DNA of 64,000 nucleotides from contig NZ_KB217478.1 of NCBI RefSeq assembly GCF_000331305.1, forward strand, positions 6,187,646 through 6,251,645, in the 5' to 3' direction. The number at the start of each line of letters is the position of its first letter. Position 1 is the first letter of the stretch. Below, one piece after another: positions 1 through 64,000 of this stretch. A program made the translations under genes and the position numbers. The stretch is from Calothrix sp. PCC 7103 (GTDB lineage: Bacteria; Cyanobacteriota; Cyanobacteriia; Cyanobacteriales; Nostocaceae). Below the pieces are notes generated by a model. It was not told the origin of the DNA. It saw nothing but the letters and a program-made list of their open reading frames with translations, and ran no database searches.

Positions 1-22
1 GAGCAATTTAGTTATTTAGTCA

Positions 23-50
23 TGTGGCAGTAAAAAATCTGTCACATTTT
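23..50 (+). terminator. Possible terminator of an upstream gene
   Basis: TGTGGCAG (23-30) and CTGTCACA (39-46) form an 8-bp stem with one G-T pair, followed by TTTT. It lies before rtcB and may end a gene lying left of the window. The stem is short and AT-rich, so support is weak. Nothing else is seen in positions 1-227. Confidence 0.35.
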
Positions 51-227
51 CAACCCCATTTTTTGCAATTTGTGAAATAGTGGAAACATCACCTAGCTAG
101 TTGCATGTTGTTTAAGTACAAATGTGATTAAGCAAACACTCCTAGAGACGCGGCTGCTGAACCATGTCTCAACTCTTCAAAAAGTAAAAAATTACTTGAG
201 TACTAGTTATTCACAACTAGAGGTTTC

Positions 228-1676
228 ATGCAGCCCAAAAATATGTGTCGTCTCCTGCGTGCGTTGTCACGTCAGGGTTTGGATGTTAGCTACGAAAATA
301 AAACTTATTCGGTTCGCTTAAATAAATCAAAGCAAGATGTACCTGTTGCTTCAGTTCTTTTACCCGAAGATTTTCCTGTTGAAGCAAAGGCTTTAAATCA
401 ACTTGCACTACTTGCCAGTATGCAACATCCTGCTGGTGGGTGTGTATGCGGTGCCTGTGCGACACCAGATTTTCATCCAGGAGATGCAGGTGTTGCTATT
501 GGTTCGGTTATTGAAACCGAGAATATGGTGATTCCTGCTGCCGTCGGTTCTGATATTAACTGCGGAATGCGGTTACATGTTGCAAATTTAACCATCGATA
601 AATTTCTCGCACAGCGTGACAAATTTGTCGAATTAATGAAAGGCGATTACTTTTTTGGTACTCGTGATGTGACGATGACCGCTTCAAGTATGCGCGCGTT
701 ATTTCAGGATGGTGTGCTGGGATGGGTTGATGCTATGTGGAAGGCGCCAACAGGAAGTTTCGTTAAATCAGATTTTGCACAGTTAGCCAAAGAAGTAGAC
801 CGTATTTTTCTTAATGGTTCGATGGAAGGTAACTGGAAAAAGGCGCCATGTGAGCTTGTGCCAGATGAAGGAGTTGTGCGCGATGGAGGTTTAGCCACTA
901 TTGGTGGTGGCAATCATTTTGTTGAAATTCAGCGTGTAGACAAAATTGAAAATCGTGGACTCGCGCATTTATGGGGAGTAAAAGAAGGGCAGCTTGCTTT
1001 TATGATTCACTCAGGTTCACGTAACGTTGGTAAATATATCGGTGGTGCTTGGCGTGATAAAGCAAAAGCTACTTGGGGTAGGAGTGTAAAATATCCTGAC
1101 TCGAATATCTTCCCATTATCAACAAATTCGCACCCTGAACTTGTAGCAAGTTATCTACAAGCAGAAGCAACAGCAGCAAACTACGCATTTATGAATCGTT
1201 TACTTTTAGCGGAGTTATTACGACTACGCTTACGTCAAGTATTTGGTGATATTGAGGTGCCGCTAGTTTACGATTTACCTCACAATATAACTTTACCTCA
1301 ACCCCTAATTAACAAATGGGTGACACGTAAAGGCGCCTGTCCGGCATTTGATAATCAACCCGTAATTATTCCCGGTTCGATGGGCGCCACTTCATATTTG
1401 TGTGTAGGAAAAAGTAACCCTAAGTTTCTAAATTCTGCATCTCACGGTGCAGGAAGACAACGTAGTCGCTTTGAATTAACCCGTCAAGGTGCTTCATACA
1501 CCGAACAAGAATTGGGGTTAACTGGAGTTGACTGTATTACTTTACGCGAAGAACGTCGAATTGAAGAGGCGCCTGTCGCTTATAAACCAATACAATCAGT
1601 TATTGATGTACAAGTAGAAGCAAAAATGATTGAAGTTGTAGCTTCTTTAAGCCCAATATTAACTTTCAAAGCCTAA
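228..1676 (+). CDS. rtcB: RtcB family RNA-splicing ligase
   Basis: RtcB ligases join 2',3'-cyclic phosphate or 3'-phosphate RNA ends to 5'-OH ends, using GTP and Mn2+ through a guanylylated histidine. The 482-residue protein shows the family blocks in order: PDFHPGDAGVAIGSVI, then GSDINCGM with the metal-binding Cys, GGGNHFVEIQ, HSGSRNVG, and SHGAGR near the C-terminus with the expected nucleotidyl-accepting His. The ATG at 228 is preceded by AGAGG (219-223). It is a single-gene unit convergent with glgP. Three GGCGCC sites within its first 1.4 kb mark it as native. The family is certain; whether it heals tRNA, mRNA or damaged rRNA cannot be told from sequence. Confidence 0.93.
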   Translation: MQPKNMCRLLRALSRQGLDVSYENKTYSVRLNKSKQDVPVASVLLPEDFPVEAKALNQLALLASMQHPAGGCVCGACATPDFHPGDAGVAIGSVIETENMVIPAAVGSDINCGMRLHVANLTIDKFLAQRDKFVELMKGDYFFGTRDVTMTASSMRALFQDGVLGWVDAMWKAPTGSFVKSDFAQLAKEVDRIFLNGSMEGNWKKAPCELVPDEGVVRDGGLATIGGGNHFVEIQRVDKIENRGLAHLWGVKEGQLAFMIHSGSRNVGKYIGGAWRDKAKATWGRSVKYPDSNIFPLSTNSHPELVASYLQAEATAANYAFMNRLLLAELLRLRLRQVFGDIEVPLVYDLPHNITLPQPLINKWVTRKGACPAFDNQPVIIPGSMGATSYLCVGKSNPKFLNSASHGAGRQRSRFELTRQGASYTEQELGLTGVDCITLREERRIEEAPVAYKPIQSVIDVQVEAKMIEVVASLSPILTFKA

Positions 1677-1722
1677 AAACAACAAACCATCTTGTGGCAT
1701 CTCTTGTGGCATCTCTTGTGGA

Positions 1723-1745
1723 ACGGGCATCCTTGCCCGTTTTTC
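1723..1745 (+). terminator. Repeat-derived terminator after rtcB
   Basis: ACGGGC-ATCCTT-GCCCGT (1723-1740) is a 6-bp GC stem followed by TTTTC, fitting Rho-independent termination of rtcB. The same 18-mer occurs inverted at 60335-60352, so it belongs to a dispersed repeat. The preceding bases repeat 'catctcttgtgg' twice. Confidence 0.6.
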
Positions 1746-1788
1746 TTCAGCATCTTCTTCTTGTATCATCTTGAAAATTAGAATTAGG

Positions 1789-1806
1789 GCGGGCAGGGAT
1801 GCCCGC
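1789..1806. repeat. GCGGGC/GCCCGC hairpin repeat
   Basis: GCGGGC-AGGGAT-GCCCGC is a variant of the hairpin 50 bp to the left. It lies between the convergent genes rtcB and glgP, just beyond the glgP stop. It may act as the glgP terminator although no T-run follows. Confidence 0.45.
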
Positions 1807-1821
1807 TCCATAAGATTGATT

Positions 1822-4356
1822 TTACAGTTCTAAGGCAAAGTGTTGGTGGGAATATTCCTGGAGTTCAATTTGTGTGCGCTCAACTTTCCAGATGTCTTGG
1901 CAATATTCGCGAACCGCTCGGTCAGATGAAAATTTACCTGTACGTGCGGTATTAAGAATTGACATTTTTGTCCAGCTAGCAGTGTCAAGATATGCTTGGC
2001 TTACTCGGTCTTGGCAGTCGATGTAAGATTGATAGTCTGCCATTAACATGTAAGGGTCGCCGTATAATAAGGAATCTATCAAGGGTTTGAATAGTTCTAC
2101 GTTACCATTTGCGAAGTGTCCTGATGCTATTAAGTCGATGACTTTACGCAATTCTAGGTTTGTTTCGTAGTAAGAACCAGGGTAGTATCCTTGCCATCTT
2201 AGGCTTTGTATTTCGTCGTTGGTTAGTCCAAATAAGAAGAAGTTTTCTTCTCCTACTTGTTCTCTAATTTCAATGTTGGCGCCATCGAGTGTACCAATTG
2301 TAATTGCTCCATTGAGGGCAAATTTCATATTTCCTGTTCCGGAAGCTTCTTTACCTGCGGTGGAAATTTGTTCGGATAAATCTGCTGCTGGGTAAACTAG
2401 CTGACTGTTGGTGACGTTATAGTCTGGGAAGAAAACGACTTTGATTTGATTACGTAAATTTGGGTCGTTATTAACGACTTCTGCCACAGAGTTAATTAGC
2501 TTGATAATTAATTTAGCAGCAAAGTAACCGGGAGCAGCTTTTCCACCGAAGATAAATGTACGCGGTGTTATTTCTAAGTGGGGGTTTTCTTTGAGGCGAT
2601 TGTATAATGTGATGATGTGCAATAAGTTTAAGTGTTGGCGCTTGTATTCATGAATACGTTTTACTTGCACGTCAAACATACTCTCAGGATTGACAATAAC
2701 ACCTGTACGCTGTTTAATTAGTTCTGCCAAACCTATCTTATTGTTGAGTTTAACTGTGTGCCACTGCTCACAGAAAGCTGCATCATCAACAAATATTTCT
2801 AACTTGCGTAAATCTTCGAGATTCTTTACCCAGTCGGCGCCAATTTTATTGGTGATTAAATTGTTAAGTCCCGAATTATTTAGCACCATAAAACGACGTG
2901 GGGTCACACCGTTGGTTTTATTGCTAAATTTTTCAGGGTAAATTTCATAAAAGTCTCGTAGTACGGTTTCTTGTAACAGTTCGGTGTGTAATTGTGCTAC
3001 ACCATTGATTGCATGAGAAGCAACACAAGCTAGGTTTGCCATTCTAACATAACGTTCACCCGATTCATCAATTATCGACAAGCGTGCGAGTCGTTCATCG
3101 TCGTCTGGATGCTGAAGTCGGATTTCTTCTAAGAAACGGTGATTGATTTCGTAGATTATTTCTAATAATCTTGGTAGCAATGAACCAAATAAGTTTAAAG
3201 ACCATTTTTCTAATGCTTCCGGCAAAAGAGTATGGTTAGTGTAAGCAAAGGTTTTTTGTGTTATTTCCCATGCTTGATTCCAATCGAGTTGATGTTCATC
3301 TATTAAAAGTCGCATTAATTCTGCGACCGCAATAGCTGGGTGAGTATCATTTAACTGAGCAGCAAATTCCTCATGAAAGCTTTCGATAGGTAAATTTCGC
3401 TCTTTAAGAATTCGTATCATGTCTTGTAACGAACATGAAACAAAAAAGTACTGTTGTTCTAAACGGAGTTGTTTACCTGAAAATGACTCATCGTTTGGAT
3501 AAAGTACTTTACTAATATTCTCGCAAGATACTTTTTGGTCGATTGCACCATAGTAATCACCACGATTGAATGCAGAAAAATCGAAAGATTCAGGCGCCTC
3601 TGCTCTCCACAAACGTAGAGTATTGGCTGTGTTTACCTTATAACCTAGTATTGGTGTGTCGTAGGGAATACCATTAACTACTTGATGTGGAATCCAACGA
3701 ACTTGAAAGCGACCTTCTTCATCGGTAAACTGCTCTGTATAACCGCCAAATTTAATGTGAACTTCCCACTCTGGGCGCCGAATTTCCCAAGGATTACCAT
3801 AACGTAACCATTTATCAGTAATTTCGACTTGCCACCCATCCTGGATTTTTTGGTCAAAAATACCAAATTCGTAACGAATACCGTAACCCAAAGCAGGTAT
3901 TTCTAGAGTTGCCAAAGAATCAAGATAGCACGCAGCTAACCGTCCTAAACCGCCGTTACCTAATCCAGGTTCTTCTTCAAGTTCGATTAACTTATCAAAA
4001 TTTAAACCTAATTCTTCAATAACTTGCTTAACCTCATCATAAATTCCTAAATTAATCAAGTTATTACCCAAATGGGGCCCAGTTAAAAACTCCGCAGAAA
4101 AATAGCAAACAGTACGCGCGCGGTTTTGGGTGTGAGCAGCAATTGAACTAATCCAGTGATGCAATACCCGGTCACGCACCGTATATGCTAACGCCATGTA
4201 GTAATCATTTTTTGTGGCAAGCGATGAAAACTTTCCTTGAACGTAAAACAGATTATCAAAAAAATCATGCTTTAGTGACTTAATATCTAAACCAATGCGG
4301 TTGTCTTTAGCTTCCTGAACCGTAGCATCTGAAATCTTGATATTCTGTTGTGTCAT
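1822..4356 (-). CDS. glgP: Glycogen/alpha-glucan phosphorylase
   Basis: Releases glucose-1-phosphate from glycogen in the cytoplasm by phosphorolysis with a pyridoxal-phosphate cofactor. At 844 residues it has the usual bacterial GlgP length. Visible family blocks are LGNGGLGRLAACYLDSLATL near residue 130, NDTHPAIAVAEL, KRIHEYKRQHLN, and the PLP-lysine region EASGTGNMKFALNG followed by GTLDGANIEI near residue 690. The start ATG (4354-4356) gives MTQQNIK. The upstream 150 bp before the histidine kinase stop holds a 13-bp hairpin. It appears monocistronic and convergent with rtcB. Several GGCGCC sites and ordinary codon use mark it as core genome. Identification is secure. Confidence 0.97.
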   Translation of the reverse strand: MTQQNIKISDATVQEAKDNRIGLDIKSLKHDFFDNLFYVQGKFSSLATKNDYYMALAYTVRDRVLHHWISSIAAHTQNRARTVCYFSAEFLTGPHLGNNLINLGIYDEVKQVIEELGLNFDKLIELEEEPGLGNGGLGRLAACYLDSLATLEIPALGYGIRYEFGIFDQKIQDGWQVEITDKWLRYGNPWEIRRPEWEVHIKFGGYTEQFTDEEGRFQVRWIPHQVVNGIPYDTPILGYKVNTANTLRLWRAEAPESFDFSAFNRGDYYGAIDQKVSCENISKVLYPNDESFSGKQLRLEQQYFFVSCSLQDMIRILKERNLPIESFHEEFAAQLNDTHPAIAVAELMRLLIDEHQLDWNQAWEITQKTFAYTNHTLLPEALEKWSLNLFGSLLPRLLEIIYEINHRFLEEIRLQHPDDDERLARLSIIDESGERYVRMANLACVASHAINGVAQLHTELLQETVLRDFYEIYPEKFSNKTNGVTPRRFMVLNNSGLNNLITNKIGADWVKNLEDLRKLEIFVDDAAFCEQWHTVKLNNKIGLAELIKQRTGVIVNPESMFDVQVKRIHEYKRQHLNLLHIITLYNRLKENPHLEITPRTFIFGGKAAPGYFAAKLIIKLINSVAEVVNNDPNLRNQIKVVFFPDYNVTNSQLVYPAADLSEQISTAGKEASGTGNMKFALNGAITIGTLDGANIEIREQVGEENFFLFGLTNDEIQSLRWQGYYPGSYYETNLELRKVIDLIASGHFANGNVELFKPLIDSLLYGDPYMLMADYQSYIDCQDRVSQAYLDTASWTKMSILNTARTGKFSSDRAVREYCQDIWKVERTQIELQEYSHQHFALEL

Positions 4357-4428
4357 AGTTTGTGATTGTTGGTGATAATTGACGCTCTAAAAGCAAAAGT
4401 TATGTATACAAACGCGCGTGCGATTGAC

Positions 4429-4462
4429 ATAATACATTAACAGGTCAAGGTTAATGTATTAT
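4429..4462. terminator. 13-bp hairpin between kinase stop and glgP
   Basis: ATAATACATTAAC (4429-4441) and GTTAATGTATTAT (4450-4462) are exact inverted repeats around an 8-nt loop. The hairpin sits about 50 bp past the stop of the minus-strand histidine kinase and about 75 bp upstream of glgP. It could terminate the kinase transcript or be an operator for glgP. The stem is AT-rich, so termination is uncertain. Confidence 0.45.
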
Positions 4463-4509
4463 TAAAAATAAGTATTGAAATTGCAAATAATAGTTAAATA
4501 TAGGTGTAC

Positions 4510-5763
4510 CTAACTTTCATAAAATTTTAAAGATTCATCAATAGGAAGTGTAATTAGAAATTCAGCACCTTGATTTTCGGTTGATGTACATTTGATTGTA
4601 CCACCGTGCTGTTCAACGATGATTTGATGACTTATAGATAAGCCTAAACCTGTTCCTTGTCCTACTGGTTTAGTGGTAAAAAACGGTCTAAAGATATTTT
4701 TGCAAACTTCTTTACTAATTCCACTGCCGTTATCGATTATTTGAATATTAATTTCATTTTTTTGAGCATATGATGTACAAATGCGAATAGTTGGTGTTTC
4801 TTCTTCTGTTTGACTTGTGGCTGCTTTTTTATTTAGTGCGTCGATAGCGTTATTGATGACATGAAAGAATACTTGATTTAATATACGCGGATTACAATAT
4901 ATTTTTGAAATTTCGCCATACTCTTTAATTACTGCAATATGTTTAGTCCGGCGCCCACAAGAGTTAAGACGATGGCTTAAAATTGTTAGTGTACTATCAA
5001 TACCTTCATGAATATCAGCTTTTTTAAAGTCTGTTTCATTCAGCCGTGAGAAACTTGATAGTGACTGTACTATTTCATTAATACGAGTTGTGCCTGCTTC
5101 CATAGAATTTAGAATGCTCGGAAAATCGGATTTGATAAACTCTAAGTCACTTGAAGCTATGGCATTAATTACTTTACTATCAGGATTTGGGTATACAGAA
5201 GCGTAAGTCTCTAAAAGGTCTAACAAATTTTTAGTGTATGAACTAACATACCCTAGGTTGCCTTCTATAAAGCTGACTGGGTTATTAATTTCGTGTGCGA
5301 CTCCAGCAACCATTTGCCCTAAAGCCAACATTGTTTCACGATGAATTGATTGTAATTGCGATTGTTGAACTTTCTGCAATTGAAACAAAATAGTTTCAGC
5401 ATTTTCTTTTGCCGCTCGGTACTTATCTTGTATTTGCAAAAATCTATTTAGAGTCCGATAGTACACGTTGACGCTAAACCAAACAAACAGCGCTCCCAGA
5501 AAGAAAACCATTCCAGTCAACAACGGTATCCATTCCAAAAGCTTTGCACTAATTAGATAAGCTAATAATGAGTAACCACACAGAAAAGAAATCATTAATC
5601 GATACATTATTTGCCAACTGGAACGGTCGGCTTCTATTTCAAATAAACTTAAAATTTTACTTGTTCTAAAAATACACAGCCCCATAATTCCGGCGCCAAG
5701 AATAATCATGGTGACAATGACAGATAAAACCACTGATGAAGTCAGCATGAGTTGATTGCACAC
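4510..5763 (-). CDS. Membrane sensor histidine kinase
   Basis: Orphan two-component histidine kinase of 417 residues. Three hydrophobic segments fill the first 105 residues, a short coiled region follows, then the HisKA dimerisation helix with the phospho-acceptor His near residue 157 (VAGVAHEINNPVSF). The HATPase_c boxes are complete: N box VINNAIDAL, G1 DNGSGIS, F box FRPFFTTKP, G2 GTGLGLSIS. No PAS, GAF or receiver domain is visible, so the input must come from the membrane region. The annotated start is GTG at 5763; an ATG five codons in (5746-5748) is an equally good start. No response regulator lies next to it. The substrate is unknown. Confidence 0.93.
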   Translation of the reverse strand: MCNQLMLTSSVVLSVIVTMIILGAGIMGLCIFRTSKILSLFEIEADRSSWQIMYRLMISFLCGYSLLAYLISAKLLEWIPLLTGMVFFLGALFVWFSVNVYYRTLNRFLQIQDKYRAAKENAETILFQLQKVQQSQLQSIHRETMLALGQMVAGVAHEINNPVSFIEGNLGYVSSYTKNLLDLLETYASVYPNPDSKVINAIASSDLEFIKSDFPSILNSMEAGTTRINEIVQSLSSFSRLNETDFKKADIHEGIDSTLTILSHRLNSCGRRTKHIAVIKEYGEISKIYCNPRILNQVFFHVINNAIDALNKKAATSQTEEETPTIRICTSYAQKNEINIQIIDNGSGISKEVCKNIFRPFFTTKPVGQGTGLGLSISHQIIVEQHGGTIKCTSTENQGAEFLITLPIDESLKFYES

Positions 5764-5892
5764 TGTAATCTGACTATTCTATTATGTGCTAATTGTATGG
5801 AGTATGACAAACTAAGTATGGAATATTACTGAAACTTTAATATACTAAATAGTATATTTATACCGAAATATCATAGAAACCCTTTTTTTATA

Positions 5893-6173
5893 CTATTTGT
5901 AGCCAAATATTCTCAATGCTTTCTTAGTTTCAGCTAAATTAGCCTTTTCTATTTCTCGGTTACTCTCTGATGAGACATGAAAATCTACCGTTTGAGCTTC
6001 TAAATTCCAAATAGCAACTAATCGATTATTTTTGTACCCACTACAAATAAAAGCATCAATACTACAGGATTGTACTATTGAGAAGATACTGGTGCCTTAG
6101 CTTGAGCAACTAATAATCCAGGTGAACCCAATAAACAAATTAAACTCAATAAAAATGTTTTTTTAATTGACAT
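5893..6173 (-). pseudogene. Frameshifted small secreted protein
   Basis: From the ATG at 6171-6173 a signal-peptide-like stretch (MSIKKTFLLSLICLLGSPGL, ending VAQA) runs 33 codons and stops at TAG within 'CTCAATAG'. In another frame the reading continues at once for about 60 codons (QSCSIDAFICSGYKNNRLVA ... LRIFGYK) to a TAG at 5893-5895. The total length, 281 bp, is two bases over a multiple of three, so one indel explains the break. The intact product would be an exported protein of about 93 residues with two cysteines early in the mature part. The family is not recognised. The rest of 5764-6387 has no gene. Confidence 0.72.
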
Positions 6174-6268
6174 TTTTTGATTACACAATTCTAACTTAGG
6201 ATAGTAAACCTAAGATGTCACTGCAATAAATACTGATATTTCACAACTTTGCTAAAACTTTATAATCA

Positions 6269-6283
6269 AGAAACCCGGTTTCT
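6269..6283. repeat. AGAAACCCGGTTTCT palindrome
   Basis: A 15-base near-perfect palindrome found intact again at 34273-34287 and in part at 60393-60404. All copies are intergenic. It is one of the short dispersed palindromes often seen between cyanobacterial genes. Confidence 0.55.
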
Positions 6284-6387
6284 AGTAATTAAGATGCAAT
6301 TTGTTGGCAATATCTGGCGGGATATATAACCCACTATGAGGTAAATTAGCAATTAGCGGTATTGCTTTAACTTTAGGTGTATGTATT

Positions 6388-7101
6388 GTGAATAATTTCA
6401 TCAATTTTGATTTGTGGGATACATTGTTGAAAAAGTATGTTAATGAGCAGGGACGTGTTAACTACGCTGCTTGGAAACGGAATGAACCAGAGGTGTTAGC
6501 TAATTGGCTATCGACTATCGCGACACTACAAATAAACGAGAAATCCGGGACTCCCCTAAACATTAATGACCAGTTGGCTTTGTGGGTAAACTTTTATAAT
6601 GCGTTTACAGTTGCAACAATTTTAGAAAAATATCCAATTAAGTCAGTATTACCAAGAATTTTAGGAATACCAAATTGGCTAGGTTTCTTATCGTTTTTTC
6701 AGCGTCAGATTTATATAGTTGGCGGTAAAAACTACAGTTTAGCTGAAATTGAAAACAAGATACTGAGAGAAAAATTACAGGAACCACGAATACATTTTGC
6801 TATAGTATGCGCTTCTATAGGTTGTCCGTTACTGCGTGCAGGTGCTTACTACCCAGACCTAGTTCTTTCTCAGTTAGATCATGACGCGCGTCGTTTTATT
6901 AACAATCCAGACAAAGTAAAATACGATGCAGATAAAGACATACTCTATTGTAGCAAAATCTTTAAATGGTACCGTCAAGACTTTCTACAGGTGGCGCCAT
7001 CTGTACCCGAATATATACGCTCTTACCTAAATACCGAACTACCACTCACAGCATCAACTCCAGTAACGCATTTGTACTATGACTGGAATCTTAATCAGTA
7101 G
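6388..7101 (+). CDS. DUF547 domain-containing protein
   Basis: A 237-residue protein that is almost entirely a DUF547 domain. Recognisable blocks are the N-terminal YVNEQGRVNYAAW, the central QLALWVNFYNAFTVATIL, HFAIVCASIGCPLLRAGAY with two cysteines, and SKIFKWYRQDF. DUF547 proteins occur widely in bacteria and plants and their biochemical role is unsettled. The start is GTG at 6388; the nearest upstream ATG (6381) is out of frame. No clear signal peptide is present, unlike many relatives. It ends two bases before the stop of the convergent glycosyltransferase gene, leaving no room for a dedicated terminator. Confidence 0.9.
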   Translation: MNNFINFDLWDTLLKKYVNEQGRVNYAAWKRNEPEVLANWLSTIATLQINEKSGTPLNINDQLALWVNFYNAFTVATILEKYPIKSVLPRILGIPNWLGFLSFFQRQIYIVGGKNYSLAEIENKILREKLQEPRIHFAIVCASIGCPLLRAGAYYPDLVLSQLDHDARRFINNPDKVKYDADKDILYCSKIFKWYRQDFLQVAPSVPEYIRSYLNTELPLTASTPVTHLYYDWNLNQ

Positions 7102-7103
7102 TT

Positions 7104-7859
7104 CTACCGTATATCCTCGTAAAACTTTTTGAGATAATTAGCATCAACACCAACACCCCACAAAATTCCCACATATAAATAAATAGCTGTTGCTTTAATT
7201 GCACCCCAACGTGCAACGCGACGGTCAGAACTTGTAACAACGCGGTTAACTAAGCGAATTTGTCCTAACTTGAATAATTTTAAACACAAATCACCATCTT
7301 CCATAATTGGTAATGCTTCATTAAACCCACCACATTTTAAAAAATCCTGGCGTCTACAAAACATTACTTGGTCACCAAATAATAATCGTAAACCTTTAAA
7401 AAATGAGTAGGGACGAAATATTAAGGGTGCATAGTAAGTTTTTAGGTAATTGTGCAGTGATATACCCCAGCGTGTTGTTTGAGTACCTGTCATTAAAGAA
7501 ATAAATCCACCACAGGAAATTTTTGAGTTTGTCAGAGTTTGTTCAATCACTGTGACTATATCATGGGATACCTGAGTATCAGCATGGAGAAAGCATAAAA
7601 TATCACCACTCGTGACTTTGGCGCCAAAATTCATTTGAACCGCTCGTCCCTTGATATCACATTTAATAATTTGTACATCTACATTCAGAGGGAAAAAATG
7701 CAAGCAGTATTTAGCTAATTCGATTGTATTATCTGAGCTTCCTCCATCAACTATCACAATTTCTTTTGCTTTTGGGTTAAGAACAGTTAGTTGACGCAGT
7801 GTTTGCTCTAAACTGCTTGCTTCATTAAGAGTGGGTATGATAATCGATACACTCGACAT
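7104..7859 (-). CDS. TIGR04283-type family 2 glycosyltransferase
   Basis: A 251-residue GT-A fold glycosyltransferase, probably membrane-peripheral. The N-terminus VSIIIPTLNEASSLEQTL, the nucleotide-sugar block IVIVDGGSSDNT near residue 35, the DXD-like FLHADTQV near residue 90, and GGFNEALPIMEDGDLCLKL near residue 180 match the TIGR04283 group. Some members of that group work on arsenosugars, but the name does not fix the substrate. Its ATG overlaps the stop of the 33-residue membrane protein gene (TAATG), so the two are probably translationally coupled. The gene is the last of the minus-strand run that begins with the PerR-like regulator. Confidence 0.9.
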   Translation of the reverse strand: MSSVSIIIPTLNEASSLEQTLRQLTVLNPKAKEIVIVDGGSSDNTIELAKYCLHFFPLNVDVQIIKCDIKGRAVQMNFGAKVTSGDILCFLHADTQVSHDIVTVIEQTLTNSKISCGGFISLMTGTQTTRWGISLHNYLKTYYAPLIFRPYSFFKGLRLLFGDQVMFCRRQDFLKCGGFNEALPIMEDGDLCLKLFKLGQIRLVNRVVTSSDRRVARWGAIKATAIYLYVGILWGVGVDANYLKKFYEDIR

Positions 7860-7960
7860 TATCTTCTCGTTGTTTTCTGGCGCCGCATCCAGTTTAATCC
7901 AAGAGTGAGAGCTAATACCACAATCACAATAAAAAATACCAAGCCAGCTATTTTTCGCAT
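7859..7960 (-). CDS. 33-residue single-pass membrane protein
   Basis: A short reading frame read directly on the minus strand. It begins ATG at 7958-7960, with GAGG about 12 bases upstream, and encodes MRKIAGLVFFIVIVVLALTL followed by a short basic tail ending MRRQKTTRR. That is one transmembrane helix with a positive C-terminus. It fits exactly between two co-directional genes, and its TAA overlaps the glycosyltransferase ATG as TAATG. The placement, ribosome site and overlap favour a real gene. Function is unknown; small photosynthetic or transporter subunits have this shape, but no family was recognised. Confidence 0.62.
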   Translation of the reverse strand: MRKIAGLVFFIVIVVLALTLGLNWMRRQKTTRR

Positions 7961-7972
7961 GGTAAAGTTACC

Positions 7973-8587
7973 TCAATATTCTTTTATCCATAATGCTAAA
8001 CCACCACCGCGACCACGCGCTGCAATGAAGTTTTCAGTTACTAAAAAGAATGCAAAAAACGCTAGTTTGGCTATTTTTTGGTCATAAAAATTACTTTTAT
8101 TTGTTTGACTAGCAGGGACATTCCCACTATATACCTTGTAATTAAATAAATTTATTTCATAAGTATGGAAGTCAAAAGCTAGTAGATTTTTTTTATCTAT
8201 ATATTGAGTTAAGCCTGATAATTCAAGTGCAAATCCGCCAAACTGAATTTTATTACTTATTCTACCTCTGTTTATAGATGTATCTAATGTATCAAAACCT
8301 ATATAAGCAGGAGAAAATTTAGGCATGTAAAAACCTTTACCTAAAATTATGCCGGAACGTTTTCTGACTTTACGTGTTCCAGTGGCAAAACACAGGCGCC
8401 AGTTCCCTGATAATGAGGTAAACGGGTACGTTAATTTTTGTTGCTTTGCTGTTTTCTCTGCTTGTAGTAGTGCATTCACAACTACATCAGGTTTGGGACG
8501 AGTTTTACTGCTATCTCTAAATGCATCTGCTGCTTGGGCTAAGTCGGTAATAAAATCAGTGTTGGATATCACAGTTGCAGGTTCCAT
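7973..8587 (-). CDS. PAP/fibrillin-like protein
   Basis: A 204-residue soluble protein. The pattern LTYPFTSLSGNWRLCFATGT near residue 55, a beta-rich middle, and the C-terminal RGRGGGLALWIKEY resemble cyanobacterial and plastid lipid-associated (fibrillin-type) proteins, which bind lipids in thylakoid-associated globules. Support is pattern memory, not a profile match. Its ATG (8585-8587) lies inside the upstream Fur-family gene, a 32-bp overlap in another frame, which suggests coupled translation. It is followed at once by the 33-residue membrane protein. The long overlap leaves open a later start, but no better one is evident. Confidence 0.58.
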   Translation of the reverse strand: MEPATVISNTDFITDLAQAADAFRDSSKTRPKPDVVVNALLQAEKTAKQQKLTYPFTSLSGNWRLCFATGTRKVRKRSGIILGKGFYMPKFSPAYIGFDTLDTSINRGRISNKIQFGGFALELSGLTQYIDKKNLLAFDFHTYEINLFNYKVYSGNVPASQTNKSNFYDQKIAKLAFFAFFLVTENFIAARGRGGGLALWIKEY

Positions 8588-8978
8588 ATACAGTAACTTC
8601 GTAAGTTTGCGCTTTTAACCCTGGACGTAATTTATCTAAACTAACATCGGGAAAAGCCTCCCAAGGAATATCTTCTATTGTTTTGCACTCACGACAATAA
8701 AAGTGATGGTGCTTTTCTACATTCGCGTCGTAGCGTGATACACCTGCTTCTAAAAGAACTTCACGCACTAAACCAACATCGCGTAAAGCTTGAAGCGCAC
8801 TGTATACTGTTGCTTGCGATGATATTGGCGCCTGCTTATTCAAGTCAAGAAGTATCTGCTCTGCTGTTGGATGGTCTTGACGTGATAGTAAGTTCGCGTA
8901 AACGGCAAACCGCTGAGGTGTCACTTTTAGTCCTTTTCCTCTTAAGGTCTTAACTATATCATCGACTAATTCTTTCAT
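8556..8978 (-). CDS. PerR-like Fur family regulator
   Basis: A 140-residue Fur-family repressor. The N-terminal winged helix includes VTPQRFAVYANLL and SSQATVYSALQAL; the metal-binding half has H36, HHH (90-92) and C95-x-x-C98. The C-terminal zinc pair is C134-N-C136, a CxC where many relatives have CxxC. It is transcribed away from a peroxiredoxin-MsrA pair with 188 bp between them, the usual arrangement of peroxide-sensing PerR and its targets. A 19-bp palindrome in that gap is a candidate operator. PerR rather than Fur or Zur is inferred from this context and the small size. Confidence 0.9.
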   Translation of the reverse strand: MKELVDDIVKTLRGKGLKVTPQRFAVYANLLSRQDHPTAEQILLDLNKQAPISSQATVYSALQALRDVGLVREVLLEAGVSRYDANVEKHHHFYCRECKTIEDIPWEAFPDVSLDKLRPGLKAQTYEVTVYGTCNCDIQH

Positions 8979-9053
8979 TTCTTATTGCTGTTACTTAATG
9001 GTGTCTTTTTATTGTAATGGTTCGCGTCTTAAAATCATACTACAATCAGAAAC

Positions 9054-9072
9054 ATTACTTAATATAAGTATT
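9054..9072. promoter_or_regulatory. Candidate PerR operator palindrome
   Basis: ATTACTTAATATAAGTATT is a 19-bp AT-rich near-perfect palindrome in the gap between the divergent perR-like and peroxiredoxin genes, about 95 bp from the peroxiredoxin start. AT-rich palindromes of this length are typical of Fur-family sites. Binding is inferred from position only. Confidence 0.45.
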
Positions 9073-9166
9073 TATTACTATTGACGAATTATTAAATCAG
9101 AATTATTCTGAGTTGGGGTAAAAAGTAAAACCAGCAACAAACATACATATATTAGGAGTAGATGAG

Positions 9167-9715
9167 ATGGTAGCGGTAACAAAAGTACCAAACGTAGTTT
9201 TCAAAACCCGTGTACGTGATGAGTCAATTGGTGGGCCTAACCCTTTTCGTTGGCAAGACCGGACGACACAAGAAATCTTTGCTGGAAAAAGGATTGTACT
9301 GCTGGCATTGCCTGGAGCGTTTACTCCTACCTGTTCTTCGACCCACTTACCACGTTATGAAGAACTTTACGATGAAATTAAAGCGCAGGGAGTTGACGAG
9401 GTTATTTGCTTGTCTGTGAACGATGCGTTTGTGATGTTCCAGTGGGCTAAAAATTTAGGTATCAAAAAATTGTTTATCTTGCCTGATGGCAATGGTGAGT
9501 TTACCCGTAAAATGGGAATGCTGGTGGATAAGTCCAACTTGGGTTTTGGAATGCGTTCTTGGCGCTATGCAATGGTGGTTAATGATTGCAAAATCGAAAA
9601 AATATTTATAGAAGAAGGTCACGAAGATAATTGTACTACAGACCCGTTTGAAGTTTCTGATGCTGACACGATGCTTGCTTATCTTAAGACCGCTCGTGTA
9701 GGCGCCGCAGTATAA
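9167..9715 (+). CDS. Prx5-type peroxiredoxin
   Basis: A 182-residue thiol peroxidase of the Prx5/PrxII class that reduces H2O2 and organic peroxides in the cytoplasm. The peroxidatic motif [14 protein letters not shown] has the catalytic Cys at residue 56; further cysteines occur at VVNDCK and EDNCTTDP and one could resolve the disulfide. [20 protein letters not shown] is typical of the group. AGGAG at 9154-9158 precedes the ATG at 9167. It is divergent from a PerR-like repressor and 52 bp upstream of msrA, so the two enzymes probably form a peroxide-induced oxidative-stress unit. Confidence 0.93.
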
Positions 9716-9767
9716 AGTAAGGTAAGGGGTAAAGGTTTTTCCTTTACCCTATATTATTTATATATAT

Positions 9768-10229
9768 ATGGAAAAAGCAACATTTGGGGGTGGCTGTTTC
9801 TGGGGCGTTGAAGCAGCATATCGTAAAGTGAAGGGAGTTACATTAACTTCAGTGGGTTACATGGGGGGACATTTTGAAAACCCATGTCATCTTGATGTGG
9901 TGTCGCGAATTACTGGACACGCAGAAGTAGCGCAGATTGAATATGACCCTGATATTGTAAGTTATGAAGAGCTATTAAATATATTTTGGAATATTCACGA
10001 CCCTACAAGTTTAAATCGACAAGGCGCCGACCGAGGTGAACAATATAGAAGTGTTATTTTTTACCACACAACTCAGCAGGAAGCTATTGCCAGAAATTGT
10101 AAACAGAGTTTACAATTTTCTGGAAAATTTGAAAAAGCTATTTTAACAGATATCAAGCCCGCTTCAACATATTGGTTAGCATCAGACGAGCATCAACAGT
10201 ATTTCGAGAAAGTTCGCTGCAATAATTAG
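9768..10229 (+). CDS. msrA: Peptide methionine-S-sulfoxide reductase MsrA
   Basis: Repairs methionine-S-sulfoxide in proteins, using thioredoxin. The catalytic motif GGCFWG places the reactive Cys at residue 10; GYMGGHFENP, HAEVAQIEYDP, FWNIHDPTSLNRQGADRGEQ and the C-terminal EHQQYFEKVRC complete the MsrA signature. At 153 residues it is a compact form, with Cys151 as a likely resolving residue. It lies 52 bp after the peroxiredoxin gene in the same direction and is probably co-transcribed with it. No clear Shine-Dalgarno is seen before the ATG. No msrB is nearby. Confidence 0.95.
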   Translation: MEKATFGGGCFWGVEAAYRKVKGVTLTSVGYMGGHFENPCHLDVVSRITGHAEVAQIEYDPDIVSYEELLNIFWNIHDPTSLNRQGADRGEQYRSVIFYHTTQQEAIARNCKQSLQFSGKFEKAILTDIKPASTYWLASDEHQQYFEKVRCNN

Positions 10230-10652
10230 AATAATTATTAAATTTAATTTTGGGGTGTTCTCTTCTCTTATTTATTCCTTTGCGCCCTTCGCGTACTTTG
10301 CGGTTCGTTTTTTGTACTCCCCAAAATTAATGACACAGACTATTAGTGTGACACAAAGTCGTAGATGTGTGGTAAACGTCAATTTACTCTCCTCTCTCCG
10401 TGTACTCTGTGTCTCTGTGGTAAAAAACTGTATGCCCATGATTTTGCTCGATGGTGCAATACGTTATGTTACAATAATCTGTAAAGATTTTATGAAGAAT
10501 TTACGAAAGCTAGTAAATTTTCCGGAATGAAATTATATTAGTACAACACGCGGTTTTTACGCAGGTGATATTACTACTTGGGGAATGTCAAAAATTATTT
10601 ACGGTTTTATGAATAAAACACTTGTCCTTTAACTATTCGTATTATTATAGAT
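10230..10652. repeat. Intergenic region with dispersed repeats
   Basis: This 423-bp gap holds no convincing gene. It contains two phrases common between genes in this window: one around 10277-10312 ('tttgcgcccttcgcgtac' then 'tttgcggttcg') and one around 10395-10432 ('gtgtactctgtgtctctg' then 'tggtaaaaaa'). Related phrases occur at 24520-24551, 25561-25590, 33146-33290 and 63541-63618. A weak open frame here is built from these repeats and is not reported as a gene. Confidence 0.55.
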
Positions 10653-11810
10653 ATGAAAATTGCTGTTATTGGTGCTAAAGGTTTACCTCCTGGGCAGGGA
10701 GGAATCGAAAACTACTGTGCGGAAGTATACCCTAGAATAGTTACACAAGGACATACTGTAGATTTATTTGCACGTTGTTCTTATACCGAAGGTAGTTGGT
10801 TTGGTTCGAGCAATTATCAAGGTGTGCAAGTTATATCTTTACCAAGTTTTTTTAGAAAAGGTGTAGATGCGTTTATCAGTTCTGCTCTAGGTGCAATTTT
10901 GGCATCTGGTAAGCAATATGATATAGTACATTTCCATGCTTTAGGTCCAGCTTTATTTAGTAGCGTTACAAGTATTTTTCGAGCTTCTAAGATTGTTGTC
11001 ACTTGTCAAGGTTTAGACTGGCAACGTGCAAAGTGGGGAAATTTTTCGAGTCAAGTAATCTTAGCTGGTGAAAAAGCAGCGGTAAAGAATGCTGACGAAA
11101 TTATCGTAGTATCTCAAGCATTACAAAGTTATTTTTCAGAAACTTACAAACGCGATACAGTTTATATTCCTAATGCACCTGCTGGTTATTCAGAATCAGA
11201 CCCGGACTTTGCTTATGGTAAAGCTTTAGGACTTACAAAAGGACGTTACTTATTATTTTTAGGTAGATTAGTACCAGAAAAATGTCCCGATTTATTAATC
11301 GAAGCTTTTCTTCGACTTAAATATCCAGGTTGGAAACTTGTACTAGCTGGTGGTATTAGTGATACTCAAGCATACACAAATTTAATGCTGCAAAAAGTTG
11401 CAGGTAGTAAACAAATTGTGTTTGCAGGAGAATTGCGTGGTAAACGGTTAGCTGAAATTGTGCGAGGTGCAGGATTATTTGTATTACCCTCTATCGTTGA
11501 AGGTTTACCACTAGCTATGCTCGAAGCAATGCGTGAAGGTGTTCCTGTACTAGCAAGTAATATTCTTCCTCACCAGCAACTTGTAGACCAAGAGCGTGGT
11601 GTACTATTTTCTGCTGGTGATATCGATAGTTTTGTAAATGCTTTGAAATGGGCATTAAATCACCCAAATGAACTGGCGAATATGGCATCAAATGCACAGC
11701 GTTATGTTCAGCGTTACTATACATGGGATAAAATTACAGCACAGAATATAGAAGTTTACCAGAATTTATTAGGCGCCAACAAAGCCGAAAAAACAGCGTA
11801 TATTGTTTAG
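10653..11810 (+). CDS. Family 4 glycosyltransferase
   Basis: A 385-residue GT-B glycosyltransferase opening the exopolysaccharide locus. MKIAVIGAKGLPPGQGGIEN is typical of the N-terminal Rossmann domain of GT4 enzymes acting on polymer backbones. The C-terminal GT4 domain shows LLFLGRLVPEKCPDLLIEAF near residue 205 and the donor-binding VLPSIVEGLPLAMLEAM near residue 280, with the ExxxxxxLE acidic pattern. It transfers a sugar from a nucleotide donor to a lipid-linked intermediate on the cytoplasmic face; donor and acceptor are not predictable. Seventy bases separate it from the Wzc-type kinase gene. Confidence 0.92.
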   Translation: MKIAVIGAKGLPPGQGGIENYCAEVYPRIVTQGHTVDLFARCSYTEGSWFGSSNYQGVQVISLPSFFRKGVDAFISSALGAILASGKQYDIVHFHALGPALFSSVTSIFRASKIVVTCQGLDWQRAKWGNFSSQVILAGEKAAVKNADEIIVVSQALQSYFSETYKRDTVYIPNAPAGYSESDPDFAYGKALGLTKGRYLLFLGRLVPEKCPDLLIEAFLRLKYPGWKLVLAGGISDTQAYTNLMLQKVAGSKQIVFAGELRGKRLAEIVRGAGLFVLPSIVEGLPLAMLEAMREGVPVLASNILPHQQLVDQERGVLFSAGDIDSFVNALKWALNHPNELANMASNAQRYVQRYYTWDKITAQNIEVYQNLLGANKAEKTAYIV

Positions 11811-11881
11811 TTTTGTTACTAAAATTAGTGTTTGTACGGTTATAGTGATAGGCGAATTCTGCATTCATTGAGATAAAAGTT

Positions 11882-14050
11882 ATGGAAAAAGGCGTATCAT
11901 CTTTATGGGCAGTTGTTAGAAGGCGGAGTTTACCAGCCTTTTTAACTTTATCAGCAGTAATGGCAGGCGCCGTCACCTACCTAGCGGTAGCTCCACGTAT
12001 GTATGAGACAAGCTCCCGGTTAATGCTCGATAATAAAAGTGTCTCGGTATCTGCACTTGGACGTGACATCACTCAATTAGATGCAGGAACTCCAGGAGGA
12101 GCAAGTCCATTAGCAGACCAAGCAGAATTAATTAAATCACAGCAAGTTCTCGAAAAAGCTCTTACTGCTCTCAAAGCTAACCCTCAAACAGCTTATAATT
12201 CAGAAAAACTTTCATTCAAACAACTTAGTCGCGATTTAAAAGTCAAAATTATTCCTGCTACTAATATTCTGGAACTTCGCTATAAAGCAGCAGACCCTGT
12301 GTTTGCTACTAGGTTAGTCAATGCAGTTACTAACGCAATGGTTGAAGAAAACATCAAAACCATGAGTTCAGAAGCGACGAAAGTCAGAGAATTTCTAGAG
12401 AAAAACGAAGTTCCCAACGCTCAACAACGACTCAAAGCAGCCGAAATTAAAGAAAATAAATACCGTCAAACAAGTGGTGTTGTTTCTTTTGATGAGCAAA
12501 GTAAGAGTTTGGTAACAAGTCTCGCAAATCTTGAAGACCAAGAACGTATGCTGTTTGCTCAATTGCAAGAAGCACGTTCACGAGATGCTTCATTGCGTCA
12601 AGTTACTAATTCGAGTAACCTCGGTAGTGCATATGCTTCGGTACGTAGCGGTCAAGATGAACAAATAAAAAACCTGCGGGTAAAACTAAGTGAGTTACAA
12701 ACGCAAATAGTTGCTCTTCAACAGCGTTTTACTCCTCAACATCCTGAATTAAATAGCTTGATACAACAACGTGATACTTTGCGTGCAATGTATCAACAAG
12801 AATTAGCGCGTGTATCCAGTGTCCATGCACCTACTAGCGTATCGAATGATAATTTAAGCCAAACTCTTAACTCTCAACTCGTTACAAATACAGTTGAGGG
12901 AACAGCAGTTGCAAGTAAATTACGAACTTTGCAAGCAGAAAGAGTCAAGCTGCAAGCTAGACTCGCGCAACTACCTATTAAACAGGAACCTTTGACAGCA
13001 TTAACACGCGCGCGTGAACAAGCTGCTGAATCATTTAAGGCACTTGAGCGTAAACTCGAAGAAGCTCGCATTGCCGAAGCTCAAAAAGTTAGTAATATTC
13101 GTGTTATTGAAGTCGCGACTGTGCCAACGGTTCCTAGTACACCAAAATCCACAATTATTTTGGCTATTGCAGGCGCCTTTGGAATTCTGTTATCAACGGG
13201 TATGGTGCTTCTGCTCGAAATGATGGATAACCGCTTGCATGATGTCGCCGAAGCTGAGTTGTTAGAGTTACCTTTACTAGGAGTTTTGCCGCGTCTATCG
13301 AAATCGAATTTAGCGCTCGCAGAAGCCGACTTATTCCTAGATGAGATGGGATTAGTCGAGCCGTATAGGATGCTATTAAAAACACTCGAATACCGCAGTG
13401 CTAGTAAATTACGTTCAATTGTCGTTAGCAGCGCACTTAGTGGTGAGGGCAAATCGGTAGTAGTATCGCATTTAGCAGCAGTTTCGGCAATGCTATCGCG
13501 TCGAACTTTACTTATTGATGCTGATTTACGCCGACCTAAGTTACACCGTGTATTCAATTTGCGTTCTTCCCCAGGTCTTAGTGACGCTATTACTGAACGT
13601 CGGCACCTTGCAGATTTTGTTCAGCCTACAGCAATTGAAAACCTTTCTGTACTAACTTGCGGTTCCATGTCCACACGTCCATCGCAGTTACTCGAATCTA
13701 CATATATGAAAGCTTTGATGATGGAAGCTGCCGAAAATTATGATTTAGTAATTTTAGATACTCCTCCACTCAGTGCTTGTGCAGATGCGACGACATTAGG
13801 TCAACTTAGTGATGGCATTATGCTAGTGACTCGCCCTCGTTACACCATCAAAGAAGTATTTCAAAAAGCAGTATCCGATTTGACGCGCGACCGTATCCCA
13901 ATGTTGGGAGTAGTAGTAAATGGAATTAATACGCTGAGTGACAAATACTATCGTAACTACCGTAATATAAATGATGACCAAACTACATTACCGAAGGGGT
14001 TAGCACGCATTGGCGGTGCCTTTAACCCGAATAATACATCAGAGAGATAG
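11882..14050 (+). CDS. Wzc-type chain-length regulator and tyrosine autokinase
   Basis: A 722-residue inner-membrane polysaccharide co-polymerase. The N-terminus has a TM helix (residues 18-38) and a Wzz domain, followed by long periplasmic coiled coils rich in Q, A and K (residues 170-400) and a second TM near residue 430. The cytoplasmic BY-kinase domain has Walker A SGEGKS near residue 520, Walker A' LLIDADLRRPKLH near 543, and Walker B DLVILDTPP near 622. The C-terminal tyrosine cluster KYYRNYRN (about 687-695) is the expected autophosphorylation tail. It controls export and chain length with the flippase and polymerase encoded downstream. Its stop lies two bases before the next ATG. Confidence 0.95.
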   Translation: MEKGVSSLWAVVRRRSLPAFLTLSAVMAGAVTYLAVAPRMYETSSRLMLDNKSVSVSALGRDITQLDAGTPGGASPLADQAELIKSQQVLEKALTALKANPQTAYNSEKLSFKQLSRDLKVKIIPATNILELRYKAADPVFATRLVNAVTNAMVEENIKTMSSEATKVREFLEKNEVPNAQQRLKAAEIKENKYRQTSGVVSFDEQSKSLVTSLANLEDQERMLFAQLQEARSRDASLRQVTNSSNLGSAYASVRSGQDEQIKNLRVKLSELQTQIVALQQRFTPQHPELNSLIQQRDTLRAMYQQELARVSSVHAPTSVSNDNLSQTLNSQLVTNTVEGTAVASKLRTLQAERVKLQARLAQLPIKQEPLTALTRAREQAAESFKALERKLEEARIAEAQKVSNIRVIEVATVPTVPSTPKSTIILAIAGAFGILLSTGMVLLLEMMDNRLHDVAEAELLELPLLGVLPRLSKSNLALAEADLFLDEMGLVEPYRMLLKTLEYRSASKLRSIVVSSALSGEGKSVVVSHLAAVSAMLSRRTLLIDADLRRPKLHRVFNLRSSPGLSDAITERRHLADFVQPTAIENLSVLTCGSMSTRPSQLLESTYMKALMMEAAENYDLVILDTPPLSACADATTLGQLSDGIMLVTRPRYTIKEVFQKAVSDLTRDRIPMLGVVVNGINTLSDKYYRNYRNINDDQTTLPKGLARIGGAFNPNNTSER

Positions 14051-14052
14051 GT

Positions 14053-15444
14053 ATGGCGGCTACAAATCAACACCAATTACCTTTAGTAACATTCCTGGTA
14101 TCGGCATGTATCGCAATAGGTTTTGCTGCTGGTGTTGCAGTTGGAATACAGCCGTTATTGATGGGTTTAGCGGTAGTTGTTATACTAGCGCTAACCTACT
14201 TTTTTGCAAGTTTTTCTCAAGCTGTTCTCGTACTGTTAATAGTGCGAAGTTCAGTAGATATATTTTCGCAGTTACAAATACCTTCTGCTTTAGCAATTTG
14301 CATTGACATACTAACGCTAATATATGTCACTAAATTGCTACTGCAACAAAAAAAAGTCCACACAGATAGCTTTTGGTGGTTTTTTGTTGTATGGGTGTTA
14401 ATGCAAGCGCTTTGGGTAGTGCTTTTACCGCTTGGTGGTTTAGGGCTGGATGGCGCCTATCTAGTAGATAGTTTACGCGAATGGGTACGGTTATTTTCTT
14501 GGTTGATGATTTACTTGCTAGTAATGCAACTCAAAGACCAGGTAGAACCATCTGTAATGCTGTCTCAATTATTACTAGGATTATTACCGCCAATAACATT
14601 AGCTTTACTGCAAATGTTTCTACCGTCAATATTACCAGTTTTTCTGTCAGGAAGCGATACACGTATTCAAGGTACCTTTGGTCACCCTAATAGTTTTGCG
14701 ACTTATTTATTACTGTTCATTTCTTTAACTTGGTGGAAACTAGGTGAAGCTAAAAATCGTTTACCGTGGGTTTTGTTATTAGGAGTATTATCAATGTTTT
14801 TTGTCAGCACCAAAGCTTTGTTCAGCTTAATGATGCTGGCAACATTCGTGTTAGTACTAATTGTGCCACGATTAAATTTGCTCAAACTTATCGGTGGAAT
14901 ACTGTTTTTGATGTTTGTAATTGGTTTATTTGCCAGCACTCCATTTGGACAAGAACGGTTGAGTTCGCTAGGCAATACACCTTTATTAAACCCTAATATG
15001 GATATTTCACGCGCAATTCTGCTTGCTCAAGGAGATAATAACAGCTTTAACTGGCGCCTGTCGCAGTGGACGTACTTACTCGAACAATGGCAGCAATATC
15101 CATTGTTTGGTTTTGGGTTAGGACTAAGTATACATGTCAGCACTAACCAACTTTTACCTCACAACGACTATATACGCGCATTAGTTGAAGGAGGAATTGT
15201 TGGATTCACCACTTATATTTTATTCTTTTTTGCCCAAGGTGTTCGGTTGTGGAGCATTATAAAATCTCCTTTGACAGTCGCTTCACAACGTTCGCTATGT
15301 TTAGTTTTATTGGCATTTTTACTTGCTGTACCCGTTGGCATGATTACAGAAAACATTTGGAGTCATACAACAATGTTTTTCTATTGGTGGACAATATTAG
15401 CAATTGCTGGTTGGCAGTGGAAACCAGACACAACTAATCCTTAA
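14053..15444 (+). CDS. O-antigen ligase/polymerase family (Wzy-like)
   Basis: A 463-residue polytopic membrane protein with about eleven hydrophobic segments. The conserved periplasmic loop near residue 310-400 contains [23 protein letters not shown] and [18 protein letters not shown]; the HNDYL-like motif is diagnostic of Wzy_C/O-antigen ligase proteins. Beside a Wzc-type kinase and a Wzx-type flippase it most likely polymerises repeat units on the periplasmic side. It starts two bases after the kinase stop, so the pair is translationally coupled. Its own downstream neighbour starts 31 bp later. Confidence 0.9.
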
Positions 15445-15475
15445 AGCTTTTTATCAAATCAATATTAATAAACAA

Positions 15476-16069
15476 ATGAAAAGCATAATTGACTATATAT
15501 TACAAGATTGGCAAACCAATAAAGATAGCAGTTCTAAAACACGTTTTGCTTTAATTTTTTTTCGTTCTGCACAAATAATTGGAAAATTACCAACTCCATT
15601 AAACATATTTTCCAAAATCTACTGTAATCTTTATATTTTTGTCGTAGAGTGGATACTTGGAATTGAATTACCTTGGGATACGCAAGTTGGTAAGAATTTG
15701 AAGTTATTACATGGAATCGGGTTAGTTGTTAACCATTATTCTACAATTGGAAATAATTGTACTTTAAGACATAGTACCACAATTGGAAATAAAAAGCTCG
15801 CTGATGGCTCTTGTAGTGCTTGTCCACAAATAGGAAATAATGTTGATATCGGCTCGAATGTTGTAATTATTGGCGCCGTTACTATAGGAGATAATGCTGT
15901 AATTGGAGCGGGTTCTGTTGTTGTAAAAGATGTTCCTGAAAATGCTGTTGTTGCCGGAAATCCCGCTCAAGTGATTCGCATTAACCATATTTTAACTAGG
16001 AATAATTTACACTCTATGCTACAAGAGATGGAATTTATCCCCCCAACCCCCCGAAATTTGCAGGGCTAA
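15476..16069 (+). CDS. Hexapeptide-repeat acyltransferase (serine acetyltransferase-like)
   Basis: The likely start is the ATG at 15476 ([12 protein letters not shown]); the same frame is open back to 15404 but that would overlap the polymerase gene. The 197-residue product has a helical N-terminus and a left-handed beta-helix: [58 protein letters not shown]. This is the layout of WcaB/CysE-like O-acetyltransferases, which modify exopolysaccharide sugars using acetyl-CoA. The C-terminal PPTPRN residues are encoded by a 'ccccccaacccccc' stretch that looks repeat-derived. Operon position supports a decorating role. Confidence 0.85.
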
Positions 16070-16157
16070 GAATTTCTGGTATTGCGTCTTTATGAAGTAT
16101 TTGATTTTACAGACTTATTCGCATAAAATTATACAATTGTTCCGTATTTATAGTTAA

Positions 16158-17432
16158 ATGATAATTGATAAAATAAAACGGCTATTGTCAGACCGCTTTA
16201 TTAGTAATATTGGCTGGTTAGGAGGTGCAGAACTTTTTAATCGGGTTGCAAGGTTAGCCACTACTGTGGTATTAGCTCGTACTTTTACTTCGTATGATTA
16301 TGGTATTGCTTCACTAATTTTTACTATTGTTGATTTTGGCTATGTTTTAACTATTAATCCTGGATTTGGCGCCAAACTTGTGCAAGCAAGTGAAGATGAA
16401 CTAGAAACTGTGTGCAATACGAGTTACTGGCTAAATTGGGTGGTATGTATATTATTATTTATATTTCAATGTGTAGCAGCATTCCCAATTGCTAGTTTGT
16501 ATAAAAATAGTCAATTGATTTTGCCAATTTGCGTAGTTGCGACAGCTTATTTGTTTTTACCTACATTTACTATTCAGGCTAATCTTATTCAACGTGAAAA
16601 TCGATTAAAAATTACTGCCATATCTACAGCAGTACAATTAATTTTTGGAAATTTTTTAACTATAATTTTAGCTTTAGGTCAAATGGGGTCTTGGGCTGTA
16701 ATTTTGCCTGTAGTTATGACTATACCCATTAATATTATAGTAAACTTGATGAATCATAGCTGGCGCCCGCCCAAATCGTTTACATTAGATAAATGGCGTG
16801 TAATTACAAGTTTTGGGCTAAAAATGCTTGGTGTAAATGCCCTAAGTAGACTGAGAATGAATTTAGATTATTTATTAGTGGGATATTTTATTGGTATTGA
16901 AGCATTAGGACTGTATTTTTTCGCGTTTAATGCAGGTTTAGGAATTAGTCAAAGCGTCATCAATGCTTTTACGTCAGCACTTTACCCTCATTTGTGTTCT
17001 GTACAGAGTGACAAAGTGCAAATGAAAAAGCGATTCTTTCGAGGATTAAAAACTATTGCCTTAATTGTGATTCCATTGGTAATTTTACAATCTAGTCTGG
17101 CGCCGTTATATGTGCCAATTGTATTTGGGAAAAAATGGGTAGAAGGAATACCGATATTGATTGTAATTTGTTTATCGGCTATACCTATAGCATTATCGCG
17201 CGCGACTTCGCAGTTACTGCAAGCTGTAAATAAAACGCATCTTGATTTTTACTGGAACTTAATTTTTACAGGTATTTTTGCTGTTTCGCTTTTTATCGCA
17301 GTTAAGTATAACATTTTTGCGGTTGCATGTGCTGTTTTAATATCACAGGTTATTGCTATGCCTATTTTTACTATTTGGGTGATGGGCAAAGTGTTTACAC
17401 AACAACCTGATAAAATCGCTGTGGTTAAATAA
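16158..17432 (+). CDS. Wzx-type polysaccharide flippase
   Basis: A 424-residue protein of the MOP/PST flippase superfamily with 12 predicted membrane segments and few charged residues within them. The N-terminal pattern GWLGGAELFNRVARLATTVV followed by LARTFTSYDYG is typical of lipid-linked repeat-unit exporters, which move undecaprenyl-linked sugars across the inner membrane. Together with the kinase and polymerase upstream it completes a Wzx/Wzy-dependent pathway. It begins 88 bp after the acyltransferase stop and is the last gene of the locus. The 364 bp that follow have no gene. Confidence 0.9.
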   Translation: MIIDKIKRLLSDRFISNIGWLGGAELFNRVARLATTVVLARTFTSYDYGIASLIFTIVDFGYVLTINPGFGAKLVQASEDELETVCNTSYWLNWVVCILLFIFQCVAAFPIASLYKNSQLILPICVVATAYLFLPTFTIQANLIQRENRLKITAISTAVQLIFGNFLTIILALGQMGSWAVILPVVMTIPINIIVNLMNHSWRPPKSFTLDKWRVITSFGLKMLGVNALSRLRMNLDYLLVGYFIGIEALGLYFFAFNAGLGISQSVINAFTSALYPHLCSVQSDKVQMKKRFFRGLKTIALIVIPLVILQSSLAPLYVPIVFGKKWVEGIPILIVICLSAIPIALSRATSQLLQAVNKTHLDFYWNLIFTGIFAVSLFIAVKYNIFAVACAVLISQVIAMPIFTIWVMGKVFTQQPDKIAVVK

Positions 17433-17624
17433 ACGTACCAAAACCAGCGTCAGGGTATGTGTTCGATTCTAGTTGTTTGCTCATAAGTGTTGTAAGTGTT
17501 ATCTTTCTGTAAGCACAAAATAAAAGCATTGTGCTTCTGCCTTGCTATAGATGCGAGGCAAATCAACTTATGTACTCTCACAACAAAAAAACGGCAGTAT
17601 AAGGGATGTAACAAGGTGTACACT

Positions 17625-17653
17625 TAAATTTCTGCCAATTTGGCAGAAATTTA
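17625..17653. promoter_or_regulatory. Perfect 29-bp palindrome upstream of tpsB
   Basis: TAAATTTCTGCCAA (17625-17638) is exactly complementary to TTGGCAGAAATTTA (17640-17653), with a single-base centre. It lies 145 bp upstream of the likely tpsB start and about 190 bp after the flippase stop. It could be an operator for the secretion operon or a terminator of the polysaccharide operon; no T-run follows on the plus strand. The rest of 17433-17796 shows nothing recognisable. Confidence 0.5.
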
Positions 17654-17796
17654 GGCTGTATGTGTTGGAATTAACTTATACATCATAAAATTGTCAAAGC
17701 TTGAGAAATAATTCTCATGTAGATGGCATATGTGTTAAGTGTGACTTTCGTACTTACGCTTACTTTGAGTGGTGTGGTTTAGCAAATTCGTTTATT

Positions 17797-19593
17797 ATGT
17801 TTTATAAATTGCTTTTAAAAAGTCTTACTCAGCGATTTTACATTTGTTTATACCTTGTTGCGATAGCTGTAATTAATTCAGTACAACCACTGAAGGCACA
17901 GGTAATAAGTCCAGAGAATTTACCAGGTAGACAGCAAAATCCAGATTTCCCGCGTCCAGAGATAAAGCCACCATCTAATAGACCTTTGCCCGAACCAACG
18001 GCGCCACCACAGTTGCCACCTCCCGACCAATTGTTACCAGGCAGCGACGTAAATCCACCGACAGTACCCGAACAAAATCAGCCTGGGGATATCCCGCAGA
18101 CAATAAAAGTAACAAAATTTAACGTGACTGGTAGTACTGTATTCAGCGCAAAAGATTTTGATGAAATTACAAAAAACTATAGAAACCGTTCAATTACAAT
18201 TGCCGAGCTATTTCAGGTTCGCTCAGAAATTACAAAGTATTACGTTGACAGGGGTTATATTACGAGTGGAGCATATATACCACCACAAAAGCTTAAGGAT
18301 GGGGTAGTTGAAATTCGAGTTATTGAAGGTTCGTTGGAAGAAATTAAGGTAAACGGTACACGCAGACTCAATGCTGGTTATATACGAAGTCGTTTAGAAA
18401 TAGCCACTAAAAAACCTTTAAACAGAGAACGTTTGCTAGAAGCGTTGCAAGTTCTACAGTTGAACCCGTTAATTCAAAATCTTTCTGCGGAACTAGCTGC
18501 GGGTACTCGTCCTGGCGTTAGTACGCTTGCATTAGATGTGCGCGAAGCTAAGACATTTAACGCGCAGTTTACTATTGATAATGGACGTTCACCAAGTGTA
18601 GGTAGTTTTAGGCGCCAGGTGCAATTAAGCGAAGCAAACCTTTTAGGATGGGGTGATAGTTTAAGCGCAGGGTATACGAATACCGACGGTAGCAACTCTT
18701 TTGATTTTAACTATACAGTCCCAATTAATCCTCGCAACGGCACTTTTGCTTTTAGTTACGGAACATCTGACAACAACGTTATCGAACGTCCCTTTAACAC
18801 ACTTGATATTGAATCTTATTCTAAATATTACGAAGTTACACTACGTCAACCCATAATTCAAAAACCAAACCGTGAGTTAGCAGTAGGACTTGCGCTAACT
18901 CGACGCGAAAGTCAAGCTAGCTTATTAAATGACGAACCGGGTGGTCCAATTCCATTTCCTGCCGTTGGCGCCGACGCTAATGGTAGAACTAGTGTAACAG
19001 CATTACGGTTTATTCAAGAATGGACGCAACGTGATAGCCAGCAAGTATTTGCCGCACGTTCGCAATTTAGTGTTGGACTTGATGCACTTAATTCTACAAC
19101 TAACGCCGATTCTCCAGATAGTAGGTTTTATGCATGGAGAGGACAAGCACAGTGGGTAAGGTTACTTGCTCCTGATACTTTATTACTTTTACGTGGTGAC
19201 TTACAGTTTGCAGACAGACCACTTGTTGCACTCGAACAATTTGGTAATGGTGGACAACAAAGTGTTAGAGGATATCGTCAAGACGCACTACTTACTGACA
19301 ACGGATTTTTTGCTAGTGCAGAAATTCGCTTACCAATATGGCGCCAGCGTCAGTCACAATCAGTATTACAAGTAGTACCCTTTATTGATGTCGGTACATC
19401 ATGGAATAAAGGTGATACTCCAAATCCCGAAACAAGTACTTTAGTATCAACAGGTTTAGGATTACGATTACAGTTGGGTAGCCAGTTAAATGCACAAATA
19501 GACTGGGGTATTCCTTTAGTATCTATAGACTCGAGGAAAAACACGTGGCAAGAAAATGGTATTTATTTCTCCGTTATTTACAATCCATTTTGA
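17797..19593 (+). CDS. TpsB/ShlB-type two-partner secretion porin
   Basis: Outer-membrane transporter that exports a TpsA exoprotein. The frame is open from a TTG at 17701, but the ATG at 17797 starts a clean signal peptide (MFYKLLLKSLTQRFYICLYL, ending LKAQ), so that start is preferred (598 residues). A proline-rich linker (residues 35-95) precedes two POTRA domains (about 100-250; IKVTKFNVTGSTVFS, GYITSGAYIPPQ, VVEIRVIEGSLEEI). The rest is a 16-strand-type barrel with the family motif GQQSVRGYRQDALLTDNGFF, and the last residue is Phe, as expected of BAM substrates. TpsA candidates lie at 25993 and 51086. The next gene overlaps its 3' end. Confidence 0.94.
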   Translation: MFYKLLLKSLTQRFYICLYLVAIAVINSVQPLKAQVISPENLPGRQQNPDFPRPEIKPPSNRPLPEPTAPPQLPPPDQLLPGSDVNPPTVPEQNQPGDIPQTIKVTKFNVTGSTVFSAKDFDEITKNYRNRSITIAELFQVRSEITKYYVDRGYITSGAYIPPQKLKDGVVEIRVIEGSLEEIKVNGTRRLNAGYIRSRLEIATKKPLNRERLLEALQVLQLNPLIQNLSAELAAGTRPGVSTLALDVREAKTFNAQFTIDNGRSPSVGSFRRQVQLSEANLLGWGDSLSAGYTNTDGSNSFDFNYTVPINPRNGTFAFSYGTSDNNVIERPFNTLDIESYSKYYEVTLRQPIIQKPNRELAVGLALTRRESQASLLNDEPGGPIPFPAVGADANGRTSVTALRFIQEWTQRDSQQVFAARSQFSVGLDALNSTTNADSPDSRFYAWRGQAQWVRLLAPDTLLLLRGDLQFADRPLVALEQFGNGGQQSVRGYRQDALLTDNGFFASAEIRLPIWRQRQSQSVLQVVPFIDVGTSWNKGDTPNPETSTLVSTGLGLRLQLGSQLNAQIDWGIPLVSIDSRKNTWQENGIYFSVIYNPF

Positions 19594-20599
19594 AATTCAG
19601 TGGAACTCAACTCCCCTTATTAAGGGGGACTTTAAGATATTTTGTCCCCCCCTTATTAAGGGTTAGGGGGGATTTAATTTTATTATGTTTGTTAACGTTT
19701 GCACTACCAAGTCTTGCAAACCCTCATTATGCACAAAATATTACCACAATAACTCAAAACCAAAAATCTCAAACCGACCAAGGTAAACTATTATATGATG
19801 CCGGCAGATATTCAGAAGCCGTGCAAATATTACAGCAAGCAGTACAAGAATATCAAAAAAAAGGTGATGCTTTAAAACAAGCTGCCACCTTGGGTAACTT
19901 ATCTTTAGCATATCAGCAGCTTGGTAATTGGAAGTTGGCATCTGAAGCACTTACAACTAGTTTGCGTTTACAAGGAGCAGAACCAGCTAATAAAAATTTA
20001 TTGGCCCAAACTTTAATTATACAAGGGAACCTATTATATTCTACAGGGCAAACTAATGCATCGCTCTCGACTTGGGAACAAGCAGAAAAAGTATTTGAGA
20101 AAGCAGGTAATAAATATGGCAGTTTGAAAGCGCGTGTTTACCAAGCACAGTCACTAAAAATATTGGGTTACTATTATAATGCGGTTAAACTTCTCAAAGA
20201 AGTAAATGCAGCATTTTACTCACAACCAGATTCTATAGAGAAATTAGCGGGTTTGCGTTCGCTAGGTGATGCTTTGCAACTAGTTGGAGATTTAGAGAAA
20301 TCACGCATAATTTTAGAACAAAGTTTAAAAGTTGCTCGTGGTTTAAATAATAATACTGAAATTGGCAAAAGTTTATTTAGTTTAGGAAATCATGCACTTT
20401 CAGAGCGAAAATTACAGCAAGCTATTGAATATTACAAACAAACCTTTGATATATCTCCATCACCGCAAATTAAAGTCGAAGCATTACTTAATCATGTAAG
20501 TTTATTAATACAAGCTAAAAAATATACAGAAGCTACAAGCTTAATTTCTGTAATTGAACCACTACTTCAACAACTTCCACCAAGTCGCACAGCTATTTA
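19545..20599 (+). pseudogene. CHAT-TPR protein, 5' part (split by IS)
   Basis: N-terminal 351 codons of a CHAT-TPR gene interrupted at codon 352. The ATG at 19545 overlaps tpsB by 49 bp. Residues 14-40 are encoded by an inserted palindromic repeat, after which a hydrophobic signal segment (LILLCLLTFALPSLANPHYA) leads into TPR repeats such as GKLLYDAGRYSEAVQILQQA and ATLGNLSLAYQQLGNWKLAS. Joining bases 19545-20599 to 22296-23895 gives 2655 bp, exactly 885 codons, and a continuous PSRTAIYTRINFAER. The break is therefore a simple IS insertion. CHAT-TPR proteins are caspase-like peptidases, and in cyanobacteria they often follow TpsB genes. Confidence 0.9.
19612..19671. repeat. CCCCTTATTAAGGGG palindromic repeat
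   Basis: Two copies of a CCTTATTAAGG-centred palindrome flank 'gactttaagatattttgt'. The unit sits between tpsB and the CHAT gene and lies within the CHAT reading frame, where it codes LLRGTLRYF and PLLRVRG. Its placement ahead of the signal segment suggests that the repeat displaced the native start. Confidence 0.6.
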
Positions 20600-22289
20600 G
20601 GGTTTGCTGAAAAAGACAGAAAACCTAGTACTCTCGGATTATCAGACCACAGAGATATATCCAGGTGCAAGAAAAGAAGGTAGAATTACCCAAAATCCTT
20701 GCATCTGCGTGAATAGCACAAAAGTGCTTGTTAGTAGCCATGTACCGAAAACAAGAGCAGCCTATCATCTCAGTAGAAAACTTTGAGCTTCCAGCCGGGA
20801 GGAAGTTATCAGAAGATAATCGTTGGGTAATTATGGCTTCTTTCGTACCTTGGACAGAATTTGAAGAGGAATATTCTTCTTATTTCTCTTTAGATATGGG
20901 GGCGCCAGCAAAGCCGTTTCGGATAGCGCTAGGTGCATTAATCATCAAAGAAAAATTAGGCATAAGTGACAGAGAAACAGTTGAACAAATCAAGGAAAAC
21001 CCCTATCTACAGTACTTTATAGGAATGTCATCCTATGGTAATGAGGTGCCATTTGATGCATCAATGTTAGTCTACTTTAGAGAAAGAATCAGTGCAGAAT
21101 TAGTCAATAAAGTTAATCAAGAAATGGTTAAGAAGATGTTAGAGGCTGCATCTGAAGAATTAACTGAAAAAAAAACAGAAGAAGAAAAAGAGGGTAACAC
21201 TCCAAAAAATCGTGGAAAGCTAATATTAGATGCGACTTGTGCGCCTGGGGATATCAGCTATCCGACAGATTTAGAGTTATTAAATCAAGCCCGAAAACAA
21301 ACAGAACGAATAATAGACTTACTTTATGAACAAATAAGGGGAACATTAGAGAAAAAGCCAAGAACTTATAGAGAAAAAGCCAGAAAAGACTATTTAGAAG
21401 TAGCTAAAAAACGTCATGCGTCCCAAAAAGATAAAAGAAAAGCGATAAAAAAACAACTCCAATATATTAAAAGAAACCTATTTCATATTGACCAGCTAAT
21501 GAGTTCAGGAGCAACTCTCGAAAATTTAACTAATAGACAGTATAAGATGTTGCTTGTCGCTGAGGAAATATATCGCCAACAACTATGGTTGTATGAAAAT
21601 AAAAAACAGAGTATTGATGACCGCATTGTTAGTTTAACTCAACCGCACATCCGCCCAATTGTCCGAGGTAAAGCAGGTAAAACTGTGGAATTTGGCGCTA
21701 AATTATCGGCTAGTTACTTTGATGGATACGTATTTTTAGACCATGTTAGTTGGGATAATTTTAATGAATCAGGAGATTTAAAAGCACAAGTTGAAGCATA
21801 TAAAAATTATACTGGTTATTATCCGGAATCCGTTCATGTGGATAAAATTTATCGAACAAGGGAGAACCGAGCTTGGTGCAAAGAAAGAGGTATTGTAATG
21901 AGTGGGCCAGCGTTAGGGAGACCAAAGGCTAATGTTAGTAAAGAAGAAAAGAAGCAAGCTTTGGAATCTGAGAGAATTCGTAACTCTATTGAAGGAAAAT
22001 TTGGACAGGGTAAAAGAAGATTTAGCCTTAATCGAGTCATGGCCAAACTGCCTCATACTTCTCTAACTGCAATTGCTATTACTTTTTTAGTAATGAACCT
22101 TTCTACTCACCTGTCACGGGTTTTTTATGCGTTTTTATGTCTATTTTTCAAAAATAGGTCTTTTTTAGAGTTTAAAACAACAGAAACCTATAGTTTAGCA
22201 ATTGATAGATAATAAAAACTTATTTTTGATTTTGCTTGAATAACTGGTCAACCCTCAAGATTGCTTTTTCAGACTTTTTCAGCAAGCCC
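20600..22289 (+). mobile_element. 1690-bp IS with TANNTA target, copy 1
   Basis: The left end GGGTTTGCTGAAAAAG (20600 onward) and the complement of the right end, GGGCTTGCTGAAAAAG (ending 22289), are 16-bp terminal inverted repeats with one mismatch. TATTTA is duplicated at 20594-20599 and 22290-22295. One transposase gene fills the element. Excision of the IS with one TATTTA restores the CHAT frame. Halves of a second copy lie at 34945-36009 and 40623-41262. It has one GGCGCC site. The DDE transposase with a DUF772-like N-terminus points to the IS5/IS1182-type superfamily; the exact family needs ISfinder. Confidence 0.93.
20740..22212 (+). CDS. IS transposase (DUF772/DDE type)
   Basis: Transposase of the IS at 20600-22289. 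The likely start is ATG 20740 (MYRKQEQP), although TTG 20728 is in frame. The N-terminal domain (residues 30-125) carries the pattern MGAPAKPFRIALGALIIKEK followed by YLQYFIGMSS. The catalytic fold begins at GKLILDATCAP, where the first Asp fits the DDE triad. A long Lys/Arg-rich coiled insertion (about residues 185-265) follows; then FGAKLSASYFDGYVFLDHVS, YPESVHVDKIYRTRENRAWC with a candidate second Asp, and ESERIRNSIEGKFGQGKRRF with the candidate Glu. The frame appears intact, so this copy could be active. Confidence 0.9.
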   Translation: MYRKQEQPIISVENFELPAGRKLSEDNRWVIMASFVPWTEFEEEYSSYFSLDMGAPAKPFRIALGALIIKEKLGISDRETVEQIKENPYLQYFIGMSSYGNEVPFDASMLVYFRERISAELVNKVNQEMVKKMLEAASEELTEKKTEEEKEGNTPKNRGKLILDATCAPGDISYPTDLELLNQARKQTERIIDLLYEQIRGTLEKKPRTYREKARKDYLEVAKKRHASQKDKRKAIKKQLQYIKRNLFHIDQLMSSGATLENLTNRQYKMLLVAEEIYRQQLWLYENKKQSIDDRIVSLTQPHIRPIVRGKAGKTVEFGAKLSASYFDGYVFLDHVSWDNFNESGDLKAQVEAYKNYTGYYPESVHVDKIYRTRENRAWCKERGIVMSGPALGRPKANVSKEEKKQALESERIRNSIEGKFGQGKRRFSLNRVMAKLPHTSLTAIAITFLVMNLSTHLSRVFYAFLCLFFKNRSFLEFKTTETYSLAIDR

Positions 22290-23895
22290 TATTTACACGC
22301 GAATTAACTTTGCAGAACGTTTAATGCAAATAGACCGTAATATGCAGCATCCTTATGCTGTACTTGCGACTGCTATTCAAATTGCGCGCGATATTAATGA
22401 TAATCATGCATATGCATACGCATTAAGTGAGATGGGAGAGTTGTATGAAAAAACGCGACAGTATCCAGAAGCGCTAAAATTAACGCAAAAGGCTTTGGTA
22501 ATAGCGCAAGCAGAAAATGTAGATGATATGATTACGTATCAATTACAGTGGCAGCTTGGTCGATTGTTACGTACACGAAAAGATATTAAAGGCGCCATTG
22601 CGTCATATGATGCAGCAGTACAAATACTATCAAAACTTCGCAGTGACTTAGTAGCGGTGAATACTGATGTACAGTTTAGTTTCAAGGAGAGCGTAGAACC
22701 AGTATATCGTCAATTGGTCGCACTACTTCTAGAATCGCAAGCTCCAGGGCGCCCAGACCCAAAAGTTCTTGATAAAGCACGTCAGCATATCGAAGCTTTG
22801 CAACTTGCCGAACTCGATAACTTTTTTAAAGAAGCTTGTTTACAAGGCAAAAAAGTTGTCTTAGATAAAGTTGTAGATAAAGAGAATCCAAATACAGCTA
22901 TACTTTATCCGATTATTCTTGCTGACACACTCCAAGTTATAGTCAAAATTCCCAATCAACAGTTAAAACTTTACACAACTAAAATAAGTCAAGCTGAAGT
23001 AGAGACAACAGTTGCCCAACTCAGACACGATTTAATTGACCCTTCAGCAACTGAAAGCTTAAAAATTCAATCGCAAAAGCTTTATACATGGCTAGTTAAA
23101 GAGTTAGAACCGAATTTGGCGCCTAATGGTGTTAATACTCTTGTATTTATTCCTGATACTGTATTGGGTAGCATACCATTCTCAGCGCTCTTTGATGGAA
23201 AAAATTACTTGATTGAAAAATATGCAATTGCAATGAATGCGGGGTTACAGCTTTTAGACTCTCAACCATTGCCAAGACAAAAGCTAAATGCTTTAACTGC
23301 TGGTTTAATCGAACCCCCACATCCATATAAAGAATTTGCTTCCTTACCTGGAATAAAATTAGAGTTCGAGCAAATTAACCAAGCTGGGATTAAAACCAAA
23401 ACATTGCTGAATCAGCAGTTTACAAGTAAACAATTAGACAATTTAGTTCAGGATACACCTTTTAACATTGTTCATCTTGCCACTCACGGTCAATTTAGTT
23501 CGCGTGTCGAAGATACGTTTATTTTGGCAGCTGATGGACCCATTAACGTCCGTCAATTCGATAATATATTGCGTAGTCGTAATCAAACCCAACAAGAAGC
23601 TTTGCATTTGCTTGTTTTAAGCGCTTGCCAAACTGCCGAAGGTGATAAACGTGCTGCACTTGGTTTAGCTGGAGTCGCTATTAAAGCAGGTGCCCGTAGT
23701 ACACTTGCTTCATTATGGCAAATCGAAGATGAACCAACAGCAATATTTGTAGGTGAGTTTTACCGCAAGTTGAAAGACGCAAAACTTAGTAGAGCAACTG
23801 CACTACAACAAGCACAGTTAAAACTTCTCAACCATCCTAATTACAAGGCGCCAACCCATTGGGCAGCATATGTATTAATAGGTAATTGGTTGTAA
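22290..23895 (+). pseudogene. CHAT-TPR protein, 3' part
   Basis: Continuation of the split CHAT-TPR gene. TPR repeats persist (YALSEMGELYEKTRQYPEAL, WQLGRLLRTRKDIKGAIASY), followed by the C-terminal CHAT domain with both catalytic positions: His in FNIVHLATHGQFSS and Cys in LLVLSACQTAEGD, plus ALGLAGVAIKAGARS and VGEFYRKL. The domain is complete to VLIGNWL, so the gene was whole before the IS arrived. Without a start it is probably not translated unless the IS supplies one. It belongs to the secretion neighbourhood, where such a protease-like factor might process or regulate the exported adhesin. Confidence 0.9.
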
Positions 23896-23928
23896 TTTTA
23901 CCACAGGCGTCCTCGATAGTAAGTAGGG

Positions 23929-24480
23929 CTATGACTCACATACAACACTACTAATAGATTTAGTCGAAAGTCCCATTTTTTTGAGCAAACGATTAATATG
24001 ACGGTCGCTGACTTTAATGCCAAATTCTTGAGCAAGATGCTTACTTAAGCATAGTGCTGTCCAACACCCAAATGCATACCCGTATTCGCGCGGACTATGT
24101 TTTACAAGTTCTTGCAAACGTTCTAAAAACTGATTGTTGACAGTTTTAGGTCTACCAATTGGTTGTGAATTCCATTTTTGCGCTAAACCAGATTCTGCAA
24201 TGATAATCCAATAACGTGCCATTTCTTGCGAACAACCAACAATTCCACAGATTTGACTCTGAGATTTACCAGCGTCTGCTAGTAGCATTATCTCAATTCG
24301 ACAACGATATTCTCGCTGCAAATTTGTCTGTAAATACTTGACCAGAGTTTTATGCTGAATAGGTGTTAGCAACTTACCTTTATGCTGGTTTATCTCATCA
24401 TAAACCTGGTTGTAGCTCAAATTATTTGACATAATATTACGCAAAAATTGTGTATTCAGCACTTTAGTGCTTTCTTTCAA
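23929..24480 (-). CDS. Helix-turn-helix protein of IS630-like type
   Basis: A 183-residue protein made of two helix-turn-helix segments: IMLLADAGKSQSQICGIVGC near residue 65, and a winged-helix region with HLAQEFGIKVSDRHINRLLK near residue 150. This is the N-terminal DNA-binding architecture of IS630-type transposases (HTH_29/HTH_32 pattern), but no DDE domain follows and no terminal repeats are seen. It is either a stand-alone DNA-binding protein or a domesticated fragment. The start could be ATG 24480 or the ATG 16 codons later (24430-24432). It lies convergent to the CHAT gene. Confidence 0.6.
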   Translation of the reverse strand: MKESTKVLNTQFLRNIMSNNLSYNQVYDEINQHKGKLLTPIQHKTLVKYLQTNLQREYRCRIEIMLLADAGKSQSQICGIVGCSQEMARYWIIIAESGLAQKWNSQPIGRPKTVNNQFLERLQELVKHSPREYGYAFGCWTALCLSKHLAQEFGIKVSDRHINRLLKKMGLSTKSISSVVCES

Positions 24481-24612
24481 GTACTAATAATCAATGCAAA
24501 TGCCATTAATGGTAAATATTTTTACCACAAAGCCACAGAGAGAAGAGTAAAAAAAGCTTTTTTAAAACAGAAGTATGAGATGTTAACTTCTGCATTTTTT
24601 ATCGGACACCTA

Positions 24613-24648
24613 ATGTTATTTTACTCCGGCGGCGGAGTAAAATAACAT
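24613..24648. terminator. 16-bp perfect hairpin
   Basis: ATGTTATTTTACTCCG (24613-24628) pairs exactly with CGGAGTAAAATAACAT (24633-24648) around a 4-base loop, gcgg. It is one of the strongest hairpins in the window. No T-run follows on either side, so it may be a mobile or repeat palindrome and not a terminator. It lies in the 480-bp gap 24481-24963. Confidence 0.55.
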
Positions 24649-24650
24649 AA

Positions 24651-24791
24651 CTTAGTAAACAATTAGAATTAGCTTTCAAATTAGATGCACAATACATAGC
24701 TGTTGTTTTCCTTAATAAACAGCCGTTTCCAAAAAAACAGGCACACAAACTTAAAACTGACTTAGCCGAAATACTTAACAGTCAAACTTAA
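24651..24791 (+). pseudogene. Fragment of an unidentified coding sequence
   Basis: Right after the hairpin a 46-codon open stretch without a start codon reads LSKQLELAFKLDAQYIAVVF and on to PKKQAHKLKTDLAEILNSQT before TAA. The residue pattern is protein-like (amphipathic, no low complexity). It may be the 3' end of a lost gene. The family is not recognised and support is low. Confidence 0.25.
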
Positions 24792-24963
24792 CTCACAATA
24801 ACACCAGTAGGTTAAGTCAACTTGACAAAACCTTTCAAAGCCTAACACAGTGAGCGCAACAAAAACGGGCATTGAGTAAGAGATTAATCAAAAACCGAGT
24901 TTATCGAATAATGTCACAAAAAAATTATAAAATTACATCTATCTTTAGGTTGAAATAAAATAT

Positions 24964-25551
24964 ATGCGACCAAAATTTGAAGATACGCTAAAATCAGTCT
25001 ATGCCTCATCACGTCAAGAATGGCGCCAATGGCTTAAAGAAAACCACAGTACTTGTATTGGAATTTGGCTTATTTATTACAAAGTTAAAAGCGGTAAAGC
25101 AAGTGTAAAATATAGCGAAGCAGTAAAAGAAGCTTTATGTTTTGGCTGGATTGATAGTAAAGTTAAGTCCTTAGATACTGAACGTTACATGCAAATATTT
25201 ACACCTCGTAAACCTAAAAGCGTTTGGTCAAAGTTAAATAAGCAATATATAGAAGAGCTTACTGAACAAGGTTTAATGACCGAAGCTGGTTTAATTAAAA
25301 TTGAAGCAGCAAAACTCGATGGTTCTTGGACTAGCTTGGATGCTATCGAAGCGTTGATTATTCCCGATGATTTACAATTAGCTTTGCAAGCAAACGAGAT
25401 AGCGTTCGAGAATTTTCAAGCATTTAGCAACACCTCTAAAAAGAATATTCTTTTATGGGTTACATCTGCTAGGCGCCTAGAAACAAGATTAAACCGGATT
25501 CAGCAAATAGTAAACTCAGCAGCACAAAATAAAAATCCTTTATCAAAGTAA
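24964..25551 (+). CDS. YdeI/OmpD-associated family protein
   Basis: A 195-residue soluble protein. The pattern WLKENHSTCIGIWLIYYKVK, YSEAVKEALCFGWIDSKVK, RYMQIFTPRKPKSVWSKLN and IKIEAAKLDGSW is the signature of the YdeI/OmpD-associated (bacteriocin-protection-like) family. The molecular role of this family is not established. The gene stands alone, with 412 bp before it and 441 bp after it. Two GGCGCC sites mark it as long resident. Confidence 0.86.
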   Translation: MRPKFEDTLKSVYASSRQEWRQWLKENHSTCIGIWLIYYKVKSGKASVKYSEAVKEALCFGWIDSKVKSLDTERYMQIFTPRKPKSVWSKLNKQYIEELTEQGLMTEAGLIKIEAAKLDGSWTSLDAIEALIIPDDLQLALQANEIAFENFQAFSNTSKKNILLWVTSARRLETRLNRIQQIVNSAAQNKNPLSK

Positions 25552-25992
25552 ATTTTTCTCTCTATGTCAAGAGTATCTCTGTGGTAAAAATCCTAGTAGC
25601 AGGTAAATATTATTACTTTAATTTTAAAAATTACGTATTAGTCTCCTCCAGGCAAACTGCGTTAACGCAAAAAAAGCGCTATTTCATTGGATAATTTATG
25701 TAATTAGCGAAATTTTTATACAGATGACTGCACAGGCTTTCCGGCCTATGCTACATGTGAACATCATAATAAAATATTATCGTAGAAGCTTCGAGTTCAG
25801 GCGCCTGTCTTTTACCATCCGTACTTAGGAGCCGCTCATTTATCAGCGCTGGTGCCAGTCGCTACTACAAGTAAAGACTGACAATACATTTCGATGCGTC
25901 GCGTTACGTATAAAAAACTAACTAGATTGATGCAAGTGGTACCTATACTTTTAATTGAAGAACAGATTTGCGTGGTATAGGAGATTACAACG
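25552..25992. other. Gene-free leader before tpsA1
   Basis: This 441-bp stretch has no convincing gene. It starts with a dispersed repeat phrase ('tctctgtggtaaaaat') and contains AGGCGCCT at 25799. TAGGAG at 25978-25983 is the ribosome site of the following tpsA gene. No promoter was confidently read. Confidence 0.5.
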
Positions 25993-28461
25993 ATGGAGGT
26001 GCGTTTATATTGTTGGCACATCGGAATCGGAATCGCAATTGCAAGTGCAATCACTTTATATACAAATAGTACTGTTGCTCAAATTACCCCAGATGCGACT
26101 CTGCCGAATAATTCCAACGTCGTACAATTCGGCAATACTTTCTACATCACAGGAGGAAGTACCGCTCTCAATAATCTATTCCATAGCTTTAAAGATTTTT
26201 CTATACTTTACGGTAATGCCGTTATCTTTAACAATGCTGTAAATATTCAAAACATTATTAGTCGAGTTACGGGAAATTCTATCTCTAATATTTATGGCTT
26301 AATCAAAACTAACGGAGGCGCCAACTTATTCCTCATTAACCCCAATGGTATTATTTTTGGTGAAAATGCTCGACTAGATATTGGTGGTTCCTTTCTCGCT
26401 ACATCCGCCAACAGTATGAAATTTGGCGACGGTTTTGAATTTAGTGCTGTTAATACTGAGTTTACACCTTTACTAACTATAACGGCGCCTGTTGGTTTGG
26501 AGTTTGGAACTAATCCTGGAGCAATTGTTGTTCAGGGGAATGGATATAATTTGTCAATGGAGCAAACAATATTTTCTCCATTAATGAGAGGTAGCAGTAC
26601 AAGTGCTTTACAAGTGGCGCCAGGACATACTTTAGCATTAGTAGGTGGGAATATAGATTTACTTGGTGCTACTTTAACAGCAGAACAAGGGCAGATTGAA
26701 TTAGGGAGTGTAAGTAATGGGCAAGTTAATCTAATTTCAACTCCTCAAGGTTTTGCTCTAAATTATCAAGGAGTCAAAAATTTTGGTGATATCCATCTAT
26801 CGCAACAAGCATTAGTTGATGCGAGTGGAGGTGGCACAATTAATGTGCAGGGTAATAATGTATTTTTAGCCGATGGTTCATCAATATTTGTTCAAAATCA
26901 GGAATCGCAAAAAGGAGGAAGTATTAATGTAAATACTGTGAATTCTTTAAAACTGAGTGGGATTAGTACGAATTCAAAATTTAATGGAGGTTTAAGCAGT
27001 GAGACTACAGGCAGTGGAAGCTCTTCAAACCTAACGGTTTCAACTAAGCAACTAGAGCTTTATTATGGAGGAGCAATAGTTACTCGTTCTTTTGGCTCAG
27101 GTCATGCAGGAAATATAAATGTTAATGCCTCTAATTCTTTAGACTTGATTGGATTTTCACCATCAAATCCATATTTATCTAGTGTCATTGCTTCTGGGGC
27201 TTTTAATTCTGGGGATGCGGGAGATATATCAATACTGAGTAATCAAATAACAGGTTTAAATGGAGGAAATATAGGTTCTGCAACTCTTGGTCAAGGTAAT
27301 GCAGGTAATGTAATAGTTAACTCTAAATCTATTGTATTAATTGGACAAAGTAGCACATATGTTCCAAGTTCCATATCTGTCGCCTCTTTTGGTGCAGGAG
27401 ATGCAGGACAAGTCACAATTAATACATCTAGGTTAGTAGTTAGAGATGGAGGGGAAGTAAATTCTTCTACTTTAGCTACTGGTAGTGGTGGTGATGTTAC
27501 CATCAATGCTAGAGATTATGTAGAAGTCAGTGGCAGTTATCCAAAGTCTGTACCTAGTTCTGTTGCTTCATCTGCGTCGATTAGAGATAAGTTGTTTCAA
27601 CAAACTTATCAACTGCCACCAATTCCTAGTGGGTTTTCTGGAAATGTAACAGTTAATACTCCTATTTTGAATATAAAAGATGGTGGTTTGGTGACTGTTA
27701 ACAATCAAGGTTTGGGTAGAGGCGGAACTTTACGAGTTAATGCTAATTCTGTCAAAATTGATAGTAGAGGTGCAATTACAGGCGCCACCGCATCGAGTAG
27801 CGGTGGTAATGTTGAACTAAACGTCAAAGATTTATTACAAATGCGTTCTGGTAGTAGCATTACCACTGAAGCCAATGGAAATAATAGTATTGGCGGTAAT
27901 ATTACAATTAACGCTGGTGTTATAGGTATATTTGAGAATAGTCAGATCAATGCTAATTCGATAAATTTTCAGGGCGGAAAAGTACTAATTAACACTCAAG
28001 CAATATTTCGTTCTCCAGATAGTCAAATTACTGCTAGAGGATCAACACCTCAACTCAATGGCACGGTGCAAATTAATACACCATTAGTCGATCCTAGTAA
28101 AAGTTTAGTGCAACTTCCAATTCCAGAAGTTGATGTTTCAAAACAAATATCTAATGCTTGCACTCCGGGTAATTCTAAGTTTAACGATACTTTTAGTGTA
28201 ACTGGACGTGGAGGTTTACCCCCGCATCCATATGAACCATCTCGTGTTATGACTACTGATAGTGCTTGGGTAAGATTTCCAGTCAAACGAGAAGAGACCA
28301 ATGTGAGAATAAACCTGTCTTCCTTAATTACAGCTTATCCGACTATTATAGAAGCTTCAGGTTGGATAGCTGATACTCGTGGGAATATAGAATTAGTGGA
28401 GAGAGCAACTCAAACTCATATAATATTGCATTCTCTTTCTTGTTCTGAAAGTTCCAACTAG
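25993..28461 (+). CDS. TpsA-type secreted adhesin (FHA N-terminal domain)
   Basis: An 822-residue exported beta-helix protein. A signal segment (residues 8-34, ending TVAQI) leads into the TPS domain needed for recognition by TpsB: ITPDATLPNNSNVVQF, NLFHSFKDFSI, IISRVTGNSISNIYGLI, and the diagnostic NPNGIIFG near residue 115. The body is made of short imperfect repeats rich in G, N, S and V (ASGGGTINVQGNNV, GSGGDVTINARDYVEVSG). A C-terminal cap carries two cysteines (ISNACTPG and LSCSESSN). TAGGAG lies 9 bases before the ATG. TpsB is 6.4 kb upstream, and no cytoplasmic anchor is seen. It is intact, unlike the second paralogue at 48.9-51.1 kb. Confidence 0.92.
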   Translation: MEVRLYCWHIGIGIAIASAITLYTNSTVAQITPDATLPNNSNVVQFGNTFYITGGSTALNNLFHSFKDFSILYGNAVIFNNAVNIQNIISRVTGNSISNIYGLIKTNGGANLFLINPNGIIFGENARLDIGGSFLATSANSMKFGDGFEFSAVNTEFTPLLTITAPVGLEFGTNPGAIVVQGNGYNLSMEQTIFSPLMRGSSTSALQVAPGHTLALVGGNIDLLGATLTAEQGQIELGSVSNGQVNLISTPQGFALNYQGVKNFGDIHLSQQALVDASGGGTINVQGNNVFLADGSSIFVQNQESQKGGSINVNTVNSLKLSGISTNSKFNGGLSSETTGSGSSSNLTVSTKQLELYYGGAIVTRSFGSGHAGNINVNASNSLDLIGFSPSNPYLSSVIASGAFNSGDAGDISILSNQITGLNGGNIGSATLGQGNAGNVIVNSKSIVLIGQSSTYVPSSISVASFGAGDAGQVTINTSRLVVRDGGEVNSSTLATGSGGDVTINARDYVEVSGSYPKSVPSSVASSASIRDKLFQQTYQLPPIPSGFSGNVTVNTPILNIKDGGLVTVNNQGLGRGGTLRVNANSVKIDSRGAITGATASSSGGNVELNVKDLLQMRSGSSITTEANGNNSIGGNITINAGVIGIFENSQINANSINFQGGKVLINTQAIFRSPDSQITARGSTPQLNGTVQINTPLVDPSKSLVQLPIPEVDVSKQISNACTPGNSKFNDTFSVTGRGGLPPHPYEPSRVMTTDSAWVRFPVKREETNVRINLSSLITAYPTIIEASGWIADTRGNIELVERATQTHIILHSLSCSESSN

Positions 28462-28647
28462 GCTGAGAAAATGAAGAAAAGGCTTAACTGCTTTGTCTAT
28501 TTGGTTCGGTAATGAAGCTATATCCCGTTTTACTTAATACTTTTTTACAATTTATGTACTAAGTATAATTAAATACATGAATTACTATATAGCCTAAGAG
28601 ATATTGACAAAACAAATACTATCTAGCACTTACTTAACGTCTTAATA

Positions 28648-28706
28648 GTGCGTGAAAGCACTGGAATTTTGCGTTACATTGCTTGATAGTAATAACTTTC
28701 ACGCAC
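28648..28706. repeat. 59-bp inverted-repeat unit
   Basis: GTGCGTGAAAG (28648-28658) and CTTTCACGCAC (28696-28706) are exact 11-bp inverted repeats 37 bp apart, within the 440-bp gap before the DUF1822 gene. It could be a stem-loop repeat or a small MITE. No flanking duplication is evident. Confidence 0.45.
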
Positions 28707-28901
28707 CCTACCTAATACGTGTTGGTGCCTCAAAATGCTTAAGGGGCTGTTATTCATTATTAGATTAGGCGCCAGAGTTTAGTATATTACTGCCGTATAG
28801 TGAAGAAGTTGCTGGTTCTTGAGAATTTTATAGATATCGTGCGTAATATCTTTAAAATTGGCAGATATCTGAATAGCAGCATTTACCGTCTAGGAGTAAA
28901 T

Positions 28902-29849
28902 ATGACATGCAATGCTTTGCCACTGCCAATATCTGAAACTGCGATTTTTACAGCACAGAGTTTTGCGACTCAGCAACCAACTCCCGAAAAAGCAGAAAAA
29001 GTTCTTTTGAATACACTTTCAGTGTTGACTGTGAGCTACTACCTCAATTTAATGGGTGTGTCAACTGACGTTAATGTTGGTGACTCTTGGAATCCAGTTA
29101 TGCGGTTATCTATGGATGTTGCTGATTTGGATGTGCCTGGGGTTGGTAAAATTGAATGTCGTCCTGCTTCCATAAATGAGGATTTTTGTTACATCCCTGC
29201 TGAAAGTTGGGGTATACGTGTAGCTTATGTTGTCGTGGTGATTGATGAGTGTTTGGAGGAAGCTAGAATTATGGGGTTTGTGAAGTTTTGTAGTACTGAA
29301 GTACTGCATTACGGGGAGTTGTTGCCATTGGAAGATTTAGCAGAACATCTTGAACGGCAGAAATTAACTCAATCAACTTTAGTTAGTTTGAGTCGATGGG
29401 TTAGTGGTGTGGTTGAATATGGTTGGCAAACTGTTGAGTCTTTACTCGAAAACCCTCAACTTAGACCCACGTATGTTTTTCGTAGTGTGGAAGCTATTAG
29501 TGGTGATACAGTATTAAAGGAGACTGAGGCACATTCCGTTAGACGGGCAAAGTTATTCGATTTGGGAATTCAAATTGCCAATCAACCCGTTATATTAATA
29601 GTGGAAATTACACCTCAATCATATTCCAAAACTAGTGTACGTCTACAATTGCATCCCACAGGCGCCGTTTATTTACAGCCGTCTATTGTATTATCTGTAT
29701 TGGATGAGTCTCTGAATTTATTCTTAGAAGCTCAATCACGAAGTGCCGATAATTACATTCAGTTACAGTTTAGTGGTGAAGTTGGAGAAAGGTTTAGTGT
29801 AAGGGTAGGACATGATGGAGCTTATATTACCGAACATTTTGTAATTTAG
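28902..29849 (+). CDS. DUF1822 family protein
   Basis: The frame opens at a GTG (28800), but ATG 28902 is preceded by AGGAG at 28892-28896, so the likely product has 315 residues (MTCNALPLPISETAIF). The motifs NTLSVLTVSYYLNLMGVSTD, CRPA, YIPAESWGIRVAYVVVVIDE and the later LPLEDLAEHLE match DUF1822, a family known almost only from cyanobacteria. No function is established. It lies 38 bp before a CHASE2-CHAT gene, which is followed by a DUF928 gene. This trio recurs near two-partner-secretion genes in cyanobacteria as far as I recall, so a shared regulatory or secretion-linked role is inferred. Confidence 0.88.
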   Translation: MTCNALPLPISETAIFTAQSFATQQPTPEKAEKVLLNTLSVLTVSYYLNLMGVSTDVNVGDSWNPVMRLSMDVADLDVPGVGKIECRPASINEDFCYIPAESWGIRVAYVVVVIDECLEEARIMGFVKFCSTEVLHYGELLPLEDLAEHLERQKLTQSTLVSLSRWVSGVVEYGWQTVESLLENPQLRPTYVFRSVEAISGDTVLKETEAHSVRRAKLFDLGIQIANQPVILIVEITPQSYSKTSVRLQLHPTGAVYLQPSIVLSVLDESLNLFLEAQSRSADNYIQLQFSGEVGERFSVRVGHDGAYITEHFVI

Positions 29850-29887
29850 TTCGTATACTACCGAATTTGGGACTTCAACTTTGTTAT

Positions 29888-32254
29888 ATGGGCAAGCTAG
29901 TTGTTTTGAAATTTGGTGACGGCAATTTCGATGTCGGATTTACTGTCACATTACAAATTGGGACTGAAGGTAGACTACCTGATATCGAAATTATGGGTAG
30001 ATTACCAGCGGCGCCGCAATTATTAATGTACTATAATCATTGGCGTTCAAATTACCGACGTTTAGGTAGTGCGTTTCGTTTGTCTGCTGATAAAGTACAG
30101 GTAACGAATGTATCCATAACTGCTGATTGTCAAACAACTGCTCAAATTCTCCGCACAAACTTTAATTCTTGGTTACAATCTGATTCCTTCCGTCCACTAC
30201 GAGAAAAATGGTTGGAACGTCTCGATAGTACAGATAATATTAGAGTTATACTACAAACTGAGAACAGTAAATTATTACGCTTGCCTTGGCACGCTTGGGA
30301 CTTGTTAGAACACTACACTTCGTCAGAAATAGCAGTTTCATCTCCCAACTACGAATGCAGCGATATTATTCATCATACCAATTCAAGAGTTAAGATTTTA
30401 GCAATAGTTGGTGATAGTAGAGGTATTGATACTCAAGCAGATAGAAACATACTTGAACGAATACCCGACACAGATATTACTTTTTTAGTTGAGCCAAGGC
30501 GCCAGGAGTTGAATGACCAGTTATGGGATAATAATTGGGATATATTATTTTTTGCTGGACACAGTTTAACGCAGTCAGACGAAAGCGGCAAAATCTATTT
30601 GAATCAAACCGATAGTTTGAGTATGACAGAACTACGGTATGCGCTTCAAAAAGCTGTTGCTCGTGGATTACAATTAGCAATATTTAATTCTTGTGATGGT
30701 TTGGGGTTAGCAAAAGAGCTTTCTTGCTTAAAAATACCCGAAATCATTTTTATGCGTGAACCTGTTCCTGACAAAATTGCTAGCGAATTTTTAAAGTATT
30801 TTCTTTCGGAATTTGCGAATGGAACAGAATTTTATCTTGCTGTACGTCTTGCCAGAGAAAGATTACAAGGACTCGAAGACAAATTTCCGAATTGCACTTG
30901 GCTACCAATGATTTGCCAAAGTAATCCGATACAGATACCTTTAAATTGGCGCCAGCTTTTAAATAATATCACAACACCTACAGAAATAAGTAATAAAAAT
31001 AATCTGATATCGGCACCGTCAAATCGTGTTTATAATTATCGAAATAAAATCTACTTTACTATAATTGTTAGTTTAGTTACATCCGTATTAATATTAATGC
31101 GATTATTTGGGTTATTTGAGACTACAGAGTTAAAAACATTTGACCAGATGCTGTGGTTGCGGTCAATAGTAGTCAAAGAACAACCTGATAATCGTATAAT
31201 AATGGTGACAATAGATGATAATGACCTAGCAGAACAACGTCGCAAAGGTGAGTCTCTGAAGGGAACTTCAATATCAGATAAGTCATTAAACATACTTTTA
31301 GCAAAATTAGAACAGTATCAACCTTCTGTAATTGGTTTAGATATATACCGCGACTTTAAATCTGAAGTCCCAGAGTTAACAAAGCGTCTTCAGCAAACAA
31401 GAAATTTAATTACTATATGTAAAGGTAGTTATATTGGCGCCAATAGTAAAGGTATAGCACCACCACCAGAAATCCCTTCTCAAGATATTCAAGACCGTTT
31501 GGGATTTAGTGATTTTATTCGAGACGAAGATGGTATAATTAGGCGCCATCTTTTGTTTATGAAGCAAGAACCTAACTCGCTATGTACAGCAGAGTATTCT
31601 TTAAGCTTACAGTTAGCGTTTGAATATTTTAAATTCAAAGGCATTAAGGAAGTTACTATAAACCCAGTTGATTATACACTCAAAATTGGCAAAGCGACTA
31701 TCCAACCGTTGACTCGTTATAGTGGAGGATATCAGAATATCGACGCGAGTGGTGGACAAGTTTTACTCAATTGGCGCGCGAGTGATAAACTATCTGAAAA
31801 AGTATCGCTGACAGAAATTTTAACCTCTCAGGTCAACCCAAGTTCTTTCAAGGACAAAATTGTACTTCTTGGAGTTGTTGCCAAAGGAGATTTACAAGAT
31901 TATTTACCAACACCGTTAGGTAGCGACCTAAATACACAAAAGTCAGGAGTGCTAATTCACGCACATATGCTAAGTCAAATTCTTAGTCATGTTCTTGATA
32001 ATCGTTCTTTACTACAAACTTTGGCGCCTATACATGAGATAATTTGGATATTCAGTTCGTCTTTAGTAGGAGGAGTTTTAACGCTACGATTGCGTAAACA
32101 AAGAATGCGATTGATAATCACTATCATGACAGCGGCTGGAATAGTTTATATGGTGTGTTTTGGGTTCCTGTTATCGAGTTATTGGGCGCCGTTAGTACCA
32201 AGTGTAATAGCATTAAGTGTAACGGCTTTGATAATAAAGAGCGTTAGGTTTTAG
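29888..32254 (+). CDS. CHAT-CHASE2 membrane sensor
   Basis: The start ATG 29888 (MGKLVVLKFGDGNFDVGF) is preferred over the TTG at 29867; the product has 788 residues. The N-terminal half is a CHAT caspase-like domain with His in FFAGHSLTQSD (about residue 223) and Cys in IFNSCDGLGLAKEL (about 268). A TM helix near residue 390 leads to an extracytoplasmic CHASE2 sensor (MLWLRSIVVKEQPDNRIIMV, GLDIYRDF, GVVAKGDLQDYLPTP), followed by three closing TM helices. The protein would sense an external signal and act through the CHAT peptidase-like domain inside. It sits between DUF1822 and DUF928 genes with spacings of 38 and 21 bp, clearly one operon. Confidence 0.92.
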   Translation: MGKLVVLKFGDGNFDVGFTVTLQIGTEGRLPDIEIMGRLPAAPQLLMYYNHWRSNYRRLGSAFRLSADKVQVTNVSITADCQTTAQILRTNFNSWLQSDSFRPLREKWLERLDSTDNIRVILQTENSKLLRLPWHAWDLLEHYTSSEIAVSSPNYECSDIIHHTNSRVKILAIVGDSRGIDTQADRNILERIPDTDITFLVEPRRQELNDQLWDNNWDILFFAGHSLTQSDESGKIYLNQTDSLSMTELRYALQKAVARGLQLAIFNSCDGLGLAKELSCLKIPEIIFMREPVPDKIASEFLKYFLSEFANGTEFYLAVRLARERLQGLEDKFPNCTWLPMICQSNPIQIPLNWRQLLNNITTPTEISNKNNLISAPSNRVYNYRNKIYFTIIVSLVTSVLILMRLFGLFETTELKTFDQMLWLRSIVVKEQPDNRIIMVTIDDNDLAEQRRKGESLKGTSISDKSLNILLAKLEQYQPSVIGLDIYRDFKSEVPELTKRLQQTRNLITICKGSYIGANSKGIAPPPEIPSQDIQDRLGFSDFIRDEDGIIRRHLLFMKQEPNSLCTAEYSLSLQLAFEYFKFKGIKEVTINPVDYTLKIGKATIQPLTRYSGGYQNIDASGGQVLLNWRASDKLSEKVSLTEILTSQVNPSSFKDKIVLLGVVAKGDLQDYLPTPLGSDLNTQKSGVLIHAHMLSQILSHVLDNRSLLQTLAPIHEIIWIFSSSLVGGVLTLRLRKQRMRLIITIMTAAGIVYMVCFGFLLSSYWAPLVPSVIALSVTALIIKSVRF

Positions 32255-32275
32255 CTATTTTGCCGTAGGTGGGAT

Positions 32276-33085
32276 ATGAATTTTTTTTTACAATCACAAA
32301 TAATATTTATAGCATTAGCTTTTGCGTGCAGTAGTCAAGCAACTGAGATAAAGTCGATATTGCCAGTATCATCAAAACAAGTTCTTCATAGTGCAAATAA
32401 AGAATTTGTGCGTCCAAAGTTGCCAGAAGGAACACCACCAGGAGGACGTCGTACAGGGGGTGGTCGTCGTGATACATGTCCTTCGACGACTCCTAAACTC
32501 ACCGCTTTAATGCCAGAAACCGAAGAACCAGCGACGGTAAAAAATGTATGGGGATTAACGACAGATGAACGTCCGACCTTTTGGTTTTACCTTCCCTATA
32601 CCACAAGTTCTGGGTATCCAACAGAATTTGTACTTTTGAATGAAAAATCAAGTCCAGTTTATAAAAAAGAGATATCTTTACCCAAACAACCTGGAATAAT
32701 TAATATAAAAGTTCCAGCAAACATTCCAGCATTAGAAGTTAATAAGCAATACCGTTGGTTTCTTTCTGTATATTGTAACCAAGAAAAACAATCACCTCCA
32801 ATTTACGTTGAAGGTGTAGTTAGTCGAGTAAATCTTGCAGCAACAATTCATCAACAGCTACAAACCGCGCAACCATTACAAAGATTTGCCATATATGCTC
32901 AAAACGGTATATGGCATCAAGCTTTGGCTACGCTCATACAGCTAAAACAAGAAAACCCTCAAAATACTACCGTTCAAACCGATTGGAAAAACTTGCTTAA
33001 TAACATCGGTTTACATGAAATTGCCGACATGCGAATAATTTCAGATGACTCAAATAGTTACGATAGATTAAGCAAACAACATTAA
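32276..33085 (+). CDS. DUF928 secreted protein
   Basis: A 269-residue protein with an N-terminal signal segment (MNFFLQSQIIFIALAFACSS). The family signature is PPGGRRTGGGRRDTCP near residue 55, then LTALMPET, TTDERPTFWFYLPYT and PALEVNKQYRWFLSVYC. DUF928 is a cyanobacterial family of exported proteins with no assigned activity. It starts 21 bp after the CHASE2-CHAT gene. Given the operon, it may be the periplasmic partner or ligand-side component of that sensor; this is inference only. Confidence 0.9.
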   Translation: MNFFLQSQIIFIALAFACSSQATEIKSILPVSSKQVLHSANKEFVRPKLPEGTPPGGRRTGGGRRDTCPSTTPKLTALMPETEEPATVKNVWGLTTDERPTFWFYLPYTTSSGYPTEFVLLNEKSSPVYKKEISLPKQPGIINIKVPANIPALEVNKQYRWFLSVYCNQEKQSPPIYVEGVVSRVNLAATIHQQLQTAQPLQRFAIYAQNGIWHQALATLIQLKQENPQNTTVQTDWKNLLNNIGLHEIADMRIISDDSNSYDRLSKQH

Positions 33086-33145
33086 TTTTAACCTCTTGTA
33101 GCACAGGATGGGCGCCTGTGCAGTCAATATATTTTTAGTTGAATA

Positions 33146-33290
33146 AACGAACCGCAAAGCACGCTAAGTACGCTAAGAAAGAAATAATGAAAGAGAACAC
33201 ACAAAAGTTTTTGACATAGAACACTAGTAAGAGGAATGAACCACATAAGGAGCGAGGATTTCCTGCAGGGTAGACACAAAGGACACGAAG
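33146..33290. repeat. Dispersed intergenic repeat cluster
   Basis: Phrases such as 'gaaccgcaaagcacgctaag' (33149 onward) and 'acacaaaggacacgaaggca' belong to the same dispersed family as those at 10.3, 24.5, 25.6 and 63.5 kb. The 241-bp gap between the DUF928 gene and the next small gene holds nothing else. Confidence 0.5.
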
Positions 33291-33326
33291 GCAAGAGTTA
33301 AGAGAAGGTTATATTGGCAAAAGATA

Positions 33327-33635
33327 ATGAGAAAATTAATATTAATATTTTTATTAGGTGTTTTTGTTGGTGTCGTTTTTGGAGTATCAGGGTTACGTTT
33401 TTTAACACCTACTGTGTTTGTTGAAGGCGTTGTTGAATATGTACTGCCCAATAATACAGGTGCTAGCGCTGCATTACCCGAAGGCTTTATGCTCAAAAGT
33501 ATAATTTATATTGAAGATTTGGTGAAGGAAGATGTAGGTAAGCAAAAAAGCTTTTGGGGTCAGCTTGGTTCTATCCCTGACTCAGACTATTATCGGCATT
33601 ATCCAAAGTTATTTAAAATTAGAAAAAAGGCTTAA
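33327..33635 (+). CDS. Small membrane-anchored protein, unknown
   Basis: A 102-residue protein with one N-terminal TM helix (MRKLILIFLLGVFVGVVFGV), which may be an uncleaved anchor, and a soluble tail ending in a basic patch (KIRKKA). The family is not recognised. The ATG is the first in frame; only weak purine-rich sequence precedes it. It may be a tail gene of the DUF1822-CHASE2-DUF928 operon, separated from it by 241 bp of repeat sequence, or independent. Confidence 0.55.
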   Translation: MRKLILIFLLGVFVGVVFGVSGLRFLTPTVFVEGVVEYVLPNNTGASAALPEGFMLKSIIYIEDLVKEDVGKQKSFWGQLGSIPDSDYYRHYPKLFKIRKKA

Positions 33636-33772
33636 AAATGCAATGGATGTATCAGGCACCATATTTTAATGGTTTTATCAGTTGCGTATTTCAGGACAAA
33701 AATAGTAGATAAATGAAAAAAATTATACAATTAGAGATATAGAATTTACTTGATGAAGCACGCTAGTTAAAA

Positions 33773-34267
33773 ATGACAAGAAAACTTCTAGTATATTTTT
33801 TGACGTTATTAACGCTAACATTTACTTTCTTCACACCAACTGCAACCGCATTACTTCGTCAGCATCAAGAATCACCAGGAGTAATGCGCTATCATTCACA
33901 AGCATCAATCAAAGACGAAACAGGACATGCATGGCAAATCATATTATACAAAGTTAAAAATCCCGGCGCCTCGTCCGACATCAATCTTCGACTAGTAGGC
34001 TTTCCAAGTATAGTAAAATTCGAGCATCCAAAAGCCTTAGAAGTCATGACAGCACCAGGTAGACTATTGACTGCACCAGATGTTTATACATCCGGTTCAC
34101 CGGCGCCGAATGTAGGAGAATATAAATTCACAGGCGTATTAAATCAATTACCAACAACCAAATCTTTAAAACTGAATCTCCCACTATCAGGTTCAAACAC
34201 TCAAATCAAAATACCCACAAACATTATCACCGAATGGCAAATGCTAGTCACCGAATTTGATTCATGA
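33773..34267 (+). CDS. DUF3122 exported protein
   Basis: A 164-residue protein with a signal peptide (MTRKLLVYFLTLLTLTFTFF, cleaved near TATA-LLRQ). The mature part LLRQHQESPGVMRYHSQASI followed by KDETGHAWQIILYK is characteristic of the cyanobacterial DUF3122 family. It is probably a small beta-rich periplasmic or lumenal protein of unknown role. Two GGCGCC sites indicate long residence. It has no obvious operon partner. Confidence 0.85.
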   Translation: MTRKLLVYFLTLLTLTFTFFTPTATALLRQHQESPGVMRYHSQASIKDETGHAWQIILYKVKNPGASSDINLRLVGFPSIVKFEHPKALEVMTAPGRLLTAPDVYTSGSPAPNVGEYKFTGVLNQLPTTKSLKLNLPLSGSNTQIKIPTNIITEWQMLVTEFDS

Positions 34268-34272
34268 AACCC

Positions 34273-34287
34273 AGAAACCCGGTTTCT
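34273..34287. repeat. AGAAACCCGGTTTCT palindrome
   Basis: Second intact copy of the 15-base palindrome also present at 6269-6283, placed six bases after the DUF3122 stop codon. It might serve as that gene's terminator. Confidence 0.5.
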
Positions 34288-34414
34288 CAAACGCAACGCA
34301 AAGGCACCAAAACCGAGTAGTACACTTTTATGACCCACCTTACTTTTCAAATCATTGGTGCATAACTCCACATAGATGACACCTAGAACAATGTAGTAAA
34401 TGAGATATATGGTT

Positions 34415-34569
34415 ATGACTAGTAATATTTACGCATTATTAGTAGGTATTGATAACTATACGGCGCCCGTTAGTCGGCTCCAGGGCTGCATCAATGATGT
34501 AATAGCTGTAGAAGAATATTTAGAAACACGGGTAAAAACTGAAGGATGGAATTTACACTTAAAAATTCT
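34415..34569 (+). pseudogene. Caspase-like (C14) domain, 5' fragment
   Basis: MTSNIYALLVGIDNYTAPVS followed by RLQGCINDVIAVEEYLETRV and GWNLHLKIL is the N-terminus of a cyanobacterial caspase-like peptidase. The reading breaks exactly at 34570, where an ISL3 end begins. A WD40 fragment in the same orientation reappears at 41265 on the far side of the nested insertions. The simplest reading is one caspase-WD40 gene split by 6.7 kb of mobile DNA, with its middle lost. The frame also opens at ATG 34400. Confidence 0.82.
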
Positions 34570-34944
34570 GGCTCTTCCGTACTTAGCGTGCCAAATTAAC
34601 ATTATAGTGCCAAGAAAGTAAAGCTCTAATTTCAAAATTACGGAAGTTCTTAAAGCCAAATCCACTTCTTTTTATTAGCTTCAATTTATTATTAATTCCT
34701 TCTACAACACCATTAGTAGTTTTGTTATCAAAATATCCTGCTACTTCTCCAAACCATCGTTTAATTGTATTAACACTTTTTTGATAATAAGGTTCAGCTT
34801 TTTCTAACCAATCAAGTAGCCCTAATATTCCTGTTCCTGGGTCTTCACTCGTATCAAATAAATTGCGTTCACGCAGTGTACCGCAGGTAAATTCTTCTTT
34901 CAATGAATGCATTGTTGCTATTAAAGGAGATGCTTCTCTAATTA
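34570..34944 (-). mobile_element. ISL3 family remnant (transposase C-terminus)
   Basis: The end GGCTCTTCCGTACTTAGCGT at 34570 matches the ends of the relic at 46770. Just inside, the minus strand (stop 34583) encodes the end of an ISL3 DDE transposase: YFDNKTTNGVVEGINNKLKL followed by IKRSGFGFKNFRNFEIRALL. Reading upstream it stays open to 34944, where the IS begins, and the first half of the transposase is missing. The remnant is dead. Confidence 0.85.
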
Positions 34945-36009
34945 GGGTTTGCTGAAAAAGTCCTAAACAAACAATCTTAAGGTTGATTAATTATTCATGC
35001 AAATTATTAGATAGCTTTTAGTTATTTATAAATTGCATATTATAATTTTTGTTTATGCCAAGCTCGAAAAAAGGTCTATTTTTGAAAAATAAATATAAAA
35101 AGGCACAAAAAACCCGTGACAGGTAAGTAGAAAGATTCATTACTAAAAAAGTAATAGCAATTGCAGTTTTAGAAGTATGAGGCAGTTTCGCCATCACTCT
35201 ATTAAGACTAAATCTTCTTTTAGCTTGTCCAAATTTCCCCTCAATACTATTACGTACTCTTTCAGATTCCAAAGCTTGCTTTTTTTCTTCTTTACTAAGA
35301 GTCTTTGGTCTTCCTAGAGGGGGTCCACTCATTTTAATACCTATGCACTTTACACCAAGCTCGGTTTTCTCTTGTTCTATAAATTTTATCAACGTGAACA
35401 GATTCTGGATAATAGCCAGTATAGTTTTTATATGCTTCTACTTGTGCTTTAAAATCTCCCGATTCATTAAAATTATCCCAACTAATATGGTCTAGGAACA
35501 CATATCCATCAAAGTAGCTAGCTGACAGTTTAGCGCCAAATTCTACACTTTTCCCTACTTTACCTCGTACAATTGGGCGGATATGCGGTTGGGTTAAACT
35601 AACAATGCGGTCATCAATACTCTGTTTTTGATTCTCATATAACCATAGCTGCTGACGATAGATTTCTGAAACTACAAGTAACATTTTCATATTGTCTGTC
35701 AGTTAATTTTTCTCGCTAGAACCCAATTATCAACTGATTAATATGAGCTAAATTTCTCTTAATATCTTGAAGTTGTTTTTTTATAGCTTTTCTTTTCTCA
35801 TTCTGGGATGGACGACGTTTAGAAGCAACATCTAAGTAGTCTTTTCTAGCTTTCTCTCTATAAGTTCTTGGTTTTTCTCTAATGTTCCCTTTAGTTCTTC
35901 ATAAAGTAAATCTATTATTCGCTCTGTGTGTTTTCGGGCTTGATTTAATAGTTCCAAATCTGTTGGATAACTTATATCTGCTGGCGCGCATGTCGCATCT
36001 AATAGATTC
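34945..36009 (-). mobile_element. IS copy 2, transposase 3' half (degenerate)
   Basis: It starts at 34945 with GGGTTTGCTGAAAAAG, the terminal repeat of the IS at 20600, and reads (minus strand) from LLDATCAPADISYPTDLELL to the C-terminus of the transposase. At least two frame disruptions (near 35350 and 35700) make it inactive. The matching 5' half is at 40623-41262. Subtracting the 4.6-kb insert leaves about 1.7 kb, the length of copy 1, so the two halves are one IS. The flanks differ (TAATTA here, TAGCTA at the other end), so this copy is probably a recombinant of two insertions. Confidence 0.88.
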
Positions 36010-36023
36010 TCTAAGGTTTTAAG
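36010..36023. repeat. Left inverted end of the recombinase element
   Basis: TCTAAGGTTTTAAG; it matches the complement of 40609-40622 at 12 of 14 positions. IS transposase coding sequence resumes within a few bases outside it. Confidence 0.65.
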
Positions 36024-36265
36024 TTTTTCTTTACCCCCTGGTTAAAAATATAAAAACCTAAGATATGAATGATGTTAAAGATTTGCGTATCATAGTAATT
36101 TTTCATACGAGCATCAAAATACGGTTAGAGTTTCATTCAAATTTATACATTCTGCTCAAGGTGTAAAAAACAATTAGAAAGTAAGAAGACGCTCCTAATG
36201 GCGCCGCTATGCGCTCACAATTTTTGTAAGCGCTGCCACAAGTCCTCCAAACCCCTAAGAGGATA

Positions 36266-36319
36266 CCTGTTTTTGGCTGACCAACCTCCCTGCCGGTCGG
36301 TTAGTCTGTCAAAAACAGG
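36266..36319. terminator. 54-bp imperfect hairpin at the element's left end
   Basis: CCTGTTTTTG (36266-36275) and CAAAAACAGG (36310-36319) pair exactly, with further partial pairing inside (GCTGACCAACC against GGTCGGTTAGTC). It lies 90 bp beyond the stop of the last element gene and 240 bp inside the left end. It may end the operon transcript or be a recombination or secondary-structure site. The remainder of 36024-36410 has no gene. Confidence 0.5.
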
Positions 36320-36410
36320 TTAAAAAAATCATAAAAAACAGGTGTATAGAATCTTAAATTTCAGTTGAGTTGGAGCCGTCATGATCCAACTGATTTGAAA
36401 ATCGCGCATT

Positions 36411-38204
36411 TTAAGTTTTCATGGATGGAAATTCAATTTCTAATGTGGTAGTTGATTCACTCGGTTGAGAGTTTTTCGGTTGTTGAGGGTAAACAATCTC
36501 ACGCGGAATCCAAGTATAACCAAAGGCTTGAGTATCTTCCCATCCTAGAAAACGTAAAATTCCACCACCAGCAATATCTGCCATCATCACACCTACAGTT
36601 TTTCGTAGGGTGTTAGGATTACAAATAGTACCATTAACTTTGAATGAAGCAGAACGGACTATTTGAGATGGAAAAGTTTTCCCAACAGGTTTATTATGGT
36701 GAGCACTGGAAGTAGAAACGAGTAGGTATTGATTATTTTGATGTGTATTTTTGAGTTGACGTATTAACTCTATACTTTCAAGATGCGGTCTAAGCCAAGG
36801 TAAAGCATTTTTGGGAATATTAAGTTTTAAACTTGGACGACCAGGTGAGTGTTTACCACAAGATGGTTCTTTTTTGGGTACAATAAAATAATCAACTTCA
36901 GATAACTTTAGAGGTAAAATACCAAGAGTAATTGGAATTACGCAGGGAATTTGAACGTGGCGTAACTCCCAAACAGAAAGAGCATGAAAAATAATCAGAT
37001 ATAAAACAATTGCTTCAATTGGGTCAGCGTCAGGTGAGATAATGTAAGAACATAGTTGTCTAATTATTTCTAGGGGATAATGACGAATGGTTGGGTTGTC
37101 TGCGCGAATCGAGCGTTGAACAGGATTAATAATTACCATTTTATTCATTAAAGCCCAGTCAAAGAATACTTTTAATTTCCCTCGATGTTGACGTACCGTG
37201 TTTTGAGCTAAACGTTTTACTTGTACGTATGAACCAACAGCGCCACAACAATTACAAACTTTCGGTGCCAAGCGATGATTTGGGTCAAATGGTATAATCA
37301 TTTGGCACAAAGAGCATTGCCATTGAAAGTTTAACGTCAACAAGTAATTATTAATTAGCGATGGTTGTACTTCATGAGGTAGGTTAATAGAATGTTGAGC
37401 GCTCCATAGCCAAAAAACGCTTAGTGTTTCCAAGTGGTCTCTAACGTTAGAAAATACAGTTTTTCTTGACCCTAGCCAAGTCGCATAGTCATTCATTAGT
37501 TGTTGTAAATGTTCAGGAGCATTGCGAATTGGCATTAAAGCACGGCGTCTCGAAAGATATAGTTCTCGACTTTCTATTTGACCCAAAGATGCTAATAAAT
37601 GTCCAAGTTCAAATAAACAAGAGCGAATCAGCATTGGATTAGTTCGACCCGTAGCTCCAAGCTTAGGTAAGGCATTATCTATTGCAGACCAAGTTAAAGG
37701 TTGAGTCAGTTGATTTGCTTGCAAAAAACGACCAAAGATGCGAAATCTTCGATTTTTATTATTGTCAACGCAATCCCAATTGATATTTTTAGCAATCAAG
37801 TCGAAAAGAGTTTTATTGTATGGATATGGTGTACTAAAATTTGTGAGATAGGCAAGTAATGAATCTCGTGCTAGACGATTTTGATTACACAGCTGGCACA
37901 ATTGATGAGACTTGTTATACAAAACTTTAAACTGACCACATTGTGAACAACGTTGATAACCATACCGTCTTTCTCTCCAACAAGCACGACATATCTGTTC
38001 ACCAAGTAAAGCTGAGGATTTCATACAACCACAAACAGAACATTCAATTTTATTCTGTTTAGCTTTTCGACTAGCATGACGTGCAATTTGTTGACAAGTC
38101 TGACATAACCAATCTGTTTGATTATAAATTGGTTTAGTTTGAGAGCAACGACTACAGGTTGCTATAGGTCGTTCTTTTATTTTTGTTACATCGTGGGCAT
38201 AGCC
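36411..38204 (-). CDS. Degenerate tyrosine recombinase with zinc ribbons
   Basis: This frame is open from 38204 to the TAA at 36411; the first Met codon is at 38024 but coding resemblance extends above it. The N-terminus holds zinc-ribbon CxxC pairs (TCSRC/LCQTC, CSVCG/ICRAC, CSQCG/LCQLC). A sixth (CSLCQ/VCNCC) lies in the middle. Then come a core-binding-like segment (NTVRQHRGKLKVFFDWALMN) and a C-terminal recombinase fold. Arg I is replaced (ALSVWELR where GLRxSEL is usual), HxLR is NTLR, LGH is LGW, while a Tyr remains (AFGYTWI). It may be an accessory, non-catalytic partner. A +1 shift joins it to the ORF above. Confidence 0.75.
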   Translation of the reverse strand, partial: GYAHDVTKIKERPIATCSRCSQTKPIYNQTDWLCQTCQQIARHASRKAKQNKIECSVCGCMKSSALLGEQICRACWRERRYGYQRCSQCGQFKVLYNKSHQLCQLCNQNRLARDSLLAYLTNFSTPYPYNKTLFDLIAKNINWDCVDNNKNRRFRIFGRFLQANQLTQPLTWSAIDNALPKLGATGRTNPMLIRSCLFELGHLLASLGQIESRELYLSRRRALMPIRNAPEHLQQLMNDYATWLGSRKTVFSNVRDHLETLSVFWLWSAQHSINLPHEVQPSLINNYLLTLNFQWQCSLCQMIIPFDPNHRLAPKVCNCCGAVGSYVQVKRLAQNTVRQHRGKLKVFFDWALMNKMVIINPVQRSIRADNPTIRHYPLEIIRQLCSYIISPDADPIEAIVLYLIIFHALSVWELRHVQIPCVIPITLGILPLKLSEVDYFIVPKKEPSCGKHSPGRPSLKLNIPKNALPWLRPHLESIELIRQLKNTHQNNQYLLVSTSSAHHNKPVGKTFPSQIVRSASFKVNGTICNPNTLRKTVGVMMADIAGGGILRFLGWEDTQAFGYTWIPREIVYPQQPKNSQPSESTTTLEIEFPSMKT

Positions 38205-38370
38205 CTAATAATGAAACTTGGCGCTTCATTTCACCGCAACGAGAACAAAGATTTGTTGGCTGATTGCAATAGCATTGGCGACAAATGTCACGGTCTTTAA
38301 AATAAGTAAACTTCATGCGACCGCAAAATTCGCAGGTAATTAAGCGTTTGTAATTATCTGTATTTTTCAT
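38152..38370 (-). CDS. Zinc-ribbon N-terminal segment, frame-shifted from next gene
   Basis: A 72-residue ORF with two treble-like zinc ribbons: CEFCGR...DICRQC and LCSRCG...GLCPRC. It stops at a TAG where the +1 frame continues with the next ribbon (TCSRC...). Together the two frames give five ribbons at regular 30-35-residue spacing and a 652-residue protein. The ORF therefore is the N-terminus of the recombinase gene, split either by a one-base indel or by programmed +1 frameshifting within the 53-bp overlap (38152-38204, containing AACAAAAATAAAAG). It starts 9 bp after the 74-residue gene. Confidence 0.65.
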   Translation of the reverse strand: MKNTDNYKRLITCEFCGRMKFTYFKDRDICRQCYCNQPTNLCSRCGEMKRQVSLLGLCPRCNKNKRTTYSNL

Positions 38371-38379
38371 TGACCCGGC

Positions 38380-38604
38380 TCAAACTGATAATTCTTCTGG
38401 TTGTAAAATCATTGAAACGTCTATTAATTGATGTGATTGTTCAACTGCATCAATTAAAGCAAGTGCATCAAAATCTTTCAAAATAGTTGCTTCATAACCG
38501 TTAGTCCAAGTGATAATAACGGTTGGTGGGCTAGGTTCAAACTCAATTAAACGAATTTGTTCAAGGTTGAGAATGTAACGAGGTAATTTAATAAATATAG
38601 CCAT
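38380..38604 (-). CDS. 74-residue element protein, unknown
   Basis: A small soluble protein (MAIFIKLPRYILNLEQIRLI followed by EFEPSPPTVIITWTNGYEAT). Its predicted beta-rich N-half and helical C-half give no family hint. It has a well-placed AGGAC region before its ATG and sits 36 bp after the GIY-YIG gene and 9 bp before the zinc-ribbon gene. Its fixed place in the operon suggests a role in recombination or control of the element. Confidence 0.6.
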   Translation of the reverse strand: MAIFIKLPRYILNLEQIRLIEFEPSPPTVIITWTNGYEATILKDFDALALIDAVEQSHQLIDVSMILQPEELSV

Positions 38605-38640
38605 AAGTCCTCCCAGTCAATCAAACCGTTCATTGAACGA

Positions 38641-38919
38641 TTATTTATTGTGATTTTGATCTTCACAAAAAACAGCAAGTTTTTCTGATGGCGATAAACG
38701 CTTCATTTGATATTCTGCGACTCGTGCCTCTGTTCTGGTATTAAAAGTCCAAAACCTCAGCAGTTTTAATGGTCGATTAATACGTGTGTAACGCCCTCCA
38801 CGTCCTGCATTGTGTGCAGCAATACGTTGTGAGACATTCTTTGTCGAACCAACATAAAGTACACCACTAGCACATTGAGCTAAATAGACATAGTATTTTT
38901 CATGTGTTTGTGCGTCCAT
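38641..38919 (-). CDS. GIY-YIG endonuclease (UPF0213-like)
   Basis: A 92-residue single-domain GIY-YIG nuclease. The core YYVYLAQCASGVLYVGSTKN gives the VYL...LYVG strands; SQRIAAHNAGRGGRYTRINR supplies the catalytic Arg and the following His-rich loop, and ARVAEYQMKRL the metal-binding Glu. Such small proteins nick or cut DNA. Inside a recombinase element it could process ends or act in defence or competition. It lies 37 bp after the XRE gene. Confidence 0.88.
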   Translation of the reverse strand: MDAQTHEKYYVYLAQCASGVLYVGSTKNVSQRIAAHNAGRGGRYTRINRPLKLLRFWTFNTRTEARVAEYQMKRLSPSEKLAVFCEDQNHNK

Positions 38920-38956
38920 AACTATTACTCATTCGATAGCTTTTGAAGAAAGTTAT

Positions 38957-39316
38957 TCAACCACGATTTGTAAATTCATGCGGGTCGGGAAAGATACTTT
39001 CATCCGATAAAACTTGTTTTTTACCACCGTATAAACGCTCTGGAACACTAGCCTTTGTTTTAGTTTTTTTGATAGTTACTTCAACTGGGTCGGGCTGCAC
39101 TTCACAAAAGTCACTTAGTTTACAATCTAAAGCATTACAAAGAGCCTGAATTGTTTGAAGTCTTAGAGCATTTGGTTTGCCATTAATTAGTGCGGAAACT
39201 GCCTGAAGTGATAATTGTACTCCTGCTTTAGAAGCTAGTAATGCTTGTAGTTCAGAAGCTCGGTAGATATCCCGTTCTACTGCTAGCCACTTTTTTAGCT
39301 TCCACACAACTGGCAT
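38957..39316 (-). CDS. XRE/Cro-type regulator
   Basis: A 119-residue protein with a helix-turn-helix domain: ASELQALLASKAGVQLSLQA followed by VSALINGKPNALRLQTIQAL and CNALDCKLSDFCEV, typical of HTH_26-type regulators. A basic linker and short tail follow. It starts 18 bp after the integrase stop. Three related AAGYTTAAC-type repeats upstream of the integrase (40491-40561) are candidate binding sites, so it probably autoregulates the element operon. Confidence 0.85.
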   Translation of the reverse strand: MPVVWKLKKWLAVERDIYRASELQALLASKAGVQLSLQAVSALINGKPNALRLQTIQALCNALDCKLSDFCEVQPDPVEVTIKKTKTKASVPERLYGGKKQVLSDESIFPDPHEFTNRG

Positions 39317-39334
39317 AAAATTTCTCCTTTACAC

Positions 39335-40474
39335 TTAACTAGTCTCACTCGTAAGCGAACCTACAATTTCTTCAATCGCTTTCTCATAGTATGACTGACT
39401 ATGCCTAACATAGCGGTGTAATGTACCTGGATTCAAGTGACCCATTAAATCCATTAATACCCATACTTTATCCGGTTGCTTCTCCATAAAGTTCGTTGCG
39501 AATGATCTACGCAAACTATGCCAGCTTAAATGTTGTGGTAGGTCTAAACCTACCTTCACTGCTGCAATTGCAATTACATGCAAGTTACGCCACATTGTCT
39601 GATATGAAATTCTGTCACCACTCTCACTTAAAAACAGTGCTGGATTCTCTTTTGAACAAGGAAAGTTCGGTCGAATACGCTCCTCATAAACACGCATCGT
39701 CGCCTGAGCAAACGGCGTAAAAATTGTTTTACGTACTCGTTTTCCAGAACCAGACGCTGCTTTACCAAAGCGGGTTTGAATGCTGTTTTGTTGATAAAAT
39801 AAATCCCGATGTGGTTTTAATGCATCTAAGTGTAAAATCTCCGAAGCTCTTAAACCGCTTTCTGCTGCCAATACAATCATTGTATAGTCTCTTGAAACTG
39901 GTAGCTTTTTCTGATTACCACTAATATATGTTGTGCGTATAAACTCATAGAACTCAATCAGACTTTCGCCGGTCAGCACAAAACCTTCTTCATCTGAATC
40001 AAGTGTATGTATAGGATAGTCATATTCCAAGACTGGTTGCTCAATACGACCATACTTTGCTACCAATAACTGAGTATTTTCTCCTGGTATATACGGACAT
40101 TCAAGCACGTACTCAAATAATCGTCTGAGTTTACCTAGGTATCCTTGTACTGTACGCACTTTTAAATCAGCGCTTACCAGCCCTTTACCAAACTCCACAA
40201 TCCTCTGCCGTCCTGTAATTGGACTCATTGCTTCCCAAATCAATAATTGCCTTTCACCCAATGGATATAAGTCGTCTTTTATTATTAAATTCTCGAACCA
40301 ACCCTTTAAGAACCTGCGTTCTGATTCAATAGTTAGCTCGCTATGGTTACGCGTAACATGAGTATCTAAATACCCCTGTAAGATAGCTTCGTGGTCTGCT
40401 AGTTTCTCTGCAAAAGTTATAGGAGCAGAAACTATCGACATGTCATGAACTATGGCAAGGTGTGGACGACTCAT
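39335..40474 (-). CDS. Tyrosine recombinase/integrase (intact)
   Basis: A 379-residue XerC/D-like recombinase. A SAM-like core-binding domain spans residues 28-125; the catalytic domain has Arg I at residue 209 (ESGLRASEIL), His319-x-x-Arg322 (WHSLRR), His346 (LMGHLNPG) and the nucleophile Tyr355 (TLHRYVRH). All catalytic residues are present, so it is likely active and moves the surrounding 4.6-kb unit. It is the first gene of the minus-strand operon; about 150 bp separate it from the right inverted end and contain repeated operator-like sites. Confidence 0.93.
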   Translation of the reverse strand: MSRPHLAIVHDMSIVSAPITFAEKLADHEAILQGYLDTHVTRNHSELTIESERRFLKGWFENLIIKDDLYPLGERQLLIWEAMSPITGRQRIVEFGKGLVSADLKVRTVQGYLGKLRRLFEYVLECPYIPGENTQLLVAKYGRIEQPVLEYDYPIHTLDSDEEGFVLTGESLIEFYEFIRTTYISGNQKKLPVSRDYTMIVLAAESGLRASEILHLDALKPHRDLFYQQNSIQTRFGKAASGSGKRVRKTIFTPFAQATMRVYEERIRPNFPCSKENPALFLSESGDRISYQTMWRNLHVIAIAAVKVGLDLPQHLSWHSLRRSFATNFMEKQPDKVWVLMDLMGHLNPGTLHRYVRHSQSYYEKAIEEIVGSLTSETS

Positions 40475-40490
40475 ATTTAGTCTCCCCCTT

Positions 40491-40561
40491 CAAGCTTAAC
40501 TTGTTTTACCTAATCATAACCTATTTTATTCAAGTTAAACTTGATTTACAAAGCTTAACCC
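40491..40561. promoter_or_regulatory. Three operator-like repeats before the integrase
   Basis: CAAGCTTAACTTG (40491-40503), CAAGTTAAACTTG (40531-40543, a perfect 13-bp palindrome) and CAAAGCTTAACCC (40549-40561) lie within 71 bp upstream of the integrase ATG. Palindromes of this size fit dimeric XRE regulators such as the one encoded in the same operon. Confidence 0.6.
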
Positions 40562-40622
40562 TTTATTTGACTAGGTTACACGCTTAGTAACAATGTTCTG
40601 ATTAGATACTAAATACCTTAGA

Positions 40623-41262
40623 TTGTGCCAGTACTAATTTCCCAAGATTTTTAAGCTCACTTATTTCTTTTTCTGATAGTTCTGTTTTTTTTTCAGTATC
40701 AATTGAAGATGCAGCGTCTAACATCTTCTTTACCGTTTCTTGATTTACTTTGTTGACTAGTTCTACACTAATTCTTTCTCTAAAATGAACTAACATCGAT
40801 GCATCAAATGGTGCTTCATTACTATAAGATGACATCCCTATAAAGTATTGTAGATAAGGGTTTTCCCTTATTTGCTCTACCGTTTCTCTATCGCTTATAC
40901 CTAATTTTTCTTTAATTATTAATGCCCCTAATGCCATCCGGAACGGCTTTGCAGGCGCCCCCATTTCTATAGAGAATGAAGTTGAATACTCGTCCTCAAA
41001 TTCTGTCCAAGGTATTAAAGAAGCCATGATTACCCAACGATTATCTTCTCTTAGCTTCCCCTCAAATGGAAGTTGAAAGTTTTCAGGTAGAATTGGAGGC
41101 TGCTCCTGTTTTCGGTACATGATTACTAATAAGCACATTTGAGTGCTAGTCACGTAGATGCAAGGATTTTAGGTAATTTTACCTTTTTCTCTTGCATCTG
41201 GATATATTTCTTTGGTCTGATAATCTGATGGCGCCTGTTTTTCCCTCTTTTTCAGCAAACCC
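40623..41262 (-). mobile_element. IS copy 2, transposase 5' half
   Basis: The right part of the split IS. The terminal repeat (CTTTTTCAGCAAACCC) ends at 41262. The minus strand encodes the transposase N-terminus from MYRKQEQPPILPENFQLPFE to ELKNLGKLVL, where the 4.6-kb element begins. Relative to copy 1 it diverges by many substitutions. It is followed by TAGCTA (41263-41268), while the other end is flanked by TAATTA; copy 1 is flanked by TATTTA. The target pattern TANNTA is shared, but unequal flanks indicate recombination between two insertions. Confidence 0.88.
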
Positions 41263-41264
41263 TA

Positions 41265-41432
41265 GCTAGCAGTAGTGATGATACAATAGTTCGCATTTGG
41301 GATTTACAGAATCGTAAATTTCATCGTTTTAATAATAACGATTTTGCCAATATTACTAGTTTTGGCGCCCCTTCATTTTTTTACAGCTTTTTAGGCGCCG
41401 CGACCGCATCGCGGTCGCGTGCTTTAGTCTAA
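41265..41432 (+). pseudogene. WD40 repeat fragment (3' end of caspase-WD40 gene)
   Basis: Directly after the IS end the plus strand reads ASSSDDTIVRIWDLQNRKFH and ITSFGAP; the phrase SDDTIVRIWDL is a classic WD40 blade end. It stays open to TAA at 41430-41432, with the last residues encoded by a GC-rich palindrome (GCGACCGC-atc-GCGGTCGC, 41400-41418). It has the same orientation as the caspase fragment at 34415 and is probably the 3' remnant of that gene. Confidence 0.75.
41400..41418. repeat. GCGACCGC/GCGGTCGC hairpin
   Basis: Exact 8-bp GC-rich arms around a 3-base loop, just before the stop of the WD40 fragment. Its composition stands out from the AT-rich surroundings and it may be an inserted repeat. 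Confidence 0.5.
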
Positions 41433-41627
41433 AGTCCAGTTAGTATATAACTCCTAAATTATTTTAATGTCTGCTTCAAACCGAGTCTTATTTTAAAATT
41501 GAGTTAGAAGAAGGCTTTTAATAATTGCGTTATAGCAGATAATTTGTTCTAGTTAAAATGACTAGCTACCTGACTGCCTGTTTTCTTTCTCTTTGAATTA
41601 ATAAGTAATAAATGTATCTTTTTTGTA

Positions 41628-41636
41628 CTTATGCAG
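41628..41636 (-). promoter_or_regulatory. CTGCATAA motif, orphan copy
   Basis: CTGCATAAG read on the minus strand, followed by a TTTATTACTTATTAA stretch like the copy at 45.5 kb. No start codon lies at the usual 85-105 bp distance, so the gene it served has probably been lost. Confidence 0.35.
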
Positions 41637-41685
41637 TAAGAGGGATAAGTCATTTCTCGCATGTTAAAGATTTATATTCTCCAGT

Positions 41686-41847
41686 AAATCTAGAAAGAAA
41701 GGTGCAACTCGATTACCTGTACGTGTCATTGAATATATAGTTAAAGAAGAGAGCATAGAAAAAGTTTACCGTTTAATTACAGATTTAATGCATATTGTTC
41801 TTTTTCCACGCCCTAAACTTCTAAATATAAGACAAGCAAGGAGCTAA
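41686..41847 (+). pseudogene. IS4-type transposase fragment
   Basis: A 53-codon open stretch without a start (KSRKKGATRLPVRVIEYIVK, EKVYRLITDLMHIVLFPRPK) resembles the conserved RVIEY...YRLITDL region of IS4-type transposases. It ends at TAA 41845-41847. No terminal repeats were recognised. Otherwise the 41433-41855 gap is empty apart from an orphan CTGCATAA motif. Confidence 0.55.
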
Positions 41848-41855
41848 CTTAATCC

Positions 41856-42929
41856 CTATCTTCTAACACTATCTAACACTATTTTAGAAGAACACTGCGA
41901 AGCTGATTTCGCTTGAACCAGTTTAATAACTCTTGCATCAAGTTTACCGCTAGTAACAGATTGTTTTTGTAGTAAACTAATTGTGGCATCAAGTGGATGA
42001 TATTTCATACTCAATTTATCAAGTTTCTTATCATCACTCAGAGTTACAGTCAATTCTTGATTGCCCTTATTTTGACTTTTTGCTTTTTTAACTAACTGTT
42101 TAACTTCATCAGAAAGCTTCACATTTAGAGAACCTTCTAGAAATATCCATGCTTCAGGATATTTTTTTTTGAAGTCTTCGAGGGGTTTGCTACCATCTGA
42201 ATTATTATTAAAGCTAATTGACTCACTGGAAGTAACGTAAAAGCAATTCTTTATCTTCTCTAATTGTTGCTGTGAAATAGTTTTATCTCCACCAAAAAAT
42301 ATCCAAAAAGTTGTGATAAAAAAGAAAAGCACAAACCCAAAAACTAAGAGACTAGATAATTTTATCTTATTTGTTCTTGGATATTTTGAATTACGAGTTT
42401 TGCTTTCAACTATAACTGGTAATTGGCGTTTTGCTGAAACAGACAATGGTTCTAACTCTTTAAGCTTGATAATAGGGCTGGACGCATCTCTGCTTATATA
42501 GATAGCAGAAGAATCACTGATTTTACTATCATACCAAAATGTCTGAAATTTATCTTTCAGTTCTCTATGAGTTATATTGAAATGGACTTGCCTAATTTTA
42601 TCTTGTAGCTCATATGGTGTTTCTTCAAAAACAAGTCCCTCAATTAAATAAATCTCTCTACCAACCAAATCTCTTAATACGTCATTTTCACTTTCTCCAA
42701 TATCTCTTTTTCTAGCCTTAGCAACTCTAAAAACAACAGTAAAATTTCCTACTTCAGAACCTTGAATCCAGCGAACACTTGCTTCACCGTCTTCAGCTAA
42801 ATCATCTTCTGTTACTTTTAAAAGTAAGCTACGGATTTTAGCTTGAGAAATAAAATCAGGAGCTACTACTGTCTTATAATCAACTGATTGATTTCGGCTA
42901 ATGAGAAAAGGCCAAGCTTGAGTCTTCAT
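41856..42929 (-). CDS. Single-pass partner of the GTPase pair, unknown
   Basis: A 357-residue protein. Residues 1-170 form a soluble domain (SISRN-like start, VRWIQGSEVGNFTVVFRVAK, YLIEGLVFEETPYELQDKIR) of unrecognised family. One TM helix follows near residues 198-220 (LLVFGFVLFFFITTFWIFFG), then a charged C-terminal domain of about 130 residues. It is the third gene of a minus-strand cassette, 25 bp after the second GTPase gene. No GGCGCC is present. The topology suggests a membrane effector or receptor acted on by the GTPases. Function unknown. Confidence 0.7.
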   Translation of the reverse strand: MKTQAWPFLISRNQSVDYKTVVAPDFISQAKIRSLLLKVTEDDLAEDGEASVRWIQGSEVGNFTVVFRVAKARKRDIGESENDVLRDLVGREIYLIEGLVFEETPYELQDKIRQVHFNITHRELKDKFQTFWYDSKISDSSAIYISRDASSPIIKLKELEPLSVSAKRQLPVIVESKTRNSKYPRTNKIKLSSLLVFGFVLFFFITTFWIFFGGDKTISQQQLEKIKNCFYVTSSESISFNNNSDGSKPLEDFKKKYPEAWIFLEGSLNVKLSDEVKQLVKKAKSQNKGNQELTVTLSDDKKLDKLSMKYHPLDATISLLQKQSVTSGKLDARVIKLVQAKSASQCSSKIVLDSVRR

Positions 42930-42954
42930 AACACTTATTACCTATAGATTGAAT

Positions 42955-44052
42955 TTACAGACTAGATTCAGGAAAATTAGCAAGGAACTGTTGCTGAACA
43001 GATTTACATGTATTTAAAACTTGAGCAAATGCGCTTGCATTAGATAAAGCGCCTTTATCGCTTGCTACTTCTTGACTTTTTTCTGTATTATCTTTTTTGG
43101 CAGAGATGAATATGCTAATTAAAAAATAAATAGCCAAGAAAATAATGCTCCACGGCAGCCAAAATATACTAATAAAGCCTAATAAAAGGTAGATTAGTAT
43201 TTTAGATACAGAAAACTTTCTTTGATTACTTGATTTTGGTTTTGAGTCATCAACCAGAATGTGCTGATGCTTATCTGTGAAAGCAAAAGCCAGAGGAACT
43301 TCTAGGTTCATGGGTTGTGGAATCTTACCAGGAACTTTTTTCATTTGTCCATCAGGCGCCAAAATTGCAAACCCTCTACCGACGGAACTTATGGGAATTA
43401 AACGAACTGGACACCCTGCTTTCTTTCTATTACCGACAAAATTTTCAAATTCTTTAACTGAATTAATAATGCGATTTTTTATTTGCTCTAAAGAGTAACC
43501 ATGTTCTTCAAGCAAATCCCATTTACTAATTATGAAATAAACAGGAGTGTTTTTTGTACATTTATCTACCATTTGAATAATGTTAGGTAAATCTTCATAG
43601 AGCAATTTTTGAACAATCATACTGTCCAGGTCTTTATTTTGCATGAAAGAGAACAGCTTTTGACCATCTATAATCGCTAAAACTGCATCAGCTTTATGAA
43701 CTAATAACTCTAACTCACTATAACTGTCTTCTTCTGTGTTTGCTGAATCTGTAATCAGACCTCCAGCATAATCAATATAAGTAAGACTGCAAGCTTGAAC
43801 ATTTGATAACTCTGAATTTTTAACACAGCAATTAAATGTCCATTCAGTATCACTTCGTGTTCCCGGAGGCCAGCTTTCACCTCTAATCAGAGTTTCATAA
43901 ACTTTATTAAGGCTTTTTCTTTTATTAGAATCTTCGATATCTAGAAAAAAGCCAAACTTTCCTAATGTTGACAATACCTTAAAAAGGCTTGCCAAAAAAA
44001 CAGTCTTACCAGAACCAGATGTACCTAGAACTATTATACTATAGCTATTCAT
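42955..44052 (-). CDS. Membrane P-loop GTPase, paralogue 2
   Basis: The start ATG 44050-44052 is preferred because GGAGGTGTT lies directly before it; the frame also opens 20 codons higher (44112) without such a site. From that ATG (365 residues) the P-loop is GTSGSGKT (residues 10-17), the DxxG-like switch is DYAGG, and the specificity loop is SKWD, giving G1, G3 and G4 of a TRAFAC-type GTPase. Near residue 285 two adjacent TM helices follow (ILIYLLLGFISIFWLPW and FLAIYFLISIFIS). The C-terminal segment resembles the end of the neighbouring paralogue (KSVQQQFLANFPESSL). Confidence 0.8.
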   Translation of the reverse strand: MNSYSIIVLGTSGSGKTVFLASLFKVLSTLGKFGFFLDIEDSNKRKSLNKVYETLIRGESWPPGTRSDTEWTFNCCVKNSELSNVQACSLTYIDYAGGLITDSANTEEDSYSELELLVHKADAVLAIIDGQKLFSFMQNKDLDSMIVQKLLYEDLPNIIQMVDKCTKNTPVYFIISKWDLLEEHGYSLEQIKNRIINSVKEFENFVGNRKKAGCPVRLIPISSVGRGFAILAPDGQMKKVPGKIPQPMNLEVPLAFAFTDKHQHILVDDSKPKSSNQRKFSVSKILIYLLLGFISIFWLPWSIIFLAIYFLISIFISAKKDNTEKSQEVASDKGALSNASAFAQVLNTCKSVQQQFLANFPESSL

Positions 44053-44116
44053 AACACCTCCATAAGAATAAAAAACTAAAATCTGTAAGGTGGGTATTGC
44101 CAGCCCTTTCAATGTA

Positions 44117-45259
44117 TTACACCAATCTAGAATCAGGAAAAATTACTGTTAATTCTCTTTCAAAATCATGGAAAACACTCATTGCATGTTGTAAAGCAGA
44201 TTTCTCATCTTTCACAGCATTGAGAGCTTCCTCTCTTTTGTTTTGAGCCTTTTTCCCCATTATGCCTAACACTCCATTCTTTAAAAAGCCATTAGTAAAA
44301 GATGCAACTCTTGTAACATTTTTAATCATTTGAAGTTCTTCATTACCAAGAAAATTCAGTATTACTCCAAATGAAGTTAAACCTAATCCTAATACATCTG
44401 AAAAGCTAGCTAAAGTATCAAGCCAAGCATTATTCTCTTTACCCTGTTCCTCAATTTGCTTTTGTTTTGCTTGAGCTTCTTTAATTAATTGTTTCAACTT
44501 ATCTGGAAAAACGCAAGCAATAGGATATTGAACTAACCAAGGAGAAGGTATTGCACCAGGATTTTTCTTCATACTTCCATCTGGTTGCAAAATCGCATAA
44601 TCAAAACCGACAGAGCTAACTGGAATAAATCGTACAGGAGAAGCTATACTGTTTCGACTAGCAATCAAATTATCAAACTCAGGAATAGTTCTAAGTTTAG
44701 AAAATACTTGAGATAAAGGAAATTTCTTACCAAAAATATCCCACTTACTAATCACGAAATGAATGGGAGCAGAAGAAATATGCATTCGTTTAATAATGCT
44801 AGGTAAATCCACTTTCAAAAAGGTATTTACTAGTGACTCATTATTACCAGTTAACCAAGCGTGAATTTTGTAGCCATCAAGCAAACCTAAAATTACATCA
44901 GCTTGTTTAACTACTTCCTCAAAATCTGAATCTTCATCTGAATCTTCATCTGAATCTGTCAGACGACCTCCAGCATAGTCGTAGTACGTAAATTGACAAA
45001 CAGTATAGTTATCAAGGTTTTCCGTTTGCACACAACAATTAAAAGTCCATTCTGAAATATTTTTTGTTCCTAGAGGCCAACTATCTCCAGTAATTAAATG
45101 TGTATAAGTTGAGTTAAGTAATTTTCGTTGCTGTGGATTATCAACTTCTAACTTGAAAGTACTATTTTTTTGAATAGACAGTTGCTTAAACATACTAGCA
45201 AGAAATACGGTTTTTCCAGCGCCAGATGCTCCTAGTGTTAAAATCTTGAAGTTCTTCAT
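44117..45259 (-). CDS. P-loop GTPase, paralogue 1
   Basis: A 380-residue protein with P-loop GASGAGKT (10-17), DYAGG (94-98) and SKWD (171-174), so a likely GTPase. An acidic insert DSDEDSDEDSD (102-112) follows the switch; it comes from a 12-bp tandem repeat. A coiled stretch (about 258-280) and a moderately hydrophobic segment (about 285-310) precede the C-terminal domain (SALQHAMSVFHDFERELTVI). It shares its layout and several motifs (TVFLAS, GDSWPLGT/GESWPPGT, WTFNCCV, RFIPVSSVG/RLIPISSVG) with the downstream paralogue. It opens the cassette, and 64 bp separate it from gene two. The only GGCGCC in the cassette is in gene two, suggesting acquired DNA. Confidence 0.8.
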   Translation of the reverse strand: MKNFKILTLGASGAGKTVFLASMFKQLSIQKNSTFKLEVDNPQQRKLLNSTYTHLITGDSWPLGTKNISEWTFNCCVQTENLDNYTVCQFTYYDYAGGRLTDSDEDSDEDSDFEEVVKQADVILGLLDGYKIHAWLTGNNESLVNTFLKVDLPSIIKRMHISSAPIHFVISKWDIFGKKFPLSQVFSKLRTIPEFDNLIASRNSIASPVRFIPVSSVGFDYAILQPDGSMKKNPGAIPSPWLVQYPIACVFPDKLKQLIKEAQAKQKQIEEQGKENNAWLDTLASFSDVLGLGLTSFGVILNFLGNEELQMIKNVTRVASFTNGFLKNGVLGIMGKKAQNKREEALNAVKDEKSALQHAMSVFHDFERELTVIFPDSRLV

Positions 45260-45317
45260 ATTATGTTTTATGACTTATAAATTAACAAATTGAGCGGTAT
45301 GGTCATCTATGTACAAA

Positions 45318-45434
45318 CTAAGATCCAGTAACTGAATATTGATCGATAAGTCCCTCAGCTACACCTCCACTTACTGGGATTTCCACATACTGTCCTTGGA
45401 AATCGCGATGCTCATATAGGTAAACATTGGACAT
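45318..45434 (-). CDS. Short beta/gamma-crystallin-like ORF, probably truncated
   Basis: A 38-codon frame from ATG 45434: MSNVYLYEHRDFQGQYVEIP followed by VSGGVAEGLIDQYSVTGS. The pattern VYLYEHRDFQGQYVEI is the first half of a Greek-key crystallin motif, and intact domains are at least twice as long, so this is likely a truncated gene. Its upstream 110 bp match the leader of the secreted protein gene at 58905. No good ribosome site is seen. Confidence 0.5.
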   Translation of the reverse strand: MSNVYLYEHRDFQGQYVEIPVSGGVAEGLIDQYSVTGS

Positions 45435-45491
45435 AATTTTTTTTCATTTTAAGAAATTTAGTTGTTGGTTTATCGAAGGTCAAGATTGTTT

Positions 45492-45540
45492 TTCTTCTTG
45501 ATAAGTAATAGGTTGATGTAAATTCAACTTATGCAGAGAG
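45492..45540 (-). promoter_or_regulatory. Shared CTGCATAA leader, copy at 45.5 kb
   Basis: Read on the minus strand: TCTCTGCATAAGTTGAATTT, then a CCTATTACTTATCAAG block, and farther down CAATCTTGACCTTCGATAAA. The motif core (45528-45536) lies 94 bp before the crystallin-like ATG. The same order of blocks occurs at 58790-58862. Confidence 0.6.
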
Positions 45541-46048
45541 CTAACAATTCGTGGTCAGGAAAAACCACTTAGTTATTATTATTTTTTCAAAAAATATACA
45601 GATATCCGTAAAATCCTTGTAGACACGTGTTCACGTAGTGTCCCGCAGGGAAAATTTACCTTCGGTAAGCTTCGCTAACACGTCTCTACATCTAACGCGC
45701 GAGCGCAGTATTCCCTAGGCGGATTTTGGACTGATTAGCTCATCAAAATGTCCAATTTCTGAATGTCCTTTGCATTCAAATTAATCAGCGTTGGCTGCAT
45801 CAAAAACTTGTTGTGCGGTAATAATATTGAGTTCCGGAAACGATGGGGTAATGATGTGGAAAACGATGTCAAGCTCTATTTAGCTATATAACGTTTTCTG
45901 TAAGTAATATTTTATCTATCATCAAATAGAGGCGCCAGCTTCCGTAACAATCTTGGTACAATACGTAGAATAGATTAAAGCTTGATGGTAGTTAAAAAAA
46001 CTTTTAACTATTTGTTTAGAAATAATTAACTATCTATCTATATAGTAT

Positions 46049-46769
46049 ATGAAGAAAATCTTGATATTATCAGCCAATCCGAAGGATACATCGAAACTAC
46101 GCCTTGATGAGGAAGTGCAGGAAATTGAAGCTGGGTTAGAACGTTGTAAATATCGCTCAGAGTTTGAAATTATTTCTAAATGGGCAGTGCGTCCTGATAC
46201 TTTGCGTCAAGCAATGCTTGACCATGAACCGGAAATTGTTCACTTTTGTGGACATGGTGCTGGTGTTGATGGTTTGGCGTTGGAGAATAAGTTAGGGGAG
46301 ATGCAATTAGTCAGTACAAACTCACTAGGAGGGCTATTTAAACTGTTTGAAGGCAAGATTAAGTGTGTTGTTCTCAATGCCTGTTATAGTGAAGCACAAT
46401 CTGAGGCAATTAAACAGCACGTTGACTGGGTAGTAGGTATGAACCAAGCGATTGGGGATAAAGCTGCAGTTCAGTTTGCTAAAGGATTTTATGATGCTTT
46501 AGGCGCCGGTAGGTCATATGAGGATGCATTTGCCTTTGGTTGTAATGCAATTGATTTAGAAGAAATTCCCGAAGCTTCAACTCCAGTTATGAAAAGCAAG
46601 AATTCTGGTAGCCAAACGATTATACCAGTACAAGAACCCAAAGAGGCGCCAGTAATCCGGGGTGAAAATCTATATTCAGAGGTACGCGCACTTAGCAGCG
46701 TATCAAAACCATTGAAAACTTCAGCAACTCTTCTAGAAAACCCAGAAGGACAAGTACCGCTGAAATCTT
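46049..46769 (+). pseudogene. CHAT domain joined to a lost AAA_35 ATPase domain (5' part)
   Basis: Residues 1-175 form a CHAT caspase-like domain: LILSANPKDTSKLRLDEEVQ, His69 in HFCGHG, Cys112 in VVLNACYSEAQ, VVGMNQAIGDKAAVQFAKGF. A linker follows to PEGQVPLKS, the typical entry to an AAA_35 ATPase domain, and coding then runs into an ISL3-type relic at 46770. The domain's last residues reappear at 46965, so about 300 residues are missing. The CHAT part itself looks intact and could still be translated as a 245-residue protein ending inside the relic. Confidence 0.8.
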
Positions 46770-46963
46770 GGCTCTTCCGTAGTTAGCGTGCTAAATATGT
46801 TGGAAAATTAGCTTATAATCCTTACTATGCTTATTTTACAGCCATTATTCCCATTATAAAAATAAAATTACTGAAATTTCAACTATAAAAGCCTGTAAGC
46901 CTTGAAAATAAAGGATAATTATCGATTTTAATTAAAATTTAGCACGCTATATACGAAAGAACC
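46770..46963. mobile_element. 194-bp ISL3-related MITE or relic
   Basis: The left end (GGCTCTTCCGTAGTTAGCGT) and the complement of the right end (GGTTCTTTCGTATATAGCGT) are inverted repeats of about 27 bp, matching the ISL3 end at 34570. The interior is AT-rich and non-coding. The flanking 8-mers do not match, and the host gene has lost about 300 codons across it. This indicates deletion between two insertions or an adjacent deletion. Confidence 0.8.
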
Positions 46964-46964
46964 A

Positions 46965-47138
46965 GAATTATTGGCAGCATTTAAACAAGTGCTTGCAGCT
47001 TCAAAACCCGTAGATGTGGGAACGACAGCAGCATTTAAACTCCGGAGTATGGGACTGGTTAAATTACAAGGAAACTCTGTGGCGCCAAAATGTCATTTAT
47101 ATAGAAAATATTTCAGCGCGCGCTTGGAGGTTGTATGA
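46965..47138 (+). pseudogene. AAA_35 ATPase C-terminal remnant
   Basis: An open stretch in frame with no start: ELLAAFKQVLAASKPVDVGT, FKLRSMGLVKLQGNSVAP, LYRKYFSARLEVV. This is the usual end of a cyanobacterial AAA_35 (AAA-like) domain, and it completes the truncated CHAT gene upstream. Its TGA overlaps the next gene's ATG as ATGA, with GGAGG just before, so the two genes were once translationally coupled. Confidence 0.75.
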
Positions 47139-47418
47139 CACAGTACCAAGTCGGTGGAAGTCTTCCTCCGAATGCTCCAATTTATGTTAGGCGTCAAGCT
47201 GACGAAGATTTGTATGAAAGCTTAAAAGCGGGTGATTTTTGCTACATCCTCAACTCCCGGCAAATGGGCAAGTCGAGTTTGCGGGTAAAGGTAATGCAGC
47301 GGTTAGTTTCCGAAGGTTTTGCTTGTGCAGCAGTTGATATTACAGCGATTGGAACAGCCGATATTACCTCAGAACAATGGTATGCTGGGGTAATTGATAC
47401 CTTGGTAGGTATTTTTAA

Positions 47419-47593
47419 CCCACTTTCCGCACTTCATCGTGTAATACACGTAGATTTCCAATATTCTGCTAATCAGAGTTAGATAATAAACAAAAATAGC
47501 CACTAATTAACAGTATTAATACTTAATTAACGCTCATAATTAGGAATTATTCTTGAATAACAGCGTACTACATATTGAAGTGCGGAATATGGG
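47419..47593. mobile_element. 175-bp MITE with 18-bp ends and TTTTAA duplication
   Basis: The left end CCCACTTTCCGCACTTCA (47419-47436) and the complement of the right end, CCCATATTCCGCACTTCA, match at 16 of 18 positions. TTTTAA is repeated at 47413-47418 and 47594-47599. The interior is non-coding and AT-rich. Excision with one TTTTAA restores IFKLYKEFDL, matching VFKLYRDFDL in the paralogue. No autonomous partner with these ends was seen in the window. Confidence 0.9.
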
Positions 47594-48068
47594 TTTTAAG
47601 CTTTACAAAGAGTTTGATTTAGAAACTTGGTGGCAAGAAAATAGTTTACTATCCCCTGTGCAAAAGCTGGGTAAATTTATTGATACAATTTTATTAGTGA
47701 AAATTCCTAATCAAATCATCATTTTTATTGATGAAATTGATAGTCTTCTGAGCTTAGATTTTAAAGATGATTTTTTTGCAGCAATTCGTGCGTGTTATAA
47801 CAAAAGAGTTGATAAACCAGAATATAAACGATTAACTTTTGCCTTACTGGGGGTAGCAACTCCTTCAGATTTAATCAGTGATAAAAACCGCACACCATTT
47901 AATTTAGGGACAGCAATTCAACTAAATGGTTTTGAATTGCACGAAGCGGCGCCATTAGCACAAGGTTTAAAAGATAATTCTCAAGAAATATTACAAACCG
48001 TATTGAATTGGACAGGAGGACAGCCATTTTTAACCCAGAAAGTATTGAAAATTTTAGCAAACCATAAT

Positions 48069-48096
48069 GTAGAGACCGTATTAATTCGGTCTCTAC
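48069..48096. repeat. Palindrome inserted in frame in an ATPase gene
   Basis: GTAGAGACCG (48069-48078) and CGGTCTCTAC (48087-48096) are perfect arms around TATTAATT. Compared with the paralogue (NNDAKSVEDIIKNKIINNW), the protein here is exactly ten residues longer (VETVLIRSLHAKW...), so a unit of about 30 bp entered without breaking the frame. Confidence 0.65.
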
Positions 48097-48947
48097 ACGC
48101 CAAATGGGTTTCACAAATCATCCAAACCCAGATTATAGACAACTGGGAAACCCAAGACGAACCAGAACACCTAAGAACAATACGCGACAGACTTCTTCGC
48201 AACGAAAAGCGCGCGGGTAGGCTATTAAGACTATATCAACAAATTATCTTATCCTCTCTTACTAAAGATTCTCAAGAAGTCTCTGGAATAGCAGGGGATA
48301 ACACACCAGAACAAATGGAACTGCGGTTAACAGGGTTAGTAGTAAAGCGAGATGGCAAACTACAAGTATATAACCCCATCTATCAAAAAATATTTAATAC
48401 AGATTGGGTAGAAAAAGAACTAGCAAAACTGCGCCCCTATTCCCAAACCTTGAATGCTTGGTTAGAATCAAACCGTAAAGATGAGTCACGGTTGTTACAA
48501 GGACAAGCTTTACAAGATGCCTTAAATTGGGCAAATGATAAAAGTTTAAGCGATATAGATTATCAGTATTTAGGCGCCAGTCAGGAACTAGATAAGCAAG
48601 AAGTTAAATTTGCTCTAGCAGAAACGGAGAAAAAAGCACAGCAAATTGTTGCAGATGCCCAAAGGAAAGCCAAACGCACTAATCGCATTAGTTTGACTAT
48701 ATTATCAGTGGCTGTTATTGGGGCAATAGGAGCGGGTTGGTATGCACAAAAATTCATTGAAAACGTAGAGACAACTGCTACTGTGGAACGGCAAGGTAAT
48801 GATGCATTAAAACTGTTTGATGCTTCTCAAATAGATGCGTTAATTTTAGCAATGGGCGCCGGACAAGATTTACAAAAGCTGGTTGGAAAAAATACCCCCA
48901 TCGCAAACTATCCTGTCACCAGCCCCATTGTCGCTTTAGATGGCATT

Positions 48948-51086
48948 TTAAGTAAAATTCAGGAACGCAATCAACTCACTGGGTATACAAGTATTGTCAA
49001 CAACGCCGTTCAATGTTGGATTCTCCTGGGAGATAGCCGTGATATCGCTTGTTGATAGCCGACTTGGGTCAAGTAAACTTGGGTTTGTACCATCAACCCC
49101 TAATTGTCTCGCTAAGTCTTCTCGACTAAGTGGCGCCACACCAAAAAGACTAATCGCGTTAATTTGAACTTTGCCACCACTACCGCTAAACGCATTCGCA
49201 GTAATATCATTGTTTTCTTGAGGTGGCGCCACAATAAAACCAGTAGGAATATCAATATTAATATTGCCACCATCCCCAAGAGTATCCAACTTACCTGCCG
49301 ATGTTGATATTTGACTACCTCTACGCATTAGTAATAAATCACTTAAGAGTAAATTTATATTGCCGCCCCTACCAAAGTCAGCTTCAGATATGAATTTACC
49401 TTGGTTATCTAAAATTATCGAACGAGCTTGGACTTTAAGGGCGCCTGCTGAACCGATATTGTTTATATCACTTGAAGAGTAAATAAAATTGTTCGCAACC
49501 ACACTGCTAAGATTCACTTCGGCTTTATCACGTACAATTAATTGCTGCGTATTAAGTTCCAAGTTTCCAGCATTTCCAGTTCCAGTAGTCGAAGTAAATA
49601 AACCACTAACTTTAGAATTATTTCTACCATAAAATCCACCAGCTAGTTCTATGGAATCTCTGGCGTGTACAGTTAAATTTCCTCCTTGTCCAGTAGCTGG
49701 TATATATTGGTTAGAAGTTGTTAGATAATCCCCTTGTGAAGAAGTGGATATCCTTGCCCCACCCTGAATATTCAATCCTAAAGTATTAACTATTACTTCA
49801 CCAGCAGTTCCAGTCGCGTAAGCTATACTCATAATTTCACTGGGTATAAATAAATCACGATTTATACCTGGTAATGTCAAAGAATAACCACCAGTAAGTT
49901 CCACATAGTCAGCGTTTACTGTCAATTGCCCTCCCAACCCTGAACCCCGATTATAAGTTAATACTTGCGCTCCATCTTTAATAACAAGCTTGGGAGTTGT
50001 AATCGTTAAGGAAGGGGCGTCACCCAAACTGTTTGTTCCAATTACCAAGGGGGTACCACCATTACTAATTAGTTCTACAAGCTCTGTTGCAGTCACGGTC
50101 AAATTTCCTCCTTTTAAGGAGCCGAGCGTTGCAGTCAAAATACTTGAACCACCATTAATTAGTATGTTCCTTCCTGCAAGTTGAATACTACCGCCACCTT
50201 CGCCACTGGCATCTACAAGCGATGGGATTTTAGTTCGCTCGCTTATTTGGATGTCTTGGAAATTTTGGATACCTTCGTTTCCGGCATACCAACCTTGTAA
50301 GGAGGAGTGCAAACTTACATTACTATCACTACCTACACTTAATAACTCAATTCTTCCCCCTGGTGCTGTTAAATTACCACCATTTAATATTACATCGCCA
50401 CCAACAAGTGCTAAAGTTTTGCCTATGGACACTTGTAAACCAACTGGATAACTTAAACTGTTGGTTTTGCTATCTGGACTTGCTTGAGATGTTAAATAGA
50501 TAGGATTTGCGGTTTTTCCAAATTGTAATCCTTCTGGAACACTTACTTTTAGCACTTCTTGGGGTTTAGTATCTGTGGCGCTAAACTTACTACCATCAGC
50601 AAAATTGAGGCTTGATGCTGTACTTGCTATAAATGACCCTCCAATATTTAATTCGGCGTTATTACCAAAAATAATTCCGTTCGGATTAATAAAAAAAAGA
50701 TTGGCTGCACCGTTTGCTTTAATTACACCATCAATATTAGAAATTTTAGAACCGGTCACTCGACTTATAATGTTTTGAATATCTAGGTTATTGTTAAAAT
50801 AACCTGTATTTTTGGTACGTATAGAAAATTCTTCAAAACTATGAAATAGATTACTTCCTAATAGAGTTCCTCCATTGATAATTTGACTATTATTAATAGT
50901 TTGGACACGGGAATTACTAGGTAAAGTAGCGTCTGGAATGATTTGAGCAACAGCAAAGTTTTCTCTTAAAGCTATTACTCCACAACAAATTACGCCTAAA
51001 ATTCTCAAACGGCTACTGAAAAGACTGTTCATAATTATATGTGCATTCCCAATAATTATCGATTTACATACGATGCTTATCATCAA
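48948..51086 (-). CDS. TpsA-type adhesin, C-terminally truncated
   Basis: A 712-residue secreted beta-helix protein. The start may be M20 (MNSLFSSRLRILGVICCGVI), which opens the signal peptide ending FAVAQ. The TPS domain follows with IIPDATLPSNSRVQTI, NLFHSFEEFSI, IISRVTGSKISNIDGVI and NPNGIIFG. The repetitive body carries G/N/S/T-rich strands (GEGGGSIQLAGRNILINGG). It ends abruptly after NPTLNGVVDNT; the last dozen residues (CIPSELIAFLNF) are antisense to the truncated ATPase gene. By comparison with the paralogue at 25993 about 100 residues of C-terminal cap are missing. It may still be secreted through the TpsB at 17.8 kb. Confidence 0.87.
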   Translation of the reverse strand: MMISIVCKSIIIGNAHIIMNSLFSSRLRILGVICCGVIALRENFAVAQIIPDATLPSNSRVQTINNSQIINGGTLLGSNLFHSFEEFSIRTKNTGYFNNNLDIQNIISRVTGSKISNIDGVIKANGAANLFFINPNGIIFGNNAELNIGGSFIASTASSLNFADGSKFSATDTKPQEVLKVSVPEGLQFGKTANPIYLTSQASPDSKTNSLSYPVGLQVSIGKTLALVGGDVILNGGNLTAPGGRIELLSVGSDSNVSLHSSLQGWYAGNEGIQNFQDIQISERTKIPSLVDASGEGGGSIQLAGRNILINGGSSILTATLGSLKGGNLTVTATELVELISNGGTPLVIGTNSLGDAPSLTITTPKLVIKDGAQVLTYNRGSGLGGQLTVNADYVELTGGYSLTLPGINRDLFIPSEIMSIAYATGTAGEVIVNTLGLNIQGGARISTSSQGDYLTTSNQYIPATGQGGNLTVHARDSIELAGGFYGRNNSKVSGLFTSTTGTGNAGNLELNTQQLIVRDKAEVNLSSVVANNFIYSSSDINNIGSAGALKVQARSIILDNQGKFISEADFGRGGNINLLLSDLLLMRRGSQISTSAGKLDTLGDGGNINIDIPTGFIVAPPQENNDITANAFSGSGGKVQINAISLFGVAPLSREDLARQLGVDGTNPSLLDPSRLSTSDITAISQENPTLNGVVDNTCIPSELIAFLNFT

Positions 51087-52010
51087 GTTAACTTGATAAT
51101 GGATTGATTATTATTGGTATATTTTACAACGATATGGCATGTAAAACTTCTATATTTTAATATAATACCTTGTATTCCACACAAGTATGTAGGATAAGCA
51201 GTAGCCCATCCTACATATTTAAAAATTCTTTAGCAATGATTAAAATTTACTATGTAGTGTACTAATTAACATATGGAGCATCCTAGAGGATTACCAGTTG
51301 TTGGGCAAGGTCTTACTGTTACGCATTGGTTGCTATTGGACTGAATCTCAGGTTTTATACTTTCTTGTAAAACTTCCTGTATCTGTTCACTATAAAGTTC
51401 AAACGTAGTAGCTTCCATTAATTCCCTTCCTTCAAGTTGTTGCTCATTATTACCTTCACTAATTTGAGGTGTAGTTAAAGCTATTACTCCACAACAAATT
51501 ACGCCTAAAACTCGCAAGCTGCTACTGAAAACACTGTTCATAATTATACATGCCTCCACAACAATGATTGATTTACATACGGATGCTTATCTTTTGCGTT
51601 AACTTGATAATAGATTGATTATCATTGGTACATTTTACAACGATATGGCACGTAAAACATAAAACTTGTATATTCTGATATAATCTGTTTTATTTCTACA
51701 TAAGCATGTAGGATAAGCAATAGCATATCCTACATACTTAAAGATTCTTAAACTCGTGATTAAAATTTCCTATATAGCGTACTAGTTAAAAGATACTAAG
51801 CATCCTTGAGGATTACCAGTTGGTGGGCAAGGTTTTATTGTTATGCATTGGTTCCCCTGAAGCTTAATCTTAGGTTTTATACTTTCTTGCAAAGCTTCCT
51901 GTATCTGTTCACTGTGAAGTTCAGACACAGTAGCTCCTACTAATTCCTTTCCTTCAACTTGTTGCTCATTATTACCTTCACTAATTTGAGGTGTAGTTAA
52001 ATATTGGACT
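51005..52010. repeat. Tandem duplication of a ~510-bp unit
   Basis: 51005-51530 and 51520-52010 align over most of their length: a TGTTCATAATTATA start region, 'cattttacaacgatatggca', 'tgtaggataagcaatagc', and the coding end of a small peptide gene. The left edge carries the signal-peptide codons of tpsA2, which explains why the first peptide and tpsA2 share their N-terminus. Confidence 0.7.
51266..51541 (-). CDS. Small exported Cys-containing peptide, copy 1
   Basis: The likely start is ATG 51541 (MNSVFSSSLRVLGVICCGVI), a signal segment nearly identical to that of the adjacent tpsA2 gene. The mature part is TTPQISEGNNEQQLEGRELM..., an acidic Glu/Gln-rich helix, ending in a compact tail with four cysteines (QCVTVRPCPTTGNPLGCSIC). 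The leader-plus-Cys-tail shape recalls peptide precursors, but no modification or transport genes are adjacent and no family was recognised. It may also be a small structural or toxin-like secreted protein. The next copy upstream is 62-75% similar by eye. Confidence 0.55.
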   Translation of the reverse strand: MNSVFSSSLRVLGVICCGVIALTTPQISEGNNEQQLEGRELMEATTFELYSEQIQEVLQESIKPEIQSNSNQCVTVRPCPTTGNPLGCSIC

Positions 52011-52018
52011 TTGGACAA
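51782..52018 (-). CDS. Small Cys-containing peptide, copy 2
   Basis: A 78-residue paralogue of the preceding gene: TTPQISEGNNEQQVEGKELV and the tail QCITIKPCPPTGNPQGCLVS, with three cysteines where copy 1 has four. The start is a TTG (MSKVQYL in translation) and the signal segment of copy 1 is absent; the sequence changes abruptly at the Leu before TTPQ. Either copy 2 is the original cytosolic form or it lost its signal when copy 1 gained one by recombination with tpsA2. Confidence 0.5.
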   Translation of the reverse strand: MSKVQYLTTPQISEGNNEQQVEGKELVGATVSELHSEQIQEALQESIKPKIKLQGNQCITIKPCPPTGNPQGCLVSFN

Positions 52019-52223
52019 AAAATGTTTGTTCGCGTACTAATATCTTGAACAACATCTACATTGTTTTTATTTATATTTTTCCTTTTATTAGATTAATTTC
52101 GCTGAACATTAATTTGAACTAGTATAAACATTGGTACTAAACGATTGGTTATAAAAATAGCTATCAGTGATTCAATACATCGTATTATCAAGACGAACTA
52201 TATACCAAACCGACTGATGAGCT

Positions 52224-52790
52224 ATGCAAAAATTAAATCATAATCAATTAATAGCGCAATTTCGCTCTTTTCGACAACGTTTACGTAAATTGTTTAAGTC
52301 ATACGGTGATAGTATTATTGATTTAATTGATGCTTTAGCTAGTAACTCAAACGGTGCTTCTTCTCCTGTTGAGTTATCTTTAAGTCCTTTATTTGAAAGA
52401 ACTTATAGTTCTATCTATAAAGCGATTGAAAATTCCTTTAGTTTTAATGATAACAAGAAAAAGAAGAGAAATAAGCTAAAGAATTTAACTCGGCTGATAG
52501 CTGAAGTTACGCCCCAACCGGATAAACGTCCTTTTTATTTATTCACAACAGATACGACCCCCCCACCCGCGTCCTTATTCTCCAACTCTAAGAGAAAGAA
52601 GTTATGTTTATCAACCAAATACTGTTAAAGGTAACAAACCCATTGGCACTGGTCATGCTTTTTCATTTGTCTCACTTCTGCCAGAGAAAGATTCAAGAAC
52701 TGAGGCACCCTGGTCAATTCCACTGTCAGCAGAAAGAATACCAACTGATAAAAAAGGTATAAATATTGGCATTGATCAAAGATAAAATTG
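52224..52790 (+). pseudogene. Transposase 5' part, frameshifted
   Basis: The ORF from ATG 52224 (MQKLNHNQLIAQFRSFRQRL) reads a transposase-like N-terminus to DTTPPPAS. At a seven-C run ('gacccccccac', about 52557) the frame shifts, and the correct frame continues RPYSPTLRERSYVYQPNTVK, GTGHAFSFVSLLPEKDSRTE, and NIGIDQ at about 52785, where coding similarity ends. It resembles IS4/IS701-type transposases, where an Asp motif (TDTTP) begins the catalytic fold. The C-terminal two thirds and both ends are missing. Confidence 0.65.
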
Positions 52791-52799
52791 TTTCTCCAA

Positions 52800-52950
52800 G
52801 TTCCGTGCAGCGTGACTTTCAACGAATTATTTCGGAGGTCGGTGAGCCAGTTGCGGTGGACGGGTTCCCCGGCATAAGCAAACTGGCGAACCCGAAGGGA
52901 AAACCAGGAAATTCACCAAAAGCCACTTGTAATGCAACTGGTAGGGTGAG
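52800..52950. repeat. Palindromic intergenic repeat
   Basis: This contains 'gtgagccagttgcggtgga', then CGGGTTC (52861-52867) paired with GAACCCG (52888-52894), then short GGTAGGGTGAGGG phrases. Its composition is GC-richer than the surroundings. Blocks of this kind are dispersed in cyanobacterial genomes. The small open frames across it are not reported as genes. Confidence 0.5.
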
Positions 52951-54642
52951 GGTAGGGTGTTAACTTTGGGCGCCTTGTGATAATATTTTTTCATACAGAT
53001 TATATGCATCAAGGTGCCGGATGGGAGTTGACTACCAATGAAAGAATATAAAAGCCAATCGAAGCGTTTAGTACGTTTGTTTAGGAAAAGTCGAGAGAAT
53101 TGGAAAGAAACAGCACTATCAAGACAAAAAAAGCTAAGAGCCTTGGAAATAAAAATTAGAGATTTGTCGCTCTCACGAGAAAATTGGAAACAGCGGGCGA
53201 TGACAGCAGAAAAAGAATTGCGTCTCCTTCGTAAAAATATTAGCGAAGGAGAAAAAAAGGGGAAGAATTTTCAGAACCAATAGAAGTAACAGTCGCGGAT
53301 GGACATCATTACTATGTTGAAACAGTACAGTTAGCAGTACAGCAAGTTATTATTTCTGGTAATAGTTTACGAGGAGTTGAGAAAAATTTTAGGTTGGGTG
53401 CCGAGGAATCGGAAACTTCAATTCCAAGCTTTATTAGTATTAAAAATTGGTTAGAACGAGTTGGATTATATGAGCTTCAAAGAGAGAAAGAATACCGTGA
53501 TGATTGGATTTTTATTGTTGACTTAACAATGGAATTAGGTAAACAAAAATGTTTAGTAGTTTTAGGTGTAACTCAACAATATTTTTATGAACATGTTTTA
53601 CCTAATAAGCGAGGATTACAACATCAAGATGTTCAAGTTTTAATGTTAGAAATAATGGATTCAACTAGGGGCGACTTAATTGAAGAAAAACTTACTGAAC
53701 TAACATATACAGTCGGTTGCCCAGTTCAAATTGTAGCGGATCACGGTAGTGACATTGAAAAAGGAATTAAACTTTATAATCAAAAATATCCTTCAATAAT
53801 TTATACTTATAATGTAACTCATGGGATGGCTTTAATTCTTAAACATGAGTTGGCAACATCAGAAAGATATCAATCTTTTACCGAGCGTTGTAATCTTTGT
53901 AGAAACCAGCTTCAGCAAACAGAACTTTCTTTTCTATCGCCTCCATCTCAGCGCTCTCAGTGCCGATTTTTTAATGTGGAAAAATTTCCCTAAGAGGGAC
54001 ATGAAAGTGGAGTGGGTACAAAAAACGTGGAATTATTCAATAAATGCAATTGCTAATCAAGTGCCAAATCTTGAGTCAAAAGTATTAGAACAAAAACTAA
54101 AAGATAAGCTTGGATGGCTAAATGAATATCAAGAAGAAATCAAAGTTTGGAGTGAAATGGTTGAAATGACAAGAAGTTTAGAGACTTACCTCAAAACTAA
54201 TGGAATTAACCAGCAATCTTTCATGAACTTTGAGTTCCTTCAATCTTGCTTAGATTTTAAAGTTAATCCGAATTTTAAACAAAAAATTATCGATTATTTA
54301 ATTGAAGAAAGTTCTCAAATTCCTGCGGATATTACTCTCCTAGCAACTTCCGATATCATTGAATCAATTTTTGGTAAATATAAACACTTTTCTTCTAAAT
54401 GCCCTATTAAACAGATAGGTCAAACAGTCTTGAGTATCTGTCTGTGTACCATGAACCTGACAACTTCTGTAGTCAAACAGGCATTGGAAACTATTCGATA
54501 CCTTGATTTGAAAGAATGGTCAACCAAAGTTTTTGGTCAGTCCATGATGTCACAAAGAAGAACTATGTTTCAGTCTGAAATAATGACACAAAAGTTGCAT
54601 GAACTTTTTTAGGAGCATTTCCTACAAAGTTAACACCCTACC
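52951..54642 (+). mobile_element. 1.69-kb IS with 18-bp terminal repeats
   Basis: GGTAGGGTGTTAACTTTG at 52951-52968 is exactly inverted at 54625-54642. The interior carries one two-frame transposase. The right end lies within a WD40 repeat of the ATPase gene at 54643-56689; the left flank does not continue that gene, so a deletion accompanied or followed insertion. GGCGCC occurs once, at 52969. The IS family is not recognised. Confidence 0.88.
53038..54612 (+). pseudogene. Transposase with probable -1 frameshift site, then decayed
   Basis: Frame 1 starts ATG 53038 (MKEYKSQSKRLVRLFRKSRE), a basic coiled-coil domain, and ends at a TAG near 53283. At 53253-53259 lies A AAA AAG, the classic -1 slippery heptamer, in the right phase. 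A -1 slip continues KGEEFSEPIEVTVADGHHYY and so on through WIFIVDLTMEL and VQIVADHGSDIEKGIKLY, which look like the DDE core. That frame stops at 53993; a second break (about 53980) moves the remainder (WVQKTWNYSINAIANQVPN to 54612) into a third frame. The first shift may be programmed as in IS1/IS3-type elements; the second looks like damage. Confidence 0.75.
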
Positions 54643-54901
54643 TTGGCGGTACTGTCTGATGAAGCGGTGACGATGGTTTTGCCGTCTGGGCTAAAATTGG
54701 CGTTGTTGACACGTTGTGTATGCCCTTTGAGGGTGGCGATTAATTTACCGCTGCTCGACCATACCTTGGCGGTTTGGTCGTCTGAGGCGGTGACAATGGT
54801 CTTGCCGTCTGAGCTAAAATTGGCGTTGCTGACACCTTCTGTATGTCCTGTGAGGGTGGCGATTAACTGACCACTACTCTACCATATCCTGGCGGTTCCC
54901 C
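54643..54901 (-). pseudogene. WD40 tail of the AAA_35 ATPase, out of frame
   Basis: On the minus strand two and a half WD40 blades are readable: GQLIATLTGHTEGVSNANFS, SDGKTIVTASDDQTAKVW, GKLIATLKGHTQRVNNANFS, then DSTAKV at the IS end. They are cut off from the ATPase by a frameshift at an eight-C run (54898-54905) and an in-frame TAG (54879-54881). The propeller beyond 54643 is lost to the IS. Confidence 0.85.
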
Positions 54902-56689
54902 CCCCTCGGTGACGATGGTCTTGCCGTCTGGGCTAAAATTGGCATTGCTGGCATAATGGTTATACCCTTTGAGTTGATTGCGCTCTCGAATTTGATATAA
55001 AATACCATTCAGAGCAATAATAGGGCTGGTAACTCGATAGTTGGCGATGGGGGCATTTTTCCCTACTAGCTTTTGTAAATCTTCTACAGCATTCATCGCT
55101 GAAAGCAACGCATCTATTTGGTGGGCATCAAATAGTTCTAAAGCACTAGTTCCTTGTCGTTCGAGAAGGGCAATTTTTTGCACGTTTTGGATTTCTTTTT
55201 GCCCATACAATCCTGCACCTATTGCTCCGACTATCGCGACTGATAAAATAGTTAAACCAATACGTTTAGAACGCTTGGCTTTTTTCTCGGTTTGTGCTGC
55301 TGCGATTTCAATCTCTTTGGCTTTGCGTTCGGTTTGTGCTGCTGCGATTTCAACCTCTTTGGCTTTGCGTTCGGCGTTCGCGACTATTTGCTGTGCTTTT
55401 TTCTCGGTTTCAGTTAAGGCGAATTTTATTTCCTGGTTGTCTAATTCTTGACTAGCTGCTAAAAAACGATAATCTATGTCGCTTAAGCTTTTATCCTTTG
55501 CCCATAAGAGCGCATCTTGTAAAGCTTGTCCCCGCAGCAAGCGCGATTTATCTTGACGGTTTGCATCTAACCATGCTTTTAATGCTTGGGAGTAGGGACG
55601 CAGTTTTGTTAGTTCTTGCTCTACCCATTCTAGATTAAATACTTGTTGATATATCGGATTATATACTTGTAAAAAACCATCTCGCTTAACTACCAATCCT
55701 GTTAACCGCAATTCCATTTGTTCGGGGCTATTATCTCCTGGTATTCCGGTTGTTTGTTGGGGATTTTTATCTGTGGTAATTGGCGCCGCAGACAATATTT
55801 GTTGGTAAATTCCCAATAGTCTACCCGCTCGTTGTTCGCTTCTGGTAATTCTATCGCGAATTGTTCGTAAATGTTCGGGTTCGTCTTGGGTTTCCCAGTT
55901 GTTGATTATTTTGTTTTTGATGATGTCTTCTACCGATTTGGCATCATTATTTGCTAAAATCCTTAGTACCTTTTGAGTTAAAAAGGGTTGTCCAGAAGTC
56001 CAGTTTAAGACGATTTGTAATATTTCTTGGGAATTATCCCCTAAACCTACTGCTAATGGAGAAGCTTCGTCAAGCTGGAAACCGTTGAGTTGAATTGCTG
56101 TACCTAAATTAAATGGGGTGCGATTTTTATCGCTAATTAAATCAGAAGGGGTTGCTACGCCTAGGAGAGCAAAAGTTAAGCGTTTATATTCTGGTTTATC
56201 AACTCTTTGATTATAACAGGCGCGGATAGCAGCGAAGAAATCATCTTTAAAATTGAGGCTGAGGAGGCTATCGATTTCGTCGATAAAAATAATAATTTTT
56301 TCGGTAATTTTGACTAATAATATATTCTCAATAAATTTATTTAATTTTTGCACCGGAGAGAGTAAACTGTTTTCTAACCACCAAGTTTCCAAGTCAAAGT
56401 CTCGGTAAAGCTTAAATACGCTTACTAACGTGTCTATAACTCCAGCGTACCATTGCTCTGGAGTAATATCCGCTGTACCAATGGCGGTGATGTCAACTGC
56501 TGCACAAGCAAAACCCTCATTCTGCAAGCGCTGCATCACTCGCACTCGCAAGCTTGATTTTCCCATTTGACGAGAATTTAGTACATAACAAAATTCACCC
56601 ACTTTTAGCCCTGTATATAAATCATGGTCTGCTTGGCGAGTGACATATGTGGGAGAATTAGAGGGAAGACTTCCGCCGACTTGATACAT
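54863..56689 (-). CDS. AAA_35 ATPase, WD40 propeller lost
   Basis: A 608-residue protein whose ATPase half is whole: VGGSLPSNSPTYVTRQAD, P-loop region LNSRQMGKSSLRVRVMQRL, IIIFIDEIDSLLSL (Walker B), RTIRDRITRSEQRAGRLLGI. A coiled segment contains a 14-residue unit repeated (ERKAKEIEIAAAQT, three partial copies; the paralogue has one). A TM helix follows (ILSVAIVGAIGAGLYGQ), then the first WD40 strand (YNHYASNANFSPDGKTIVTE), and the frame is lost at an eight-C run. Relatives sense a signal through the propeller and hydrolyse ATP; here the sensor is missing. It is the inverted paralogue of 47135-49055, 5.8 kb away. Confidence 0.85.
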   Translation of the reverse strand: MYQVGGSLPSNSPTYVTRQADHDLYTGLKVGEFCYVLNSRQMGKSSLRVRVMQRLQNEGFACAAVDITAIGTADITPEQWYAGVIDTLVSVFKLYRDFDLETWWLENSLLSPVQKLNKFIENILLVKITEKIIIFIDEIDSLLSLNFKDDFFAAIRACYNQRVDKPEYKRLTFALLGVATPSDLISDKNRTPFNLGTAIQLNGFQLDEASPLAVGLGDNSQEILQIVLNWTSGQPFLTQKVLRILANNDAKSVEDIIKNKIINNWETQDEPEHLRTIRDRITRSEQRAGRLLGIYQQILSAAPITTDKNPQQTTGIPGDNSPEQMELRLTGLVVKRDGFLQVYNPIYQQVFNLEWVEQELTKLRPYSQALKAWLDANRQDKSRLLRGQALQDALLWAKDKSLSDIDYRFLAASQELDNQEIKFALTETEKKAQQIVANAERKAKEVEIAAAQTERKAKEIEIAAAQTEKKAKRSKRIGLTILSVAIVGAIGAGLYGQKEIQNVQKIALLERQGTSALELFDAHQIDALLSAMNAVEDLQKLVGKNAPIANYRVTSPIIALNGILYQIRERNQLKGYNHYASNANFSPDGKTIVTEGGEPPGYGRVVVS

Positions 56690-56776
56690 ACCTTTTTAGA
56701 TTTTAGATTTTCCTCAGTACCTACAGATTTTGATGAGTCGCGCATATCATAAATAGTAGCATCGAAGGGAACAGTA

Positions 56777-57067
56777 CTAATACATTAGTTTCACCATTTT
56801 GAGGTGGTTGTATTCCGTGAATAGTTCTTTTTTAATGGCGCCGCGAATTCGAGCATCAAGAACTATCTCTGTAATAGATGGCAGCTTACCAATTTTGTTA
56901 AAATTTATCAGCTTAATACCACTATTTTGTAACTGACCTGCTATACTATCAATCGACTTCTGAGTTCTATTAGGAGAGTCAGAAGTAGCTAACTGTATAA
57001 TAGCATCACTATCTAAACCGCTATCGTAACTGTAACTCACGCTTAAATCTCCATTTGTTGATAACAT
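56777..57067 (-). CDS. 96-residue protein, unknown
   Basis: A small hydrophilic protein (MLSTNGDLSVSYSYDSGLDS ... KIGKLPSITEIVLDARIRGA). No family was recognised. Its upstream region carries the shared CTGCATAA leader 96 bp before the ATG. A related short stretch (VGKLVINAKIDGALRKELEK) is found on the opposite strand at 57285-57424, suggesting an old inverted duplication. It lies between the ATPase and the GDSL gene. Confidence 0.5.
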   Translation of the reverse strand: MLSTNGDLSVSYSYDSGLDSDAIIQLATSDSPNRTQKSIDSIAGQLQNSGIKLINFNKIGKLPSITEIVLDARIRGAIKKELFTEYNHLKMVKLMY

Positions 57068-57137
57068 GCTTTGATTAGAAGGCGCTATTGAGTAGAACTA
57101 AAGAACCAGTTAGATTATACTAAGCGTTGATTCCACA

Positions 57138-57173
57138 TATATATAGGTGTAGGTAAATTTAAGTTATGCAGTT
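57138..57173 (-). promoter_or_regulatory. Shared CTGCATAA leader, copy at 57.1 kb
   Basis: On the minus strand: AACTGCATAACTTAAATTTA followed by CCTACACCTATATA. The core (57163-57171) is 96 bp upstream of the ATG of the 96-residue gene. Confidence 0.6.
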
Positions 57174-57284
57174 TTTAGTCAAATAATACTTATGTATTAA
57201 TAGCTGTCCGGTATGTTGTTACCCTAATTAAAGGCGCCTTCAAGGGTAGAAAGGTTGTTTGTGAAGCTAGGGGATAGAGTTAAG

Positions 57285-57424
57285 ACATCCAAAGAATTAG
57301 CTCTCGTCTGCAAACTAGCAGTTTTTTTGCTAATAGAGGAATACTAGGTAGAGTTGGTAAACTTGTTATTAATGCTAAAATCGACGGCGCCCTCAGAAAA
57401 GAGTTAGAGAAGCCCACAGAATAA
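57285..57424 (+). pseudogene. Fragment related to the 96-residue protein
   Basis: A startless open stretch (SRLQTSSFFANRGILGRVGK, LVINAKIDGALRKELEKPTE, then TAA at 57422-57424). GKL...AKIDGALRKEL mirrors GKL...ARIRGAIKKEL at the C-terminus of the minus-strand gene 56777-57067. It is probably a relic of a second copy. Confidence 0.35.
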
Positions 57425-57484
57425 CTGATCCAATGTTATGAGCTAACCCTCTTAAAAATCTATCTTGTCGTATTCAAGTTAATT

Positions 57485-58441
57485 TTATACTAAAGATAGT
57501 TCTTTCACAAACACCAGTGCTTCCAGTGCTTCCAGTGCTAGTAGTAGATGAGCTGCTGTTGTTGGATGTATTTCATCCCAAAAGAAAAAGTTTTCGCTAT
57601 ATATAAGTGAATTTTGATGTTGTGAAAGTGCCGCATCTTTAACGTTTGTAAAACCAAATTGTTCTGGTTGACTGAAAACTTGATTAAATAAGGCACAGGC
57701 ATCTATTGAAATTAGATTGATGCTTTGACCAAAAGATTGCTTTAGAGTTTCTAGCTCACTAGCCAATGCAGAGTTATGTAACCGAGTTATATTTGTCAAA
57801 AATTGGGACTTTTGCATGTCATTACGAGTTCTCGGAAGATTACCTAAGTCGGGTAGATTTAAGACCATTATATTTCTGGCACCAACAGATGCAAGTGATT
57901 CAACTGCATTTGACAGATTTTTGGCTGGTATATTAGAGTCGGTAATACCTGCACCCAAATAATCATTGGCGCCAGCCCAAATAATGTAAAGCGCTTCTGT
58001 ATCTGCTTGACTGTTTTCTGTTTTAAATTTATCGATTTGCTGCTGCAACCCTGTTAAACCAGGTACATTAGCGGCTAATCCATTAGTGGTGCCAGTAGTT
58101 GCACCACCGACAGCATAATTTGTGCATTGGTCGAGACATAACCCTAGCATTTGTGCAATATATTCCACCCATACAATACCGTTAGAAAAACGTCCAGAAA
58201 AGTAGGGAGGTGTAGCTGGTATGGGTTGTGGCAAAGCTGTTTTTGTTGCATCAAAACAATTGCCAATGTCTGATAAGCTATCGCCAAATATGTAAATCCA
58301 ACTAGGCTCAAAGTAATCTTTCTTAAATTGAACTCCACGTTCGTTTACTACAGTTGGAAACTCTATTGTTTCAAAAACGCGCGAACAGTCAAGATTAATG
58401 CCTTGGTATTTAGTGACAACATTGTGTAAATTGATAATCAT
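57485..58441 (-). CDS. GDSL-type esterase/lipase
   Basis: A 318-residue SGNH hydrolase. Block I is IYIFGDSLSDIGN with the nucleophile Ser near residue 55; block II Gly is in YAVGGATTG; block III WAGANDYLG supplies Asn; block V DEIHPTTAAH supplies Asp and His. This is the layout of the phospholipase/thermolabile-hemolysin-like GDSL group. There is no signal peptide at the N-terminus (MIINLHNVVTKYQ), unlike most relatives. The upstream CTGCATAA motif lies 83 bp before the ATG. It is divergent from the duplicated secreted-protein gene, which carries the same motif facing the other way. Confidence 0.9.
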   Translation of the reverse strand: MIINLHNVVTKYQGINLDCSRVFETIEFPTVVNERGVQFKKDYFEPSWIYIFGDSLSDIGNCFDATKTALPQPIPATPPYFSGRFSNGIVWVEYIAQMLGLCLDQCTNYAVGGATTGTTNGLAANVPGLTGLQQQIDKFKTENSQADTEALYIIWAGANDYLGAGITDSNIPAKNLSNAVESLASVGARNIMVLNLPDLGNLPRTRNDMQKSQFLTNITRLHNSALASELETLKQSFGQSINLISIDACALFNQVFSQPEQFGFTNVKDAALSQHQNSLIYSENFFFWDEIHPTTAAHLLLALEALEALVFVKELSLV

Positions 58442-58487
58442 GATTTTACGGTTTTAATTTTCTTTATTTGCTTAAGAGCATAAATTA

Positions 58488-58534
58488 GGCTCTTGATCAA
58501 GGAATAGGTACTGGTAAAATCAAGTTATGCAGTT
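58488..58534 (-). promoter_or_regulatory. Shared CTGCATAA leader, copy at 58.5 kb
   Basis: On the minus strand: AACTGCATAACTTGATTTTA, then CCAGTACCTATTCCTTGATC. The core (58524-58532) lies 83 bp before the GDSL ATG. It is the most similar to the 57.1-kb copy. Confidence 0.6.
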
Positions 58535-58789
58535 TTATGTAACCAGAGTAATTTGTTAAAAACACAATTGCCCCCATTAATCTGCCTTTTTGAGTTAACG
58601 CGCGCTTCGGCACGAGCGCGCCTATTTATAGTTGCCGATTTCAACTGCAAAGCTACGACAACCCTCAATAAAATCCTTATGCAATAAGACTTTTAAGCGA
58701 TTACTCGGTTTTCTTTTACAATGATGCTCCTACCCCGGCGCTCATAATGCGGTAAGTATATAAGTACTTAAAAGCTGCTTACTGCACAG

Positions 58790-58862
58790 TTCTCTGCATA
58801 AGTTGATTTCCATAAATCTATTAACCATCAACAAGAAAAAACAATCTTGACCTTCGATAAAA
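58790..58862 (+). promoter_or_regulatory. Shared CTGCATAA leader, copy at 58.8 kb
   Basis: Plus strand: TTCTCTGCATAAGTTGATTT, CTATTAACCATCAACAAG, then CAATCTTGACCTTCGATAAA, the same blocks in the same order as the leader of the crystallin-like ORF. The core is about 103 bp before ATG 58905. The remainder of the 58442-58904 gap has a GC-rich palindromic patch near 58600 (GCGCGC...GAGCGCGC) and no gene. Confidence 0.62.
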
Positions 58863-58904
58863 TTAACAATTAAACATTATTAACTACAAGTGAAACTTAA
58901 TATT

Positions 58905-59336
58905 ATGAAGAACAAAGTCATCGCAGCTACACTAGCTTTAAGCACATTCTTCATTGGAACATTTGCCTTTGCTGGTTCAAGTAATGCTCTACACTCCAGT
59001 CCACAAGAATCGGATGTCTCACGAGCGGGACATCACGATAGTTTTAGCGGTTCGACAGCACGGAAAGAAAACGATTCGGGACAGGACGCTGAATACATTC
59101 AAGTCATCGCTATACTAGCTTTAAGCGGATTCTTCATTGGAGCATTAGCCTATGTTAGTTCGAGTAATGCTCTACACTCCGATCAACAAGAATCTTTTGC
59201 CCATCAAGCGGGACATCGCGATGGTTTTTGCGGTTCAACAGCACGTCCAGAAAACTATCCGGGACAAGAGACTGAATATATGCGAGGTCATCGGAAGGGT
59301 TGGTATGATGGACAAAGACAACCAAGAACATTTTAG
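58905..59336 (+). CDS. Secreted protein with internal tandem duplication
   Basis: The GTG at 58890 is in frame, but ATG 58905 starts a signal peptide (MKNKVIAATLALSTFFIGTF, then AFAGSSNALHS). The 143-residue product consists of two copies of a ~66-residue unit: VIAATLALSTFFIGTFAFAG...AGHHDSFSGSTARKEN...GQDAEY and VIAILALSGFFIGALAYVSS...AGHRDGFCGSTARPEN...GQETEY. The second signal-like stretch would now be an internal hydrophobic segment. The tail (MRGHRKGWYDGQ) with AGHRDG...GHRKGW faintly recalls ribosome-modulation-factor repeats, but the likeness is weak. DNA of the two halves is about 80% identical by eye. Confidence 0.65.
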   Translation: MKNKVIAATLALSTFFIGTFAFAGSSNALHSSPQESDVSRAGHHDSFSGSTARKENDSGQDAEYIQVIAILALSGFFIGALAYVSSSNALHSDQQESFAHQAGHRDGFCGSTARPENYPGQETEYMRGHRKGWYDGQRQPRTF

Positions 59337-59529
59337 CATCAGGGACTTTAACCAGTCCTCAAAAACAAATGTTTTTTCTCGACCAACATATTGTAGAACT
59401 AAAAAATGCAAGCAATGCTCTAGAACCGTAGATTTAGATGCCTCTCTTGCATCAATTAATCCCGCTTCTCCTTTACTCCGTGAGAGAGCGTGACTCTTTC
59501 CTAAACTTACTAGCTTTAAGAAACGGGGC

Positions 59530-59580
59530 GCGCCATCTTGATAAGGAATTGTTTCCGTGGCAAAAAAGGTATCAATACCA
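59530..59580. repeat. 51-bp exact copy of protease coding sequence
   Basis: These 51 bases are identical to 61429-61479, inside the S2P protease gene, in the same orientation ('gcgccatcttgataaggaat' ... 'ggtatcaatacca'). The copy sits in the gene-free 59337-59651 stretch, which otherwise holds two GGCGCC sites and no gene. Confidence 0.85.
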
Positions 59581-59651
59581 GGCGCCTGTGAGTATGCTCA
59601 AGAATAATCTTTTACTGGGATTATAATTTTAACTGGTGGCGCCGTGGTAAA

Positions 59652-60233
59652 TTACCAAACTAGGCTCATATTTAAAACAAATCCTGGTAAAATCGATTCA
59701 CCGCTAATTGTGTCAGGATTATCAAGACATTCTACTGACATTCCTGGACGGTAAATATATACTTTGCGGTTTTTTCTGTCGATTAACCAACCAAGTTTTA
59801 TCCCATCTTCTTGCATATATTCTTCCATTTTTTCCTGCAATGGTTTGAGATTATCACTCGCTGACCTTAATTCAACTACAAAGTCAGGACAAATAGGTAG
59901 AAATTTTTCTTGTTGTTCATCATTAAAATTATCCCAACGTTCTAATTTCATCCATGAAGCGTCTGGAGAACGTTCGGCGCCTGTTGATAGTATAAACCCT
60001 GTGCTGGAGTCAAAAGTTAAACCTGTTCCATCATTTTGTGCCCAAACCCAAAGCTGTCCGAATATATTACCACCACGATTCCCTGTTTTGCCGCCTGTGG
60101 GTGACATTATAGATATTTCTCCGAATTTATTACGTTCGATACGATAGTCACGGTTAACTTGACAGAACTCGAAAAACTGCTCGTCTGTCATTTTATATGA
60201 TGATGGCAATTGTAATATAACGGGTAAGGACAT
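59652..60233 (-). CDS. Uma2 family (DUF820) nuclease-like protein
   Basis: The likely start is ATG 60231-60233 (MSLPVILQLPSSYKMTDEQF), with TAAGGA just upstream; the frame is open 42 codons higher through repeat-derived sequence. The 193-residue product has the PD-(D/E)xK-type core of Uma2 proteins: SIMSPTGGKTGNRGGNI, FDSSTGFILSTGAERSPDAS, CPDFVVELRSASDNLKPL, GWLIDRKNRKVYIYRP. These proteins are very numerous in cyanobacteria; no activity is firmly assigned. Confidence 0.9.
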   Translation of the reverse strand: MSLPVILQLPSSYKMTDEQFFEFCQVNRDYRIERNKFGEISIMSPTGGKTGNRGGNIFGQLWVWAQNDGTGLTFDSSTGFILSTGAERSPDASWMKLERWDNFNDEQQEKFLPICPDFVVELRSASDNLKPLQEKMEEYMQEDGIKLGWLIDRKNRKVYIYRPGMSVECLDNPDTISGESILPGFVLNMSLVW

Positions 60234-60334
60234 AATGGATTTTTTGTTGCTAGCACACGGGAGGAGTATTTTTATTTTAGTGCTAAAAGCTTGGGTGTTG
60301 GGGATGTTGGGTTCCGCACCTGCCCACGTTTGAA

Positions 60335-60352
60335 ACGGGCAAGGATGCCCGT
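60335..60352. repeat. ACGGGC/GCCCGT hairpin repeat
   Basis: ACGGGC-AAGGAT-GCCCGT is the exact inverse of the terminator-like hairpin at 1723-1740. It sits upstream of the Uma2 gene, about 60 bp past the S2P protease stop at 60414. A truncated AGAAACCCGGTT palindrome follows at 60393-60404. Confidence 0.55.
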
Positions 60353-60413
60353 TCCACAATAGGTCAAATTTAATTTTTGGAAGTTCCTTAGAAGAAACCC
60401 GGTTGGTTTTAAT

Positions 60414-61889
60414 CTAACCGATTCCCAGTCTACCGGCTAAAGCGGGGGTTAGGGGTATAAGTGTTGCAATCATTAGAAATAGTGCGAGTAAACCTAAAGC
60501 TGCGCTTTGGTCGTCGGGTTCGGTAATTTCGTTTAAGCTAGGACGTTCGAGGTCGCGTTGCAAAAATACAATTACTATTGCCCAGTACATAGCTAATGGA
60601 TTACCAAGAGATACGAGTGCCAGTACTATTAAGGTGGCAATAGTTGCTCGACTGGCAATTTTACGTCCATATATTGCTTGAATGATGCGACCACCGTCTA
60701 ATTGACCTGCGGGCATTAAATTTAAAGCATTTACTACTAAACCCAACCATCCAATAATTACTAATGGGTTTACTGGTACTGTTGGTGATTGTAACGCGGC
60801 GCCTAGTACTACTTTGCTTAAAGTTCCGACTAAAATGGAACCTTGGAAAAACTCGTTAGGTATTTGAAACAAGCTGCTTTGTTTTGATAGTAACAATCCA
60901 GCTATTAACAGTACTAGAGAAAGAATTCCTCCAGTCGCAGGGCCAGCTAGGGATATATCAAATAAAACTTTACGGTTGAGTAGTAATGACTCGAAGCGAG
61001 TAATGGCGCCGAATGAACCAATTTGCACAGCTGGCAAGAAAAAAGGTAAACTCAAACGAACTTGATGGCGTCGTGCAGCTACCCAATGACCAATTTCGTG
61101 CGCGATTAAAATAATGAAAATGCCTCCACCGATAGGTAACGTCTCTTGGTAGCGTGCAGGATAAGAAAAGAAGTCAAAACCCAAGAGTAAACCAGCAGCT
61201 TCTAAACAAGTGCCAAGTGTCGCAGTTAACAAAATTACAGCAAACACTTTTTGTGCTATCGACATTGGACGCGGGTCATTACGGCTAGGAAGCACGATAA
61301 CAACAGGTCTTCCATCAGCATTTTCTACGAGGAACAATCTATATTTATCACCTACACGTGACTTTAAACTCTCAGTTAAGCGGTTATGAGTTTCTTCGGG
61401 TTCTCCTCGTAAGTTACCTTTAAAGACGGCGCCATCTTGATAAGGAATTGTTTCCGTGGCAAAAAAGGTATCAATACCAAAAATACTTTTAATTGCACTC
61501 AAATCATCATCGGGTATCGATAGCGTTTCAGGTACTAATATAGCTACAGGGGGTGCATTTGTATCAGATTGACTTTCTTTCTCCAATCTCTCAACAGCTT
61601 TTTGGCGTAAAATAACATCTTGTCCAGCAGCACGCAGTTGGCGCCCTAAATACACATATATTCCTGCGGAGACAACTAACAGCAAAACAATGCCGATAAT
61701 ATTAATATAAATGCCCGCAGCGAACAAGCCAAAGAACAGTAGCCACGGAGTCATTAGCACAAGCGATTGCAACCAGGCTAAGATTCCTAGCTTACCAAAA
61801 GGTCTGGCGCGATAAAAGCCCCAACCTAAAATACCAAAAGCGACAACTAAAATAGTCGCGATTACAGGAGTTTCTGACGCAGTAAACAT
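60414..61889 (-). CDS. Site-2 protease family metalloprotease (M50, EGY-like)
   Basis: A 491-residue intramembrane zinc protease. Two N-terminal TM helices, then a cytosolic or lumenal domain (residues 75-210), then the catalytic core: HEIGHWVAARRHQVRLSLPF with the HExxH motif near residue 265, and NLMPAGQLDGGRIIQAIYG near residue 395 supplying the third zinc ligand Asp. About seven TM helices in total. It resembles plant EGY and cyanobacterial S2P homologues, which cleave membrane proteins such as anti-sigma factors. A 51-bp piece of its coding sequence is copied at 59530. Confidence 0.93.
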   Translation of the reverse strand: MFTASETPVIATILVVAFGILGWGFYRARPFGKLGILAWLQSLVLMTPWLLFFGLFAAGIYINIIGIVLLLVVSAGIYVYLGRQLRAAGQDVILRQKAVERLEKESQSDTNAPPVAILVPETLSIPDDDLSAIKSIFGIDTFFATETIPYQDGAVFKGNLRGEPEETHNRLTESLKSRVGDKYRLFLVENADGRPVVIVLPSRNDPRPMSIAQKVFAVILLTATLGTCLEAAGLLLGFDFFSYPARYQETLPIGGGIFIILIAHEIGHWVAARRHQVRLSLPFFLPAVQIGSFGAITRFESLLLNRKVLFDISLAGPATGGILSLVLLIAGLLLSKQSSLFQIPNEFFQGSILVGTLSKVVLGAALQSPTVPVNPLVIIGWLGLVVNALNLMPAGQLDGGRIIQAIYGRKIASRATIATLIVLALVSLGNPLAMYWAIVIVFLQRDLERPSLNEITEPDDQSAALGLLALFLMIATLIPLTPALAGRLGIG

Positions 61890-61960
61890 CTTCCAAACCT
61901 TTTGTTTATTAACCTAGTCTTTCTGGAAAGCAATTTATATCAAAACTACTAACTAAACTA

Positions 61961-62947
61961 ATGTATAACGAACTTTCGCGCACTATCACATCCAAACATT
62001 CATTAATTACCCCCGTACATACTGCCGTTAAAGGTAGAGCCAGATATAAAGTGTACGGACTATATGGGAATAAAGCGCTCAAAAAATATTTAGAATCTCA
62101 ACTATCGCAGCACAGAGCCATCGAGCGAGTGCAAGCAAATAGTGATACAGGAAACATTATTGTGTTGTATCACCCTAACTGGAGTCAAAGCGCTATTGCT
62201 GGACTAATTCAAAAAATTGTCTCAAATTACAGTATGGATGTTAGTTACACCATACCTACCCAGGTTGTAAATTCAGAAAAGGTTAAAAGCGCAATTAGTA
62301 CCGAAGTGCTAATGACAGGCGCCGTTAGTGTGTTGGCACTTTGTACTTTAGTAGTGTATGCGCGTGGACTTGATGAAAAAGTATTATTGACAATTCAGAA
62401 ATTACATTCTCCGTTTTTTGACACCGTTATGGTAAGCGCCACTTTATTTGGAGAAGGGACAACTTTACTATTGGTTAGTGGATTATATAGACATTGGTTA
62501 CTACGTCATAATCGGCGCCAAGATGCAAATACCCTGATGGTTGCTGCATTGGGTGGAATTGGATTGAATTGTCTACTCAAATTACTATTTGCTCGGTCAC
62601 GTCCTTTATTGTGGGACAGAATTGTAGAAGTTGGTCATTACAGCTTTCCCAGTGGTCACTCAATGGTATCGATGATAGTTTATGGCTATATTGGCTACAC
62701 CTTAGCTAAACAATATCCTCAGTACCGTAATCAAATTTCTGCGCTTGCGGTTGCCTTCATTATGGCAATTGGTTTTAGCCGATTATATTTGGGTGTACAT
62801 TGGTTGACAGATGTTACGGCTGGTTATGCTGCTGGATTAGTTTGGTTAACTGCTTGCATCCTTTTCAATGTAAAATCTACTCCTGTAGAATCGTCAATTC
62901 AAACCAATTACTCAGTTCCCGTGCTAGCAGGTCAATTTCAGAATTAG
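61961..62947 (+). CDS. PAP2 phosphatase with N-terminal HMA-like domain
   Basis: A 328-residue fusion. Residues about 17-95 (HTAVKGRARYKVYGLYGNKA, VQANSDTGNIIVLYHP) look like the HMA-type domain found at the N-terminus of some cyanobacterial P-type ATPases, but the metal-binding CxxC is absent. Residues about 145-310 are a membrane PAP2 phosphatase with all three motifs: KLLFARSRP, YSFPSGHS and SRLYLGVHWLTDV. It probably dephosphorylates a lipid such as undecaprenyl or phosphatidic pyro/phosphate. The gene overlaps the convergent downstream gene by 71 bp. Confidence 0.88.
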   Translation: MYNELSRTITSKHSLITPVHTAVKGRARYKVYGLYGNKALKKYLESQLSQHRAIERVQANSDTGNIIVLYHPNWSQSAIAGLIQKIVSNYSMDVSYTIPTQVVNSEKVKSAISTEVLMTGAVSVLALCTLVVYARGLDEKVLLTIQKLHSPFFDTVMVSATLFGEGTTLLLVSGLYRHWLLRHNRRQDANTLMVAALGGIGLNCLLKLLFARSRPLLWDRIVEVGHYSFPSGHSMVSMIVYGYIGYTLAKQYPQYRNQISALAVAFIMAIGFSRLYLGVHWLTDVTAGYAAGLVWLTACILFNVKSTPVESSIQTNYSVPVLAGQFQN

Positions 62948-63425
62948 TCACTGCAAATGGAGAGAAATCGCTGGTAGAAATTTCGTAAAGTCGGCGCCCA
63001 GCCCAAATTTCTAGAAACCAGCGATTCCAATATGGGCGAGTTTTTGCAATGCGAACAATTCCCGGAACTGAAGCAGGGAAAGGCTCTTTTAGCTTCAGTC
63101 CAAAAATTTCATAGCTCCAAGATATTTTTTTGCGAGTGATAGAAAAGCGTTTTTGAGCAAACTCAGATAGTAGGACTACTCCAATAGCTATAAGTGAAAT
63201 TACTAAATTAAAAGTAAGTACAGGTGGAAATAATCTAATATCGTGTTTGAGTGAAAGCGTAAAAAAATTAATTAAACAAACTGGGAAAATCAAGAAAATC
63301 AGACTTAGCATTGTAAACCTTGAAAATAACCCTACCGCAGGAATGAAAATCTCGACGATATCATCATTCTTGAGAATTATCACTTTACGTTGAGATGGCT
63401 CCTTGATCAACTTTAATATATTCAT
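62877..63425 (-). CDS. Two-TM membrane protein, PH-like
   Basis: A 182-residue protein with two TM helices (about 35-58 and 68-92) followed by a beta-rich cytosolic domain (FSITRKKISWSYEIFGLKLK, RRLYEISTSDFSPFAV). The layout resembles bacterial PH-domain membrane proteins, but the family was not confirmed. Its last 71 bp overlap the PAP2 gene on the other strand. An alternative earlier stop is not available, so the antisense overlap is real if both genes are. Confidence 0.65.
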   Translation of the reverse strand: MNILKLIKEPSQRKVIILKNDDIVEIFIPAVGLFSRFTMLSLIFLIFPVCLINFFTLSLKHDIRLFPPVLTFNLVISLIAIGVVLLSEFAQKRFSITRKKISWSYEIFGLKLKEPFPASVPGIVRIAKTRPYWNRWFLEIWAGRRLYEISTSDFSPFAVTNSEIDLLARELSNWFELTILQE

Positions 63426-63546
63426 ATATTAATTTTGTTAAATTTATTTTCATCTTGATTTTGATCCCCCTTCCACGCGGCTACGATGTACGCACAAATC
63501 TTTTAAAATTATTTTGGTACGATATTACCCTTAACTCATCTTCTTT

Positions 63547-63618
63547 CTTTGTGCCCTTTGTGACCTTTGTGGTTCCTTAAAAAATAAACCACAAAAAACA
63601 CAAAGAACACAAAGGGGG
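63547..63618. repeat. Inverted dispersed repeat ('ctttgtg' family)
   Basis: GTGCCCTTTGTGACCTTTGT followed by GGTT is inverted as AACCACAAA...CACAAAGAACACAAAGGG within 72 bp. It belongs to the same dispersed repeat family as copies at 10.3 and 33.2 kb. The 63426-63764 gap holds nothing else recognisable. Confidence 0.6.
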
Positions 63619-63764
63619 AATCAAAATGTGTATGCTATTAAAAATTATTCAATCTATGTTGACATTTATAACTCCATTCAACGGTGCCGTTCCACTGTAA
63701 GATTACTTGTGTTCGCATTTGATGTAAGCTTAAGTAATTTCTCTATATATAATATATATTTAAC

Positions 63765-64000
63765 ATGAACAAAACCTTTAACAGACTGGCGCCGTTTATC
63801 CAAGAATATATTTACAACAATAACTGGACAGAATTAAGACCTATTCAAACCGCAGCAAGTGAAGTAATATTTGACACAGACGCGCATTTGCTGGTTGCTG
63901 CTGGAACTGCCGCAGGTAAAACAGAAGCGGCTTTTTTGCCAGTAATCACGGTATTACACGCAGAAAATCCCCGTAGTATTGGAGTGATTTATATTGGTCC
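63765..64000 (+). CDS. DEAD/DEAH-box helicase, 5' end only
   Basis: The frame from ATG 63765 is open to the window edge (78 codons). MNKTFNRLAPFIQEYIYNNN leads to a Q-motif-like TELRPIQTAA and Walker A AAGTAAGKTEAAFLPV, the start of a superfamily 2 helicase of the large Lhr-like type. It carries a GGCGCC site at 63789. The rest lies outside the window. Confidence 0.85.
   Translation, partial: MNKTFNRLAPFIQEYIYNNNWTELRPIQTAASEVIFDTDAHLLVAAGTAAGKTEAAFLPVITVLHAENPRSIGVIYIG

Follow-up and report, generated by a model that had tools for sequence, protein, structure and literature searches.

Tsy transposons were described in 2023 and reconstituted from Zoogloea, where the target is comM (Faure et al., PMC10293859). 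According to that report they form circular intermediates, take a conserved ATPase motif as target and carry the 5' part of the target gene upstream of a tyrosine recombinase (YRec); in the Zoogloea element, ZooTsy, catalytic activity of TnsF is essential and removal of the HTH protein impairs the system. The TnsF of the Tn7-like element Tn6022 likewise uses zinc fingers and an inactivated recombinase fold for target choice, with Tn7-type TnsA, TnsB, TnsC and TniQ as partners (PMC10293859). We find that a stretch of 64,000 nucleotides from Calothrix sp. PCC 7103 (the window) contains what is very probably a Tsy-type transposon of Nostocaceae, an assignment made from architecture rather than from protein-level comparison with ZooTsy. 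As in the published systems, the unit has a YRec, a small HTH protein, a GIY-YIG nuclease and a TnsF-like protein with N-terminal zinc fingers and a probable recombinase fold, YRec lies upstream, and the element divides the target gene so that the 5' part of that gene precedes YRec (PMC10293859). Family scans of the element's proteins gave no TnsA, TnsB, TnsC or TniQ, in contrast to Tn6022. The original prediction of a mobile unit pairing one active and one degenerate tyrosine-recombinase-like protein with an XRE regulator and a GIY-YIG nuclease is thus supported. Its further claim, that the unit matches no element type known to its author and is the best candidate for an undescribed mobile system, has to be withdrawn, since the same four gene types, TnsF and target splitting are those of Tsy (Faure et al. 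2023, PMC10293859); Tn554 and RIT, named as the nearest plan, are cousins in plan and Tsy is nearer. We met no cyanobacterial Tsy in the open-access literature, and the tree of TnsF homologs in the supplement of PMC10293859 may contain some.

The whole element occupies 36005-40633 on the minus strand, 4,629 bp including the copy of a 6-bp overlap at the recombinase end (40633), the tnsF end being 36005. These limits follow from an empty IS site at 20589-22295 and from a second insertion context (L009); the segment proposed originally, 36010-40622, was too short by 5 and 11 bp. All genes lie on the minus strand with 9-37 nt between neighbours, as had been claimed, and there are five of them if the 74-aa frame is included and the frameshifted zinc-ribbon gene is counted as one. 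YRec (379 aa, 39335-40474) was assigned by PF00589 (2.2e-17), alignment and motif positions, and the catalytic motifs Arg, His-x-x-Arg, His and Tyr were found in it; the motifs scored in this protein and in the TnsF-like proteins are those we take to be typical of tyrosine recombinases. It is followed by an XRE/HTH_26 protein of 119 aa (38957-39316; PF13443 2.1e-11, alignment), a GIY-YIG nuclease of 92 aa (38641-38919; PF01541 8e-14, alignment) and a conserved 74-aa protein (38380-38604), all on the minus strand. The last is present in L009, L064 and L082, is not listed in L065, and has no Pfam match in either the window copy or the L064 copy. The gene order recurs in related genomes: YRec, HTH, GIY-YIG, a 74- or 76-aa gene and the TnsF-like gene are common to L064 and L082, and L065 and L087 share the order without the 76-aa gene. 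The nuclease gene, upstream of tnsF, is open in L064, L065, L082 and L087 and mostly deleted in L083 and L088. A perfect palindrome, TCAAGTTTAACTTGA (40530-40544), precedes the recombinase gene and is a candidate operator of the HTH protein; the form TCAAG-N5-CTTGA also stands upstream in L082 and L065 and is absent in L064 and L083, so that three of the five examined have it.

The TnsF-like gene (36411-38370, minus strand) encodes a zinc-ribbon array and a recombinase-like region. In the window it appears as frames of 72 and 537 aa (38152-38370 and 36411-38024), two fragments of what would be a single gene of some 640-670 aa, split by a frameshift of one nucleotide near 38187 that may be a sequencing error. 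Given this frameshift, the window copy is probably not autonomous; the gene is open in L009, L064, L065 and L082. Each of the three Nostocaceae proteins checked has 12 CxxC motifs in its array. Five of six members match the integrase profile phrog_1 in their C-terminal region (best 6.4e-9), and a recombinase fold is supported by these profile matches. A profile comparison with YRec-type proteins gave no similarity, the PDB matches to the TnsF-like protein included no recombinase, and two fold predictions (mean pLDDT 51.6 and 35.7) were too poor for a structure search. With the motif register set by eye, Arg I is replaced by Ser or Thr and the box-II His by Asn or Lys in seven of seven sequences from four lineages, the second Arg, Trp and Tyr being retained. 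Two catalytic residues are therefore lost in a protein whose catalysis is required in ZooTsy (PMC10293859), which suggests that this second catalytic activity may be dispensable in the Nostocaceae branch.

By comparison of filled and empty sites, the ends of the element are a core site with a 6-bp overlap and inverted half-sites. At the recombinase-proximal junction the overlap is TACTGG (40628-40633, minus strand), identical in the own-genome copies with a readable proximal junction, L009, L010R, L011 and L013. At the distal junction it is TATTAG (35999-36004, minus strand), which is target sequence and reads the same in the empty IS copy; likewise, the distal 6 bp are found unchanged in the empty allele of one or more relatives at all four sites where an empty allele is observed directly, namely IS5, the methyltransferase and helicase parts of strawberry-notch (sbn), and a CheR-type gene. 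The half-sites CTAAGGTATTTAG (40609-40621, minus strand) at the recombinase end and CTAAGGTTTTAAG (36011-36023, plus strand) at the tnsF end span nt 7-19 from the overlap. The inverted ends of the original prediction are hence real, with 11 of 13 positions identical, although they are not terminal: a 6-bp overlap lies beyond them, 6 nt away. On either side the half-sites begin 7 nt from the overlap in all four representatives examined, which come from three lineages, and zero offset is the best register in two and tied best in two. Such a definition differs from the published Tsy systems, whose authors detected no inverted repeats; the nuclease gene too is placed differently, downstream of tnsF in ZooTsy and upstream here (PMC10293859).

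The ends recall another group, the strand-biased circularizing elements (SE). SE-6283 and SE-6945 follow a 6-bp spacer rule, have imperfect inverted ends of 13-19 bp and few targets, and carry a recombinase-fold partner, Tfp, without the catalytic motif (PMC10214605, PMC9345347); the first Arg is also missing from GinC, the third recombinase-like protein of GInt elements (PMC5385486), and Tn554 and its actinobacterial relatives pair one ordinary with one long recombinase (PMC3414803). Membership of the SE, GInt or Tn554 groups instead of Tsy is nonetheless improbable on the published descriptions, by which these groups are set apart here. SE have intA and intB, both with the RHRY motif, plus srap (PMC10214605, PMC9345347); GInt have ginABCD with three integrase genes and cargo of 2.5-70 kb (PMC5385486), against two recombinase-like proteins here; and RIT elements, similar in their several adjacent recombinase genes, have three, ritA-C (PMC3414803), an arrangement lacking here. 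SE, GInt and RIT thus hold at least two recombinase genes, whereas this element has one that is intact. Both TnpA and TnpB of Tn554 are described with the catalytic motif, in contrast to the second protein here, which is short of two residues; TnpC occurs in many of these elements, and the description mentions no HTH or GIY-YIG partner (PMC3414803). In place of srap, ginD and tnpC, the unit has the HTH, GIY-YIG and zinc-ribbon TnsF-like genes of the Tsy set. Finally, the 6 bp of the SE circle go to the recombinase-distal end and those of the target to the proximal one (PMC10214605, PMC9345347), while the constant 6 bp are proximal here, a reversal seen at the four sites with an observed empty allele.

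Within its own genome the Tsy-type element recurs at one nucleotide of an IS5-family sequence. The window copy splits an IS transposase gene, as originally proposed, leaving a 5' part at 40634-41264 and a 3' part at 34939-36004, both on the minus strand; successive parts of NF033578 are matched by three pieces (N-terminal 40602-41153, middle 35334-35690, C-terminal 35018-35392). The accompanying length arithmetic was also correct, and the intact IS at 20589-22295 (placed on the plus strand because it aligns in reverse to the interrupted copy) lacks the segment. A CheR-type gene harbours a second complete copy, L009, with 98.5% identity across 4,304 bp; in the final ~330 bp, at the tnsF end, identity is only 82-84%. 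Together with the gene order shared by related genomes, this copy shows the unit to be no chance grouping of genes. Further copies, broken by gaps or at contig ends, occupy the same nucleotide of diverged IS copies. Element DNA in IS-borne copies is 97.5-100% identical (10 comparisons above 100 bp), whereas the IS flanks are 77.9-90.2% identical in 14 of 16 gap-free comparisons. Near-identical elements in diverged flanks mean that insertion at this one nucleotide recurred. The two remaining comparisons, of the window with L010B (98.0%) and L010R (94.6%), probably concern one IS copy, and this pair would need no independent insertion.

Could the element have reached these IS copies without its own recombinase? 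Homologous recombination or gene conversion between IS copies is one alternative, and the left IS flank of L011 is indeed a mosaic: beyond ~400 columns it hardly differs from the intact IS of the window, its outer 100-column bins mostly matching at 97/100 to 100/100 (the last at 43/46), compared with 74-93 of 92-100 nearer the junction. Conversion should however bring identical flanks beside the element, and junction-adjacent matches to the window copy are 74/92 in L010A and 67/93 in L011 (right). Mismatches start 11 bp or less from the junction edge in L010A (left) and directly outside the overlap in L011 (right), so near that they argue against such spread, which also leaves the CheR insertion unexplained; we give it little credence. 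Equally doubtful is a single insertion into an IS, followed by copying of the composite by the IS transposase with the element itself no longer mobile. All IS-borne copies with readable junctions share the nucleotide, only one intact empty IS copy occurs among the 15 matches listed, and the window and L010B/L010R could be such a composite pair; the diverged flanks in 14 of 16 comparisons largely refute it, the complete copy in a CheR-type gene lies outside this IS, and relatives occupy other genes.

Judged from sequence, the unit is mobile, and its occurrence in relatives bears this out. Relatives of the element occur in six further genomes of the family. Neither of the two findings named originally as refuting holds. 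Positions are not fixed, since the six target sites lie in genes of five kinds, namely IS5, the CheR-type gene, strawberry-notch (two sites), another methyltransferase-like gene and a RecD-like gene; and where empty sites are observed, homologous sequence is interrupted at the element's ends. Four of the six sites fall at Walker A (strawberry-notch helicase, RecD-like helicase) or at methyltransferase motif I, which is hit in two different genes; the others are the LDAT motif of IS5 and a position behind the CheR domain. A conserved NTPase motif, the target of published Tsy, is thus hit at two of six sites, yet there it is Walker B of comM (PMC10293859), and comM is not seen among the six. The insertions share one orientation and one codon phase: read in gene sense, the overlap begins at the second position of a codon at all six sites, and the two target parts keep the same sense, the 5' part preceding YRec and the 3' part lying past the other end (both junctions at five sites, the distal one only at the sixth). 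Codon phase and sense would agree by chance with a probability of (1/6)^5 = 1.3e-4, assuming independent uniform sites; since the two methyltransferase sites share one motif, (1/6)^4 = 7.7e-4 is safer. A self-splicing intron as the source of codirectional in-phase insertions was rejected, as no Rfam family matched 34500-41500 at E<=1 and, in the copies read, the target frame meets stops within ~25 codons inside the recombinase end.

How might the Tsy-type element move? YRec would join both ends at the 6-bp overlap flanked by inverted half-sites, yielding a circle, and the TnsF-like zinc-ribbon protein would read the target and deliver the circle to one exact position. Strand exchange by YRec at the overlap would keep the element's 6 bp at the recombinase end, those of the target coming to lie at the opposite end, with no target duplication longer than the overlap. 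Given that HTH removal impairs ZooTsy (PMC10293859), the HTH protein probably participates in recombination here; it may also repress the operon via the upstream palindrome, and the GIY-YIG protein would be an accessory nuclease. We see an even chance that Nostocaceae Tsy move by a single active recombinase, that TnsF is now purely a target reader, and that each of four lineages has been redirected to a DNA stretch of its own: motif I (two genes), Walker A of sbn, Walker A of the RecD-like gene, and the IS5 motif plus the CheR-type site. If so, the zinc-ribbon array would carry a target code that can be read, and the constancy of sense and codon phase would reflect recognition of DNA that protein motifs keep unchanged.

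These findings extend the range of Tsy beyond Zoogloea and comM, into cyanobacteria and at least six target sites. They also supply natural series of TnsF variants, 42-52% identical to the L009 protein, whose exact targets are known, which makes site choice by the zinc-finger array directly testable, and the defined overlap and half-sites are a core site usable for circle PCR and reconstitution. DNA insertion at a fixed, possibly retargetable nucleotide would have practical interest.

Searches further afield gave the following. A first scan of genome contigs with the single YRec as query found no relatives, and none were found in viral contigs or phages. Actinobacterial and Bacillus operons were inspected for the same insertion rule, and the ends of the blocks could not be placed. 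On plasmids, the window's 537-aa piece had no match; the L065 TnsF-like query gave 45 records at E<=1, all of them weak (best 3e-7). The scarcity of GGCGCC noted originally holds, with one occurrence in the element against ~6.9 expected from the rest of the window.

The element, a 4,629-bp unit splitting an IS5-family transposase gene, fits the plan of the Tsy transposons with stated differences and is therefore classed here, on its architecture, as a Tsy-type variant. In Faure et al. 2023 (PMC10293859) Tsy carries genes for a tyrosine recombinase (YRec), an HTH protein, TnsF, which combines zinc fingers with a recombinase fold, and a GIY-YIG nuclease. According to the same paper Tsy splits comM, with the 5' part of comM upstream of YRec, and forms circles, simple insertions making up 62.3% of its insertions. 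Deleting any one of the genes impairs transposition; the nuclease is dispensable, and the catalytic activities of YRec and TnsF are both required. The target DNA that is read lies within 40 bp upstream in ZooTsy of Zoogloea. The window element departs from this description in the target it enters, the order of its genes, residues of its TnsF-like protein and ends that can be defined. Two Tsy features are absent, the comM target and an active TnsF, the latter as judged from sequence.

The genes of the element lie on the minus strand, from 40474 down to 36411. YRec (379 aa) is followed by an XRE-type HTH protein (119 aa), a GIY-YIG nuclease (92 aa), a 74-aa protein with no assigned role and, ending at 36411, the zinc-ribbon (tnsF-like) gene, split in the window into frames of 72 and 537 aa. 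L009, the second complete copy in this genome of 11.58 Mb, has an open zinc-ribbon gene (671 aa) and a frameshifted YRec gene; three loci of relatives (L064, L065 and L082) have open frames for all four of YRec, HTH, GIY-YIG nuclease and zinc-ribbon protein. Since each frameshift is one single-nucleotide difference, and several element copies are interrupted by runs of N in the assembly, both could be sequencing errors. In the Nostoc desertorum locus L083 (9526-12860) an internal deletion removed most of the nuclease gene, and the tnsF-end region there holds, by eye, an apparent transposase gene. GGCGCC, a word repeated through the window, has hardly been acquired by the element (88 occurrences outside it vs 1 inside).

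Junctions, together with the empty IS sequence at 20589-22295, set the limits of the element at 36005-40633. Each end carries an inverted half-site, set off by 6 nt on the inward side of a 6-bp overlap; the two half-sites agree at 11/13 positions in the window copy, 9/13 in L065 and 7/13 in both L064 and L082. This register is shared by the four copies tested (three lineages) and is the support for a 6-bp overlap. At the proximal, or recombinase, end the overlap reads TACTGG in the window copy, L009, L010R, L011, L013 and L065/L087, TAGTGG in L064 and L083, and TGCTGG in L082. The distal 6 bp, at the tnsF end, are the target's own, exactly so in at least one relative at all four sites with an observed empty allele: TATTAG for IS5, TGCTGG and TTCTTG for the two strawberry-notch sites, and TAACAG for the CheR-type allele L099, from which the CheR-type alleles L100 and L101 differ at 2/6 and 1/6 positions. 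The reverse arrangement, target's 6 bp proximal and element's distal, was seen at none of these four sites. Given that random resolution of a heteroduplex should also yield it, a strand bias is suggested, in which the element's 6 bp are kept proximally. The rule for placing the circle's 6 bp in strand-biased circularizing elements is the mirror image of this arrangement. The proximal 6 bp may be read as fixed element sequence, and the unchanged TACTGG of the own-genome copies fits this better than a footprint of an earlier location, a possible reading of L082, whose proximal TGCTGG (1910-1915) equals the sequence that a related element targets in strawberry-notch.

Six target sites were recognised, distributed over five kinds of gene. 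The window element and its copies enter the IS5 transposase (LI/LDAT), and L009 a CheR-type gene (EWV/TDI). A strawberry-notch protein is split in L064, L083 and L088 (DLV/LEPSAGTG), its helicase part in L065/L066, L087 and L092 (GWF/LGDGTGAGKG), another methyltransferase-like gene in L082 (KV/LEPSAGKG) and a RecD-like helicase in L091 (I/LTGGPGVGKT, distal junction only). Empty alleles were observed for four sites; those of L082 and L091 are read from junctions only. Walker A, methyltransferase motif I and DDE are the motif labels used for these sites. Pfam support is strong for CheR, the RecD-like helicase and AAA_34/strawberry-notch, and weak, below cut-off, for the methyltransferase domains. 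The element genes are co-directional with the target gene at 6/6 sites, a non-random sample in which two share the methyltransferase motif. The overlap starts at codon position 2 at every site; hydrophobic-Leu-acidic/Gly codons, however, naturally yield T-N-Y-T-N-G, a pattern similar to the overlap that the element carries. At all six, moreover, the terminal 21 nt at the tnsF end (window region 36005-36030, and the distal ends of L009, L064, L065, L082, L083 and L091) are open in the downstream target frame and encode, mostly as read by eye, (K/E)LKT(L/S)E(N/K); several of the changes separating lineages there are, again by eye, synonymous. L082 has an in-frame ATG upstream of this open stretch.

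Other copies in the genome bear on how often one site was entered. L009 is 98.5% identical to the window copy over 4,304 bp, but 82-84% over its final ~330 bp, on the tnsF side; gap-broken copies lie on contig C12 (two in L010, plus L011), and the half copies L012 and L013, each at a contig end (C5 and C7), may belong to one copy. Element identity is 97.5-100% among 10 comparisons longer than 100 bp, and 94.5-95.1% for the 61-bp L012 piece. The IS flanks of element-bearing pieces are 77.9-90.2% identical in 14 of 16 gap-free comparisons, the exceptions being the window with L010B (98.0%) and L010R (94.6%), both of which probably represent a single IS copy similar to that of the window. Between window and L011 the element is 100% identical over 696 and 163 bp, the IS flanks 88.5% and 81.7%; for L010A the figures are 99.85% over 685 bp and 81.1%. 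In the columns adjoining the junction 74/92 agree for L010A and 67/93 for L011 right. Nearly identical element DNA between diverged IS flanks indicates that the same nucleotide of diverged IS copies was entered more than once, at least in the window, L010A and L011. The left IS flank of L011 is a mosaic, nearly equal to the window's intact IS (21224-22300) beyond ~400 columns from the junction and much less like it nearer by.

Matches of the TnsF-like proteins to phrog_1 (5/6 members, best 6.4e-9) and to integrase SAM-like Pfam domains (3-4/6 members, the single score shown being below cut-off) argue for a relationship to recombinases. In alignment A9 (seven sequences, four lineages, two from decayed copies) Ser/Thr stands at the expected box-I Arg and Asn/Lys in place of the box-II His; Arg, Trp and Tyr are conserved. 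As contrary or neutral evidence, hhalign of the TnsF-like proteins against YRec sets gave no similarity, and PDB searches found no recombinase.

The TnsF-like profile A1 matches 7/217 genomes of the family, own genome counted, and profile A5 4/388 of the order, two through weak fragments only (E 3.4e-4, 4.6e-4) and two from the window's own family; the 537-aa piece as single query matches 1/148, the own genome. YRec matches 191/386 genomes of the phylum at E<=0.001, better than 1e-100 only in G000 and G467 (next best 4.2e-11); the weaker matches, partial and of 25-36% identity among those listed, are taken as ordinary recombinases. Named hosts in the genome collection, from a set of seven loci, are Rhizonema sp. 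PD38, Nostoc desertorum CM1-VF14, Desmonostoc muscorum FACHB-395, Nostoc sp. UCD121 and Nostoc mirabile CHAB5784.

On account of weak matches, six plasmid regions outside cyanobacteria were examined. In L113 (Nocardia) and L117 (Streptomyces) YRec comes first, then HTH, then a zinc-ribbon protein of 762-835 aa. No YRec is annotated in L112 (Rhodococcus), which has HTH together with a zinc-ribbon protein of 765 aa; L114 (Streptomyces) has neither YRec nor HTH, but a 689-aa zinc-ribbon protein. YRec and HTH are both present in L116 (Nocardia), where the accompanying 390-aa protein lacks CxxC, and in L115 (Bacillus subtilis), where the corresponding protein is 421 aa long and has three CxxC. Pairwise hhalign, in single-pair values without database calibration, gave 99.8% (E 9.2e-30) for YRec, 98.2% (2.9e-14) for HTH, 98.6% (1e-15), partly cysteine-driven, for the zinc-ribbon protein and 98.0% (2.2e-13) over the catalytic region for the Bacillus protein. 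On the B. subtilis PRO31 plasmid (L115, 2939-6818) genes matching Gabija GajA (1.2e-277) and GajB (9e-220) adjoin the downstream side of the YRec-HTH-TnsF-like operon directly, so that this branch may carry anti-phage cargo.
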